Assembly: GCA_035686305.1 (NCBI GenBank)
Contig: DASRZP010000084.1
Span: 1-53,305, forward strand
Length of the DNA stretch: 53,305 nt
From: Thermodesulfovibrionales bacterium
Lineage (GTDB): Bacteria; Nitrospirota; Thermodesulfovibrionia; Thermodesulfovibrionales; UBA9159
Direction: 5' to 3'
Shown here: one piece after another, positions 1-53,305 of the stretch
Layout: every line of letters starts with the position of its first letter
How positions within the stretch are numbered: the stretch's first letter is position 1
Made by a program: the position numbers and the translations under genes
Notes under the pieces: model-generated
The model's input: the letters and a program-made list of their open reading frames with translations, nothing else
Told to the model about the DNA's origin: nothing
The model's database searches: none

Positions 1-162
1 AGCCTTCACCGCGTGGGGATGCTGAAGGAGATGGAGAAGCCCCTCGATATTGGCATCGAGGATCCTGTGCTTCACTCCGTATGAAAGCAAGGCTCCCGAA
101 AGCTTCGAGATGCCGGCCGGGGGCTCGGAGGGCTTTGCAACAGGCGGGTAGATAAGGAGCAT
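1..162 (-). CDS. B12-binding radical SAM protein, N-terminal part only
   Basis: The first 54 codons of a minus-strand gene that runs off the left edge. The start reads MLLIYPPVAKPSEPPAGISK, the typical opening of cobalamin-binding radical SAM proteins: a beta strand, then the YPP-x-EPP-GI-L segment that begins the Rossmann-like B12 domain. The radical SAM CxxxCxxC motif would lie outside the window. The ATG at 160-162 sits directly after a terminator hairpin belonging to the acs operon, with no clear Shine-Dalgarno, so it is probably a separate transcription unit. The family call comes from the N-terminal pattern alone; the substrate is unknown. Confidence 0.65.
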   Translation of the reverse strand, partial: MLLIYPPVAKPSEPPAGISKLSGALLSYGVKHRILDANIEGLLHLLQHPHAVKA

Positions 163-164
163 TC

Positions 165-203
165 AAAGAAAAAAGGGCTTTATGGCGTTGCCATACAGCC
201 CTT
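165..203 (-). terminator. Rho-independent terminator after acsA/cooS
   Basis: On the minus strand AAGGGCT-g-TATGGC / GCCATA-a-AGCCCTT forms a stem of about 13 pairs around a 3-nt loop, followed by a run of Ts. It lies between the acsA stop and the radical SAM start and would end the acs operon transcript. Confidence 0.85.
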
Positions 204-240
204 CTCCCTTTTCATTCCTGAGAATGGGTCCTGCTCTCTC

Positions 241-2247
241 TTAGTAAATCCCCACGTGCGGTTTCGCAGCCTTCTCGATCTCACGGCGTGCTGCCATATC
301 CATAAGGATCTTCTCTGTGGCGAACTTGCCGCGCTCGTACTTCTTCAGCTTCAGGGCCTCACGGGCCTTATCGATGTAATCGATTGCAAGGTCGAGCATC
401 TTCTGGGGGTCCGGCTCAAAGTGGAGAGAACCCTTGAATCTCTCGAACCAGCCCTCGGTCATGAGCCGCGTCACTTCCTTGCTCGCAGAGACAGGCGATT
501 CACCACCGAAAATAACCGGCACGCCTGATGCCGCGAAGTAGCATCCAATGGCGATCGCCTTCTCCGACATCCACTCAGGGGCGATGCCGACCGCAGGCAT
601 GCCGCCGATTTCATCGGACAATCCGCCCTCGGCAGCCATGGCGCTGGCTATCGTGAGGATTCTCGAATTATCGACACAGGAACCAAGATGGAGGATCGGC
701 GGAATACCGATGGCCTCGCAGACTTCCCGTAAACCCGGTCCTGCCTGCTCAAGGGCCGTCTCGGGAGTGAGATAGCCCACGGTACCACAGGCTGCAGAGC
801 CGCAGCCCGTCGAAACGATCAGGATGTCGTTCTTGATCAATTCCGTAGCAAGGAACTGATGGAGTCCCGTTGAGGGAACCCTCGGGTTGTCGCATCCTGC
901 GAGTCCCACAACGCCACGAACCCTTCCCGCCATGATGGCGTCATTGAGAGGCCTGAAGGAACCCCTCCATTTTCCTCCCTGCATGTATTCGATGTACTCA
1001 TGGGAGAAGCCGGCAATGGCAGGGAACACCTCCGTAATATGGCTTCCCTTCGCCTTTCTGTTCGGGAAATTGTCAATCGCCATCTTGAGCACCTCCCTGG
1101 CAATGTCCTTGCCCCGGTGCTCGTCGAATTGGACATGGACCGCCCCCACCATCTTTGCCTTGGGGTTTGTCGTAATGACCTTTGTATGGAACTTCTTCGA
1201 GAGTTCTACGATGGCAGGCATGATGCACTGCACATCCACGGAAATGGCGTCTACCAGCCCCGACATGATACCGAGTTCCTGGTTCGTAAATCCGCCAGCC
1301 GAAGCTATCCCGTGACGCACGAGGATTTCGTTTGCCGTACAGCACATCCCTCCCAGGTTGATTCCCTTGGCGCCCTTTGACTTGGCATAGGCGATCATCT
1401 CAGGATCAGAGGCCAACTCAACGATCAGTTCAGCAAGGAGAGGCTCATGACCATGGACGATAAAGTTCACCTCATCTTCCTTGAAGATGCCGAGACTCAT
1501 CTTGGCCTGCTGCGGGCTCGGCGTTCCGAAGAGGATGTCTGTGATATCTGTTGAAATCATGCAGCCGCCCCAGCCGTCAGCAAGGGCTGTCCTCAAACCT
1601 TGGAGCAATAGATGGTCCGGGTCGTGATCAACACCGATGGCAGTGCGGTGCATAGTCTCGACAACCTCCCGGTCAATGCTGCGGGGAACGATCCCCCATT
1701 TCCGCCACCGCTCCTGGGTCTTCTTCGGGGCCCTTTTCACGTAGTTCAGTTCGCCGCCGTGCTGGCGTCCGAAGTCATTGAGAAGCGTCGTCGCCACATC
1801 GCGGGCAACATCGTTCACCGGCCTTCCCTCAAACTCGATATCGAGAATACCGGCGACCTTGTAAAGCTTTCTCACATCGGTGATCTTAAAGTCCTTTGTC
1901 TCGCCGTTCGCCACAGCAAGGAGCGCTTCAGCCATGCCGCGGGCATGGTCAGAATGGGCCGCGGTCCCTGCCGCGATCATGCGGAGGAAATTCCTCGCCG
2001 TCACCGTCGCAAGGGACGCGCCGCATACACCGGTAATCTCTTCCTCCGCGTTCTTGCCGACGAGCCTGCAGGGTCCCATGTGGCAATGCTTGCAGCAAGC
2101 ACCCACATGGCCGATCGGGCAGGGTTTCATCTTCTGGGCACGCTCAAAGACCGTCTCTATTTTCTGTTCGACTCCCCATTCGTGGATCTTCTCAGAGAAG
2201 GGATTCCCGCTCTTCGTTCTTCCTTCTTTTTTTGCCTCTTCACTCAT
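241..2247 (-). CDS. acsA: Carbon monoxide dehydrogenase catalytic subunit of CODH/ACS
   Basis: Ni-Fe CO dehydrogenase (CooS/AcsA), which interconverts CO2 and CO and passes CO to acetyl-CoA synthase. With the start chosen here the protein has 668 aa, close to the usual 630-675. The N-terminal cluster cysteines are visible at C43, C51, C52, C55, C60 and C75 (CPIGHVGACCKHCHMGPCR region). C-cluster type motifs follow, such as GGMCCTANE, GLAGCDNPR, STGCGSAACG and HLGSCVDNSR. A longer reading from 2286 is open, but the ATG at 2247 has a GGAGG 7 nt upstream and gives the normal N-terminus. It is the last gene of the acs operon, 78 nt after acsB. It could equally be named cooS; the operon makes the ACS partner role most likely. 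Confidence 0.95.
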   Translation of the reverse strand: MSEEAKKEGRTKSGNPFSEKIHEWGVEQKIETVFERAQKMKPCPIGHVGACCKHCHMGPCRLVGKNAEEEITGVCGASLATVTARNFLRMIAAGTAAHSDHARGMAEALLAVANGETKDFKITDVRKLYKVAGILDIEFEGRPVNDVARDVATTLLNDFGRQHGGELNYVKRAPKKTQERWRKWGIVPRSIDREVVETMHRTAIGVDHDPDHLLLQGLRTALADGWGGCMISTDITDILFGTPSPQQAKMSLGIFKEDEVNFIVHGHEPLLAELIVELASDPEMIAYAKSKGAKGINLGGMCCTANEILVRHGIASAGGFTNQELGIMSGLVDAISVDVQCIMPAIVELSKKFHTKVITTNPKAKMVGAVHVQFDEHRGKDIAREVLKMAIDNFPNRKAKGSHITEVFPAIAGFSHEYIEYMQGGKWRGSFRPLNDAIMAGRVRGVVGLAGCDNPRVPSTGLHQFLATELIKNDILIVSTGCGSAACGTVGYLTPETALEQAGPGLREVCEAIGIPPILHLGSCVDNSRILTIASAMAAEGGLSDEIGGMPAVGIAPEWMSEKAIAIGCYFAASGVPVIFGGESPVSASKEVTRLMTEGWFERFKGSLHFEPDPQKMLDLAIDYIDKAREALKLKKYERGKFATEKILMDMAARREIEKAAKPHVGIY

Positions 2248-2325
2248 AGTTGCCTCCAATGGTAACGTTGTTTTATCCTTTTCCAAGGCCGAAATCGATT
2301 GTCTCGACCCTTCCTCTCCTTTGTT

Positions 2326-4524
2326 CTATATGATCGAAGCCATCCCCAATGCAGGATGTCCTACCTGTGTCAGGTGTTCGACCAGTTTTTCAGAATCCTC
2401 ACAGATCGACTCATCAGCGATTTTGTCGAGGAGGTCCGGAACGCCGGCAGCCTCAGCAGTCTTTTTGAAATCCTCGGCGATCCTCTCTTTCAGCGCCTTC
2501 GGCATCCAGACGATCCTGCTGACGCCTCCGTCGCCAAAAAGGAACTTCTTGCTCGATATGAAGTTCACCCCGATGCCCATAAAACCTGGGGTCTGCGCCC
2601 CTCCGCCAACGGTGCCGGCAAGGGTCGAGAACTTCATTCCGATCGGTGTCATTCCGGTATGGCCCCTATGGACGATCATGACGCCGTTTGCCTCGGGGAT
2701 GATCGCAACGATGCACTCGAAACATCCGCAGGAGGTCATCGGATTTTCCATAATCGTGTAGAGGTTCAGTGTTTCAACGGCATTGCCCGTCGCCTTTTTG
2801 AGATATTCGTCTGCTCCGGTGTAACGGCCATATTTTGGATCGATGCATTCACCCTTTGCGATGGGCTGATTGCCGCCGGTGGGGTCTATCTCATAGGCTG
2901 CCTTGCCGTCAAGCCAGTTGTAAGCGCCGCAGAGCCCGAGTCTTTCCGGTGTTATGACGCAGACGTGGCTCGGCGCAAAAGACTGGCAGAGAAGGCATGA
3001 GTAGAAGGTGTCGACCGCTTCGTCAGTAAGGCTCCCGAGCCTCGTGTCACGCTCCCGGTAGGCATGCCTCGCCTCTTCGAGTTTCTCCTTCACATCCTTC
3101 TCGTCAATGAAGAGTGTGACCTGGACCTTATCGACAATGGATTTGAAACGGTGATGGGTCATCGTAGCATTGAGGATACCGAGGTGTTCAAGGGTAAATC
3201 CCTCGTTCTTTGCGGCGTTGCTGATTCTTATCCAGTTGATGTCGCGCTGGCCCATGTGCCAGACGCCCTGGGCCTCATTGATGTTGTGATGGATCTTTCT
3301 CTCTATAACGGATTCAAAGTCCTTCTGCATCTTTCTTCCGGCGACCTCGATGAGGATGCCGAGGGGGAGTTGGCCGCCCTTTTCAAACCGCTCCTGCCAG
3401 TTGTCTCCGGCAACAATGACCTTATTGTCTTCTATCTCATCCATCTCCCTCATCCTGACCCATTCAAAGGCCGGTGTCCTCTGACCGCCGAACTCGATGA
3501 AGGTGTCTTCCTTCCTGATCCTCTCGCCTTCGAAGGCAGGGCCGTAGGCGACAGGGATCGGCGGCTTCTCGACCGTGATCTTCAGTCCGCGCATCTCAAT
3601 CGCCTTCTGGACAATCTTCGTATGGTCGAGTTCCTTGTCCACTTCTTCGTACGTGCATACTCCCGTAGGATGAATAACGGGGATGTCGGTATCGGCTATT
3701 GCGGGGAATCCCATGTTTATGGCGCCTGCGCCGGTCGTCCATATAATGTCATTAAGGGGACCGAGGACGATCGCAAAGGCAAAGACCCTGTCTTTCTGGT
3801 ACATAAGGTGCGCCTTAAAGTCACCGGGCTTCTTGCCTCCGAAGATTAGAGATGCCCTAATCGCCCAGTCAAGGGCGTAGAGCGTGTGCTCGGTGTCGGG
3901 ACCGAGAGGTACAATCCTTGTATCCCAGCCGAGCTCAACACCTTTTCTCAGGAGCTGTTTTGTAACGCTGTTTCCGTTGACGTTTCCGGAAAGGAAGGTC
4001 AGGATGTTCTTTTCCTGGAGCTCCCTGACGATATTCACCGCAATGTCATCAGTGGGAGCTGCGCCGATAATCGCTGCAAAACCGGGCATGGTGCCGTCGA
4101 CAAGCTGTATGCCGAGATTTCTCTGAATCGTGTCTGATATGAACCCGTTGTAAACGTAGCCTGTCTCCGTGTCTTTGCACGGTTCGAGGCCGTAGATATA
4201 TCTGATAGCGAGTATGATCTCTTCTGCAAAGAGGGTTGCCATCCCCGAATCAAGGGCTTCGCCCAGATAGGGCTTCCAGACATGTTCTATAGGTTCCTCG
4301 TGCTGAAGTTCCTTGGCAAAGCCAAGGGCCACCTTCATGTCTCCGAGGGTCTTCACCGCAAAGCCCGTCATCGCCAAAATCATCGGGAGCTGGAAGGCGG
4401 TGTCAGCAAACTCAAAGGTGAAGTCCTTCCCTTTCTCTGCTATAACTTTTTCGAGCATCTCTTCGGCCTGCGCCACGAGCCTGTTGGCACCTCGTATAGC
4501 CGCAGTTGCAATTAACTTGGACAT
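2326..4524 (-). CDS. acsB: Acetyl-CoA synthase (CODH/ACS alpha/AcsB subunit)
   Basis: Condenses CO, a methyl group from the corrinoid protein and CoA into acetyl-CoA. At 732 aa it has the full bacterial length, including the N-terminal CODH-contacting domain that archaeal CdhC lacks. The A-cluster ligands are in place: C510, C513, C522 and C532 for the [4Fe-4S] cubane and the C599-G-C601 motif for the distal nickel, with the same spacing as the Moorella enzyme. The start has an AGGAGG 5-6 nt upstream. A sigma-70-like promoter sits just before the gene, so acsB-acsA may also be transcribed separately from acsCDE. Cytoplasmic. Confidence 0.96.
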   Translation of the reverse strand: MSKLIATAAIRGANRLVAQAEEMLEKVIAEKGKDFTFEFADTAFQLPMILAMTGFAVKTLGDMKVALGFAKELQHEEPIEHVWKPYLGEALDSGMATLFAEEIILAIRYIYGLEPCKDTETGYVYNGFISDTIQRNLGIQLVDGTMPGFAAIIGAAPTDDIAVNIVRELQEKNILTFLSGNVNGNSVTKQLLRKGVELGWDTRIVPLGPDTEHTLYALDWAIRASLIFGGKKPGDFKAHLMYQKDRVFAFAIVLGPLNDIIWTTGAGAINMGFPAIADTDIPVIHPTGVCTYEEVDKELDHTKIVQKAIEMRGLKITVEKPPIPVAYGPAFEGERIRKEDTFIEFGGQRTPAFEWVRMREMDEIEDNKVIVAGDNWQERFEKGGQLPLGILIEVAGRKMQKDFESVIERKIHHNINEAQGVWHMGQRDINWIRISNAAKNEGFTLEHLGILNATMTHHRFKSIVDKVQVTLFIDEKDVKEKLEEARHAYRERDTRLGSLTDEAVDTFYSCLLCQSFAPSHVCVITPERLGLCGAYNWLDGKAAYEIDPTGGNQPIAKGECIDPKYGRYTGADEYLKKATGNAVETLNLYTIMENPMTSCGCFECIVAIIPEANGVMIVHRGHTGMTPIGMKFSTLAGTVGGGAQTPGFMGIGVNFISSKKFLFGDGGVSRIVWMPKALKERIAEDFKKTAEAAGVPDLLDKIADESICEDSEKLVEHLTQVGHPALGMASII

Positions 4525-4545
4525 GCTGACCTCCTGTTTTTTTAT

Positions 4546-4573
4546 TTTATACTATAACAAGTATGTTACACAA
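4546..4573 (-). promoter_or_regulatory. Putative sigma-70 promoter upstream of acsB
   Basis: Minus strand: TTGTGT, 16 nt, TATAAA, about 20 nt before the acsB start and upstream of its AGGAGG. It lies in the 90-nt AT-rich gap between acsC and acsB and suggests a secondary start site inside the operon. Confidence 0.45.
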
Positions 4574-4614
4574 TTTCAATTTCGACCGTCACCCTTGTCG
4601 GGGAGATATTCCTG

Positions 4615-5955
4615 CTATCCCCGTAACTTTAGGAATGCAGGCAATGCATTCGCCTCCCTCGGTCCGACAGTCACCTTCCAGCCGGAGAGCTTCTCCTCAA
4701 CAGAGCCGCTCAGGATCGCCACATATCCCGGAAGGATAAGTTCCCTGTGCTTTATCTCGTTTTCTACGCCGCTTTCCTGGATGAATTGCGCTATCTTTGA
4801 GGCAGTAAATTTTCCTGCCGCCCATGCCGTAAGAACGGACAACCCCTCGCAGTCCATGACCGCCAGCCTGCTCGGCACCTTGCTGTTTTCAACTTCACCG
4901 GAGACGATAAAGTAGGTGAGAGAGAAATTCGTGGTTATCATCAATGGTGAATCAGGGGTAGGTTCTCCGATCTTGTAGATCTTCTGTTCGACCTGCATCG
5001 GCACCTGTGGGTCGGTATAGACATTCTGCCTCAGAGTAAAGAGGGCAAGGTTTTTCCATCTGTCGACACTACTCATCACGATGATCGAGGAATATTTTGC
5101 GACGCCGAGAGCTGCGATAAGGAGCTCAGCCATACTGTCGTCCCTCTCGGCAAAGGTTATCACCGGGTATCCAAGGGCCTTGAAGTTTTTCTTGATCGCG
5201 GCGCGGCGAATGAGAGTATTGTCTCTGATAATTTCCTTTGCACTCCGCGCTCCGGAATCAATGACGATATCATCGACGCCGAGACCTTTTATCTTTTCGG
5301 TCAGTGTCGAGAGCGCATCGAGTCCATCCGCCCTCACACCGAGGGAAGTCTTGTAAGTCTTCGCAAGGACTGCCATGGCCTCGGCGTTTGATCCGTCAGC
5401 ACCGTAAAGAAGAGTCTTCTTGTCCCCGACGACCTTAAGGGCAGCCTCGGCTGACGCGGGATTGCCTGTGGATATGATTAAGGGGACCGCAGGGGCCTTT
5501 GAGGCGACAGCTTTCACAACACCCTCAAATTTTGAAGCGTCGTTCGACGAGTTCGTTATGCATATTGCGTCGATCCTCAGTTTCTGGCCGACCCTGTCGA
5601 TCTCGGATGATAGAACACCATCGACAGTCCTGTTGATCTCATCTTCAGGCATCGAATCCTTTACCTCAACAGCAAAGACCGCAGGGTTAACGAACTTCTT
5701 CTCGTGTCTGAAGAGGACCGTCTCTTCACCCATCTTGACAGCCTTGTCTCCCGTACCGAGGGTTATCGGCCTGACAGGGGGAGCAGAAGCCTCACCCAAC
5801 AACTTCTTCGCCTCTTCTGAAACGTCAGGGCACGCATCAAGAGACGCCTGCCTCTGGGCGAGCTTCATAGCAAAGGCAAGACATGTTGGATGTCCGCATT
5901 TTTTGCAATTCGTCTTTGGAAGTAATTTAAATATCTCTACACCGGTGAGAGCCAT
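4615..5955 (-). CDS. acsC: Corrinoid iron-sulfur protein large subunit
   Basis: Gamma/large subunit of the corrinoid Fe-S protein, which carries the methyl group on cobalt between AcsE and AcsB. It has 446 aa. The N-terminal Fe-S domain shows C17, C20, C25 and C42 (NCKKCGHPTC, then DAC), ligands of the low-potential [4Fe-4S] cluster that reactivates the cobalamin. A TIM barrel and a C-terminal B12-binding region follow. A GGAGG precedes the ATG and the gene starts 12 nt after acsD, so the two subunits should be translated together. Cytoplasmic. Confidence 0.95.
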   Translation of the reverse strand: MALTGVEIFKLLPKTNCKKCGHPTCLAFAMKLAQRQASLDACPDVSEEAKKLLGEASAPPVRPITLGTGDKAVKMGEETVLFRHEKKFVNPAVFAVEVKDSMPEDEINRTVDGVLSSEIDRVGQKLRIDAICITNSSNDASKFEGVVKAVASKAPAVPLIISTGNPASAEAALKVVGDKKTLLYGADGSNAEAMAVLAKTYKTSLGVRADGLDALSTLTEKIKGLGVDDIVIDSGARSAKEIIRDNTLIRRAAIKKNFKALGYPVITFAERDDSMAELLIAALGVAKYSSIIVMSSVDRWKNLALFTLRQNVYTDPQVPMQVEQKIYKIGEPTPDSPLMITTNFSLTYFIVSGEVENSKVPSRLAVMDCEGLSVLTAWAAGKFTASKIAQFIQESGVENEIKHRELILPGYVAILSGSVEEKLSGWKVTVGPREANALPAFLKLRG

Positions 5956-5967
5956 ATCCTTCCTCCC

Positions 5968-6906
5968 TTACATTAACTCGTCAATGAATTTTTCGACTGA
6001 TTTTACCGCTGCCGGATGCCTCATGATCAGAAGCTCAGCTCCTGCAACAAGCAGCGCTCCTGCCGTAGTCGTCTCCCAGGCAATGCCCCTCTCCTCAAGA
6101 GAACCCCAGAGGGGAAGGTCGGCCTCGGGAGCCTGGGTTTCCTTGACCTTCCACACGTACATCCCGACATCACCAAGCATGGGAGGCTGCATCGTCGCGT
6201 CATTCTGCGTAAGCGCTGCAAGCCGTATCCTCTCCATGACGGAATACGTATATTCAACGCCGTATCCTAGGGCAGAGCACATCGGGTCGGTTATGAGCCG
6301 CTCTTTCTCGAAGCCCATCTGGGTTATGAGAATGTTGAGCTGCTTTGAGAGGTTGATGTCGAGCTCTGACATCGCGATGAGCTTGTGATTGTTCGCCATT
6401 GCCGCAGCGGCGATCGTCTTGTAGTTGGCTTCCTGTGCCTTCCCGATAATGCAATTCTTGTCCTTGGCTGCCTCTGCAGCCGCAACGAGCACAGAGGAAT
6501 CCTTCTCGGAACTGTTGCTGCCGAGGATGATGAGAGGGACTTTGATAGCGGCAAGGACGTCCTTTACTGTTTTGGCAGCGTCCTCGGGAGAACGGTTTTC
6601 CCTGTCCGGATGTGTACCGATAAGCCTGAGGGCTATTGCCTTTGCCTTCAGTTCGTTCTGGCAGTATCCGGCCCACGTGACGGGGTCGCCCGAAACGCTT
6701 GCATAGACATTCTTCACAGTCTCAGGCCAGTCATCAGGAGGAATGTCTTGGATCTCAAAGGCTATGAGAGGTCTGTTCGGGACATTCCCTTCAAAAGAAT
6801 GGAAGGTCAGTACGTTCTCTCCGCCGAACTTGGCGGGGTTATCGGTTCCTATGGTAACCTCAAAAACCTTGCCCGGATACGTCTCTGTCGGAGCAGCAAA
6901 AGCCAT
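5968..6906 (-). CDS. acsD: Corrinoid iron-sulfur protein small subunit
   Basis: Delta/small subunit of the corrinoid Fe-S protein; a TIM-barrel partner of AcsC that helps position the corrinoid for methyl transfer. It has 312 aa, near the usual 310-325, and carries no cysteine-rich cluster motif, as expected. The SD AGGAGG lies 6 nt before the ATG. It sits between acsE (92 nt upstream) and acsC (12 nt downstream) in the same operon. Confidence 0.94.
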   Translation of the reverse strand: MAFAAPTETYPGKVFEVTIGTDNPAKFGGENVLTFHSFEGNVPNRPLIAFEIQDIPPDDWPETVKNVYASVSGDPVTWAGYCQNELKAKAIALRLIGTHPDRENRSPEDAAKTVKDVLAAIKVPLIILGSNSSEKDSSVLVAAAEAAKDKNCIIGKAQEANYKTIAAAAMANNHKLIAMSELDINLSKQLNILITQMGFEKERLITDPMCSALGYGVEYTYSVMERIRLAALTQNDATMQPPMLGDVGMYVWKVKETQAPEADLPLWGSLEERGIAWETTTAGALLVAGAELLIMRHPAAVKSVEKFIDELM

Positions 6907-6998
6907 GTTCTACCTCCTAAGAATTAAGGATACGATTAAGGTCAAGATTAAGATTCATTAAACACGATGGCTTAACCCCAACCCTCGTCTCCATGCAT

Positions 6999-7781
6999 TT
7001 ACATTTCCAGATAGGAATGGGCGTACAGGGTCCTGCCCGTGATCACATCAACGGTCTTGATGACCTCGGCCATTTCATGGGCGTCAGCAATCGCCGCTGT
7101 CAGGCCGGCTTCCATGAGCAGCAGGAAAAAGTACTTGTTCAATATCGGCCTCAGTGTTTTGGGACAGCCGTTCGATATATTGCTTAAGCCCACCACGGTC
7201 TTCATGGGCGGATCGTTCAATTCCTGGAACATCTTTATGGACTTTATAACGTGGAGGGCATGGTCCTGGGAGGTCGCTATCTGCAGGACGAGGGGATCAA
7301 GGTAGAGGTCTTCGAGAGGAACGCCGCACTCCATCGCCCTAGCCATGATTTCTGCCGCTATCCCTGCCCTCTCTTCGGCATCAGCGGGAAGGCCACCCTT
7401 TCCAACGGTAAGTCCGATGACCTGGGCATGATACTTTGCCCCCAGCTCAAGGATAGGGAATCGTTCAGGGTCGTTCGAGGTGGAATTGATCAATGGCCGG
7501 CCCCACTGGTTATTATGTACCTTTAATCCAGCCTCAATCGCCTTGAAATTCGTCGTATCGAGACAGACGGGAAGGGAGACAACCTCCTGAATAGTCGTGA
7601 CCATCCATTGCATCAGGTCTTCTCCTCCGTCCTCAGCAGGTCCTATGTTGGCGTCGATCATTCCAGCCCCCTGCTTCCACTGGGTCGTCGCGATTTCCTG
7701 GATAGGCCCCTTGTCCTTCTTCATCATAGCCTCTCTGACCCTCTTGGCTATGATGCTCAATTTCTCTCCGATAATAAACAT
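6999..7781 (-). CDS. acsE: Methyltetrahydrofolate:corrinoid/iron-sulfur protein methyltransferase
   Basis: Moves the methyl group of methyl-H4folate to Co(I) of the corrinoid Fe-S protein, linking the methyl and carbonyl branches of the Wood-Ljungdahl pathway. The 260-aa pterin-binding TIM barrel shows D-x-N (MIDANIGP), LCLDTTN-type (VCLDTTN) and INSTSND motifs that bind the pterin in this family, plus the conserved GLSNISNGCP. The frame stays open upstream to 7949, but only the ATG at 7781 has an SD (AAAGGAGGAG) and gives the normal N-terminus MFIIGEKL. First of the acsEDCBA block, with a 493-nt gap to cooC. Confidence 0.95.
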   Translation of the reverse strand: MFIIGEKLSIIAKRVREAMMKKDKGPIQEIATTQWKQGAGMIDANIGPAEDGGEDLMQWMVTTIQEVVSLPVCLDTTNFKAIEAGLKVHNNQWGRPLINSTSNDPERFPILELGAKYHAQVIGLTVGKGGLPADAEERAGIAAEIMARAMECGVPLEDLYLDPLVLQIATSQDHALHVIKSIKMFQELNDPPMKTVVGLSNISNGCPKTLRPILNKYFFLLLMEAGLTAAIADAHEMAEVIKTVDVITGRTLYAHSYLEM

Positions 7782-8274
7782 TCCTCTCCTCCTTTCAAGA
7801 ATATAAGCTTTATTAATCCGAGGATTAACAATCTTAATCAATTCTTCCACAAAAGTAAAGATTTTTCCGACACGGATCACTTCAGAGTCAAGGCACCAAA
7901 TAAACAGATTATGCTCCCAAGAGCTCTTCGTCCCAACAGCTGCTCCCAATGATCGAAAGAGTCGAAAACCTTCCCAACCTCAATGTGAAGGAAGCATCAC
8001 TGATGCTCTCCTTGCTCAGCAGATGGATGAGCGGAGCACGAGGAAACGTCCACTACCGGCCAATGATAAGGATAACAAAGATTTAAGAAGATTTCCATAG
8101 CTCATCTAATAAGTCTTATAAGATTATTTTATGAACTCATAATTATCAGGTCCTTTCTCTTTGGTGGGAGCTTTTCGGTCCTGAGGAGATGATTTACCTC
8201 CCTCCCTATGTGATGGAAATTTGCCCGGAGGAAACGGCAAAGACAGGATAAGCGATACTCGAAGATGTGGCTTG
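7782..8274. other. cooC-acsE intergenic gap with short dyads
   Basis: 493 bases without a convincing gene. It holds the acsE ribosome-binding site and three short perfect dyads: TTAATCC-ga-GGATTAA at 7813-7828 (32 nt before the acsE start), TCTTATAAGA at 8114-8123 and TTATGA-ac-TCATAA at 8129-8142. A 45-codon plus-strand reading (7949-8086) is possible but has no SD and no recognised family. The gap probably carries the main acs promoter, though I cannot point to one clear -35/-10 pair. Confidence 0.4.
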
Positions 8275-9042
8275 CTACGGGATCTGTAATGAATTGAATA
8301 TGCTGAATACGGCTCTTACTGATTTCGCATCTTCGGGCAGGTTCATCACAGGCCTGCCCTCAAGATCATAAGTGAAGACGAGTTTATCCTGCGGCACTAG
8401 GCCGGCAACATGGATTCCAAGGTTCTCGGCCATTCTACTCAGTTCTTCCCCTTCATGTCCGGTCACCCTGTTTATGAAAAGGACCCTCTTGTCAATCTCG
8501 AGCCGGAGTTCGTCTACGAGGTCATAGATACGCTTGGCAGTCTGTATCCCCTTCACCGTTGGGTCGCTCACAATGATCAGGAGATCGACCTTGTGCGTTG
8601 TCCTCCTGCTGAGATGCTCCATGCCGGCTTCATTATCGATGACCACGTAGGGATAGGTCTCGGAGAGTTTATCGGTATACTTTCTGATCGTATTGTTGGC
8701 AGCACAGTAGCAGCCGGGACCTTCCGGTCTTCCCATGACCATGAGATCGAATCCCTTTGCCTCTATGACTGATTGTTGGACCTGGTAATCGAAAAGCTGC
8801 TCCATACTCATGCCGCCGGGCCGCTCCCCTCCGCCCCGGATGGCTGCAAGAGACTCCTCACGGAGTTTTCCGATTGTAGCGTGCACCTTGATGCCGAGGG
8901 CCTCGTTGAGGCATGAGTTGCTGTCGGCATCAACGGCCAGAACCGGACCTCTCCGGTTCTTCAGGAGATATTTGACGGTAAGGGCTGCGGTGCTTGTCTT
9001 GCCCGTCCCACCCTTTCCTGCGAAGGCAATTACGTACGCCAT
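8275..9042 (-). CDS. cooC: CO dehydrogenase nickel-insertion ATPase CooC
   Basis: MinD/ParA-like P-loop ATPase that binds nickel at a dimer interface and helps load the C-cluster of CO dehydrogenase. It has 255 aa. The deviant Walker A GKGGTGKT is at residues 9-16, and the metal-binding CxC pair is C111-Y-C113 (GPGCYCAANN). DNEAGMEHLSRRT is the typical Walker B/switch region. It heads the acs cluster, separated from acsE by 493 nt. The start has no Shine-Dalgarno; instead a TATAAT lies 5 nt upstream of the ATG, right after the terminator of the preceding gene, suggesting a leaderless mRNA. Confidence 0.92.
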   Translation of the reverse strand: MAYVIAFAGKGGTGKTSTAALTVKYLLKNRRGPVLAVDADSNSCLNEALGIKVHATIGKLREESLAAIRGGGERPGGMSMEQLFDYQVQQSVIEAKGFDLMVMGRPEGPGCYCAANNTIRKYTDKLSETYPYVVIDNEAGMEHLSRRTTHKVDLLIIVSDPTVKGIQTAKRIYDLVDELRLEIDKRVLFINRVTGHEGEELSRMAENLGIHVAGLVPQDKLVFTYDLEGRPVMNLPEDAKSVRAVFSIFNSLQIP

Positions 9043-9047
9043 GAACT

Positions 9048-9053
9048 ATTATA
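9048..9053 (-). promoter_or_regulatory. -10 box abutting the cooC start codon
   Basis: A perfect TATAAT on the minus strand, 5 nt before the cooC ATG. Initiation 6-7 nt downstream of a -10 box would put +1 on or next to the A of the ATG. No convincing -35 is visible because the upstream DNA is the T-tract and stem of a terminator. Confidence 0.45.
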
Positions 9054-9063
9054 CATAAGAAAC

Positions 9064-9110
9064 AAAAAAAAAGAGGAACAGTGACTCCAATGGGGCACCG
9101 TCCCTCTTTA
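9064..9110 (-). terminator. Rho-independent terminator between the small exported gene and cooC
   Basis: Minus strand: AAAGAGGGACGGTG and CACTGTTCCTCTTT pair over a 12-nt loop and are followed by an uninterrupted run of Ts. It lies 8 nt after the stop of the small exported gene, so cooC should not depend on read-through from it. Confidence 0.8.
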
Positions 9111-9117
9111 CTCATCA

Positions 9118-9378
9118 TTAGCAGCCTTCTACTGCCTTTTTCTTTGGTGCTGCCTTTGTCGCCACGCCATCCTTGACAGTGACTTCGTCGCCGACCTTCA
9201 GGTCCTTCGCGGACTTCACGTCAACGGTAACTTCCTTGTCTTTTGTCTTGATGGTGAGCTTGTTGCCGTCTATCTTCGTGATCTTGCCCATCACCGGTTC
9301 TGCAGCAAAAGCGAGGCCGACAACCCCAAGGGTGAATATCACGGCCACGAGTAAAGCGATAATCTTTTTTGTCATCAT
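9118..9378 (-). CDS. Small exported protein, unknown function
   Basis: 86 aa. Residues 1-26 form a signal peptide (MTKK, then a long hydrophobic stretch ending AFA-AE). The mature part is a short beta-rich domain with the pattern GKITKIDGNKLTIKTKD-x-TVDV...DLKVGDEVTVKDG, resembling the small OB/SH3-like repeats of DUF5666-type exported proteins. The tail is lysine-rich (KKK) and ends in a single cysteine, VEGC. The SD is strong (GGAGGTGAGAGG); the ATG at 9378 or 9375 could be used. It lies 146 nt downstream of the UGA-containing yeeE on the same strand and ends at its own terminator, so it may be the last gene of that unit. Function not recognised. Confidence 0.75.
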   Translation of the reverse strand: MMTKKIIALLVAVIFTLGVVGLAFAAEPVMGKITKIDGNKLTIKTKDKEVTVDVKSAKDLKVGDEVTVKDGVATKAAPKKKAVEGC

Positions 9379-9524
9379 CTCCTCTCACCTCCTTTCAGTC
9401 TCTGAATTCTCCCCAAAGCATCTACAAGTATCATGCCAGCCGATATCCCCTATTGCAAGAGGCCTATCACCACACAAATATTCCCATTTCAGCAAGCCTT
9501 CCCTTTTTCAGGAGAGCTCAACCG

Positions 9525-10619
9525 CTAATCCTGCATCGGCTTTATGAACAGGAAATAGGTCATCGTCCAGTTGCCGAGGATGATAAAGATCGTCGCAACA
9601 ATGCTTTGCAGGGCCAAGGCCGACATACCTGTCAGCGAGTGTCCGACAGTTCAGCCGCCGGCTATGGCAGCGCCGAAGCCCATCACAAGGCCGCCGAGAA
9701 AGACCCTGATCAATTCATCGACCTGCTTTGGCGCGGTCCACTTGAACTCGCCAAGTCCTTTTGAGCTGAGGTACGCCCCTATCGGAACACCTATCACGTA
9801 AAGGGCGCTCCACGAAGCCACACCGACACCGAAGAGATTGAATACCACGTCATTTTTTGCACCGCTGTTGCCGACGAGGACAAACATGAGGAACTCAGCA
9901 AGAGGGCCTGAGAAGGACAAGCCCCTTGCCCGGCCGCCCCACTGGTATGATGCCCACCATGCCACAACAACCAATACTCCGACGAGCAACCCGCCGACAG
10001 ACCATGACCAGCCCTTCTTCGGCCCTTTGCCAAAAGGCTTTCCCTTCAGCACAACAGGGATGATGATAGCAGCGACGACGGCGATAACGACCCATTTCAC
10101 CGTCATACCGCCGCCGACGAGGTCCCACAGGGCAGGGCTGGTTATAGCATCCTCACCCTGGCCGATCGAAACCTTGAATTGCTTGATGATCTGTGCAAGG
10201 GGTTTCAGGGGGCCATGCAAGGTTGCGATCAGAGATACACCGAAACCAAAGGTTGCTATGACAGCGGCAAACTGGCCTTCACCCTGTTTGTAGAGCACGC
10301 CACTTCCGCACCCGCCGGCCATAACAATGCCGACGCCGAAGATGTAGCCGCCGACAATAGCGGCAAGAGGGGCAAAGGCCTGACGAGTCAAACCGTCTTG
10401 ACCCATGAACCCGAATTGCTCTAGGAGATTGGAACCGATCACGGCCACCAGGAGAGCCAGAAGCCATGAACGAAACAACGTAAGGTCATTAACAAAGATC
10501 ACGTCTCTGAATGCTGAGTTCATTCAATATCTGCCGCGCTGGAGAACAAAGCCGAAGAGAGTGCCTACCAGGAGCGCACTCAGTACCGTAATGATACTCG
10601 CTGTCGCTACCTCTTCCAT
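9525..10619 (-). CDS. YeeE/YedE-family membrane transporter with two in-frame UGA codons (probable double selenoprotein)
   Basis: Read through two UGA codons, this frame gives one 364-aa YeeE/YedE protein. The ATG at 10619 has GGAGG 8 nt upstream and the frame ends at a TAG at 9525-9527. UGA codon 32 (10524-10526) falls in QRGRY-U-MNSAFRD and UGA codon 323 (9651-9653) in AGG-U-TVGHSLTG. In the family both positions are cysteine. The third conserved cysteine is encoded normally as C104 in AGGCGSG. Family members are multi-pass inner-membrane proteins; the Spirochaeta thermophila member takes up thiosulfate by relay between conserved cysteines, and YedE is linked to selenium metabolism. Many glycine-rich hydrophobic helices are visible. 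UGA is a normal stop elsewhere in the window. If not recoded, the gene is doubly broken. Neighbours: DsrE-like gene upstream, small exported protein downstream. Confidence 0.85.
9629..9653 (-). promoter_or_regulatory. SECIS-like hairpin at the second UGA of yeeE
   Basis: Immediately after UGA and one A, CTGTC pairs with GACAG around an 11-nt loop (minus strand). A second possible pairing joins the GACA inside that loop to a TGTC further downstream. Bacterial SECIS elements lie directly 3' of the UGA; the position fits, but the fold is weak and no consensus was tested. Confidence 0.3.
10508..10526 (-). promoter_or_regulatory. SECIS-like hairpin at the first UGA of yeeE
   Basis: Starting with the UGA itself, TGAATG pairs perfectly with CATTCA over a 7-nt loop (AACTCAG) on the minus strand. 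This could be part of a recoding signal; it is shorter than the E. coli fdhF SECIS and unverified. Confidence 0.3.
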
Positions 10620-10688
10620 TCACTACACCTCCTCATGGTATTTGCGGCCACTCCATGGGCCCTCATTCTTCTCAGCGGTGGCCTATCG

Positions 10689-10707
10689 CAGGAGTCGAGG
10701 ACTCCTG
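10689..10707 (-). other. Perfect hairpin between the dsrE-like gene and yeeE
   Basis: CAGGAGTC and GACTCCTG form an 8-bp stem with a 3-nt loop, about 10 nt after the dsrE-like stop. There is no T-tract, so it is more likely an mRNA processing or stability element than a full terminator. It contains an AGGAG that it would sequester. Confidence 0.4.
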
Positions 10708-10717
10708 GTAATCTCAG

Positions 10718-10993
10718 CTAGTATGGCAGCACGTGGTCGTACTGCAACAGTCTCTCCGCAATCTCCTCTACAGGTATAACCTCACCCTGTCCATTCTCAT
10801 CATAATTTGTATAGACCTTAAGGCCCATCTCTCTGATCATTTCGAGGCCGAATCTCACCTCTTCCGTATCTGCCAATCTTCTGTCAAGGATAAAGATATT
10901 CACATCATCGTTCAGAATAGTCAACCCGATGCCCATTCGTAAAGCCTCAGCCTGTCGGTCCCTGACGATGACAGCAATTCTCTTCATCGACAT
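10718..10993 (-). CDS. DsrE-family sulfur-relay-like protein
   Basis: 91 aa with the DsrE/TusD-like alpha-beta pattern: KRIAVIVRDR at the N-terminus, a middle NDDVNIFILD strand and a C-terminal VIPVEEIAERLLQYDHVLPY. Family members handle persulfide or other sulfur species. The conserved cysteine of TusD/DsrE is not present here, so it is probably a non-catalytic or partner subunit. It sits 98 nt upstream of the UGA-containing yeeE, echoing the yedE-yedF (TusA/DsrE) pairing known from selenium metabolism. No SD precedes the ATG; a TATTAT lies 5 nt before it. Confidence 0.6.
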   Translation of the reverse strand: MSMKRIAVIVRDRQAEALRMGIGLTILNDDVNIFILDRRLADTEEVRFGLEMIREMGLKVYTNYDENGQGEVIPVEEIAERLLQYDHVLPY

Positions 10994-10998
10994 AAAAG

Positions 10999-11025
10999 AT
11001 AATAGAAAGGAGACAAAAAAGACAA
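10999..11025 (-). promoter_or_regulatory. Putative promoter abutting the dsrE-like start codon
   Basis: Minus strand: TTGTCT, 15 nt, TATTAT, 5 nt, ATG. The arrangement implies a leaderless transcript for the dsrE-like-yeeE unit. The -35 match and the spacing are only fair. Confidence 0.4.
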
Positions 11026-11114
11026 TAAAAAAGCCTTATCAATCAATAAATCGGGTTTATGAACATGACGGTGAAAGAACTTCCTGTAATCCTTGTTTCG
11101 CCGAACAACCCCAT

Positions 11115-11537
11115 CTAATCTTCACCCTCCTCATTCGGCTGACCGGATGAGAGTACTCCTGAATCTTCAAATTCAGAGGCCGTTGTTTCGTACCGTGCCT
11201 GACACTCGATACAGCGGAGAGCAAAGGGCATGGCATTCAATCTTCCAACAGGAATTTCTTCCCCGCAATCCTCGCAGATCCCGTAGGTACCGTCCTCGGC
11301 CCTGAGGAGGGCTTTTTCTATCGCCTTGAGCTGTGTGCGGTGACGACCTAATCTTGCAGCCTGCATCACATCCCTCCACGCCATGTCTGCCAGGTCTGCA
11401 TCATCATGACCGCCGTTATAGTTGTCTCCCTCCTTCAGGATTTGACCGATCTCCGTCTTCGCTTCCCGGATAATCTCCTGCCGCATGAGCATGAGTTTTT
11501 TTCGTACGCCTTCAAGCCTGTCATCTTTCTTTTTCAT
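11115..11537 (-). CDS. DksA/TraR-family zinc-finger protein
   Basis: RNA polymerase secondary-channel regulator family. With the ATG at 11537 the protein has 140 aa: a coiled-coil hairpin (about residues 1-75) carrying DDADLADMAWRD, the counterpart of the DksA tip motif, then a four-cysteine zinc finger CEDC...CIEC (CEDCGEEIPVGRLNAMP type) near residues 90-115 and an acidic tail. An upstream GTG at 11579 is in frame, but the ATG at 11537 has GAGGAG just before it. It follows a 36-codon ORF whose stop lies 11 nt upstream. It probably tunes transcription with ppGpp; specific targets unknown. Confidence 0.85.
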   Translation of the reverse strand: MKKKDDRLEGVRKKLMLMRQEIIREAKTEIGQILKEGDNYNGGHDDADLADMAWRDVMQAARLGRHRTQLKAIEKALLRAEDGTYGICEDCGEEIPVGRLNAMPFALRCIECQARYETTASEFEDSGVLSSGQPNEEGED

Positions 11538-11548
11538 GTCGCTCCTCT

Positions 11549-11659
11549 TTATCTCTCTTCCCTTCTTCGTTTGCGCCACATTCTATTATAAAGAATCTCG
11601 TCAAAGATCTTCTCGATGATCTTCTCTTCTCCGGAGGTCAGCACGTCCCGGCGCTCCAT
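11549..11659 (-). CDS. Possible 36-aa leader peptide gene before dksA
   Basis: A short frame begins MERRDVLTSGEEKIIEKIFD and ends in a basic tail, RRREER. It has a plausible SD (GAGAGGG, 9 nt before the ATG) and stops 11 nt before the dksA-like start, so its translation could be coupled to that gene. No family recognised; it may be chance or a real small protein. Confidence 0.35.
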   Translation of the reverse strand: MERRDVLTSGEEKIIEKIFDEILYNRMWRKRRREER

Positions 11660-11897
11660 ATTTTTATTCCCTCTCTTTACATATCGAAAGGCGCATGCAA
11701 AAACTTAAGCAGCATCAGTCTCGGCCCTTCAATCGATGAGACACATGAGTCGTGAATTCGCCCAACAACTTGTATCTTGAAGACCCGTTTGGTATTCTGA
11801 CCTTGAATAGGAAGTCCCTTTTGATCATCTCATGGCGGCCCGATGCCCCATGGAGATCAACACATTGACACAACACATTGACGTGAGGAGGAGAGAT

Positions 11898-13082
11898 ATG
11901 AAGAAAGAAATGTACACGGCGATCGTCCTTCAGGGCGGCGGCGCCCTCGGCGCATACGAATGCGGCGTCATGAAGGAGCTCTATGAGTCCAGGGGCCCAA
12001 ACTTTAAGCCTGACGTTATAACAGGGATATCCATAGGGGCTATCAATGCCGCGATCCTTGCCGGTTCCGAGAATCCGGCCGCGACTCTCGAACATGTCTG
12101 GCGTGAAGGCTTTTCGCTGCTCACACCCCTGCCTGCCTTTCTTGAAGCGACATACGAATCGCTCATACCACAGAAGGTGCAGCAATATCTCTCCGCTCTG
12201 GGCAACGAAAGCATGTACCGCTTGCGGCCTGAATACTATTGCAGCCCCGTCTTTGCCCCGTTCTTCACGAGCAGTATCTATGACACCTCCCCACTCCGTG
12301 CAACACTCGAGACCGTGGTGGACCTGAACAGATTGAACAGGGACTGCCAGGTAGTCGTGACGGCGGTGAATGTCGAGACCGGCAAGGCCGCGATATTTGG
12401 GAACAGACTCAGCATGAACGGCGGGGTCACCTTTGACAACGAAGACGGCCTCTCCATCGACCACGTCATAGCAAGCGGGAGCCTGCCGCCGGCATTCCCG
12501 ATGACCGAGATCAAACAGAACTTTTACTGGGACGGAGGCCTCCATTCGAATACTCCCCTTTCAGAGGCAATCAATTGTCTCGAAAGGTGTAAGGCGGGTT
12601 CCCTTGACGTAAGGCGGGAACTTATCATTGTCGAGCTCGTCCCCATGGAGGGCGAGAAGCCGGGGAACATCGAGGAAGTCATGAGCCGCTTTTTTAATAT
12701 CATCTTTGCCAGCAAGCTCAACCTCGACGCGAAATTGTTTTCGCAGTATTCGGATTTCGTGGATCTTGCCGGGCATCTTGACGTTCTTTTAAGGGCGATA
12801 GAGGCCGACGATGACCTCAGAAAGAAAGTGGACAAGGCCCTCTCCTCCAGCGGGAGTAGCATCACCGTTAATGCGATTCGCAACCATGCCGGATACAAGG
12901 AGCTCATGGATCACAGGAGGATTGATGCATTCACATACGTTCCCTTTACCGCCGGTCATGCACTGAGAAACGCTTCAGACTTCTCCAAGGGTTCCATAGA
13001 AGCACGGATCGAGGCAGGGCAACAAGAGGCCAGAAAACAGAAGATTGGCGAACATCATTTCCTCAAAAGAGCCAGTGCGTAA
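11898..13082 (+). CDS. Patatin-like phospholipase
   Basis: Acyl hydrolase with a Ser-Asp dyad. In the 394-aa protein the oxyanion loop GGGALGAY is at 13-20, the nucleophile elbow G-I-S-I-G has S45, and the Asp is D212 in YWDGGLHSN. There is no signal peptide, so it is probably cytoplasmic or membrane-peripheral. The ORF is open upstream to 11832, but the ATG at 11898 has GAGGAGAG in front and begins right before the conserved domain. Length and motifs match bacterial patatins of the DUF3734-containing type. The gene stands alone, divergent from dksA. A 13-bp tandem repeat (CAACACATTGACA/G) lies just upstream. Confidence 0.9.
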   Translation: MKKEMYTAIVLQGGGALGAYECGVMKELYESRGPNFKPDVITGISIGAINAAILAGSENPAATLEHVWREGFSLLTPLPAFLEATYESLIPQKVQQYLSALGNESMYRLRPEYYCSPVFAPFFTSSIYDTSPLRATLETVVDLNRLNRDCQVVVTAVNVETGKAAIFGNRLSMNGGVTFDNEDGLSIDHVIASGSLPPAFPMTEIKQNFYWDGGLHSNTPLSEAINCLERCKAGSLDVRRELIIVELVPMEGEKPGNIEEVMSRFFNIIFASKLNLDAKLFSQYSDFVDLAGHLDVLLRAIEADDDLRKKVDKALSSSGSSITVNAIRNHAGYKELMDHRRIDAFTYVPFTAGHALRNASDFSKGSIEARIEAGQQEARKQKIGEHHFLKRASA

Positions 13083-13156
13083 CGTGACAAAAGAAAGGAT
13101 GCCTTTGAGAAACCATGAGACAGCGGAATCCAGGTAAAAACTGCAGCGAGAGACCC

Positions 13157-13612
13157 TTACCTGTCCTTCATACTCGCCTTGACCATATCGAGGTACTGAA
13201 TAAACATCTCAGGTTCGATGTTCTCGACAAAGCAGAGCCTCTTGCCGCGGGGGTCCTTGACAATATTTCCCTTTGAGTCCATGAAAAGGAGAAGGCAGTC
13301 CTTTTTGTAGTCGTATTGCTCGCCGAGCTTTTCCTCCTCCCGAGTAAGTGCCTTTGTGAGGTCGACCCGTATCGGTACAAAATCCTTCATGATCTTCTCC
13401 GCAATGGAGGGTTCATCATAAACAGCCTTCTGAAGCATCTCGCACCGGGGACATCCCTTGCCGAAAAAGAAGTCCACGATCATGGGCTTGTTCTCCTTTT
13501 TCGCCATCTCCCTGCCCTCCTCCAACGACAGCCACTGAATCCCGTTTGCTGCAAAGGTGAGAGATGCCAGAATCACAACAACGGCTGCTGCCAGGATGCT
13601 CGTCTTTTTCAT
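13157..13612 (-). CDS. Exported thioredoxin-fold protein
   Basis: 151 aa. A signal peptide (about residues 1-22, KKTSILAAAVVVILASLTFAANG) is followed by a thioredoxin-like domain: PMIVDFFFGKGCPRCEML with the redox pair C54-P-R-C57, then VRVDLT-like and LLLFMDSKGNIV strands. Such proteins act as periplasmic thiol-disulfide reductants or in cofactor assembly. The SD GGGAGG is 9 nt upstream of the ATG. It follows the heptosyltransferase gene by 7 nt on the same strand, so it is probably co-transcribed. A further cysteine lies in CLLLF and another near RLCFVE. Confidence 0.8.
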   Translation of the reverse strand: MKKTSILAAAVVVILASLTFAANGIQWLSLEEGREMAKKENKPMIVDFFFGKGCPRCEMLQKAVYDEPSIAEKIMKDFVPIRVDLTKALTREEEKLGEQYDYKKDCLLLFMDSKGNIVKDPRGKRLCFVENIEPEMFIQYLDMVKASMKDR

Positions 13613-13619
13613 GGTACGT

Positions 13620-14642
13620 CTACCTCCCCCTCAGAAATTCATCTATCCTTCTCAGGACCTCTTCTACCTGTATCATAGTCATACATTCAACGGTTTTGCA
13701 ACTCATCCTGTAGCATGGCGAGCAAGGGAGATCGCTCTGAATGATGGTATGGTTGCTGCCGTAAGGGCCTGTCCTCAGAGGATTGGTGGATCCGAAGAGC
13801 GCGAAGACACGGACACCAAGGGCTGCCGCTATGTGCATGGGGCCTGTGTCGTTACAGACCATAAGGCGCGCGGACCGGATGACCACGACAAGGTCCCTCA
13901 TGTCCGTTTTTCCCGTGATCGAGATAGCCTTCCCTCTTGATTCGCTCACGAGTTCGGCGGCAAGGTGGAGGTCGCTCTTGCCCCCGATGACAACCGTCTT
14001 GAACGGTAACTGGGATGCAAGTTCCCCGAATCTCTTGGCAGGCCACCGTTTTGTAGCGCCCCGCGCTCCTGGAGCCATCACCACGTAATCGCGGGAAGCC
14101 TGCTCCGATGACGGAAGGATTTCTTCCAGTGACTTAAGAGGCTTTGGGAAAGGAAATCTCACCCTCGAAATGTCACATCCAAGGTACGCCGCTATCTTGA
14201 GATACCGGTCGACGGCGTGAATGTCGCTGTACAATCCTCCTTCGACGGCATCGGTGTAGAAAATCGTGCTACCCTCCCTCGCGTCGCTAAAACCGAGACG
14301 CACAGGGGCATTCGAAGCTCTCGCGATAAAACCGCTCCTGAAAAGTCCCTGAAGATCGACGGCGGCATCAAACCTCTCCGCCCTCAATCCGTCAAAGAGG
14401 CTCCGTAATTCCCGAACGGAACTCTTCACCTTCGATATCTTCTTCCACGCATCTTTATCGAGTATCCAAAGTTTCTTGATAAAGGGATGACCTTCGAGGA
14501 TGCCCTCAAAGCCTCTTGCCACGACCCAGTGTATCTCCGCGGCAGGAGAAGACCGTCTCACTGCAGCGAGGACGGGCAGACTGTGAACGATATCACCGAG
14601 GGAACTCGGCTTTATGATGAGGATCTTCTTAAATGCAATCAT
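13620..14642 (-). CDS. waaC: Lipopolysaccharide heptosyltransferase I-type glycosyltransferase (GT9)
   Basis: Adds heptose from an ADP-heptose donor to the Kdo-lipid A inner core. The 340-aa protein has the GT9 layout: N-terminal KPSSLGDIVHSLPVL with the catalytic-region D, AAVDLQGLFRSG, then the C-terminal donor domain with MAPGARGATKRWP and the NDTGPMHIAAALG signature. Its start overlaps the end of the upstream waaF-gmhB fusion by 14 nt, indicating coupled translation. The waaC name rests on the SSLGDIVH motif and pairing with a waaF; another GT9 acceptor cannot be excluded. Confidence 0.85.
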   Translation of the reverse strand: MIAFKKILIIKPSSLGDIVHSLPVLAAVRRSSPAAEIHWVVARGFEGILEGHPFIKKLWILDKDAWKKISKVKSSVRELRSLFDGLRAERFDAAVDLQGLFRSGFIARASNAPVRLGFSDAREGSTIFYTDAVEGGLYSDIHAVDRYLKIAAYLGCDISRVRFPFPKPLKSLEEILPSSEQASRDYVVMAPGARGATKRWPAKRFGELASQLPFKTVVIGGKSDLHLAAELVSESRGKAISITGKTDMRDLVVVIRSARLMVCNDTGPMHIAAALGVRVFALFGSTNPLRTGPYGSNHTIIQSDLPCSPCYRMSCKTVECMTMIQVEEVLRRIDEFLRGR

Positions 14643-16140
14643 GGGACACGATAAGGTCCACTGCCTCTTTTAGATTGGCAGCGACGGAATCAGCAAAGCT
14701 TGATGTATCCTGTTGACCGGTCTTCACGAGTATACCCCTGGAGCCGACAGCCCTGGCAAGGAGCATGTCTGCGTCCTTGTCTCCGACAACATAGGATTCT
14801 CTGAGATTGATCTTATGCCTTGCACGGGCAGCAATAACCATTCCCGGCTCAGGCTTTCTGCACGGGCAATGGTCATCAGGATGGTGGGGGCAGTAAGAGA
14901 AATCGTCAAATCCGCAGGTCTCGACAAAGAGCCTGTTCACCTCTTCGACAAAAGACCTCTCCACGATCCCTCTTGCAATACCTGACTGATTGGACAGGCC
15001 GATCAGAAGAAAACCTTTCTCCTTCAGACGCCTGAGGTTTGCTATCTCAGGAAAGACCTTGAAGTCATCCCAGGAATTCAGATAGCCGGCGTCCCTGCAG
15101 AGTGTCCCGTCCCGGTCAAGGAAGACCGCCTTCTTATGCGGGAGTAATCTCCTGGTCTCGATATAGACATCATCAGAAGATATGGACCACATGCATTTCA
15201 TATCCTCGCTCTTGCAGGTCCGTTCAAAGCAGGGGCTGCAATCGAAGTCGTTCCTGAGCACAGCGGACCGATGATCAGCATACCCTGTCAGTTCTGGTGC
15301 CGTCGAGCCGAATATCGTCACGAGAGGAGTCCCCACTCCATAGGCAATATGCATCGGCCCCGAATCATTCGTAACAAGGACATCGCACTCCGAGATCAAG
15401 GAAATGAGCTCCCTGAGGGTTGTCTTGCCGGCGAGAAAGAGTTTATGATCGATGATGCTCTTATCGATCTCCTCTGCAATGTCGGTCTCCTTCTTTCCCC
15501 CGAAGATCACGACGCTGCCGCCCGTATCCCTGATAAACCAGTTCGCCACTTCAGCAAAGCGCTCAGGGAACCACCTCTTTGCAGAGCCATACGAGGCCCC
15601 CGGGTTGATTCCGAGAACCGGTCTGCTCAGTGTGGCAAGTCTTTCCCTTGCCGAGAGCCTTTCGTCGAGTGTCAAAGGAATCCACGGCTCAGTGCGCTCA
15701 GCGTTCATCCCCATCGCCCTCAGGAGGTTGAGATAATAGTCGATATGATGCCCTTTCCTGTCTTCATGGTTGAAGGGGACCGGTTTCGTCAGGAGGAAGC
15801 CGCGTCCGTCCCTGTCGTATCCGATCCTCTCAGGAACTCCTCCGAGGAACGTAATGAACGCTGCATCAAAGGCGTTCTGAAAAAGAATCGCCCTCGAAAA
15901 ACCCCTTTTCCTCAGCAGGCGGGCGAGCTTTATCTTTCCGATCAATCCCCCGAATCTCTCGTCGTACAAGAGAACCTCGTCAATATCACGGTCTGAATCA
16001 AAGAGAGGTGAAACGGAAGGTTTCACGAGGAGAGTCAGTCCTGCGTCTGGATAGGCCCTCTTGATCGCCTTCAGCGCAGGCATCGACATAACGGCATCGC
16101 CGACCCAGTTGACTCCCCGCACAAGGATTTTTTCTGACAT
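14629..16140 (-). CDS. waaF: Fusion of heptosyltransferase II (WaaF) and heptose-bisphosphate phosphatase (GmhB)
   Basis: A 503-aa two-domain protein. Residues 1-330 are heptosyltransferase II: MSEKILVRGVNWVGDAVMSM, GINPGASYGSAKRWF, TNDSGPMHIAYGVG, and the DCSPCFERTC cysteine segment. Residues 335-503 are a GmhB HAD phosphatase: the nucleophile motif LDRDGTLCRD (D342, D344), the SNQSG motif, and the zinc-binding CPHHPDDHCPCRKP. GmhB makes heptose-1-phosphate from heptose-1,7-bisphosphate, a precursor of the ADP-heptose used by WaaF, so one polypeptide spans two steps of one pathway. The frame is open to 16278, but alignment to WaaF favours the ATG at 16140. No SD is visible; TACAGT sits 5 nt before the ATG. 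Confidence 0.92.
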   Translation of the reverse strand: MSEKILVRGVNWVGDAVMSMPALKAIKRAYPDAGLTLLVKPSVSPLFDSDRDIDEVLLYDERFGGLIGKIKLARLLRKRGFSRAILFQNAFDAAFITFLGGVPERIGYDRDGRGFLLTKPVPFNHEDRKGHHIDYYLNLLRAMGMNAERTEPWIPLTLDERLSARERLATLSRPVLGINPGASYGSAKRWFPERFAEVANWFIRDTGGSVVIFGGKKETDIAEEIDKSIIDHKLFLAGKTTLRELISLISECDVLVTNDSGPMHIAYGVGTPLVTIFGSTAPELTGYADHRSAVLRNDFDCSPCFERTCKSEDMKCMWSISSDDVYIETRRLLPHKKAVFLDRDGTLCRDAGYLNSWDDFKVFPEIANLRRLKEKGFLLIGLSNQSGIARGIVERSFVEEVNRLFVETCGFDDFSYCPHHPDDHCPCRKPEPGMVIAARARHKINLRESYVVGDKDADMLLARAVGSRGILVKTGQQDTSSFADSVAANLKEAVDLIVSHDCI

Positions 16141-16270
16141 ACTGTACTGTAGCACAAAAAGGCGGGTCTTCGATTCTCTGGGGCAGGATTCACGGTCATT
16201 GACCTGTGCGCTTACGCTGAACGCAGCCTTTTCGTTCGTGAGGATGGCGGGGGTGCTTAACAGAATCATC

Positions 16271-16307
16271 AGGAGCACGGGCCCTCCGAAGGAGCGCCCG
16301 TGCTCCT
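16271..16307 (-). terminator. Long perfect hairpin after flgE
   Basis: AGGAGCACGGGC and GCCCGTGCTCCT pair perfectly (12 bp) and the 13-nt loop itself contains CTCC-ttc-GGAG. It lies 16 nt after the flgE stop. It has no T-run on either strand, so it may act as a processing or stability hairpin as much as a terminator of the hook operon. Confidence 0.6.
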
Positions 16308-16322
16308 GATTTGCTTCAAGGC

Positions 16323-17609
16323 CTATCTCTTCAGGTTTACGACCTCCTGCATAAGTTCATCGGTCGTCGTGATGATCCTCGAGTTTGCCTCGAATCCCCT
16401 CTGGGCCGAGATCATATTGACGAACTCCTGTGCGAGATCAACATTACTGAGTTCAAGGGAGTTCGATACGATCGACCCAAGCCCGGAAGTGCCGGCTGCC
16501 CCTACGAGCGGCTGCCCTGAATCATAGGTTTGGGCATAAAGGTTCTTTCCGAGTTTCGTCAAAGCGGTGGGCGCAACGAACTTCGCGAGGGCAACTTGGC
16601 CAATCGTCCTTGTCTGACCATTCGTAAAGACCCCGGTTATTCTCCCGTCTTGCGAGATCGACACATTCTTTAAAGATCCCGCCGAATAGCCATCCTGAGT
16701 GAGATTGATGACCGCAGAACTTGATGCGAACTGGGTCGTACTGTCCAGCCCGGTGCCTGCAGGGGTTTCACCCGTCCCTGTTCCATAATTGAAGGTTATC
16801 GCTTGAGGAGATGTGACAGAGCCTCCAAAATCGAAGTTTATGGCCGTGCCGCTGTTGTCGTCAGTGAGCGAACCGTCTTTTCCGAAGGTGAGGTCCTGGG
16901 TTCCTGCCTCGACGAGCTGGCCGGGATTCGCAGGATCGTCATGAACATAATGCACAGTCCAGGCGTTATCGGCCGTCTTCACGTAATAGAGCGTGACATC
17001 ATGCGCTCCGCCCTGAGAATCGAAGACAGATATCGTATTTGAGAAATTGTAGTTCGCAGGAGTCGTCGGGGGTGTGCCCAGGGTGAATGCAGCGCCAGGC
17101 ACTTGAGCGGTCGCATCGAGATTCACCGCTACTGTTGCTGAAGAAGTTGCGCTTGCAACCGACTGGGTCGTCGCCATCTTAAGATCACCTAACGTGCCGG
17201 TAATGTTACCGGTGGCATCAGCCTGAAAACCCTGGAGCACGAGACCGTCGGGATTGACGATATTCCCGTCCTTGTCAAGAGAGAACTGGCCCGCCCTTGT
17301 ATAGTAATTTGCCCCATTCTCGTTCACGATAAAGAAACCGTCCCCGTCAATGGCCATGTCCAGGGCACTCGATGTCGTCTCAAAGGAACCCTGTGTGAAT
17401 TGCGGGTTGACACTACTTACGAGCACACCGCGGCCCACCTGTGCCGACCCTGAAACGCCGGCGAGGGTCTGGCTTAGCACGTCACCAAAGGCCACGGTGC
17501 TCGCCTTAAAGCCCACCGTATTCTGATTCGCGATATTGTCCCCGATAACCGATAGCGACGTACCATTCGCATTCATTCCGCTTACTGCCGTGTAAAGTGT
17601 TGTTAACAT
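16323..17609 (-). CDS. flgE: Flagellar hook protein FlgE
   Basis: Structural subunit of the flagellar hook, exported by the flagellar type III system. It has 428 aa. The N-terminal rod/hook helix is MLTTLYTAVSGMNANGTSLS with IGDNIANQNTVGFK; DMAIDGDGFF follows; the D1/D2 middle is serine-, threonine- and glycine-rich; and the C-terminal helix ends NVDLAQEFVNMISAQRGFEA. The ATG at 17609 has GGAGGA upstream and lies one base after the flgD stop, so the two are translationally coupled. The longer reading to 17675 runs into flgD and is rejected. Confidence 0.95.
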   Translation of the reverse strand: MLTTLYTAVSGMNANGTSLSVIGDNIANQNTVGFKASTVAFGDVLSQTLAGVSGSAQVGRGVLVSSVNPQFTQGSFETTSSALDMAIDGDGFFIVNENGANYYTRAGQFSLDKDGNIVNPDGLVLQGFQADATGNITGTLGDLKMATTQSVASATSSATVAVNLDATAQVPGAAFTLGTPPTTPANYNFSNTISVFDSQGGAHDVTLYYVKTADNAWTVHYVHDDPANPGQLVEAGTQDLTFGKDGSLTDDNSGTAINFDFGGSVTSPQAITFNYGTGTGETPAGTGLDSTTQFASSSAVINLTQDGYSAGSLKNVSISQDGRITGVFTNGQTRTIGQVALAKFVAPTALTKLGKNLYAQTYDSGQPLVGAAGTSGLGSIVSNSLELSNVDLAQEFVNMISAQRGFEANSRIITTTDELMQEVVNLKR

Positions 17610-17610
17610 A

Positions 17611-18267
17611 TTAGGTTCCTCCGTTAATCTCTTTGATGTCGCTAAGTTGAACCTTTGTCTTCCCGTCGATGACAAGGTACGTTACGTTATTATCATAGGA
17701 AATGCCGGTGACCGTTCCATCTGAGGTGGCCGTGGCATTGAGCGCGTTCCCGCTGGCATCGACGGCATCCACCTTCACCGTATATTGCCCGTCGGGAAGC
17801 GTTTTCCCTGTGGAATCTTTCCCGTCCCACGTATAGCTCCCCTCTCTTGATTTCTGGGGGCCGGCGTCAATTTCCCTGACGAGATTTCCATTGGTATCGT
17901 AGAGTGAAAGCTTCACTTTTGCCGCGTCCTGGGGAAGAGTATATGCGATCTGAGCCGTACCTTTGAGAGCCACACCATTCCCTGAAATCTTCACCTTCTT
18001 TCCGATCAGTCCTGCAGTAAGGGTATTCTGGAGTGAATTCTGATACGTGAGCATATCCTTCATCTGGCTGCTGAGGTTCGTCAGCTGCTCGAGGCTGCCG
18101 AACTGTGCGAGCTGGGCTGTGAAGTCGGTGCTGTTCATAGGACTCATGGGGTCTTGATATTGCAGCTGCGTCACAAAGAGCTTCAAAAAATCGTCCTTGC
18201 CGAGTGTCTTTGCAGCGCCGCTTACCTGAGCTGCGGGCTGACTGTTGCTTACTGCTGAAACATCCAT
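17611..18267 (-). CDS. flgD: Flagellar hook assembly protein FlgD
   Basis: Cap/scaffold that lets FlgE subunits assemble. It has 218 aa: the N-terminal conserved segment LGKDDFLKLFVTQLQYQDPM followed by NSTDFTAQLAQFGSLEQL, then the FlgD Ig/tudor-like region with YDTNGNLVREID and the GxYTWDGKDSTGKTLPDGQYTV pattern. The SD GGAGGA is 4-5 nt before the ATG. It lies 17 nt after fliK and 1 nt before flgE in the hook operon. Confidence 0.95.
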   Translation of the reverse strand: MDVSAVSNSQPAAQVSGAAKTLGKDDFLKLFVTQLQYQDPMSPMNSTDFTAQLAQFGSLEQLTNLSSQMKDMLTYQNSLQNTLTAGLIGKKVKISGNGVALKGTAQIAYTLPQDAAKVKLSLYDTNGNLVREIDAGPQKSREGSYTWDGKDSTGKTLPDGQYTVKVDAVDASGNALNATATSDGTVTGISYDNNVTYLVIDGKTKVQLSDIKEINGGT

Positions 18268-18284
18268 AGTTCCTCCTTTCCTCT

Positions 18285-19637
18285 TCAGATATATAGGTTA
18301 ATAAGTCCCTTGCCGGCATTCATACCCGTCCCATACGTCACGGCCGATACCTCTTGGGAATCCCCTACCCTTCGGTCAGTACTTTCCTGTGATGCCCTGC
18401 CCTTTAATGCGCCGCTCCCCGCCTCCTGCCCGTCTCTCAGGGAGACCGAAAAACCTCCGACGGCGATGCCTTCGTTCAGAAGAGAATGAATAATCTGCTC
18501 GACGTTCTTCTCGATGAGGCCTCTTACGGCGCTGTCGGACACATTGATCTGAGCATTTACTATTCCCCTGTCAAGGCTGAGATTGATGTTGAGCTTTCCA
18601 AGGCCCTCAGGTTCAAGGGTGACGGCAAGGGTATTGCTGTCCTTCATCACATAGACCCGGTTATCGCCGAGATCAGAGGCCGTTGACTTTGCCGCTCCCG
18701 GCGCCGGAATCTCAGGGCGGCTCGCGGGCTGACTCACAGCCTCGTTGTGCGATGCGGGAGCAAAAGGAGTGGTTCCCGAAGCATAATCACCCTGATCATG
18801 GAGGGCACTGGTGTTGGCCTTTTCGTAAGGGGCGCCCTCTATCGTGTCGGTCCCCTTTGAATTCTGAGGAGTCAAGATTTCAATCCCGCTGGTCTCTTCT
18901 TTCCCTCCTTCCCTGTCCTGAGGTTGCAGATGAGCACTCTTGGCAATCTGTGCGGTTTCAATCTTTCCATTCCCGACATCATCGTGCACGATCGCTTCAT
19001 TCTTTCCATCTTTCGCCGGGGCGTCGGAATTCGCCACGGTCTTTTTCAGGTACAACGGAAAAACCTTATCGTCGCTGTTCTCTGTCGTTGACTGGAGAGG
19101 CGAGACTCCTTTGTTGGATTGCGCTTCTCCTGCGGCTGACGCCATTGCCTTTTGCATCTGGACGTCGGCCTTTTCAGTCGACTCACCTCCCTTTCCCGTG
19201 GTAAGAATGAAACCGGAGGAAGCCTTATCAATAATTGCCCCATCATCTTTGGCATCAGACACCGACAAAGGAGTGGTCTCTGTCTCGGTCCCGGCAGTAT
19301 TACCGATAATGCTCTTCAGTATCGCCAGAAGAGCAGGATTCACGTGAGACATCCCCCCTCCTCCGTCCTTGTCGGTCCCCGGGGTTTTTGGGCCCTGTGG
19401 CGGGGCATCATCGACTGAAGGATTACCTCCCTGTCCTTCTCCCCCGGTCGTCTTCCCCGCCTCCAGCAATTTTACTAAGGACTTAAGGACATTACCGAAA
19501 CCCGAATCTGCCTCTCCGCGTCCGGCGAGACCTGATACGCTGTTACCGACGCTTCCTTCACTATCCTGTAACGGCGGGCTCTGAAGTCCTTTCTGTCCCT
19601 GTGCAGCCGGTGCTTCTGAAGGTATAGCAGCAAACAT
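18285..19637 (-). CDS. fliK: Flagellar hook-length control protein FliK
   Basis: Secreted ruler that measures hook length and switches the export specificity. It has 450 aa. The first 340 residues are low-complexity, rich in G, S, K, E and D, typical of FliK. The C-terminal Flg_hook domain (about 340-420) has TLAVTLEPEGLGKLNINLSL and VRGLIEKNVEQIIHSLLNEG. A TTG at 19655 is in frame but overlaps the -12 element of a sigma-54 promoter, so the ATG at 19637 is preferred; it lies only a few bases after the predicted transcription start. First gene of fliK-flgD-flgE. Confidence 0.85.
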   Translation of the reverse strand: MFAAIPSEAPAAQGQKGLQSPPLQDSEGSVGNSVSGLAGRGEADSGFGNVLKSLVKLLEAGKTTGGEGQGGNPSVDDAPPQGPKTPGTDKDGGGGMSHVNPALLAILKSIIGNTAGTETETTPLSVSDAKDDGAIIDKASSGFILTTGKGGESTEKADVQMQKAMASAAGEAQSNKGVSPLQSTTENSDDKVFPLYLKKTVANSDAPAKDGKNEAIVHDDVGNGKIETAQIAKSAHLQPQDREGGKEETSGIEILTPQNSKGTDTIEGAPYEKANTSALHDQGDYASGTTPFAPASHNEAVSQPASRPEIPAPGAAKSTASDLGDNRVYVMKDSNTLAVTLEPEGLGKLNINLSLDRGIVNAQINVSDSAVRGLIEKNVEQIIHSLLNEGIAVGGFSVSLRDGQEAGSGALKGRASQESTDRRVGDSQEVSAVTYGTGMNAGKGLINLYI

Positions 19638-19650
19638 ACGGCACGAGAAA

Positions 19651-19666
19651 AGCAACTCTTATGCCA
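19651..19666 (-). promoter_or_regulatory. Sigma-54 (RpoN) promoter of the hook operon
   Basis: Minus strand: TGGCAT, 5 nt, TTGCT, matching the -24/-12 consensus TGGCAC-N5-TTGCW with the invariant GG and GC. The C of GC is 15 nt before the fliK ATG. RpoN control of hook genes is common, which supports the call. Confidence 0.75.
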
Positions 19667-19910
19667 CGAAGAAGGGACAGATATGTCAGCGTGAAAGGAA
19701 CGGAAAATTCACGGAAGAAGAGAAAAGGGACGGTCCATTGCCCTCCTGTGGAGAACGTGAAAATGAAAAACTTTCTCGATGGAGGAAAAATTTTCCGGTC
19801 AGTCCTCGCCACAGAGGCTCACTCTCTGCGAAGAAGCGGATGTCGGTCCTCGGTGAGAAAACGGATGAATTGATGTAAACTGCGGTGACGAGAGAGTAAG
19901 GGTTATCGCA

Positions 19911-20618
19911 TCAGATGCGATCATCGTAATGCATGATGATAGGGCTGTAGCCCTCTTCGGCAAGGGTCTTTGCGAAGCGAAAGGCATTCCCCCTTCCGGA
20001 AAACTTTCCGATCCGGACCCGGTAAAATGTGGAATTGTCAATCACGGTCTCGGCGATGAAGACACCCTTGTACTTCAGGTCGAGTCCGTCTTTCAGGTGT
20101 TGCGCATTGTCGAGCTCCCTGAATGAGCCGACCTGTATGGTGAAAGGAGAGGATGTTCCTCCCCCTGCTGGCAGGTACCGAACCTCTTTGACATACGCCG
20201 AATCGCGACCGAGTTCCTCGATCCTCACAATGGCTGTTCCAGGTCCGATAAGATCAATCTCCTTTGCGGCTGCATAGGAGAGATCAATATCCCTGCCGGA
20301 AATAAAGGGCCCCCTGTCGTTAACCGTACATTGAACGGATTTCCCCCCCGCAATGTTTGTGACCTTTACCATAGTCCCGAAGGGATATTCCCTGTGGGCA
20401 CAGGTCAAGGCATTCATGTCGTATCTCTCTCCCGACGCAGTCTGCCTGCCCTGGAACTCATGGCCATACCAGGAAGCGACAAGAGTTCCCGGTTCGCGCT
20501 GGGTTCCGTAATGGGCAGAGCTGCAGGACCCAAGAAGACAGATCATCGAAAGCAAAAGAAGTTTTGCCGTGGTTGGATGAAGAGTGTCCCTAGAGGATAT
20601 ATCTGCTGAGGTCCTCAT
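19911..20618 (-). CDS. rlpA: RlpA-like septal/outer-membrane lipoprotein with SPOR domain
   Basis: 235 aa. The N-terminal lipoprotein signal ends in the lipobox LLGSC (C32). A double-psi beta-barrel follows (about 45-140: [47 protein letters not shown]), with the catalytic-type D of the RlpA lytic transglycosylases, then a C-terminal SPOR domain (about 158-235: [15 protein letters not shown]), which binds denuded peptidoglycan. The start overlaps the 3' end of hslU by 29 nt, so the two are probably co-transcribed. Role: peptidoglycan cleavage or septal association, by family. Confidence 0.88.
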
Positions 20619-21927
20619 CCTTCACAATTTCTGCGAGTTTCTCCCTGACATAGGCCTTGTTGATGATCAGTTTCCCGTTCTTTCGTTCAGGCGCCTCGAA
20701 GGAGATGTCTTCAAGAAGCTTTTCCAGAACGGTATGAAGCCTGCGTGCGCCGATATTTTCCGTCTTTTCATTCACCATCGCGGCAATATCCGCAATCTCG
20801 TCTATGGAATCTTCGGTAAATTCTATGTCCATATCCTCTGTTGCGATAAGGGCCTTATACTGCTTTGTGAGGGCATTATAGGGCTCTTTGAGAATGCGCA
20901 CGAACTCCTCCTTCCCGAGGGGATCGAGCTCAACCCTGATCGGAAACCTTCCCTGGAGTTCGGGGATGAGGTCCGAAGGCTTTGTCATATGAAATGCCCC
21001 GGCCGCGATAAAGAGGATATGGTCTGTTCGGACAGGACCGTGCTTTGTCGAGACCGTGGAGCCTTCGACGATGGGCAGGAGGTCTCTCTGAACCCCTTCC
21101 CGTGATACATCAGGGCCGTAGGAACTCCCCCTGCTTGCTACCTTGTCTATCTCGTCAATGAAGACGATGCCCGTCTGTTCTACCTTCTCAACGGCCTCCT
21201 TCTTGACTTTGTCCATATCGATGAGTTTGTTCGCCTCTTCCTGTATAAGGATTGTCAGCGCTTCAGGGACCTTTACCTTTTTTCTCTTCGCCTTCTCGGG
21301 AAGAAAATTACCGAGCATCTCCTTCAGATTGATCTCAAGATCCTCGAGTCCCACATTCGACACGACCCCGAAGGGCATGCTCTTCTCTTTGACCTCGATG
21401 TCGACATACCTCGAATCGAGTTTGCCTTCGAGGAGTTGCTGCCGCAACCTCTCGCGCGTCTGCTGGTAGTTCTCCTTCTCCTCATCGGTATTTATACCCC
21501 TCACAGAGCGGGGTGTAGGAAGGAGATAATCGAGGAGCCGGTCCTCGGCCAATGTCTTTGCCTTTTCCTGCACCTTTTCGACATGCTCCGTCCTGACCAT
21601 ATTAACGGCGATCTCCGCGAGGTCCCGTATCATCGATTCCACGTCACGGCCGACATAGCCGACTTCCGTGAACTTTGATGCCTCCACCTTCAAGAAGGGA
21701 GCATTGGCAAGTTTCGCAAGCCTCCTTGCGATCTCGGTCTTCCCAACACCCGTCGGCCCTATCATGATGATGTTCTTCGGCAAGACCTCATCCCGTATGT
21801 CAGGAGCGAGTTTCTGCCTTCGCCATCTGTTCCTCAAGGCAATAGCAACGGCCTTTTTAGCCTTGTGCTGTCCGATAATATACCGGTCGAGTTCTTCGAC
21901 TATTCTTTTCGGCGTCAAGTGATCCAT
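20590..21927 (-). CDS. hslU: ATP-dependent protease ATPase subunit HslU
   Basis: AAA+ unfoldase of the HslUV (ClpYQ) protease. It has 445 aa from the ATG at 21927, which has AGGAGG 10 nt upstream; the upstream in-frame ATG at 21960 lies inside hslV. Walker A is GPTGVGKTE near residue 60; Walker B is VFIDEIDK near 255. The C-terminus ends EDLSRYIL, the tail that inserts into HslV pockets. It lies 19 nt after hslV, as in the classical trmFO-xerC-hslV-hslU order. Confidence 0.96.
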
Positions 21928-21946
21928 ATAGGTGATGCCTCCTGGC

Positions 21947-22474
21947 CTACAATTCTTCAATCGTTATATTCTTATTGGTATAAATACATATGGAGCCCGC
22001 TATCTCCATGGCCTTTTCGACAATCTCCCTTGCCGCCAGTTCCGTGTTCTCATAGAGTGCCGTTGCCGCGGCCTGGGCGAAAGGGCCTCCTGACCCGATG
22101 GCCGCAACGCCGCCTTCAGGCTCGATAACGTCTCCATTGCCCGAGATGATAAAGGAGTGCTCACTGTCGGAGATGATGAGGAGCGCCTCAAGCCTTCTCA
22201 ACACCTTGTCCGTTCTCCAGTCCTTGGCCAACTCGACTGCGGCCCTTGTTATATTGCCCCTGTAGGATTCAAGTTTGCCCTCGAATTTTTCGAAGAGCGT
22301 AAAGGCATCGGCAGTTGCACCGGAAAAACCGGCAATAACCTTGTCATTATACATGCGCCGTATCTTCTTTGCGTTCTGCTTGAGTACGGTATTACCCAGG
22401 GTTACCTGGCCATCACCGCCGATAGCAACCCTTCCGTTTCTTCTCACACAGAGTATCGTCGTTCCCCGAAACAT
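21947..22474 (-). CDS. hslV: ATP-dependent protease proteolytic subunit HslV
   Basis: Threonine peptidase that forms the chamber of HslUV. It has 175 aa. The catalytic Thr is expected at T5 after a short MFRG propeptide (GTTILCVRR). K33-type lysine ([10 protein letters not shown]) and the [10 protein letters not shown] and [11 protein letters not shown] segments match the family. The SD GGAGG is 8 nt before the ATG. It is 61 nt downstream of xerC and directly upstream of hslU. Confidence 0.96.
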
Positions 22475-22535
22475 CAGTCAAATCCTCCGTTCCTTCATGC
22501 CGCTCAAAACCTTCTCCCTTTTCAGGCCGTCACAT

Positions 22536-23417
22536 TCACCCTTCGTGCTCTTTCGATAGAGGATGGGCCTTATCGTAAATATCCATCAGATGCGTTATGT
22601 CCAGATGGGTGTATTTCTGGGTCGTCGACAGGGATGAATGACCCAGAAGCTCCTGAATAACCCTTAAATCGGCACCTCCCTGGAGAAGATGGGTTGCAAA
22701 GGTATGTCTGAGGGTATGGGGCCCTATCTTCCCGTCAAGCAATGCGGAGCGAGCATATTTTACTACTATACGCCTTACTCCCCTGTCTGTCAATCGTGTT
22801 CCCCGGCGGTTCAGAAAAAAGGCCCGCTCTCTTTTCCTTAATAGGACCTTCTCTATCATGTACGCCCTCAACGCGTCCAGGGCCTTCTTGCCAACGGGAG
22901 CGATCCTCTCTTTCTTGCCCTTGCCCCGTATCTTCACAAGACCTTCCCTGATGTTCACATCATCCTGGTTCAGACCGGAGAGTTCGCTCACCCTGAGACC
23001 GCTGGAATAGAGCAGCTCAAGGACCGCCCTGTCCCTCGCGGGCAGAAAACCGATACCTTCAGGCTTCTCGACAAGGGAAAAGGCATCGTCAACACTGAGG
23101 AACTTGGGAAGCAGTTTCGCCTTCTTCGGGGTACTGACCAGCTTGGCGGGGTTGGTCTTCACATGCCCCTCCCTGTGGAGAAATCTGAAAAAGGACCGTA
23201 TCGTCGCGAGCCTCCTCCCTGCCGTACTCTTTTCAAGGCCCCTGTTCATCTGGCTCGCAAGAAATCCCCTGATCTCGATAGACTCCATGGATTGCGGCTC
23301 GGACTTAACATACGCGAAAAAGGCCTCAAGATCTTTTTTGTATGATCGTATGGTATGCGGGGAGGCCCCTCTCTCCGTCTCCATGTACCTCAGAAACTGG
23401 TCTATGAATTCCTTCAT
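22536..23417 (-). CDS. xerC: Tyrosine recombinase XerC/XerD (CodV-like)
   Basis: Site-specific recombinase resolving chromosome dimers at dif. It has 293 aa. A SAM-like N-terminal domain (1-95) is followed by a catalytic domain with R142 (SSGLRVSEL), K166, H234-x-x-R237 (HTLRHTFATH), H260 (LLGHSS) and nucleophile Y269 (TQKYTHLD). It overlaps the trmFO stop by 4 nt (ATGA). The xerC assignment, rather than xerD, follows from the conserved trmFO-codV-clpQ-clpY order. Confidence 0.93.
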   Translation of the reverse strand: MKEFIDQFLRYMETERGASPHTIRSYKKDLEAFFAYVKSEPQSMESIEIRGFLASQMNRGLEKSTAGRRLATIRSFFRFLHREGHVKTNPAKLVSTPKKAKLLPKFLSVDDAFSLVEKPEGIGFLPARDRAVLELLYSSGLRVSELSGLNQDDVNIREGLVKIRGKGKKERIAPVGKKALDALRAYMIEKVLLRKRERAFFLNRRGTRLTDRGVRRIVVKYARSALLDGKIGPHTLRHTFATHLLQGGADLRVIQELLGHSSLSTTQKYTHLDITHLMDIYDKAHPLSKEHEG

Positions 23418-24718
23418 TCCATGGCCCTCTTCACAAAGATGTCCCAGTCCTCCAGGGCCCTCTCTACAAGCAGTCTCCTTCTCACTTTCTTGTCTCCTCT
23501 GTCAGATTCCGCTTGAGGGAAGAGGCCGAAATTGATATTACTGGGCTGAAAGTCCCTGGTTTCCGAAGTTATATGACGGACCAACGAACCATGGGCAGTA
23601 GTCGGAGGCACGTCGAGAGGATATCTCCCGTCCATCCTCCGTGCAGCGTTTATCCCTGCGAGAAGCCCCGCAGCCGTTGATTCTATGTACCCTTCAACAC
23701 CAGTGATCTGACCGGCAAGATAGACGTTCTGTCCCAGCCTCAGCGACAGATCCCTGTCCACAAAGAACGGTGAGTTGATGAAGGTGTTCCTGTGGATGCT
23801 TCCGAATCTGAGAAATTCTGCGTGTTCGAGACCTGGTATCAGTCTGAAGACGCGCTTCTGTTCAGGCACGATGAGACGGGTTTGAAAGCCGACCATGTTG
23901 TATGCAGTCTTCTCGTTGTTCTCCTGTCTCAACTGAACAACGGCAAAAGGGTCGCGGCCGGTTCGAGGATCTTTGAGACCGACGGGTTTCATCGGGCCGA
24001 ATCTCATGGTGTCTCTTCCCCGCAGCGCCATCACCTCAACGGGCATGCAGCTTTCAAACACCTTTTCGTCCTCAAAGGCCCTCCGGTTGACTCTGTCGGC
24101 TTCGAGAAGGGCATCATAAAATACCTCATACTCCTCCCTTGTCATTGGGCAGTTGATATAGTCATCGCCTCCCTTGCCGTAGCGGGAGGCAAAAAAGACC
24201 TTTTCGTAATCGATGCTCTCCGCGTCGAGAATCGGCGCAATGGCGTCATAGAAGGAGAGGTATTCTGAACCCATAAGTCTCCTCAGGGCGTCAGCCATCG
24301 CCTCTGACGTCAGAGGACCCGTTGCGACAATCGAAAAAGTATCAGGTATCTCCCTGACCTCTTCTCTCACGACCCGGATATTTTCGTTGTCAGAAATGGC
24401 CTCTGTGATGAACCCGGCGAAGGCAGCTCTGTCGACGGCAAAGGCGCTCCCCGCAGGGACCCGGGCTGCCTCAGCAGCTGCCATGATCAGGGAGTCGGCC
24501 ATCTGAAGCTCTCTCTTCAGTAAGCCGGTAGCACTCATAGGATCGGCTGAACGAAGAGAATTGGAACAGACCAGTTCCCCCAATAACCCGGTTTTATGGG
24601 CCTCGGTGAACTTCGTGGGCCTCATTTCATAGAGGACGACCTTAACGTTGCTCTTTGCAGCCTGCCACGCGGCCTCACACCCGGCGAGTCCGCCGCCAAT
24701 GACAATCAATTCTTTCAT
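23414..24718 (-). CDS. trmFO: Methylenetetrahydrofolate-tRNA (uracil-5-)-methyltransferase TrmFO
   Basis: FAD- and folate-dependent enzyme that makes m5U54 in tRNA. It has 434 aa. The N-terminal FAD-binding GGGLAGCEAAW (8-18) is followed by LYEMRP, LVCSNSLRS, the FVDRDLSLR stretch and the C-terminal NINFGLFP. It uses 5,10-methylene-H4folate, from the same one-carbon pool as the Wood-Ljungdahl methyl branch. The start at 24718 lacks an SD; a strong promoter (TTGAAA-N17-TACAAT) ends 6 nt upstream, indicating a leaderless mRNA. First of trmFO-xerC-hslV-hslU-rlpA. Confidence 0.95.
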   Translation of the reverse strand: MKELIVIGGGLAGCEAAWQAAKSNVKVVLYEMRPTKFTEAHKTGLLGELVCSNSLRSADPMSATGLLKRELQMADSLIMAAAEAARVPAGSAFAVDRAAFAGFITEAISDNENIRVVREEVREIPDTFSIVATGPLTSEAMADALRRLMGSEYLSFYDAIAPILDAESIDYEKVFFASRYGKGGDDYINCPMTREEYEVFYDALLEADRVNRRAFEDEKVFESCMPVEVMALRGRDTMRFGPMKPVGLKDPRTGRDPFAVVQLRQENNEKTAYNMVGFQTRLIVPEQKRVFRLIPGLEHAEFLRFGSIHRNTFINSPFFVDRDLSLRLGQNVYLAGQITGVEGYIESTAAGLLAGINAARRMDGRYPLDVPPTTAHGSLVRHITSETRDFQPSNINFGLFPQAESDRGDKKVRRRLLVERALEDWDIFVKRAME

Positions 24719-24724
24719 GGTTCT

Positions 24725-24753
24725 ATTGTAAAGAGACCACAAAGTTGTTTCAA
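24725..24753 (-). promoter_or_regulatory. Sigma-70 promoter abutting the trmFO start codon
   Basis: Minus strand: TTGAAA, exactly 17 nt, TACAAT, then 6 nt to the ATG. +1 would fall on or next to the start codon. This is the clearest leaderless arrangement in the window. Confidence 0.7.
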
Positions 24754-24974
24754 GGTACCCGCGAAGTCCTTATGATTCGCCCTCAACCAAAGAGAGGTGC
24801 TTCGAAAGGCATGGGAGCAGCGGATGAACGGTTTTTAGCGGCACAGGAACCTTCACCAGGAGGGTGACGCGTGCCGGTACCTCGGGGACAGGCGGGATGC
24901 CTGGCGGGAATGAGTGAATCCGTTGTTCTCATGCCGACGAAGTCCCGCTGGATAGGTGGGAGCGGATTCTCCTA
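24754..24974. other. Intergenic DNA between trmFO and the HDOD operon
   Basis: Part of the 322-nt divergent gap. Apart from the promoters at its two ends I see no ORF with an SD, no recognisable RNA and no strong hairpin. Confidence 0.4.
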
Positions 24975-25004
24975 TTGTAATATCCTACGGCGAATCTCTA
25001 TAAT
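24975..25004 (+). promoter_or_regulatory. Sigma-70-like promoter of the HDOD/GGDEF operon
   Basis: TTGTAA, 18 nt, TATAAT on the plus strand, about 36 nt before the TTG start at 25041, which has its own AGGAG. A conventional leadered transcript. Confidence 0.6.
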
Positions 25005-25040
25005 TCAGAGAGTTCGTCTTATCACAAGGAGCGGTCTCAA

Positions 25041-25361
25041 TTGAGAAAGATCAGTGCGGAATCCGCACAACCGGGGATGAAACTCGCCAAGTCGGTCCAG
25101 AACGAGACGGGCATGACCATGTTCGGGGAAGGCACGGTCCTCACGGAACAATTCATCTCAAGGCTTCAATCAATGAACATCCCTTCCCTTTATGTTGAGG
25201 GCACGGCAGCGCCGAGCAGGTCCATGGAAGAGGAACTCCTCTTCCTCGATGAGCGGTTCAAGAAGATAGGAGAAGAGCCTCATATGGCAATAATAAAGAA
25301 AATCATGAAGGAACATATAGAGTCCCTCTATCCAGAGCATGAACGCCCAACAGCTTCGTGA
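25041..25361 (+). CDS. Small protein encoded ahead of the HDOD gene, unknown function
   Basis: 106 aa from a TTG start with AGGAG 9 nt upstream. The opening ISAESAQPGMKLAKSVQNETG and the following FGEGTVLTEQFISRLQSMNI match the short DUF3391-like/N-terminal segment often found in front of HD-GYP and HDOD proteins; here it stands as its own gene. The C-terminal half is helical and charged. It overlaps the HDOD start by 23 nt, so translation is coupled and the protein probably works with the HDOD protein. Confidence 0.75.
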   Translation: MRKISAESAQPGMKLAKSVQNETGMTMFGEGTVLTEQFISRLQSMNIPSLYVEGTAAPSRSMEEELLFLDERFKKIGEEPHMAIIKKIMKEHIESLYPEHERPTAS

Positions 25362-26166
25362 TCAGATAGAACAGGTCGACAGCCTTCCGACGATCCCGCC
25401 GGTAGTCAGAAAATTGCTATCGACCATTGATTCGCCCACACTCTCCCTCACCGAACTCGGCAATGTCATATCGAAGGACCAGGCCCTCACTGCAAGACTC
25501 CTCAAGATGGTGAATTCACCGATCTACGGTTTTCCCGGCAGGATTTCGTCAGTCTCCCAGGCCCTGATACTCCTTGGACTGAATGTGGTAAAAGGTATGC
25601 TCCTCGGCATATCGGTCTTCGAGATCATGGAAAAGACGATGATGGGACTCTGGGAGCACTCTCTTTCGACCGCTGTTCTTGCCCGTTCGATAGCTATGAG
25701 GAAGGGACTCAATGAGCCCGAGGAAGTCATGGTATCTGCGCTTCTCCACGACATCGGCAAGGTCGCCATGAAGACGAAGTTTTCTGAAGACTACGAGGCT
25801 GCGCTTTCGATATCCGAGAAAGAAGAGATACTCATCAGGGACGCCGAAGAAAAGGTCTTCCCCTTAAGCCATGCTGAAGCGGGTGGTTGGCTTTCGAAGA
25901 AATGGAATTTCCCCGTGACGCTCATCGAACCGATAGCCTATCACCATAAACCTTCTCTTGCAAAAAATGCCCCGCTCCAGACCGCTATTGTCCACCTTGC
26001 CGATGTCCTCGTAAGGGCGAGGGGCATCGGCTTTGCGGGAGACAGACTGGTTCCGGCAGTCAACCCAAGGACATGGGAGGAGCTTGCTTTGACGGAGTCC
26101 GATATGAGAGAGGCGCTCATGACGATGGAAGACAGTGTTCAGGAGGCTGAAGATCTGGTCATCTGA
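25339..26166 (+). CDS. HDOD domain signalling protein
   Basis: 275 aa, an HDOD domain throughout: LPTIPPVVRKLLSTIDSP at the N-terminus, KDQALTARLLKMVNSPIYG, then WEHS (H107) and the HD pair H137-D138 in LLHDIGK, and YHHKP. Unlike many HDOD proteins it keeps the HD residues, so hydrolase activity is not excluded. No output domain is fused. Members act in chemotaxis, c-di-GMP and stress signalling. It overlaps the genes on both sides: 23 nt upstream and 1 nt (TGATG) with the GGDEF gene. Confidence 0.85.
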   Translation: MNAQQLRDQIEQVDSLPTIPPVVRKLLSTIDSPTLSLTELGNVISKDQALTARLLKMVNSPIYGFPGRISSVSQALILLGLNVVKGMLLGISVFEIMEKTMMGLWEHSLSTAVLARSIAMRKGLNEPEEVMVSALLHDIGKVAMKTKFSEDYEAALSISEKEEILIRDAEEKVFPLSHAEAGGWLSKKWNFPVTLIEPIAYHHKPSLAKNAPLQTAIVHLADVLVRARGIGFAGDRLVPAVNPRTWEELALTESDMREALMTMEDSVQEAEDLVI

Positions 26167-27086
26167 TGAAGACAATCGCCCTCATTAGCAACGATGGAGG
26201 TCTAAACAAGAGGATCACAGAAACCATCGGCACCCGTTACGACGTCGTGCTTATGGATAATATCAACCGTCTCTTTGAGTTCTGTTTCACCGTCCCCCCT
26301 GATCTCATTCTCCTTAGTTACGACGTCCTGAACATGAAGGTGGCGGAAGTGATCCTAACCTTGAAATCGGACCCGCTCTTCGGTCATCTGCCGATCCTCA
26401 TCGCCACAGATGACGTGGAGAAGCTCAAGACCCTTCAACTCAGGTCTATTATCGATGATTATATTCTCACACCCTTCGGAATAGAAGACGTCGCATTCAG
26501 GATCGACCTCGGCATGTCCCGTGTCCAGAAGATCCTCGAAACCAACCCCCTCACACGTCTCCCCGGAAATATTACGATCATCAAGGAGATCCAGCGGAGA
26601 CTCGACACAGGAGCCATATTCGCCCTCTCCTATACGGACATTGATTACTTTAAGCCCTTCAATGACAGATACGGATTTTCGAGGGGAGATGAGGTCTTGC
26701 GCATGACCGCCCGGCTCATCACGAACGTCATGAAGATGAAGGCCCCTTCCGAAAGCTTCGTCGGTCACATCGGGGGCGACGATTTCGTCTTCATCGTCCC
26801 CTTCGAAAACCTCGACGCCGTCTGCACCGATCTTATCTCAAATTTCGATGAGATCATCCAGAGTTTCTACGATGCCGAAGACCGCGAAAAAGGTCTCATA
26901 GAGTCTCATGACAGGGACGGAGTCAAGAGGACCTTCCCCTTCATCTCCCTTTCCATCGGTGTTGCCCATAACAAATATAAGAACTTCTCCCATTACGGCC
27001 AGGTGAGCGAGATCGCTACTGAGATGAAGAAATATGCGAAGAGATTTCCTGGCAGCTGTTACAGGATGGACTCGAGAAGAAGGTGA
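26166..27086 (+). CDS. Receiver-like plus GGDEF-domain protein
   Basis: 306 aa. Residues 1-120 form a receiver-like fold (ALISNDGGLNKRITETIG, LILLSYDVLNMK with D53 at the phospho-acceptor position, YILTPFGIEDV). Residues 128-300 are a GGDEF domain starting DPLTRLPG-like (NPLTRLPGN), with DIDYFKPFNDRYG and the active-site loop GGDDF (203-207), a conservative variant of GGDEF. Diguanylate cyclase activity is likely but not certain. No inhibitory RxxD site is obvious. Co-translated with the HDOD gene. Confidence 0.82.
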   Translation: MKTIALISNDGGLNKRITETIGTRYDVVLMDNINRLFEFCFTVPPDLILLSYDVLNMKVAEVILTLKSDPLFGHLPILIATDDVEKLKTLQLRSIIDDYILTPFGIEDVAFRIDLGMSRVQKILETNPLTRLPGNITIIKEIQRRLDTGAIFALSYTDIDYFKPFNDRYGFSRGDEVLRMTARLITNVMKMKAPSESFVGHIGGDDFVFIVPFENLDAVCTDLISNFDEIIQSFYDAEDREKGLIESHDRDGVKRTFPFISLSIGVAHNKYKNFSHYGQVSEIATEMKKYAKRFPGSCYRMDSRRR

Positions 27087-27185
27087 GAGCAGCTTCTCAC
27101 GAAGGTCGTAATAATTCTTTTCACACAGGTTTATCGTCGACAAGAAAACGAGGGACAGGAGAGAGAAGATCCTAGAATCTCCCCT

Positions 27186-27234
27186 CCCCTCTCTTTGGAA
27201 AAGAGGGGTAATGCCTCCCTTTGGCAAAGGGAGG
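27186..27234. repeat. Two adjacent short palindromes (REP-like)
   Basis: CCCCTCT...AGAGGGG (27186-27208) followed by the near-perfect CCTCCCTTTG-g-CAAAGGGAGG (27214-27234). They lie between convergent genes, the GGDEF and Clp1-like genes. Either could also end transcripts, but no clear T-tract follows. Confidence 0.6.
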
Positions 27235-27324
27235 TTAGGAGGGATTTTCTGATGTGCATACTATTTCGAGACTGTTACCAATTAAAACCAGACAGTCAAA
27301 AGTTCAGCACAAGGGCTTAGACGC

Positions 27325-27383
27325 CTGTCATTGCGGCTTGTCCGCAATCCTTCTGAAAGATTCCAGGCAAGCTGGAATGACAG
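27325..27383. repeat. REPIN-like compound palindrome
   Basis: Outer arms CTGTCATT / AATGACAG enclose two hairpins, TTGCGG-cttgt-CCGCAA and TTCCAG-gcaag-CTGGAA. The same architecture recurs at 53214-53272, so it is a dispersed element. Confidence 0.6.
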
Positions 27384-27432
27384 TTACGAGTAAAGGTATC
27401 CATGAGACATTACAGTAGATGATCTGCTATCT

Positions 27433-28347
27433 TCAGCCTGATATTCTTCTTTCTCTCAGCTCCCTCTTATCCCGATCTACTTCTGTTCTGCCTACAACAA
27501 TGGCCGAAGCCTTCGCTACGTCTTCGAGCGGGGTATTTATTAAAAGGACATCGTCGCGGAGTATGACTTCCTCAACGATACCGAGGGCCATGTCCCTGTT
27601 CATTTCATCCCTGAATGAGACGATTCTGTTTCTAATCCCGGAGAATTGCGGTTTGTCCCCGGTAAACCGAATGCCGACATTCCTGAGCGAAACTTCTCTG
27701 ATCTCGGCAGGATTAAAATACTCCGTGATCTTCTCAAACCGGTGGAGATTCCGCTTTGAAGGGCTCCTTGATTCGGTCTGTGGAGGAACAGAAAGCCTAA
27801 GGACTTTTGGGCGTTTGTGAAAACGGAAGGCATCGAGGATACCGGCTAGTTCCCCCGAATGTTCAAGGCCGATAATGATGTCCGGAAAGATGACATCGAT
27901 CTTGAACTGTTTGAGCACGCGTCCGGCCGGTTCTGCAATGAGCCCCGAGGTGTCGATAAGCACCTTCTCACAGGAAGAGACCGCGCGCTCTGTTACCATC
28001 CTCGCTCCGACGATTGAGGAGAGGAGACTTCCCATGGGCGTTATCGTACCGGTGAAATAGAAATCCTCTACGGCGATATCCGACCATTCCCGGAATCCCC
28101 CCTCAACCCTGCCCCAGGCGATGGTGGTCGGAGGGCCTATATGAGACTGCCCCACATCCAGATCAACGATAGCGGCAGCCCCCTGTCTTGAGAGAAGATC
28201 ACAGAGGCACGCGATAAGGGTCGTCTTACCGGTATCGGAACCTCCGATAACCATGATGATTCTGTTCCGCGTGTCAATAAGGTCAATTGTGATTCCGGCA
28301 TCGTCTATGAAGTCTTCTAAACGTCCTGCCATCCCTTTCATTCCCAC
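27433..28347 (-). CDS. Clp1/Grc3-like polynucleotide 5'-kinase
   Basis: 304 aa P-loop protein of the Clp1/Grc3 type, RNA/polynucleotide 5'-OH kinases best known from eukaryotes and archaea. Walker A is GGSDTGKTT (35-43), followed by DLDVGQS (62-68), the Clp1 Walker A'/clasp region, and GPPTTIAWG; later VLIDTSGLI and a C-terminal beta-rich domain. No nuclease domain is fused. The start is uncertain: GTG at 28347, or internal ATGs 6 and 15 nt later. It lies 60 nt after the cyclophilin gene, same strand. Substrate unknown; an RNA 3'-phosphate cyclase (rtcA) is encoded 4 kb away, so RNA end repair is a reasonable guess. Confidence 0.78.
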   Translation of the reverse strand: MGMKGMAGRLEDFIDDAGITIDLIDTRNRIIMVIGGSDTGKTTLIACLCDLLSRQGAAAIVDLDVGQSHIGPPTTIAWGRVEGGFREWSDIAVEDFYFTGTITPMGSLLSSIVGARMVTERAVSSCEKVLIDTSGLIAEPAGRVLKQFKIDVIFPDIIIGLEHSGELAGILDAFRFHKRPKVLRLSVPPQTESRSPSKRNLHRFEKITEYFNPAEIREVSLRNVGIRFTGDKPQFSGIRNRIVSFRDEMNRDMALGIVEEVILRDDVLLINTPLEDVAKASAIVVGRTEVDRDKRELRERRISG

Positions 28348-28407
28348 CCTGTAAGGAGTGATGAACGGTTGTCCTCTTCAGCGGACCGTGCGAACAGTGA
28401 CCAGTGC

Positions 28408-29001
28408 CTACTTCTCGATGATCCTGACCTTCATCTCGACCCTCTCATCGGGGTTGTCCCTCGCGTCTCTCGGCTGGCTTACGATCTTGTCCGCCACGTC
28501 CATTCCTGAAATGACTTCGCCGAAAACGGTATATTGCTTGTTTAGAAAAGGAGCGTCGGCAACACAGATAAAGAACTGTGATCCGGCGCTGTCAGGATTT
28601 GCAGCCCTTGCCATAGAGAGCGTTCCTCTCTTGTGAGGTTTATCATTGAACTCTGCCTTCAGCGTATATCCGGGTCCGCCGGTACCGTGGCCGGCCTTGT
28701 TCAGGTCTTTCGATTTCGGGTCGCCGCCCTGGATCATAAAGCCGGGGATGACGCGATGGAATGTCGTCCCGTCATAGAATCCTTTCTTCGCAAGCTCGAT
28801 AAAGTTGTTGACATGATTGGGAGCGACTTCGGGGAAAAACCTGAGGTCGATGTTTCCGAACTTCGTCTCGATTATGGCCTTGGTCTCTGACATCTTCTTG
28901 ATCTCCTCTTTTGTGAATTTCTTATCCTTCATCTCAGCATGGGCTGCTATGCTGAACGACACCAGACAGATAATTGCCAGACCTATGAGAGAACGTCTCA
29001 T
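28408..29001 (-). CDS. Exported cyclophilin-type peptidyl-prolyl isomerase
   Basis: 197 aa. A signal peptide (1-22, ending AAHAEM) is followed by a cyclophilin domain: [42 protein letters not shown] with the catalytic-site F[13 protein letters not shown], [20 protein letters not shown] and [13 protein letters not shown]. It accelerates proline isomerisation in periplasmic proteins. The SD GGAGGAG is 4 nt before the ATG. It is divergent from the DUF815 gene and upstream of the Clp1-like gene. Confidence 0.93.
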
Positions 29002-29106
29002 ATCTCCTCCTTCTCTGTTTCGGCAAGATGGTATAGTCTAGCATGCCAACTGTCCCTCTTGCTCTTCCTGAGGCTTGATAAAAAAGGGTTCTTGCCTGAT
29101 AATAGC

Positions 29107-30009
29107 ATGATAAACATCGTTTCGTGCACTCATATGGATGATGATATCATAAATGAATTAAAGGCCCTGAACAGGTCTCTCCGGAGGCTGGCGGATCTTT
29201 ACCTGCCCCAGGTCGACTTTCAGGTCTTTGATCAATTCGATGCGTTCAAGGCTGTGAAGCTGAATGGTCACGCCTCTTTAAAGGGGATTGCAGAGCCCGA
29301 TCCCGTGAGCTTTTGTGAACTCCGGGGGATCGGGTCTGTCGAGATATCCCTGAGAGAGAACACCGAGCAGTTCCTCGGAAATCTCCCCTGTAATAATGTC
29401 CTTTTGCACGGTCCGAGGGGAACGGGAAAATCCTCGGCGATCAAGGCGATCTTCAACGCATACCGTGATCAGGGATTGAGAATGATCGAGATGCCAAGGG
29501 ATACCCTTTTCCATCTCTTTGAAATTGCCGATATGATACGGGGGAGGTCAGAGCACTTCATCGTCTTCTGTGACGATCTCTCCTTTGAGGAGGAAGAATC
29601 ATCCTATCGTCAGCTCAAGGCGATCCTTGAGGGAGGTCTCGAAACGAGACCGAAGAATATGCTCATCTATGCCACCTCAAACAGGAGGCATCTCATGCCC
29701 GAGAGGCAGAGGGACAACCTGCCTGTTTATTCAGACGGAGAACTCCATCCCGCTGAGACCCTTGAGGAAAGGCTGTCCCTGAGCGACAGGTTCGGCCTCA
29801 GGCTCGGCATGCTCCACTTTGACGCCGAAACTTACCTGGATATCGTTCATAACTATGCCAAGCTGCGAAAGATCGATATCGAGCCTGAAGAGCTGGCGAA
29901 GAAGGCCATGCAGTGGTCCCTGTCTCATGGGAGCTATTCCGGAAGGACCGCCCGCCAGTTCATCGACAACCTCGAAGGCTTTCGGGCCCTGAAGCAGAGG
30001 AAGAGATGA
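29107..30009 (+). CDS. DUF815-family AAA+ ATPase
   Basis: 300 aa. The N-terminal helical segment LNRSLRRLADLYLPQVDFQVFDQ is typical of DUF815. It is followed by FDAFKAVKLNG, Walker A HGPRGTGKSS (101-110), Walker B FIVFCDDLSFEEEE, the sensor-1 ATSNRRHLMPE and the DRFGLRLGMLHF motif. The family is related to ClpX-like loader ATPases; the cellular role is unknown. ATGs at 29107 and 29134 are both possible and neither has an SD. Confidence 0.85.
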   Translation: MINIVSCTHMDDDIINELKALNRSLRRLADLYLPQVDFQVFDQFDAFKAVKLNGHASLKGIAEPDPVSFCELRGIGSVEISLRENTEQFLGNLPCNNVLLHGPRGTGKSSAIKAIFNAYRDQGLRMIEMPRDTLFHLFEIADMIRGRSEHFIVFCDDLSFEEEESSYRQLKAILEGGLETRPKNMLIYATSNRRHLMPERQRDNLPVYSDGELHPAETLEERLSLSDRFGLRLGMLHFDAETYLDIVHNYAKLRKIDIEPEELAKKAMQWSLSHGSYSGRTARQFIDNLEGFRALKQRKR

Positions 30010-30230
30010 ATCGTAGGCGAGTGGGATTTCTTCCACGGTTTTTCGAAGTCCGCTGAAGGTGATAAAGAAAAGTGATGAGGAGGTCTAGGGCGGCGTCCCT
30101 AAAGTTTTCTTCTGCTTGAGCCGAAAAGATTACATAGAGGGTGTTCGTTATGAAGGCTGGTGTTTTGCGGGAGAACGATGAAAGACTCGCCATACAGCAA
30201 GGCTTTACTCACAAATAAACCGGCTTTGAG

Positions 30231-31229
30231 ATGAAAAAAAGTATAAAAGCCACAGAACTGAAGGTAGGCATGCATGTTAAGCTGCCTGCATCATGGTTTG
30301 ATCACCCGTTTCTCCGAAATGAATTTAAGATATCATCCCGTGATCAGATCCGGAAGATAATTGATACTGGTTTTAAAGAAGTCCTTGTAGACTTAGAGGA
30401 TAGGGGAGTCGAAGACAAAGAATCACCAGAGTACAGGGACAAGCATCCGTCCCCGCCTCTAAAATGGGAAAAAGATAAGCTGGTCCCCGATGAGCTAAGA
30501 GAGGCGGTCACCAGCAATACCCTTGCACCGGCCGAGAAGACAGCGATTGTCTATCAATCGTCCCTTACAATCATGGAGCGGCTTTTGCAGGACCCTAAGG
30601 CGGAAAATATCCGCGAGGCAAAAGAAGGCATTGCCGAGGTCGTTGACTTCATCCTTTCCGAGGACACAATTGCACAGAACCTTCTGACCATAACATCCCA
30701 CGATTTCTATACCTATACGCATTCGGTCAATGTCGGAGTGCTGTCCATCTTTTTTTCAAAGGCCCTGTTCAAAAATTCTCACGCCCACAATATGCATGAG
30801 CTCGGGGCAGGTTTTTTCCTTCATGATATAGGCAAGGTGCGCATTGACTCTTCCGTGCTTGATAAGCCCAGAAGGCTTACTGACGAAGAGAAGCTGCAGT
30901 TGAGGAGACATCCCTATGAGGGATATAAAATCTTGAAAGACGCAGAACAATTGACAGAGGAATGCCGTATTATCACAATACAGCACCATGAAAGAGAGGA
31001 TGGGACGGGCTATCCTGAAAAGCTCAGGGGGGACGACATTCACATTTATGCGCGTATATGCTGCATAGTCGATGTCTATGATGCGTTAACAGCTGACAGG
31101 CCATACCAAAAAAAACTGAAGCCCTTTGATGCCCTTACCCTTATGAAGAAACAGATGCTAAACCATTTCTCCCAAGATCTCTTTGAAAAATTTGTCCTGT
31201 CTTTAGCTGGTTCCCCCTTGACAAATTGA
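30231..31229 (+). CDS. HD-GYP domain c-di-GMP phosphodiesterase-like protein with DUF3391
   Basis: 332 aa. Residues 5-60 are DUF3391 (IKATELKVGMHVKLPASWFDHPF), a domain also echoed by the small protein at 25041. Residues 155-325 are HD-GYP: HSVNVGVLS, the HD pair H198-D199 in LHDIGK, and HHEREDGTGYP (252-262), where the usual HHE-x-x-DGxGYP is intact. It should hydrolyse c-di-GMP. No membrane segment. The start has no strong SD. With the GGDEF gene 3 kb away it gives the window both synthesis- and degradation-type functions. Confidence 0.88.
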   Translation: MKKSIKATELKVGMHVKLPASWFDHPFLRNEFKISSRDQIRKIIDTGFKEVLVDLEDRGVEDKESPEYRDKHPSPPLKWEKDKLVPDELREAVTSNTLAPAEKTAIVYQSSLTIMERLLQDPKAENIREAKEGIAEVVDFILSEDTIAQNLLTITSHDFYTYTHSVNVGVLSIFFSKALFKNSHAHNMHELGAGFFLHDIGKVRIDSSVLDKPRRLTDEEKLQLRRHPYEGYKILKDAEQLTEECRIITIQHHEREDGTGYPEKLRGDDIHIYARICCIVDVYDALTADRPYQKKLKPFDALTLMKKQMLNHFSQDLFEKFVLSLAGSPLTN

Positions 31230-31378
31230 TGATCGCACATTTCGATATTGGAGACTAAGAAAATACCGGCCATAATCGTAAACCGAGGCCATTCAAAAGG
31301 TCACCGCCGGAACGGAAGCGACCAAGGGCCCGCCTGATTGCCTCAAAGCGCTCTGCCTGTGGTCACCCACAGGAAAAA

Positions 31379-32488
31379 CTACCGCGTTATTTCGCCGATG
31401 CCCTTGTACGTTGCACCTATGGATTCCGCAAGAGCCTTGTGGACAATGTGACCGCGGTAGGTATTCAGGCTGCTCATGATAACAGCGTCCCCCCCGACAG
31501 CGTCTTCTATGCCGCGCCTGGCCATCTCTTTAATATAAGGGAGCGTTGCATTCGTCAGTGCCAAGGTAGAGGTCCTTGGATATGCGCCCGGCATATTGGC
31601 GACGGCGTAATGGATGATGCCATCGACCTCGTAGACGGGGTTATCATGGGATGTCGCTCTCGACGTCTCAACAGACCCGCCCTGGTCAACAGAGACGTCT
31701 ACGATCACCGCGCCTTTTTTCATGGTCTTGAGCATATCCCTCATTATCAGGATGGGTGTCCTCCCGCCGGGAACAAGGACCGCTCCGACCACGATGTCTG
31801 CATTCCTGATCTCCTCTCGTATGTTGTACTCGGTCAACGGCAGCGTCCTGATCCTTCCCGAAAAGACCTCGTCGAGCCTCTGCAGCCTTTCAATGCCCCT
31901 GTTCATGACAGACGTCTCCATGCCGATTCCGATAGAGACCCGGGCCGCATTGCTTCCGACGACACCGGCCCCGAGTATCAGGGCATGTGCAGGCTTAACT
32001 CCGATCGCCCCAGTCGGCAGGATGCCTTCGCCACCGTGGATCTTTTGGAGAAAATAGGCGCCCATGAGGGGCGCCATCCTGCCGGCGATCTCGCTCATTG
32101 GCGTAAGGAGCGGCAGGGTGCCGTCCTTCTCGAGGGTCTCGTAGCCAAGGGAGGTCACCTTTTTCCTGAGGAGCAGTCCTGTAAGCTCAGGATTTGGTGA
32201 GAGGTGGAGATAGGCGAAGATCGCCTGCCCTTCCACGATAAGGTCAAATTCAGGCGGGAGGGGTTCCTTTACCTTGACGATAAGGTCCGATTTGTTGAAG
32301 ACGGTCCTTCTGTCAACGATATCGGCGTCCGCCTTCAGATATTCGTCGTCTGAGAAACCGCTTCCCTCTCCAGCACCGGTCTCAATGAGAATTGTATGGC
32401 CGTCCTTCTTGAGCTCATCAGCACCAAAAGGGGTCATACCCACCCGATATTCCTCTTTCTTGATCTCCTTCGGGACACCGATTATCAT
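31379..32488 (-). CDS. ald: Alanine dehydrogenase
   Basis: NAD-dependent L-alanine to pyruvate interconversion with ammonia. It has 369 aa, the usual length. MIIGVPKEIKKEEYRVGMTP begins the catalytic domain; K74 in VKVKEP and H95 in YLHLS match the substrate-binding Lys and catalytic His; the Rossmann motif is GAGVVGSNAA; NMPGAYPRTST follows near the C-terminus. The SD AGGAGG is 4-5 nt before the ATG. It starts 12 nt after rtcA, so the two share a transcript. No glycine riboswitch is visible. Confidence 0.94.
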   Translation of the reverse strand: MIIGVPKEIKKEEYRVGMTPFGADELKKDGHTILIETGAGEGSGFSDDEYLKADADIVDRRTVFNKSDLIVKVKEPLPPEFDLIVEGQAIFAYLHLSPNPELTGLLLRKKVTSLGYETLEKDGTLPLLTPMSEIAGRMAPLMGAYFLQKIHGGEGILPTGAIGVKPAHALILGAGVVGSNAARVSIGIGMETSVMNRGIERLQRLDEVFSGRIRTLPLTEYNIREEIRNADIVVGAVLVPGGRTPILIMRDMLKTMKKGAVIVDVSVDQGGSVETSRATSHDNPVYEVDGIIHYAVANMPGAYPRTSTLALTNATLPYIKEMARRGIEDAVGGDAVIMSSLNTYRGHIVHKALAESIGATYKGIGEITR

Positions 32489-32500
32489 CGTACCTCCTTC

Positions 32501-33538
32501 TTAATGACCATTGATCGTTATCGTTCCCGGTTTTCCGATCTCGCCATCGACAGAGCACCTGAAGTCGTGAAACAGGCCTATCACCCAGAGGTTTGTCATG
32601 AGATGCTTGGTGATGCAGGACGTGGTGAAGACAGATTCATCTCTGCAGAGAGCGAGATAGAGAACGATCTGGTCTGCCAGGTGGGGATCGAAGGACGAGC
32701 CCGTTCCGTAGTAGCGAAGGAATTCATCTGCTGCCTCCTCACCCACGGTTTCAGCCCTTTTCCCCCGTTCTCCAAGGGAAGAGAAACCTGCGACAGCGTC
32801 TTCAGATTCCGCCTGGAGGTAGACAAAGGTCCCCTGTCCGTGGGCTGGAACACTCATGACCATTATCTCTGGAGCTACCGACAATTCCTCTTGAGATTCC
32901 AGCTTTTTTATCATTATATCCCGTTGCCTCTCGGCGATGGGCAAGGGGAGATTACCGACGGCCGAACATCCTGTCAGCCTCAAGACCCTTCCTCTCCTCA
33001 TACTCTTGAGTGGCTTAAGGGTCTCCGCCGGAAATATGTCGGCCCTGATCGTTCCTCCGCCTTTTGGATAAAAGCCATACAACTCGATCCGTACGGTCAT
33101 CCTCACCCCCAATCGCTGGATTGTGGGGACAAAAACACCTGCTATATAGTGAAGGGACGGGCTAAAGGGTACGTGGGTTCCTCCCTTCAGGGTGATGGTA
33201 CTCCTGTTCTTCAGCATCATAAGGGAGGGGACAATCGTCTGGAGAACCAGGAGCGTTGAGCCCGCAGTGCCGGTATCGAAGGAGAAGTCGCCGCTCTTTA
33301 CAGAGTGGGGGACAAAGAAAAGGTCCGTCGAACCCACGCTGTTGCCCCTGACCTCTGCATCTGTGATCTCTTTGGCAGCGCTGACCCCGGTCAGGTGCTG
33401 GGGCATGAGCCCCGGTCTCTTCCGCCCCCTCCTGATATTGAATATCCTGAAGGGCTTGTTGAAGAGGCAGGACAGGCCCACGGCTGTCCTGAGAATCTGA
33501 CCCCCTCCCTCTCCATGGCTTCCGTCGATCTCTATCAT
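32501..33538 (-). CDS. rtcA: RNA 3'-terminal phosphate cyclase
   Basis: Converts RNA 3'-phosphate ends to 2',3'-cyclic phosphates through an AMP-linked enzyme. It has 345 aa from the ATG at 33538, which has GGAAGG upstream. Signature elements: IDGSHGEGGGQILRTAVGLS at the N-terminus, RKRPGLMPQHLTG, and the nucleophile histidine H286 in DPHLADQ. RtcB and the rtcR regulator are absent here, and the gene instead sits between DUF1992 and ald, so it is not in the usual rtcBA operon. Confidence 0.94.
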   Translation of the reverse strand: MIEIDGSHGEGGGQILRTAVGLSCLFNKPFRIFNIRRGRKRPGLMPQHLTGVSAAKEITDAEVRGNSVGSTDLFFVPHSVKSGDFSFDTGTAGSTLLVLQTIVPSLMMLKNRSTITLKGGTHVPFSPSLHYIAGVFVPTIQRLGVRMTVRIELYGFYPKGGGTIRADIFPAETLKPLKSMRRGRVLRLTGCSAVGNLPLPIAERQRDIMIKKLESQEELSVAPEIMVMSVPAHGQGTFVYLQAESEDAVAGFSSLGERGKRAETVGEEAADEFLRYYGTGSSFDPHLADQIVLYLALCRDESVFTTSCITKHLMTNLWVIGLFHDFRCSVDGEIGKPGTITINGH

Positions 33539-33575
33539 GCCTTCACCTTCCAGTTGCACAAAACTATCTTCTTTG

Positions 33576-33614
33576 GAAGGCAAGCATGGCGAGAAGCCCT
33601 GTGTCGCAGTACCT
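33576..33614. repeat. 39-bp dispersed repeat, copy 1
   Basis: Shares 32 of 39 positions with 36563-36601, same orientation. It lies in the DUF1992-rtcA gap and overlaps the last two bases of the DUF1992 stop codon. Conserved core: AGAAGCCCT flanked by TGGC and TCGC. Confidence 0.5.
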
Positions 33615-33981
33615 ATGGAATAACCTTTCCATAAATCTTTTCCCGGTACTCAGGAAAATCCTCGACACTGAACGGTCTTCTTCTCATCTCGTTGAATCTG
33701 AGAAGCTTATAGTTCAATTCCCTGATCTTTCTTAATCGTTCTTCATGGTCGTCTATGGTCTGGATCAAGTCCCTGAGATTCATGATCTCTTTCCTCATCC
33801 CCATCTCCTCAGGCAGATATCCCGCATTTTTCAGAATCCGATATGCGGGGCGCAGGTCTTCAGGGACCCACGTCTCATCATGAAAGGAGAGAGACTTGCC
33901 GGCGCCCCGGAGATTATCGAATTCACCGTTCTCCATGGCCCTTCTGATCCTCTCCTCTGCTATCTTTGCGATCGCTTCCAT
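33613..33981 (-). CDS. DUF1992 (DnaJ-C28-like) domain protein
   Basis: 122 aa, all DUF1992: AEERIRRAMENGEFDNLRGAG, KSLSFHDE, WVPEDLRPAYRILKNAGYLPEEM, then a helical tail. In eukaryotes the domain occurs in DNAJC28; the bacterial role is unknown. The frame is open to 34203, but that part overlaps the small membrane-protein gene in another frame. The ATG at 33981 lies 2 nt after that gene's stop, giving coupled translation. Confidence 0.85.
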   Translation of the reverse strand: MEAIAKIAEERIRRAMENGEFDNLRGAGKSLSFHDETWVPEDLRPAYRILKNAGYLPEEMGMRKEIMNLRDLIQTIDDHEERLRKIRELNYKLLRFNEMRRRPFSVEDFPEYREKIYGKVIP

Positions 33982-33983
33982 AC

Positions 33984-34178
33984 CTATTCCGTGATTACCG
34001 AGTAGGCATAGTGGAAAGAGAGCACGCCAAAAAAGAGCATCGTCAGGATCATCATCAAGAGATAGAGCGCCCTCGGTACATTCTTTGCTCTCACATGGAA
34101 GATGAATCTCGGAGCAAGGGTGAGCACACCGAAAATGAGCATCAAGCCTATGAGTATCTGTGTTGCAATCCTGAACAT
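33984..34178 (-). CDS. Small two-helix membrane protein, unknown
   Basis: 64 aa with two predicted membrane helices: IATQILIGLMLIFGVLTLA (about 4-22) and ALYLLMMILTMLFFGVLSF (about 37-56), separated by a basic loop. The SD GGAG is 4 nt before the ATG and the gene ends 2 nt before DUF1992. No family recognised; the tight packing argues that it is real. Confidence 0.65.
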   Translation of the reverse strand: MFRIATQILIGLMLIFGVLTLAPRFIFHVRAKNVPRALYLLMMILTMLFFGVLSFHYAYSVITE

Positions 34179-34411
34179 GAAACTCCTCGTTGCCGCGAGG
34201 CATGACGATCTCCCGCAGGAACTACGGGAGTATCAAAAAGAATAGTATATCAGATTTCGTGAGGCTGCGTTTCAGAGGAAAATCTTCAATCGAGAGTGCC
34301 GGAAAGAAGGATCTCTTTTCCATTCCGTAGGACGAACACTTACAGGAGCAGAATCATATTCCTACAAATAATTCAGGTTTTTGCCGATACCTTTTCTTCC
34401 CCGCAGGCATT

Positions 34412-34711
34412 ATGCTTATCTCGATGATACATACGACAGAACCAGTCGTCTTCAATAACGGTCAGAGGCGGATGCTCCAAAGGCCGGGCAAGACCCGTGA
34501 GAAACACACAGAGGTTGGAAGAGCGTCATTGAGGGCTCTCGCAGAGGCGATCATGCTTCAGGCGATAGAGGACCTCTGGGACCCTTCCAGCCGGAAGGAG
34601 AGCATCGATTTCTTTTGGGGAGAAGGGTTCACGCTCTGCGCCGATATTGCAGGGATGACCGGCCACGAAAAGTCCGCGCTCACGAGACTCGTAGAAGAGG
34701 CCTTGCCGTAA
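34412..34711 (+). CDS. Hypothetical protein, 99 aa
   Basis: The codon pattern is gene-like and the C-terminal two thirds read as an ordered helical protein: ASLRALAEAIMLQAIEDLWD, SSRKESIDFFWGEG, FTLCADIAGM, SALTRLVEEALP. The start is unclear (ATG at 34412 or 34424; no good SD). It stands alone, convergent with the phosphohexomutase gene. Family not recognised. Confidence 0.5.
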   Translation: MLISMIHTTEPVVFNNGQRRMLQRPGKTREKHTEVGRASLRALAEAIMLQAIEDLWDPSSRKESIDFFWGEGFTLCADIAGMTGHEKSALTRLVEEALP

Positions 34712-34876
34712 GGGGGTCATCACAGAGAGACACCGTTTATAAATACCTTCCTTGCCGACAGTCCATCCCGGCAATCCTTTTTATCAGTCCCTCTTCTATG
34801 AAGAGAACCTTGTCGCGTACGAAACCGTCACCAGGAAAGAAGATGCCGTCTGCTTCTATAATAACCATGACAGAAA

Positions 34877-36502
34877 CTATGTAAGAGCATCTCTCGTTAT
34901 CTTCTCAGCGGCTTCAAAGACTGCACGCTTTCCCTCCCCTGTCCTCGCCTCTATGTAAAACCTCACCTTGGGTTCTGTCCCTGAAGGCCGTATCATCAGC
35001 CATGAACCATCATCAAAGACGATCTTTGTTCCGTCCACCGTTATCACGTCCCTCACCCTCCGTTGAGCCCCGCCTATGGTAATAACCGTCCCCTCCTTAT
35101 ACTGCTCACGGATAGATGAAAGCTTCTTGACGAGCGGCTCACCAAAGAGTGACTTTTCGACTGCGATGCCGGAACGGTCCGGATAGTAGTACCCGTATTG
35201 ATCCATGAGGTCACGGAGATAGACACTGAGATTTTTCCCGGTAAGGGCCATCATCTCTATGGCGAGGAGAAGACCGAAGAGGGCATCCTTTTCCAGTGTA
35301 TGGTTATAGCCCGATATGCCGTCCGATTCTTCGAAGGCAACAATCGCCCGTTCCTTAGCAGTCTTCAGGAGATAGGGCCTGAAATTCTTGAAACCGACCT
35401 TTGTCTCACGCACCGGCACTCCAAGCCCTTCGGCAATGGCATTCACAAAATTGCTGGTCCCCACAGACTTGGCCGCCACTCCTGAAAAACCCTTATGGAC
35501 GGTGAGGAAATGGAGAGCCATGGCCCCAAAGTAGTTCATTGATATCTGCATGGTACCGTCAGAGTAACGGATACGGTCGCCGTCAGGGTCCATGATGACG
35601 CCGAGTTTGGAAGAAGCCTTGCTTGCCCTGAGAAGTCTTTCCACACCTTCCATATTCTTTTCTGAAGGTTCAGGCGCCACGCCTCCAAAGAGAAAATCAT
35701 TCTCCTTCCTCAAGTACTCGATTTTTGTGCTCATGCCGAGGATATGCTCTATTCGTCCTCTTGTAGCGCCATGGACGTTATCTATGCAGACAATACAATC
35801 CTCTTCTTTGATGAAATTCCGGATCCTTTCGATGTCGAGGGTTTTCCGTTCAGTGATGAATGCCTCATAGAGTTCAGTGAGGTCGACTCTCTCGACGGCC
35901 CCGGGCCTTCTTGACTGAAACACCCGTTTCTCGGCCATCATGCTGTTTGCTATCTCTTCAATCCTCGTCGTAATCTCCGACCCCGCAGGGCCTCCGTCTG
36001 AAGGATTAAACTTAAAGCCCGAGTAATTTGCAGGGTTATGAGAGGGAGTGAGGTTGATAGAGCAGGCGGCACCGAGCATCGTAATGCCTGTAGAAAACTC
36101 AGGCGTCGTTGCCTCGCCTCCATACCACGTCCTGATCCCCTCTTCCTGGAGGAGTCCGATAACCTCCATGGCGAACTCGGGACCGAGGAAACGGTTGTCA
36201 TGACCGACGATGACACCTCTCTTCTTTATCTCATCAAAGCCCGAAACTCCCATCGCCTGAAGAACAGAAGGACCTTCTCCCTTGAACATCTCGATGACGG
36301 CCCCGGTCACGACCCTCACATTCTTGAAGGTGAAATCCGTACCGATCTCTCCCCTCCACCCCGAAGTGCCGAATTCAATCTTCGCAGGGTCTGTGTTCTC
36401 ACGTGCAAATTTCTCGATGATCGTCAGTAATTCCTTCCCCTTCGTAACATCAGACAGTATCTCTTTCCAGCATGAAGGAGCGTCTCTAAATCCCCGTTCC
36501 AT
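34877..36502 (-). CDS. Alpha-D-phosphohexomutase (phosphoglucomutase/phosphomannomutase)
   Basis: Moves phosphate between C1 and C6 of hexose phosphates. The 541-aa protein has all four family motifs: active-site TPSHNP (S154 phosphorylated), metal loop DPDGDRIR, sugar-binding EESDGIS and phosphate-binding RPSGTEPKVR. IEFGTSGWRG is at the N-terminus. The SD GGAGG is 4-5 nt before the ATG. It lies 237 nt after ftsH on the same strand. Sequence alone does not separate the glucose and mannose preferences; it would feed LPS or glycogen precursors. Confidence 0.92.
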   Translation of the reverse strand: MERGFRDAPSCWKEILSDVTKGKELLTIIEKFARENTDPAKIEFGTSGWRGEIGTDFTFKNVRVVTGAVIEMFKGEGPSVLQAMGVSGFDEIKKRGVIVGHDNRFLGPEFAMEVIGLLQEEGIRTWYGGEATTPEFSTGITMLGAACSINLTPSHNPANYSGFKFNPSDGGPAGSEITTRIEEIANSMMAEKRVFQSRRPGAVERVDLTELYEAFITERKTLDIERIRNFIKEEDCIVCIDNVHGATRGRIEHILGMSTKIEYLRKENDFLFGGVAPEPSEKNMEGVERLLRASKASSKLGVIMDPDGDRIRYSDGTMQISMNYFGAMALHFLTVHKGFSGVAAKSVGTSNFVNAIAEGLGVPVRETKVGFKNFRPYLLKTAKERAIVAFEESDGISGYNHTLEKDALFGLLLAIEMMALTGKNLSVYLRDLMDQYGYYYPDRSGIAVEKSLFGEPLVKKLSSIREQYKEGTVITIGGAQRRVRDVITVDGTKIVFDDGSWLMIRPSGTEPKVRFYIEARTGEGKRAVFEAAEKITRDALT

Positions 36503-36562
36503 GATCCCTCCGCTTTCTTAATGATCGCTGTTCACATTCCAACATGAAACGATGCTGATCGT

Positions 36563-36601
36563 GAAGGCAGGCTTGGCAAGAAGCCCTCTATCGCGATACC
36601 T
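36563..36601. repeat. 39-bp dispersed repeat, copy 2
   Basis: The ftsH-pgm gap copy of the repeat at 33576-33614 (32 of 39 identical). This copy also contains the palindrome TATCGCGATA and a GGCTT...AAGCC pairing, so it could fold in RNA. Confidence 0.5.
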
Positions 36602-36739
36602 GAGACGGTTGCCCGCTGCCGCTGTCTGCTCCTTTCGGTGAAGTCCCCGAAGTACCTCATTGCCAAAAATCCCGTCGCATGGAGAGGGCTTCGATCCATG
36701 CCTGACGGTTTTTACAACATTATGGTTTGCCCTCCTCAA

Positions 36740-38629
36740 TCACGTCCCGCTCTCTTTTGTTTCCCTGATTATGCGCTCCACCTCGGCCTTTTCGAGGACT
36801 TCCTCCTTGATAAGCGCCCCGGCGAGAGCGTCGAGGGCATGCCTGTTCTTTGACAATATCTCTTCCGCCGTCTTCTCTGCTTCGAAGATCATGTTCTGAA
36901 TTTCCTGGTCCATGATCCATGACATCTCTTCACTGTAACGCTTCGGCAAGGAAAGCTCTCTTCCCAGGAACGGATGCTCTTCTCCCCTCCCAAAGTTTAC
37001 GGGCCCTACTTTGTCGCTCATGCCCCACTGGGCCACCATCTTCTCGGCGAGAGAGGTAGCCTCCTTCAGATCGTTCTGAGCGCCACTGCTCATATCATGA
37101 AAGACGAGCATCTCTGCGCCCCTTCCCGCAAGGGCAACACTGAGTTTGTTCATGAGGTAGCTCCTTGGATAATAGTGCCTGTCCTCTTCCGGAAGAAGCT
37201 GAGTTACGCCCATTGCCATTCCCCTGGGGATGATGCTCACCTTATAGATGGGGTCTGTCCCGGGGAGTTCCCACGCAACGAGGGCGTGCCCTGCCTCATG
37301 GTATGCCGTGATACGCTTTTCCACGTCGGTGATCGTCTCTTCCCGGACCATGCCCATGAGGATAATGTCCCTCGCCTCTTCAAAGTCCTCCATCTCTATT
37401 CTTTCCTTGTTCTTCCTGAGTGCGACAAGGGCCGCCTCATTCGCCAGGTTTTCGAGGTCAGCTCCCGTCATGCCCGGCGTCCCCTTGGCGAGTGTCTCGA
37501 GATCGACATCAGACCCGAGGACCTTGCCTCTCACATGGATCTCAAGGATCGCCTTGCGCTCTTTCCAGCCCGGCCTGTCGATCACGATATGCCTGTCGAA
37601 CCTTCCGGGTCTGAGGAGCGCCGGGTCGAGGACGTCGGGCCTGTTCGTTGCAGCCATAACGATCACTTCCGTGTGAGGATCAAATCCGTCCATCTCGCTG
37701 AGGAGCTGGTTCAGCGTCTGCTCCCTCTCGTCGTGCCCTCCTCCGAGTCCCGTGCCGCGCGTACGACCGACAGCATCAAGCTCATCGATAAAGAGCATGC
37801 TCGGATGGGCTGCCTTCGCCTTCTGAAACATGTCCCTCACACGCGATGCCCCCACCCCTACGAACATCTCGATAAACTCAGAAGCACTGATGCTGTAGAA
37901 AGGAACCCCTGCCTCACCGGCTGTTGCACGGGCAAGGAGCGTCTTCCCGGTGCCCGGCGGTCCGATGAGAAGCACTCCCTTCGGCACTTTTGCGCCTATC
38001 TTGGCGAATCTCGACGGGTCCTTGAGAAACTCTATCGTCTCCCTGAGCTCCTGTTTCACGTTCTCCATGCCTGCAACATCCTTGAAGGTTACACTCGGCT
38101 TCTTTACGTCATAGAGCTTTGCCTTGCTTGCCCCGAACGTGAAGAGTCCGCCTGGACCTCCCTGCACCTGCTGGGCGCGGCGCATGATAAAGAGCCAGAC
38201 ACCGATGATCAGGACCCACGGCAGGACCCCGATCATGATCTGCCAGAGGACGGACTCCTGCTCAGCCGGTTCAATACTGATGGTAACGTTCTTTTCCCTG
38301 AGCTTTGAAAGGATACTATCCCCCTGAAAAGAAGGGAGGGACGTCAAAAAGCTCTTCACCTTTACCGGCTTTTTCTGATCGGGCAGGAGGATCTCGGTCT
38401 CATTCCTGAACTCGCCCGTCACCCGCAACTTCTTTATCGAGACTGATTTTATATTGCCGGCGTCAAGTTGTTCCAGGAACTGTGAGTAGGTAATGGGATA
38501 CTGCGCAGGCCCGCCTGCAGAAAAAAAATGGCCCCAGAAGTAGAGGAGAACGATCATGATCAAGGCGGCTGCAAACCACCTCCATTGAGTTCTTTTGAGC
38601 ATCTCCGCCGGATCTTTGCCGTCAGCCAT
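36740..38629 (-). CDS. ftsH: ATP-dependent zinc metalloprotease FtsH
   Basis: Membrane-bound quality-control protease. It has 629 aa. Two membrane helices (about 17-33 and 132-149) flank the periplasmic domain. AAA+ domain with Walker A GPPGTGKT (223-230) and Walker [12 protein letters not shown], then the zinc site HEAGH (444-448). No SD precedes the ATG; TAGAAT lies 6 nt upstream and a TATACA 17 nt further, fitting a leaderless transcript. Divergent from nagZ, with only 43 bp between the two starts. Confidence 0.96.
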
Positions 38630-38635
38630 GATTAA

Positions 38636-38666
38636 ATTCTACCATCTCACCGCCAAATTGTATAAT
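38636..38666. promoter_or_regulatory. Overlapping divergent promoters for ftsH and nagZ
   Basis: For ftsH (minus): TATACA (38659-38664), 17 nt, TAGAAT (38636-38641), 6 nt, ATG. For nagZ (plus): TATAAT (38661-38666), 6 nt, ATG, with no clear -35. The nagZ -10 overlaps the ftsH -35, so the two polymerases should compete. Confidence 0.5.
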
Positions 38667-38672
38667 AGTCTC

Positions 38673-40109
38673 ATGAATCCCTATGGCTGTCTCATTCCGC
38701 GTCTCAACGGAAAAGAGATTGAAGACAACTTCGATTATTATCTTGGCCTGGTGAAGAAGGGCATTGCCGGCTTCATCCTCTTCGGCGGAGAACTCGATAT
38801 AGTGCGAGCAAGGCTGAAGGAACTCCAGCGCTCGTCGCAGCATCAGCTCATAATAGCTTCTGACCTCGAACAGGGATTAGGTCAGCAGGTTGAAGGCGGC
38901 ACACTCTTCCCCCCTGCCATGGCAGTCGCTTCGGCAGTAAAGGGTCTTGCTCGGCATCATGCCCGGTCTATCCTGAAACGGCTTTACCACGCAATGTCTC
39001 TTGAGGCGGGATATGCGGGAGTAAACACAGTCCTGGCCCCTGTCCTTGATATCAATACAAACCCCAAAAATCCTATCATCGCAACACGGGCCTTTGGAGA
39101 AGATGTAGAGACGGTCTCCTTTTTGGGCTGCAAGTTGATAGAGACGCTGCAGGAGAACGGAATTATGGCCTGTGGAAAACATTTCCCGGGGCACGGAGAT
39201 ACTGAGGTCGATTCCCATATCAGTCTCCCCGTCGTCGGAAAAGAACTCTCTTCTCTGGAGGGCCATGAGCTTGTACCGTTCCGGAAGGCCATTGATGCAG
39301 GCGTCGGCATGATGATGCTCGGTCATCTGGCCATCCCTGCCCTTGATCCGTCAGGCACGCCGGCTTCGCTTTCCGCAAGAGTGGTCTCATATCTGAAGAA
39401 GACCTTGAGATTTCAGGGCATCGTCATCACCGATGCCATGAATATGGGTGGACTTGCGGGCTATCCTGAAAAAGAAGCATCCCTCGTGGCACTTCGCGCA
39501 GGTGTCGATATCGTCCTCCATCCGACAGATCCTGACGAAGTCGCCGGGTATCTTAAGGAGAAACATTACTCCTATCCTCCCTCTGCCTCTTTAACGCCGT
39601 TCGTCTCTCCCATACATAAGGGAAGGAGTGAGAAAGAATTTCTTCCTGATTTCGCCGAACATAAGAGACTCTCAGAAGAAATTACACGGATGGCGATCAG
39701 GACAGAAGGCGATAACCTGCCGCGAATAAAGAAACCCTTTATCATCATTTTGAACGAAGACAGAGAAGATAAGGAGCCCTTTTTCGTCAGGGCCCTTCAG
39801 GAACGGTATCCCGACGTCCGCTCTTGCACGGTCGTGCCCGAAGAAGAGATACCCTGGCACATGATCCCGAAGGACTCTGAACTCATTATTGCGGCGTTCT
39901 CTTCGGTGAGGGCGTGGAAGACGAGCGCTACCCGGTGGATAGAAAAAACAGTGCGGGAGTGTAGAGGGAAAGCGAGAATCTTCGTCTCCTTCGGAAACCC
40001 TTACATACTGTACGGGTTATGGCAGGACGTCACAAAGATATCTGCCTTCTGGGATTCATCTATCGCACAAAGAGCCGTAGCCGAAAAGATCCTTGCCTTT
40101 CACGGTTGA
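38673..40109 (+). CDS. nagZ: Glycoside hydrolase family 3 beta-N-acetylhexosaminidase (NagZ-like)
   Basis: Removes beta-linked GlcNAc, classically in peptidoglycan recycling. It has 478 aa from the ATG at 38673. Family 3 motifs: IIASDLEQGLGQQV, GKHFPGHGDTEVDSH (168-182, the mobile catalytic loop with Asp/His) and the nucleophile D254 in VITDAMNMGG. It is longer than E. coli NagZ (341 aa) by a C-terminal alpha/beta domain (about 340-478), as in the two-domain Bacillus-type enzymes. No signal peptide is apparent. No SD; a TATAAT is 6 nt before the start. Confidence 0.88.
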   Translation: MNPYGCLIPRLNGKEIEDNFDYYLGLVKKGIAGFILFGGELDIVRARLKELQRSSQHQLIIASDLEQGLGQQVEGGTLFPPAMAVASAVKGLARHHARSILKRLYHAMSLEAGYAGVNTVLAPVLDINTNPKNPIIATRAFGEDVETVSFLGCKLIETLQENGIMACGKHFPGHGDTEVDSHISLPVVGKELSSLEGHELVPFRKAIDAGVGMMMLGHLAIPALDPSGTPASLSARVVSYLKKTLRFQGIVITDAMNMGGLAGYPEKEASLVALRAGVDIVLHPTDPDEVAGYLKEKHYSYPPSASLTPFVSPIHKGRSEKEFLPDFAEHKRLSEEITRMAIRTEGDNLPRIKKPFIIILNEDREDKEPFFVRALQERYPDVRSCTVVPEEEIPWHMIPKDSELIIAAFSSVRAWKTSATRWIEKTVRECRGKARIFVSFGNPYILYGLWQDVTKISAFWDSSIAQRAVAEKILAFHG

Positions 40110-40192
40110 ACTTTAAAAAACTGGGATTCCAGGTCTTCCCATTTCTCACTTTCTATGTGATAATGTGGGAAAGATCCTTAAGGAGGTTGAAG

Positions 40193-40822
40193 ATGAAGAG
40201 AGTTATGGTCGTGCTGTTTTTGGGTTTTCTTTTCGTAGTCTTCGGTGGAGCGTATTCATACGCTCAGATGTGCGGGTGCGTGGAGGGCATGGGTGAAGGC
40301 ATGGGCGGAGGCATGCCGATGATGGGGGGAATGAAACACCAGAATATGGGAATGATGGGTGAAATGAAACATGAGTGCATGGGCATGGGAATGTCAGGAG
40401 GAATGATGGGAGAGGACCATCCCATGTGGAGACATCTCATGGGCCTCCGCCTCGATGAAAAACAGAAGGACGCAATACGAGAGATCAAAGGTAGACTGCT
40501 AAAAGAGACGATAAAGAAAAGGGCTGAAAAACAGATTGCAGAGATAGAGTTGAGAGACCTCCTGACAAAAGACCCGGTTGACATGATGGCGGTCGAGGCA
40601 AAACTGAAACAGAAGGAGTCGTTAGAGACGGATATTCGTCTCGCTCATTTCGCGGCGATGGAGGAAGTGAAGGCGAATCTGACCCCTGAGCAGAGGAAGA
40701 AGATGAAAGAGATGATGGAGATGGGCGGCATGATGCGCGGTTGCGGCTGCGGCATGATGGGCGGAATGATGGAGCATGGTGGGATGGGAGGAGCAATGCG
40801 GCCATCTGAAAAGAAAGACTAG
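40193..40822 (+). CDS. Exported Met-rich Spy/CpxP-like periplasmic protein
   Basis: 209 aa. Signal peptide 1-23 (VLFLGFLFVVFGGAYSYAQ). Residues about 25-80 are a low-complexity region of GM, MGG, MKH and CGC units, rich in Met, His and Cys, as in copper- or silver-binding proteins. Residues 85-180 are an LTxxQ-type helical domain (LRLDEKQKDAIREIKGRL, then NLTPEQRKKMKEMMEM) like Spy/CpxP/CnrR. The C-terminus returns to Met/Gly/Cys (RGCGCGMMGGMM). The SD AGGAGG is 6 nt before the ATG, with an extended -10 (TGTGATAAT) upstream. Likely a metal-buffering or metal-stress chaperone; substrate inferred only from composition. Confidence 0.85.
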   Translation: MKRVMVVLFLGFLFVVFGGAYSYAQMCGCVEGMGEGMGGGMPMMGGMKHQNMGMMGEMKHECMGMGMSGGMMGEDHPMWRHLMGLRLDEKQKDAIREIKGRLLKETIKKRAEKQIAEIELRDLLTKDPVDMMAVEAKLKQKESLETDIRLAHFAAMEEVKANLTPEQRKKMKEMMEMGGMMRGCGCGMMGGMMEHGGMGGAMRPSEKKD

Positions 40823-40860
40823 CCTGAAACCGAGCATCAACACGACTGATGGAAGAGAGA

Positions 40861-40884
40861 GGGAGGCTCGTGCACGAGCCTCCC
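40861..40884 (+). terminator. Perfect palindrome after the Spy-like gene
   Basis: GGGAGGCTCGTG / CACGAGCCTCCC, a 12-bp perfect inverted repeat with no loop bases, about 40 nt after the stop. No T-tract follows, so it is terminator-like or a processing hairpin. Confidence 0.55.
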
Positions 40885-40885
40885 T

Positions 40886-41376
40886 CCTGGTGTTGAGAGC
40901 GCCTTTTCTCCGGTGTGAAAGTGCCGATCACAAGATATCATCGGGGACTCCGCACTGCGGGCATGTCGCAGTTTTCTTGAGATATTTTATGAGAACACTG
41001 CATGGCGCTTCGCGGCCTTAAACGTCAGGTTTCTTGTCATGATTTTACACGAGTTATTATAAGAACTGCTTTCAGCTGTCCAAACAAACCCGGCCACCTA
41101 TGGGTTCTGCTGACTCCCCATCCCCACAGTATCATTGCTCATGTGCGGAATTCGTTTTTCATCTTCTTGACCTGTTCGTTATTTTTATACTAACACACTT
41201 TTCACGACCCTCCACGCAGGGTGAAATGTCGAACCGCAAGAATGCCGGCACAATTTTTTGGTAATCTATGAAGCTCCCGCAGGCTTTGGACTGATTCCTG
41301 AGTCCTGAAGAATTTGGTATCATGTAGTCTGTGGATGGTATCAACAAATTGTTATCGGATAAGAGGTTGCTAAAGT
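40886..41376. other. Intergenic DNA with a possible zinc-ribbon gene remnant
   Basis: Nearly 500 bases with no good gene. On the minus strand 40928-41017 encodes a short open frame ending KKTATCPQCGVPDDIL then stop; the CPxCG knuckle looks like a real zinc-ribbon C-terminus, but there is no ATG, GTG or TTG in frame before an upstream stop, so it may be a decayed gene. The rest shows nothing I can name. Confidence 0.35.
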
Positions 41377-41840
41377 ATGGAACATGAACTCAGCCGGCAG
41401 GAAGTGGAAAACTTAGTTATCAGACTCCTTCAAGAGTGTCCTCTTTGTGTGATTGCAACGTGTTCTGATAGCATCCCGCGGGCATCTACGGTAGAGTTTT
41501 TCCCGATGGGGACGACTGTTTATATTCTTACGAGGGGGGAAAGAAGATCGAAAACATTAGACGGAATCCTTACGTGTCGGTGGCGATTCATGCTGAGTTC
41601 ACAGGATGGTCAGATGTTAAGGGTCTGCAGATAACAGGACATGCCGAAATAGGGGAAAAGGGGTCACCTATCTTTGATGACGGCATCAAGGCCTACAAAA
41701 TGCGCAGGGGATCACAGAGCACAACCCTGTCTTTACCTGATTTCATGCATGTCATAAAAGTAAAACCTCAAAAGCTCGAATATTTGGATTCCGCATTGAC
41801 CGGAAAGGGATATAAGGTACGGCACACACTTCTGTTATGA
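41377..41840 (+). pseudogene. Pyridoxamine 5'-phosphate oxidase-like flavoprotein, frameshifted
   Basis: Two overlapping frames together give one PNPOx-like split-barrel protein of about 155 aa. The first supplies MEHELSRQEVENLVIRLLQE, CPLCVIATCSDSIPRASTVEFF and YILTRG. The second continues KKIENIRRNPYVSVAIH, EFTGWSDVKGLQITGHAEIG and the C-terminus KVRHTLLL. The switch lies in a run of six Gs (41534-41539); one additional G would restore the frame. It is therefore either a recent pseudogene, a homopolymer sequencing error, or less likely programmed slippage. Such proteins bind FMN or F420; substrate unknown. It lies directly upstream of the SOUL gene. Confidence 0.75.
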
Positions 41841-41844
41841 AGTC

Positions 41845-42495
41845 ATGGAAGAACGTGTGCCGGGGATAGGTCGATTAGCTCTCATTGCCGCTGCAGTCTT
41901 GGCGGCAATCATCGCGGGAGGGTGTGTTGTGACAGTGGAAGAGGCAAAATATAGTGTTGTCAGCAGGGAGGGAAACTTTGAGCTTCGCGACTATGCTTCT
42001 CATGTCGTGGCAGAGACCGTGGTGGACGGCACCCTTGAAAGCGCAGGGAACATCGCTTTCACCAGGCTCTTTGCGTACATATCCGGAAAGAACCGAGCGA
42101 GCGCCAAGATCTTGATGACGGCTCCGGTATCTCAGGAAGCAGCGTCTGAAAAAATAGCGATGACAGCACCGGTCGGACAGCGTCGTACCGAAGAAGGGTG
42201 GGCAGTCTCTTTCGCAATGCCTGCATCGTATACACTTGAGACTCTTCCGGTGCCGGATGACCCTGAAGTTGAGTTGCGACTGGTCCCTGCGCGCAGGATG
42301 GCAGCCGTGAGGTATTCAGGAACGTGGAGCGAACAGCGCTACAAACGCCATCGTGGAGAACTGGAATCCTGGATTAAAGGGAAGGGCTACAGAATCCTGG
42401 GGGAAGCGGTGTGGGCACGCTACAATCCGCCTTTTACTCCATGGTTCCTTCGACGAAATGAGATCCTGATCCCGGTCGATTCAGAGGCATATTGA
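41845..42495 (+). CDS. SOUL-family heme-binding lipoprotein
   Basis: 216 aa. The N-terminal signal ends in a lipobox IAGGC (C27), so it is probably a lipoprotein. The SOUL domain spans about 32-205: YSVVSREGNFELRDYASHVVAETVV, ISGKNRASAKILMTAPVSQE, KIAMTAPVGQ, FAMPASYTLETLPVPDDPEVEL, and the C-terminal ARYNPPFTPWFLRRNEILI that ends the family. SOUL/HBP proteins bind heme or porphyrins; the bacterial role is unclear. It begins 4 nt after the end of the PNPOx-like frame, so they were probably one operon. Confidence 0.9.
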   Translation: MEERVPGIGRLALIAAAVLAAIIAGGCVVTVEEAKYSVVSREGNFELRDYASHVVAETVVDGTLESAGNIAFTRLFAYISGKNRASAKILMTAPVSQEAASEKIAMTAPVGQRRTEEGWAVSFAMPASYTLETLPVPDDPEVELRLVPARRMAAVRYSGTWSEQRYKRHRGELESWIKGKGYRILGEAVWARYNPPFTPWFLRRNEILIPVDSEAY

Positions 42496-43012
42496 GCGAA
42501 TACAGGCAGCCGACTCTGTTAAAAGAAGAGATCACTTTCTCCGACCTTTCCCGGATGCCCTTTCCCCCCAGCATACTTCAAGGTAAAACATGTTGGATCG
42601 CTTGGCTGCTCTGAAAGACTCTCACTCCTCGCAATGTCTTCCTGAAATCTTGCTTTTCTTAAGCTTGTTATCGGCCTTAGCTTTCTACCAAAAATTGACG
42701 CTTTTTACGTTCAATCTTCCTCTTGACTCAGAGCTCTGGCTTGGTATAATGAACTTACTGAGGGGAAGCTGCATGTTAGAGAGAAAACTCGATAACACGA
42801 CAAATTGAATATTAGTCGAATAAAGAACTTATTTAAATCAGCAAGTTGCAGCAACAGAGGCATTATTTCTTCATGGGGCTGGTTGCGCCAGGTTGTCGTA
42901 CCCTCAAGATCTAATGCGGCGAGTAAGCAGCGCACGCGGTGCGTTCGTTGGAATCGAGTACTCCCGGATTAGAGTGTTCGGGAAAACGACGGTCATAACT
43001 TAAAGGAGGTGT
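42496..43012. other. Intergenic region upstream of the EFR1-type gene
   Basis: 517 bases with no supportable ORF; the 72-codon frame at 42590 has no SD and no family. It contains a good promoter at 42723-42750 and, at its end, a strong AAAGGAGGT for the next gene. The AT-rich stretch 42790-42850 would be a long 5' leader. Confidence 0.4.
42723..42750 (+). promoter_or_regulatory. Strong sigma-70 promoter with a palindrome in the spacer
   Basis: TTGACT, 16 nt, TATAAT. The spacer begins with the perfect palindrome CAGAGCTCTG (42729-42738), well placed for a repressor or activator. It would give a leader of about 250 nt to the EFR1-type gene. Confidence 0.6.
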
Positions 43013-43834
43013 ATGATGGATATAAATATGATCTTTTTTTCTCAAACCGGCAATACACGTGACGTAGCAAAGGCAATGGCTATTGCATTTGAGGAGGGCG
43101 GACATAAAGTGCAAAGCCTCTCTATGAAGAAGGCAAAACCTGAAGATGCGTTGAAGGGTGATCTACTTGGAATAGGAACTCCTACTTTCGAAAGTCACGC
43201 ACCAAGGCCGGTAATGAATTTTCTCAAATCTTTACCCGCAATGGATCATCGTAAGGCATTTGTCTTTGCAACAGCAGGAGGAGCACCCGGCAAGGTTCTC
43301 TATGATTTGACAAGACTGCTACGCAAGAAGGGTTCAGAGGTTATAGGAGGATTTTTGACTCGTGGTGAAATACACCATCCTGCCCCATGTATAGTTGGCA
43401 AATCCCTAGGTCGTCCAAATAAAGAAGATTTAGATAAAGCCAGACGTTTTGCGGTAGCTGTCGCTGATCATGTGTCAAGTGATCGTCCTGGCCCTTTACC
43501 CGAAAGCCGAGCGGAAGCACTAAAACCAGGAAAGGGTTTTTACGATTTAGTTGGAGCAATTACAAGCTCTGATAGTTTAATACGTTTTCTTGAGCCAGAG
43601 CCAAAACTTGACCAAAGTAAGTGTGATCAGTGTAAATGGTGTGTTCATGAATGTCCTATGGACAATATTACTATGCAGCCCTATCCCGTACTTGGCGATA
43701 AATGTATACGATGCTACCGTTGTCTGACCGGTTGTCATACAAAGGCATTTAATGCAGGCTGGCGGTTCAGTAACCTTGTTATTCTGGCTTTTTGGAATGA
43801 GCCCTTTATGCGTTGGTTCGGAGAATACGATTAA
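43013..43834 (+). CDS. EFR1-family flavodoxin-ferredoxin fusion
   Basis: 273 aa (272 if the second ATG at 43016 is used, which is better spaced from AAAGGAGGT). Residues 1-160 are a flavodoxin-like domain: IFFSQTGNTRDVAKAMAIAF (FMN phosphate loop SQTGNT), DLLGIGTPTFESHAPRPV and ATAGGAPGKVLYD. Residues 200-250 carry two ferredoxin motifs, CDQCKWCVHECP and CIRCYRCLTGCH. EFR1 proteins are cytoplasmic electron carriers of anaerobes. The AT-rich codon use differs from the left half of the window, which hints at transfer. Confidence 0.88.
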   Translation: MMDINMIFFSQTGNTRDVAKAMAIAFEEGGHKVQSLSMKKAKPEDALKGDLLGIGTPTFESHAPRPVMNFLKSLPAMDHRKAFVFATAGGAPGKVLYDLTRLLRKKGSEVIGGFLTRGEIHHPAPCIVGKSLGRPNKEDLDKARRFAVAVADHVSSDRPGPLPESRAEALKPGKGFYDLVGAITSSDSLIRFLEPEPKLDQSKCDQCKWCVHECPMDNITMQPYPVLGDKCIRCYRCLTGCHTKAFNAGWRFSNLVILAFWNEPFMRWFGEYD

Positions 43835-44144
43835 ATGGAAGGTTACATCTTAGATATTAATAAAAAACTGCTTAATCGGGTAAGGGACGGAGCTGACCGT
43901 CCCTCCCCACAACACCCCGCATGCGGGTTCACACGGGGCGTTTCGCTGAAATCATCGGGTCGTAACCGGATATCTAAGCTTTTCCCGTTTTGTTACTGCC
44001 GTAAATCTTCAGTCACCTACCATCCTCACTTTTGCGCATTTGTCGGTGCAACCGAGATCACACGACTGCCTTGTGCGTGACGCATAGCTGCGCATACTTC
44101 AGGGCCTAACTGCGAAATAGTCCTTTCGCGCAGACAAAGAAAAG
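43835..44144. other. Non-coding stretch with hairpins, possible mobile-element debris
   Basis: No supportable gene. Hairpins GGGACGG-agctga-CCGTCCC (from about 43885) and CCCCGCATGCGGG followed by CACGGGGCG (about 43915-43940) resemble structured segments flanking bacterial group II introns, but no intron domain V or reverse transcriptase is seen. Remnant status is a guess. Confidence 0.25.
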
Positions 44145-44234
44145 GGGACGTTGTTTCTAATTGTGCACTTATCTCGGCAAGTCAGAGGCAGGGAATACAG
44201 CATTGGCTGAAAGCATTTTTAGAAACAACGTCCC
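44145..44234. repeat. 90-bp REPIN/MITE-like inverted repeat
   Basis: GGGACGTTGTTTCTAA (44145-44160) and its exact reverse complement TTAGAAACAACGTCCC (44219-44234) flank 58 bp. The right arm ends 15 bp before the truncated inositol monophosphatase reading begins. Confidence 0.7.
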
Positions 44235-44248
44235 TGGCAACCCTACGC

Positions 44249-44797
44249 ATTGACGGCACTACCAACTATATTCATGGTTACCCCATGTTTTCGGTATCAA
44301 TAGCGTTGGAGTATGAGAGGAAGATTGTTCTCGGAGTTGTCTTGGATCCCTTCCGAGACGAACTCTTCCATGCGATCAGGGGTGGTGGCGCCTTCTTAGA
44401 CAACAGGCAAATCCATGTTTCCCAAATCACAGCCTTTGATAGAAGCCTTATCGCCACAGGGTTCCCTTTCCGAGCAAAGGATATGATCGATTATTACCTG
44501 GGTGCATTCAAGGCGATCTTCGAAAAAGTGAGCGACATAAGGCGGGCCGGTTCTGCTGCGATAGACCTTGCTTACGTCGCAGCGGGTCGCGCAGATGGCT
44601 TTTTTGAACTGAAACTCAGTCCGTGGGACGTGGCTGCGGGAAGCCTGCTTATCACCGAAGCAGGGGGCATGGTCAGTGATTTCGGCGGGAAAGGGGATTA
44701 CCTCTCAACGGGGAACATAATTGCGGGGAACACAGCTATCCACCCAATGATTCTCGAAATAATTAAGAAGATTTTTGGCGGGAAAGTCGAACAATAG
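44249..44797 (+). pseudogene. 5'-truncated inositol monophosphatase family gene
   Basis: Recognisable coding begins at IDGTTNYIHGYPMFSVSIAL, the metal-binding DGTTN motif of SuhB/IMPase proteins, and continues to a normal C-terminus (LSPWDVAAGSLLITEAGGMVSDFGG with WDVAAG). The first about 80 residues, including the EE metal site and the DPL part of DPLDGTTN, are missing. The break is 15 bp downstream of a REPIN-like repeat, suggesting that insertion or recombination removed the 5' end. The ATG at 44285 could start a 170-aa product, but it would lack metal ligands. Confidence 0.8.
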
Positions 44798-44938
44798 AAC
44801 ACCCGGGTTGTATCATCAGGCCAAGTCTTTGGACCCGCCACGGGTACGGCGTTCCCGCTGACCAGCCTTTTCCGGCAGGGCCGGATCCGCGCTTGGCCAA
44901 AAACAGCTCAGTTCAGTCATAAAGGGGACTACCGACCC

Positions 44939-45206
44939 GCTGCTCCGACGAACTGAAAAGAAAGATCGGTAGGAGGCGTCCCGTATATTACAGGCGCAGA
45001 TAAGATTGTGAGAAAGGGAGCCCTGGTGATATACAAAAACAGAGGAGTCGCAATCTTCCTGTGGAGTTCTGTGACCTCCTTTTCGAAGATTACCATGCCT
45101 TCGTGAAACCGGTACTTCAGGCTTTCTTCTTCTGTTTCATCTCCAACTGGACCTCTTTTTCCAGCTCCCCTATCTCTTCAAGAATCTCATTAAGACGGCT
45201 GTTCAT
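44939..45206 (-). pseudogene. Frameshifted remnant of a conserved membrane-associated protein
   Basis: A strong SD (AGGAGGA) and ATG at 45206 start MNSRLNEILEEIGELEKEV, a coiled-coil opening that stops after 29 codons at 45117. In another frame the reading continues KYRFHEGMVIFEKEVTELHR, ATPLFLYITRAPFLTILSAP and VIYG to a stop at 44939. Joined, this resembles the N-terminal half of a conserved proteobacterial-type protein with a coiled coil, then hydrophobic helices (pattern ...RFEEEV...PVIYG...). That match is from memory. The C-terminal half is absent. Alternatively the 29-codon ORF is a genuine small protein. Confidence 0.4.
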
Positions 45207-45479
45207 CGTTCCTCCTCTCTCGCACTCCCGTTTCCCGGAAAAGGTTGCTCTTCGTCAATGCTATCGCTGTTCCCCCGCCCGTGTTGTAGAAACTATAACA
45301 CTGGTTAGTGTCAATTTCTAAGAGCTTCTATCGTGTTTTGGCGTGAAGAGATGTGCAAGCTCGAAAAAGAGCATACAGACGGACTCCTTGAAGAAGCGCC
45401 ACCATGAAGAAACAGGTGAGGAATGGTAAGATATTGAGAAGGCAGAATGAACACAGACTGGATTCTATGGCGGCGATGA

Positions 45480-45731
45480 ATGATTAGTGGCGGAGAAGTC
45501 ATCATAATTCTTATCGTAGCTTTGATTGTCTTTGGACCCAAGAGACTCCCCGAATTAGGAAGGGCACTTGGCAAGGCGATGCATGAACTCAATCGATCCA
45601 TGCAGGATTTTAAAGCCCAAATGGAAGCTGAGAGTGAGGAACAGCGAAAAGATACCAAGAGTGAGGATGATAGAGTACCGGAGGAAAAGACGATGGCCGG
45701 TGATAAATCTGATTCAAAGGATAGAAGCTGA
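45480..45731 (+). CDS. tatA: Twin-arginine translocase TatA/TatB-family protein
   Basis: 83 aa. One N-terminal membrane helix (EVIIILIVALIVFG, about 6-19), the hinge GPKRLPELGRALGKAM and an amphipathic helix, then a charged tail (EEQRKDTKSEDD...KDRS): the TatA plan. It forms the pore for folded twin-arginine substrates. No tatC is adjacent. The start has no strong SD. It ends 7 nt before the solute-binding protein gene; the tatA/tatB distinction is not safe from sequence alone. Confidence 0.85.
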   Translation: MISGGEVIIILIVALIVFGPKRLPELGRALGKAMHELNRSMQDFKAQMEAESEEQRKDTKSEDDRVPEEKTMAGDKSDSKDRS

Positions 45732-45738
45732 CTTAGCT

Positions 45739-47292
45739 ATGATTGCTGATGTTCTCAGATCAACAATGACACTGCCCCCGCGTATCATCGCCATTTTGCT
45801 CTGTATCTTTCTCTCGGATGCAAAGTTCCCAGCATTGCTGCACGGGGCCACAAATAATGTACCAACCCACAATCCTTATTCTCATGAGGCCATTGCTAGG
45901 AAGATTGCTAGGAAGAATTATCATGGAATCACTCTCAATGTTCTCACCCTGTCGACGCCGGTACTGGGCGAGCCGACTGTTTTGCATGCCAGGGAGTTCG
46001 AAAAACTTACCGGGGCCAATCTCAATGTGACCCGCGTGCCCTTTGACAAGTTGTATCAGGAGACGTTGCTGGGATTAAGGCAGGGCAAATACGACGTACT
46101 GTTTTTCGGTTCGATGTGGATCGCCGATGTGCAACCTTACCTCGATCCAGTCCCCAGACAGATGCTGGAATCGACGCAGTACCAGGAAGTTCTGCCTCAC
46201 TACAGACGCGTGGCAAGTTGGGACGACACGGCTTATATGGTCCCTATCGATGGGGACCGTCATTATCTGCAGTACCGGCGGGACTTTCTTGAAAATCTTA
46301 TGTATAGGACCGAGTTTCAGAAGAAGACGGGGAAAGCCCTCAATGTTCCAACGACATGGCCAGAGCTCCAAGAGATAGCCCGATTCTTTCAAGGCCGAAG
46401 GCTTCCTGATGGCAGCACAATCAGCGGCCTTGCCGAGGTCACAGTGAGTGATGCTCTCCTTGGTAATTACTTCATTAAGCGTGCGGCACCTTATGCAAAG
46501 CACCCTGATGTCAAGGGCGGCTTCTATTTTGACCTCAAAACTATGGAACCTCTCATCAACACTCCGGGATGGGTTGAGGCGCTCAAGGATTTTGTGGCTG
46601 CCCAGGATCTGTATCCGGCGGGCGGGAGGAACATGAGCTTCTTTGATGTGATCAAGACCTTCGGACGCGGCAATGTTGTGTTCTCGGATTCATGGGACGA
46701 TCCTTTTGTCGAGGCCATGGAGCCGGGCAATCCGCTACGCAACAAAGTCGCCGCTGCCCTGTCTCCCGGGTCAAAGCGAGTGTGGAACCGCAGGAGTAAA
46801 CAATGGGACTATTTTCCGGAGGTCAATTATGTCCCCTATATAGCCTATGGATGGACTAGTGGCGTGGCCAAAAACAGTAAGCATAAGGAGGCAGCCTTCG
46901 ATTTCCTCGGATTCTACGCCAACAATAAGAACCACAGGGCCGACCTGCAGGTGGGACGCTTTGGCATAAACCCCTTCCGTCAGTCTGATCAGGATGAGCG
47001 TTTTTGGGTCAGGATTGTCGGATGGGATCCTGCGGTGGCACATTCCTATGTGGAAACACTCAATCGCCAGTCGAAGATGACGAACCGTGTGCTCGATCTT
47101 CGGATCCATAGAGGACAAGAATACGTCTATATCCTTTCTGTAGGGGTCTATCGTGCCCTGACAGGGCGAGAATCTCCCCAGAGTGCGCTGGACCATGTGG
47201 CAGAGAGATGGCGGCAGCTTACCAACCGGATAGGTGTAGACAAACAGCGGAAAGCCTACCGCCAAATTGTTCGTTTTGAGGACAACGAATAG
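45739..47292 (+). CDS. Family 1 extracellular solute-binding protein
   Basis: 517 aa. The N-terminal hydrophobic segment (RIIAILLCIFLS) is a signal peptide or anchor; a start at 45766 is also possible. The rest is a sugar-type SBP: LNVLTLSTPVLGEPTVLHAREFEKLTG, YDVLFFGSMWIADVQPYLDP, PTTWPELQEIARFFQG, GWVEALKDFV, VVFSDSWDDPFV and YGWTSGVAKNSKHKEAAFDF. No permease or ATPase gene follows. Instead it lies 2 nt before a hybrid histidine kinase, so it probably presents a ligand to that sensor rather than to an importer. Ligand unknown. Confidence 0.85.
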   Translation: MIADVLRSTMTLPPRIIAILLCIFLSDAKFPALLHGATNNVPTHNPYSHEAIARKIARKNYHGITLNVLTLSTPVLGEPTVLHAREFEKLTGANLNVTRVPFDKLYQETLLGLRQGKYDVLFFGSMWIADVQPYLDPVPRQMLESTQYQEVLPHYRRVASWDDTAYMVPIDGDRHYLQYRRDFLENLMYRTEFQKKTGKALNVPTTWPELQEIARFFQGRRLPDGSTISGLAEVTVSDALLGNYFIKRAAPYAKHPDVKGGFYFDLKTMEPLINTPGWVEALKDFVAAQDLYPAGGRNMSFFDVIKTFGRGNVVFSDSWDDPFVEAMEPGNPLRNKVAAALSPGSKRVWNRRSKQWDYFPEVNYVPYIAYGWTSGVAKNSKHKEAAFDFLGFYANNKNHRADLQVGRFGINPFRQSDQDERFWVRIVGWDPAVAHSYVETLNRQSKMTNRVLDLRIHRGQEYVYILSVGVYRALTGRESPQSALDHVAERWRQLTNRIGVDKQRKAYRQIVRFEDNE

Positions 47293-47294
47293 CC

Positions 47295-49850
47295 ATGAGA
47301 ATTCAAACCAAAATCATAAGCGCTGTAATGCTTGTTTTCGCGGTCCTTAACTGCGTGTTTACCTTCTATTTCATAAACAGGGAGCGGCATCGTGAGATGG
47401 TTGAGCTTCAGGCAACTATGGAAGAAAACGATGCGCTGCTGAAAGTTGTGGCGGCAGGGCCTCTCTATGATGGAAATGTGGAACAACTCGATGCCATTCT
47501 CGATTCTATCTTCGATCACAAGGATATCGTTCTCATAGAGCTAACTGAATATAACGGGAACATAAAGCTGTTCCGTACGAGATCACCTGAATCAAAGCAT
47601 GCCAAATCGTTCACAAGACGGGTAGTGATCACTCGGGGCATAGATCAACTGGGTGAGATACACACTATATATTCCACAGCGCGCATCGACCAGCTCTTTA
47701 TAGCGTCGGTCAAACGCTCATTCTATTTTGCCCTCCTCATGCTGCTCATGCTTTCGGGCGTTATCTACCTCGTCGCACGAGACATCACAGGTCCCATAGA
47801 GCGTCTGACGAAGTCGGCCTGTGACATGGCAAGCGGGGATTTGGAGCGGGAGATCAGTGCTACCGGCGCCAAGGAGCTGAGGAGTCTTGGACGGAGCTTC
47901 ACGAAGATGCGAGATGCGGTCCGGGAAAAAATGAGGGAATTAGCGGCACAGAACCAGACACTCCTCCGTACACAGTTTTCCATTGATCGTGCAAGGGACG
48001 CCATCTTTTGGGTAAGAAGGGATGGACGCTTTGTCTATGTCAACCATGCTGCCTGCGATTCCCTCTGCTATACGAGAGAAGAACTGCTCTCTCTGTCCGT
48101 GTTTGACATTGATCCGTACCATCCCAGGGAACGGTGGAAGGCCCGCTGGGAAGAGACGCGAAACCTGGGATCTGCCATACTTGAGACCGTTCACCGTGCA
48201 AAAGGCGGAAGGGTTTTCCCCGTGGAACTGTCCATTGACTTCATGAGTTTCGCCGGTGAAGAATATCTATGCGCCTTTGCGCGTGATGTCGCCGAGCGGA
48301 AACGTGCTTCCGCAGAACAACAGAAACTCGTCTCGATCATCGAAACCTCTTCAGATTTGATAGGGATCGCAGATCTGGAGGGCAGGTTGCTCTATCTGAA
48401 TGTCGCCGGCCAGAAGCTGGTGGGCCTTGACAGTTTCGAGGAAGTTTGTAACAAGTCCGTCAGCGAGCTTCATCTGGCTACAGACTACCTCACGGTTGAG
48501 AAGGTGATCCTGCCCTCCGTACTCCAAAGCGGCAACTGGATGGGGGAGGTCTCATTCCGCCACTTCAGGACAGGGGACGAGATCCCCGTCGAGATGAACG
48601 CGTTTCTGATTCGGGACCGTGGCACTGGCCAGCCCATCGCGATGGCCAATATCAGCAGGGACATCAGGGAGCGCAAGCGGGCGGAAGACGAAAGAGCGCA
48701 GCTTGAGTCTCAACTTCTCCAGGCCCAGAAGATGGAATCGGTGGGCAGACTGGCCGGCGGAGTGGCACACGATTTCAACAACATGCTCACTGTCATTTTG
48801 GGGTATGCGGAATTGATCATGAGCCGCCTGCCCGAAGGAGATCCCCTGTCAGAAGATATGGAGGAGATCCACAAGGCCGCTATTCGCTCGAAAGACATCA
48901 CCCGTCAGCTCCTCGCATTCTCGAGGCAGCAGATCATTGAACCGAAGCCCGTTCAACTGAACGACCTGCTCACAGAGATGCAGAACACCCTTGGACGGCT
49001 CATCGGTGAAGACGTTCACCTCTCCGTCTATCCAGGGAACGACCTCTGGATCATTAGTGTTGATCCATCCCAGATTGACCAGATCCTCATTAATCTTGCA
49101 GTGAATGCTCGTGATGCCATGCCCGATGGTGGCAACCTTACCATCGAGACGGCCAATGTCCATGTCGATGAGGCCTCCTGCCGAGATTATGCAGGATTTA
49201 CATCAGGAGACTACGTCCAGCTAACGGTGAGCGACAGCGGGGTAGGCATGGACAGCGAAACCCTTTCCCATGTCTTCGAGCCCTTTTTTACCACCAAGGA
49301 CGTGGACAAAGGCACCGGGCTGGGCCTGGCCACTGTGTACGGAATCGTACGGCAGAACAAGGGGTTCATCAACGTCTATAGTGAACGCGGAGAGGGGACA
49401 ACCTTCAGGATCTCTTTCCCCAGAGCTCCTATAAAAGAGGCGGAGATAACAGAAAAGCATCATGCAACTGAAGCGGCTCCGGCCACAGGGACCGTTCTTT
49501 TGGTGGAGGACGACGATATGGTGCGCTCTGTTGCGACTGCACTACTTCAGGAGCTCGGCTACACAGTCCTAGTCGAAAGCAATCCAATGGATGCCCTTTC
49601 CTTATTGCAGAGGACAGACACGGCCGTCGACCTTCTCCTGACTGATGTGGTAATGCCAGGGATGAAAGGAACCGAATTGCGAGACAGGGCAAGGCTTGCA
49701 CGCCCAACTCTCAAGGTGCTCTTCATGTCAGGATACACAGCCAATGCCATCGTCCATCATGGCGTTCTGGAGGAAGGGGTGCATTTTGTCCAGAAGCCTT
49801 TGAACCTTGACAACTTGGCAAAGAAGGTCAATGATGCTATCCAGGGATGA
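47295..49850 (+). CDS. Hybrid sensor histidine kinase (HAMP-PAS-PAS-HisKA-HATPase-REC)
   Basis: 851 aa. TM helices at about 8-26 and 143-160 enclose a periplasmic sensor domain of about 115 aa; HAMP follows (162-215, [14 protein letters not shown]). PAS domains span about 228-340 and 345-462. HisKA has H492 in [11 protein letters not shown]. HATPase has the N box [14 protein letters not shown] and G boxes DSGVGMD and [11 protein letters not shown]. The receiver (732-851) has phospho-acceptor D784 in [10 protein letters not shown]. Its start is 2 nt after the solute-binding protein stop, so the pair is co-translated and the binding protein is the likely signal input. No separate output regulator is encoded nearby. 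Confidence 0.92.
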
Positions 49851-50013
49851 TGACGGGTACGCATAATTAAACATTTTTCCGAAGAACGTTCCATTCAGCG
49901 GGAAACATCGGATATTTGCAATGACCTGACAGTCGGACAGCAAAAAAAGGTGCATGGAGAATTAAGAAAGATTAATGCTTGCCGGTGCGAAAATCTTGAT
50001 ATAATGAATTCAA

Positions 50014-50154
50014 ATGAGAGGCGGTAGAAATAAAAGTTACGAAGTGTCCAAAGAAGGCAGGATTATCATTTACCCATCTCTTTATCAGACGAAACGAGTG
50101 GGTAATATCAGGCGTATTCTCAAACGGCTAATACACATCAAGAAGGGCCATTGA
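50014..50154 (+). CDS. Possible 46-aa small basic protein
   Basis: It starts MRGGRNKSYEVSKEGRIIIY and ends IKKGH, with a TATAAT 8 nt before the ATG. The basic, beta-then-helix pattern could be a small DNA- or RNA-binding protein or a gene remnant. No SD and no family recognised. Confidence 0.25.
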   Translation: MRGGRNKSYEVSKEGRIIIYPSLYQTKRVGNIRRILKRLIHIKKGH

Positions 50155-50363
50155 AAGGTACTCTATGTACTCTATGGACAAGATATTTTTAAATGATGAC
50201 CAGCTTGAAGAATGGGTAGAAGCTGCACTCGGCTCTTGAACACTCTATCGATACCGAAGTTGAGGATGCCCTCATCTTTCGGGATCTCTTAGAGCTGCAG
50301 AAATTACGACTCCATCAAGCAGTCAGTACGCGACTGCCAGTGAGTTCCATTCGAAGCTAAGAC

Positions 50364-50410
50364 AATTGAGGCTCGACAATCCCATAAACGCATTCTTCCA
50401 GCAGTCGAGC
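50364..50410. repeat. Inverted repeat GAGGCTCGAC / GTCGAGCCTC
   Basis: A perfect 10-bp inverted repeat with about 25 bp between the arms, in the gene-poor stretch upstream of the DUF1848 fragment. It is most likely another palindromic repeat or the hairpin of a degraded element. Confidence 0.4.
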
Positions 50411-50563
50411 CTCGCAACTTCTTGCCGGAGTTTAGATGTTCCAACGGAAATACTGATGAAAACTGGTCCCGCTCCTTGACTCACCGTTCATCTTCGGGCG
50501 TCAGGACAATCGATTAATCTACGGGGCGATTTTGAAGTTGCCCCATAATCATCCGGTGCTGGC

Positions 50564-50746
50564 CTATTGACCATTGAACCTATTGATCCATTTGATGTAA
50601 CCTTGGCCTAACCTGTGCATAAACCAGTCAGGGTAAAGAGCAGGGATATCGGTGGCTCTGCCTGCCGATATGATAATAGGAGCTATCCCCTGCTGGTCCC
50701 CACTCGGGGTCCTGATCGTTACCTTCTGCCAGCCCGTAAAAGACAT
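50564..50746 (-). pseudogene. N-terminal fragment of a DUF1848 family protein
   Basis: 60 codons with an SD (AGGGAG) and ATG. The core IIISAGRATDIPALYPDWFM and GYIKWINRFNGQ matches the start of DUF1848 proteins, where S-x-R-x-TDIPA-Y is conserved. Intact members are about 280-300 aa with later cysteine motifs; here a TAG follows and no continuation is visible downstream in any frame. It is thus a truncated remnant, although a short product could still be made. Confidence 0.65.
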
Positions 50747-50870
50747 TTTTCTCCCTGACGGTTAATTGTAGAAAAGACTCTCGATGTTTGAAAAGGGCCA
50801 GGGGCAAACCATAGTGTTGTGTTTAGATGTTTCCAGCTATAGAATATTGAATAGAGAAGAAGGAGAAAAG

Positions 50871-51194
50871 ATGAAAAACCTCTTAATTGCATTGACAGTT
50901 ATATTTACGTTTGTATCGTCCCTTTCTTACGCTGAAGAATGGTGGGGAAGGAGTTATGATTGGAGCTGGGGTTACGGGGCTGGCAGCTGCTTTTTGATCC
51001 CATTGATATTGCTGATTGCCTTCTGGATTGCCGTGGTTATCGGGATGGTCTACTTTGTCAAATGGGTCACGTCAACACGGAAAACGCCTAAGATACAACA
51101 AGAGGATACAGCCCTTGATATCCTGAAGAAACGCTATGCCAGGGGGGAGATTTCCAAGGAAGAATTTGAGAGGATAAAGGAGGATATTCAATAG
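50871..51194 (+). CDS. SHOCT-domain membrane protein
   Basis: 107 aa. A signal-like N-terminus (LLIALTVIFTFVSSLSYAEE, 1-22), a short aromatic/glycine segment, one membrane helix (CFLIPLILLIAFWIAVVIGMV, about 44-64) and a C-terminal SHOCT motif ALDILKKRYARGEISKEEFE (about 83-104). The SD AAGGAG is 5 nt before the ATG; the frame's longer start at 50784 has none. SHOCT proteins are poorly characterised and are often linked to envelope stress or oligomerisation. Confidence 0.85.
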   Translation: MKNLLIALTVIFTFVSSLSYAEEWWGRSYDWSWGYGAGSCFLIPLILLIAFWIAVVIGMVYFVKWVTSTRKTPKIQQEDTALDILKKRYARGEISKEEFERIKEDIQ

Positions 51195-51301
51195 AAAACT
51201 ACACTTCATCCGCAAGTAGTTGAGGTCACTAGTACCCAGCTATCCCCAGGGCATTAAGAAAGACAAGGGAATAGATACAAGATCAATAAAGGAGACATAG
51301 C

Positions 51302-51949
51302 ATGAAGGTAATGGCATTTAACGGAAGTCCAAGGAAAACATGGAACACCGCAACGTTGCTTCAGAAGACTCTTGATGGCTCTGCCTCAAAGGGGGCAGAA
51401 ACGGAACTTATACATCTCTATGATCTCGACTTCAAGGGATGCATAAGCTGCTTTGCTTGTAAAACCATAGGGGGTAACAGCTATGGCAGGTGTGCTGTTA
51501 AGGATGACCTCGCCCCTGTTTTCAATAGGATTGAACAAGCTGATGCCATTGTCCTGGGTTCCCCTATTTATTTTGGTGATGTTTCTGGTGAAATGAAATC
51601 ATTCATGGAACGGTTACTGTTTCCTTATTCAACGTATACCGATCCTCCGCAGTCGCTTTTTCCCAGGAAGATTAAAGCAGGGTTTATCTATACGATGGGC
51701 GTCACAGAGGAGATGATGCAGCAACTGGGATATGCTCAATATTTCAACCGTCATGAAATGATCCTCACAAGGATATATGGCTCTTCAGAATATATGTGTT
51801 CTTTCGACGCCTACCAGTTTGATGATTATTCCAAGGTGCTGGCTACCCGTTTCGACCCCGTGAAGAAAAAGCAGAGGCATGAAGAAGTATTCCCTCTTGA
51901 TTGCCAGAAGGCATTTAATATGGGTGTCAGGTTTGCTGGCGGGAAGTAG
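51302..51949 (+). CDS. NADPH-dependent FMN reductase / iron-sulfur flavoprotein-like
   Basis: 215 aa flavodoxin-fold protein: MKVMAFNGSPRKTWNTATLL with the FMN phosphate loop GSPRKTWNT, then DFKGCISCFACKTIG with clustered cysteines, and IVLGSPIYFGDVSGEMKSFMERL. The compact CISCFAC spacing resembles the iron-sulfur flavoproteins of anaerobes, though only the family-level call is safe. The SD AAAGGAG is 7 nt before the ATG. It stands alone; the nearest regulator gene is the frameshifted lysR downstream. Confidence 0.88.
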   Translation: MKVMAFNGSPRKTWNTATLLQKTLDGSASKGAETELIHLYDLDFKGCISCFACKTIGGNSYGRCAVKDDLAPVFNRIEQADAIVLGSPIYFGDVSGEMKSFMERLLFPYSTYTDPPQSLFPRKIKAGFIYTMGVTEEMMQQLGYAQYFNRHEMILTRIYGSSEYMCSFDAYQFDDYSKVLATRFDPVKKKQRHEEVFPLDCQKAFNMGVRFAGGK

Positions 51950-52245
51950 CAGGGACTGGATGCTGAACCACACCGTTGAAGTCTTTTCTAATATCCTGAT
52001 GAAACTGGTGGTCAGTCGGGATCAGCAATCCATTCCGCGGATCCTCCCCCGAACACAACACCAGCACCGTAAGCCCACGGAGGTAGACAGCCCTGCAGCC
52101 AAACCAGGCACGATCAAGATAACTCGCATCATCATGAAGGGATTCCACTGTCCACAGGAGGGGGTGTGGTTTTGTTTTCTTGCGGGTGGATGTGATTTTA
52201 GTAGTTTTTGAGTGTATTGGATAAAGTCATCCGTTAATTACAAAT
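51950..52245. other. Intergenic DNA between the flavoprotein and lysR
   Basis: 296 bases between convergent genes. No ORF with an SD and a recognisable family, and no clear terminator hairpin; nothing further seen. Confidence 0.35.
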
Positions 52246-53132
52246 CTATGATGCAAGAACCTGTGAGATAAAATTCTCTACGTGCAAAGCTAAAGCCTTG
52301 CCCTTTCCGCAAACAAGAGCAATATGGTCTGGATTGAAATATTTCGCCATTGGAAGAAACCTAATTTTTCTCCCTGCCAAAGGATCAAGCCCCTTGGCGA
52401 TAGTTGCAAATGATATCCCGATACCCGCTTCCACATAACGGGAACTAAGCTCCACATTGCTTGATTCCATGATAACCCTAAATTCGATGCCTTCCGTTGC
52501 AAATCTTTGATCCATGAGCCTTCTGGTACTACTGTCCAAGCTCTTAGGAGGCAGTATCAAAGGATATTGTGCGATGTCTGATAACGTTATCTGCTTTGCT
52601 CTCAGGAGAGGATGTTTATGCGGAACCATCAGCACTGATTCAATCTCCATCCACCTTCTGATCTTCAATCCTTTTGGCACATGAGATTCCAGAGCTATAG
52701 CAATGTCAATCTCCCCCGCCTTTAGTAATTCAATTGCCTGACGCTGGGGTCTGTCAAGTATGGTGAGTTCTACATACGGATATGCTTTCAAATAGGTTTT
52801 GAACTGTTCGGGGAAAGGTGGTACAAAGTAGTAAAGGGGGCTGCTATGCTTAACTTGCCGATGGGTACCCCCCTGATAGCCGAAATATCGTCTGACAGCT
52901 TCTCAAAATCGCTTATCGCAGATGCAACGAATTGGTAGAGTTTCTCACCGGCAGCGGTCAGTGTAAACTTCTTTCTGCTTATACGGTTTATCAGAGGGCA
53001 TTGGAACTCGTCCTCAAGTTTCCTGACTTGCTGGCTCAACGCCGATTGGGTTCTATATGAGACCTTAGCAGCTTTTGTAAAGCTCCCCTGCCTCACCAAT
53101 TGGTAGAAACCGATAATCTGTTGCCATTCCAT
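52246..53132 (-). pseudogene. LysR-family transcriptional regulator, frameshifted
   Basis: Two frames make one LysR protein of about 295 aa. The N-terminal frame gives the winged helix: QIIGFYQLVRQGSFTKAAKV, RTQSALSQQVRKLEDEFQCP and FTLTAAGEKLY. The second gives the effector domain from YFVPPFPEQFKTYLKAYPYV through ELTILDRPQRQAIELLKAGE to the C-terminus. The shift lies in a run of five Cs (minus strand, 52836-52840); one extra C restores the frame. Either a pseudogene or a homopolymer error. The effector is unknown; no divergently transcribed target gene lies within the window. Confidence 0.8.
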
Positions 53133-53213
53133 GATTAGCCTTGCTAATTATATTAAGTATGACAATTATTAATGGTCTCATAATAGTCTGCACATTCTTG
53201 GCCGTCATTCCCG

Positions 53214-53272
53214 CGAAGGCGGGAATCCACTTTGAACAGAATGGATGCCCGACTAAGGATCTCGGGCATGAC
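53214..53272. repeat. REPIN-like compound palindrome
   Basis: Outer arms GTCAT / ATGAC enclose two hairpins, CCCGC-gaag-GCGGG and GCCCGA...TCGGGC. Same plan and nearly the same size as 27325-27383. Confidence 0.6.
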
Positions 53273-53305
53273 CAATAATAGGGAGCACATCTGTAAATAT
53301 TATTT

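Follow-up and report, generated by a model that had tools for sequence, protein, structure and literature searches.

A yeeE-like gene with two in-frame UGA codons

The window analysed here, a stretch of 53,305 nucleotides from a Thermodesulfovibrionales bacterium, contains a yeeE-like gene on its minus strand (positions 9525 to 10619), with an ATG at 10619, a TAG at 9525 and a putative product of 364 amino acids (Sec32-Cys104-Sec323). The frame contains TGA at codons 32 (10524 to 10526) and 323 (9651 to 9653) and no further internal stop, and a Shine-Dalgarno sequence, GAGGAGG (10628 to 10634), ends 8 nt upstream of the ATG. The plus-strand frame over the same interval was rejected, as it contains six TGAs and an in-frame stop. 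An earlier note, made from the sequence alone, had described a frame interrupted only by UGA, with a Shine-Dalgarno sequence and a TAG end; these features were borne out, and the strand, which the note did not give, is the minus strand. Two small genes, also on the minus strand, flank yeeE: one for a 91-amino-acid protein with no Pfam match of its own (10718 to 10993) lies upstream, and one for an ExtJ-like protein of 86 amino acids (9118 to 9378; NF040942, 64.4 bits with a cut-off of 52.5) lies downstream. Just 3' of this operon (5968 to 9042) are genes for an acetyl-CoA synthase delta subunit, a methyltransferase and a CooC/MinD-like ATPase.

Alignment of homologues placed both UGA codons exactly at conserved family cysteines, as the note had stated. 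All three conserved cysteine positions are present, with positions 32, 104 and 323 aligning with C22, C91 and C293, respectively, of YeeE from Spirochaeta thermophila (StYeeE), so that two of the three are UGA: codon 32 at the third, cytoplasmic relay cysteine and codon 323 at the first, periplasmic one. The middle relay cysteine is encoded by TGC at codon 104 (10308 to 10310, minus strand), a column that is Cys (TGC or TGT) in all 61 homologous genes. Reassignment of UGA in the genetic code was rejected because the frames of ordinary genes of the window (FtsH-, TrmFO- and XerC-like, named from sequence) terminate at TGA.

Alternation of Cys and putative Sec codons among homologues

Homologues were sought in 396 genomes of the same phylum, 160 of which yielded a match; the titles of the named loci of relatives were mostly Nitrospirae, Nitrospirota or Thermodesulfovibrionales. 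Genes were classified according to the residues at positions 32, 104 and 323, with U denoting TGA, which gave 15 distinct UCU, 18 CCU and 26 CCC genes. Across 61 homologous genes (21,615 codons), 48 of the 49 in-frame TGAs were located at column 32 (15) or column 323 (33). The remaining one, at column 361, was interpreted as the normal stop of a shorter gene, and these 61 genes contained no in-frame TAA or TAG. Exchange between Cys and the putative Sec codon in relatives was strict at both columns, and the unrelated stop mutations that, according to the note, would have refuted the Sec reading were absent.

Exactly two TGAs were present in 15 genomes including that of the window, with the other 14 genes showing 66 to 77% identity to the window gene. 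The identical pair in 15 distinct genomes supports the note's argument that two chance nonsense mutations at these sites are unlikely. One genome with both TGAs is a single-contig assembly with a listed completeness of 100%, and sequencing error is in effect excluded because the same TGAs recur in all 15 genomes, this one among them. The ratio pN/pS in the UCU genes was 0.21 for codons 1 to 31, 0.18 for codons 33 to 103, 0.26 for codons 105 to 322 and 0.10 for codons 324 to 362. The segments before, between and after the TGAs are therefore selected as protein.

A protein tree was constructed after both Sec columns had been masked. In this tree, one CCU gene (L027) grouped with all 15 UCU genes in a single branch (support 98/98), the neighbour of which was an 11-gene all-Cys branch. 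The minimum number of label changes on the tree was two for column 32 and six for column 323. As inferred from this tree, Sec/Cys exchange at column 323 is repeated, and Sec at column 32 may have a single origin; because column 32 requires just two changes, the 15 genomes do not represent 15 independent events. The UCU and all-Cys forms occur together in at least seven genomes. A plasmid collection yielded 12 matching records, all less than 60% identical, with the fuller ones at about 33 to 34%.

SECIS-like hairpins downstream of the UGA codons

A candidate SECIS element follows each UGA on the minus strand: SECIS 1 (CAGAGA-CGUGA-UCUUUG, 10493 to 10509), whose loop starts 20 nt past UGA32, and SECIS 2 (GCUGACA-GGUA-UGUCGGC, 9619 to 9636), whose loop starts 21 nt past UGA323. 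All six pairs of hairpin 1 are intact in each of the 15 UCU genes, whereas most CCU and CCC genes have a disrupted hairpin. Its sequence is near-invariant, with only one sequence carrying a two-sided change (C-G to U-A). The stem of hairpin 2 is maintained by two-sided changes (GC/CG at the base and CG/TA at the next pair) in UCU genes and, for the most part, in CCU genes, whereas CCC genes have largely lost it.

Synonymous-codon identity was computed in windows of 12 codons. For UCU genes, the top-ranking of the 342 windows start at codons 31 to 33, with an identity of 0.83 to 0.86 compared with a column mean of 0.43; for CCU genes, the top-ranking of 306 windows start at codons 323 and 324 (0.72 compared with 0.46). 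The rise after codon 323 was moderate in UCU genes (0.54, with 30 of 342 windows scoring higher). For CCC genes, the region after codon 323 was unremarkable, with 227 of 283 windows scoring higher, and identity after codon 32 was barely raised (0.43 compared with 0.36). Folding energies relative to synonymous redraws gave mean z values after codon 323 of –1.05 for UCU, –1.51 for CCU and –0.14 for CCC genes, and after codon 32 of –0.72 for UCU and –0.23 for CCC genes. Hairpin 1 is short, with a high proportion of A-U and G-U pairs, and its energy by itself is weak; its support therefore lies mainly in sequence invariance and less in energy. In these sequence comparisons, the presence of both hairpins tracks UGA.

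One all-Cys gene (L028) retains a complete SECIS-like hairpin 3' of its TGC codon 323 and is perhaps a recent reversion from Sec to Cys. Another type of hairpin (AAGCC-UUU-GGCUU, with a variable stem) lies in the leader, 24 to 32 nt 5' of the start, of most UCU genes (L010, L012, L014 and L020, for example), and similar leader hairpins precede some CCU genes; a scan for this type found none in the window's own gene.

Selenocysteine machinery

The earlier note had named the absence of Sec machinery as a result that would refute it; selA (609.1 bits), selB (378.8 bits), selD (360.2 bits) and a tRNA-Sec with a UCA anticodon were all found in the genome of the window. This tRNA was the sole match to tRNA-Sec above the cut-off in that genome, and seven other RF01852 matches that were inspected there proved to be ordinary tRNAs. 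Among searched genomes bearing a TGA form of yeeE, selB was above the cut-off in 31 of 31. Of 80 relatives searched, 74 had selB above the cut-off and 72 had tRNA-Sec; because most all-Cys relatives also carry Sec machinery, its presence does not discriminate between Sec and all-Cys forms. The selD gene of the window's genome (L130; G000:C57:7793-8716) itself contains one in-frame TGA, and Sec-containing SelD is a known phenomenon.

The replacement of Cys in homologues by Sec is well established. We read UGA as Sec in the present gene because homologues have Cys at the same columns and the genome contains the machinery. Both UGAs are, on sequence evidence, very probably decoded as Sec, with no protein-level evidence of Sec.

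Family and structure model

The product matched the Pfam family Sulf_transp (PF04143) over nearly its whole length, with a score of 249.9 bits (cut-off of 27). Assignment to the YeeE family, as given in the note, is supported by this score, which is above the gathering level, together with the YeeE fold. A single-sequence AlphaFold model was poor (pLDDT of 43.6), and a model obtained with AlphaFold 2 from a 50-sequence alignment (pLDDT of 88.8, pTM of 0.87) was used instead. This model resembled YeeE of the YeeE-YeeD complex (8k1r) with a Z score of 46.6 over 322 residues (rmsd of 1.9, 36% identity); the best match outside the YeeE family had a Z score of 5.7. The protein scored below the cut-offs of the TsuA equivalog models NF052577 (249.2 of 400) and NF041049 (164.9 of 645), and its substrate therefore cannot be read from the family name. 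Scores for models of selenium transporters were far below the cut-off (47.7 of 200 for TIGR04112, 85.2 of 350 for NF033796); these models describe YedE/FdhT, a membrane protein of selenium metabolism that belongs to the same superfamily.

The predicted fold as a whole and the three relay positions are like those of TsuA/YeeE of S. thermophila (6leo, 8k1r; PMC11073785), whereas the window protein has putative Sec in place of two of the relay's three thiols and, unlike S. thermophila YeeE-YeeD, no YeeD-like neighbour. The cysteines of YeeE act in the order C293, C91, C22 from the periplasmic to the cytoplasmic side (PMC11073785). Given their alignment with C293 and C22, respectively, Sec323 would be the periplasmic entry and Sec32 the cytoplasmic exit of the relay.

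Gene neighbourhood and genome context

Genes for the 91-amino-acid protein and a 55-amino-acid DsrH-like protein lie directly 5' of yeeE in seven other UCU loci (L101, L102, L103, L106, L109, L111 and L112). A gene for a DsrE-like protein of about 100 amino acids precedes this pair in all six of those loci for which the upstream gene was read, so that the 91-amino-acid homologue stands between the DsrE- and DsrH-like proteins; these DsrE-like proteins are marginal to Pfam DsrE, scoring 23.5 bits at best (cut-off of 22.7). In the window, no TusA gene adjoins yeeE, and of the DsrEFH-like trio only the 91-amino-acid gene is adjacent. The CCU relative in genome G314 (locus L125) differs from the window in having the full set beside yeeE, in the order DsrE-, DsrF- and DsrH-like genes, yeeE, ExtJ-like gene, cytochrome and TusA, with an ArsR regulator also present. 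A DsrE homologue and, next to it, a DsrH-like protein are encoded on another contig of the window's genome, and a 602-amino-acid protein encoded beside this pair (L124:5811-7619; G000:C103) has a stretch that, by eye, resembles the ExtJ-like protein. The genome of the window also contains dsrA (530.7 bits), with a second copy (334) below the cut-off; the dsrA-like loci are G000:C5:17027-19213 and, for the copy below the cut-off, G000:C73:8481-10597.

Of the 15 UCU loci, 13 have an ExtJ-like match 3' of yeeE, two of these matches being weak. The ExtJ-like protein of the window has a signal-like NH2-terminus and ends in EGC, so that a role as a periplasmic carrier with a terminal thiol is possible. 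The EGC end is conserved among the ExtJ-like homologues of most UCU loci. Sec at the COOH-terminus of the window's protein was rejected, given that the stop after TGC is TAA. Two ExtJ-like genes of close relatives (L107:7132-7434 and L108:9074-9352) end in AAA TGA AAA TGC TAA, such that read-through would add U-K-C; with only these two cases, the pattern is possibly due to chance.

The gene row of L125 resembles clusters of the YTD type (yeeE-tusA-dsrEFH type II; PMC13293266), which have been described for sulfate reducers, disproportionators and cable bacteria. A yeeE-like gene beside genes for DsrE/F/H-like carriers, occurrence in Nitrospirota and a Dsr-containing genome are common to these clusters and the present system. 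The window differs from these clusters in that it lacks an adjacent tusA and in that the small neighbours are only marginal to Pfam DsrE. Selenium is not mentioned in the main text of the paper on these clusters (PMC13293266).

Proposed function and alternative explanations

We consider it highly likely that the gene encodes a double-Sec YeeE transporter whose decoding is aided by hairpins and which imports sulfane sulfur into a Dsr-linked relay. Of this explanation, the frame, the Sec/Cys exchange, the SECIS-like constraint, the machinery and the fold are supported by comparison of sequences, and Sec incorporation itself is inferred. Each UGA would be read as Sec by way of SelA, SelB, SelD and tRNA-Sec, aided by the hairpin about 20 nt downstream. 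The relay would then start on the periplasmic side at Sec323 (C293), continue through Cys104 (C91) and end with Sec32 (C22) at the cytoplasmic exit, which in the solved YeeE-YeeD complex is the docking site of a partner sulfur carrier. The DsrE/H-like and ExtJ-like neighbours point to sulfane sulfur or thiosulfate as the imported cargo, with direction and partners, like the substrate and thiosulfate transport in particular, remaining inferences. The cargo would most likely be a sulfane-sulfur compound (thiosulfate, a persulfide or a polysulfide), with its sulfur passed on to DsrE/F/H-like carriers that feed the Dsr pathway; the ExtJ-like secreted protein, with its COOH-terminal Cys, may deliver on the outside. 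The selenols, by inference, would serve as better nucleophiles or leaving groups in cargo uptake and hand-over. The note's suggestion that they speed the transfer of particular sulfur or selenium species, and an acceleration of the nucleophilic step in general, also remain inferences.

YeeE itself has been proposed to relay intact thiosulfate by way of hydrogen bonds (PMC11073785). The SoxT1 sulfur importers, which are also of the three-cysteine YeeE type, have been proposed to pass sulfane sulfur; direct transfer among the three cysteines is conceivable but has been questioned because of their spacing (PMC11582611). SoxT1 proteins differ from the window protein in that they have the Cys form and a Sox/sHdr setting. 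YeeE/YedE selenoproteins already on record have one Sec, in the motif GUxSG (WP_012471001; PMC13188914, PMC9312934), and share with the window protein the Pfam family and the presence of Sec in place of a family cysteine. The motif GUxSG matches only the context of the middle cysteine (GCGSG at Cys104 here), which fits a Sec at that position, a comparison made with the motif only and not with the sequence of WP_012471001; the window protein, in contrast, has the middle Cys and two outer Sec residues. No description of Sec at the two outer YeeE positions was found in the open-access literature searched, and PMC13188914 lists the one-Sec form only, consistent with the note, to whose author no described YeeE with two Sec residues was known. 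The known prokaryotic selenoproteins gain a two-Sec polytopic membrane transporter, with Sec incorporation being inferred. The occurrence of Sec at exactly the entry and the exit, with Cys retained in the middle, suggests a role for nucleophilicity or redox chemistry at both ends, and CCC, CCU and UCU forms provide a natural series for directly testing the chemistry of the end sites.

With regard to the cargo, we favour import of sulfur into a Dsr-linked relay; the main rival is selenium import, in which the Sec assignment would be correct and the protein a YedE-like selenium transporter. YedE, YedF and LysR_Se are tied to selenium metabolism (PMC5322559). All-Cys sister genes adjoin LysR_Se in two checked loci (NF040786, 316 to 318 bits) and are near YedF in three (TIGR03527, 196 to 208 bits), and the gene downstream of yeeE in the window matches ExtJ, whose name derives from a selenite/tellurite operon. 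These links are offset by the fact that the TsuA models are top-scoring and the selenium-transporter models far below the cut-off, as well as by the DsrE/H-like sulfur carriers that neighbour the Sec form itself; ExtJ, moreover, has been described merely as a small protein without a known function (PMC5877670). We thus regard selenium as an unlikely cargo.

A tRNA-Sec-shaped RNA with the anticodon GCA lies directly 5' of an all-Cys yeeE sister gene in five genomes (L049:3853-3975 and matching places in L025/L044, L045, L050 and L084). It fits the selC* class of tRNA-Cys (PMC7609411); ARAGORN did not report selC*-like tRNAs upstream of all-Cys yeeE. Given that selC* tRNA-Cys occurs in Nitrospirae, that forms with the opal (UCA) anticodon have been described elsewhere (PMC7609411) and that selC*-like genes adjoin the all-Cys sister genes, an opal-suppressing Sec-like tRNA-Cys might read both UGAs as Cys and so yield an all-Cys protein. 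We consider this very improbable: the selC* copies concerned carry GCA, the only tRNA-Sec match above the cut-off in the window's genome is the UCA tRNA-Sec, with the seven others inspected being ordinary, and selA, selB and selD are present, whereas SECIS-like hairpins would be superfluous. It is scarcely credible that the gene is a pseudogene or has been split by two stop mutations, possibly with a restart at the ATG immediately 3' of the first TGA and a 290-amino-acid open reading frame between the TGAs, in the face of the identical TGA pair in 15 genomes without further disabling stops, the pN/pS of 0.21 ahead of the first TGA and 0.10 past the second, and the substitution of UGA for Cys exactly at family-invariant columns.

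Beyond sulfur import by the double-Sec form, we tentatively raise a broader scheme, itself rather doubtful, in which selenium status would toggle two YeeE forms: the double-Sec form with DsrE/F/H-like relays, and the all-Cys form under LysR_Se and co-transcribed with selC*. The selenols of the Sec form would bind sulfur covalently, and YeeE would be a chalcogen-transfer relay and not a hydrogen-bond conduit. In two of the selC*-like loci, LysR_Se is located upstream and YedF downstream of the all-Cys yeeE gene.
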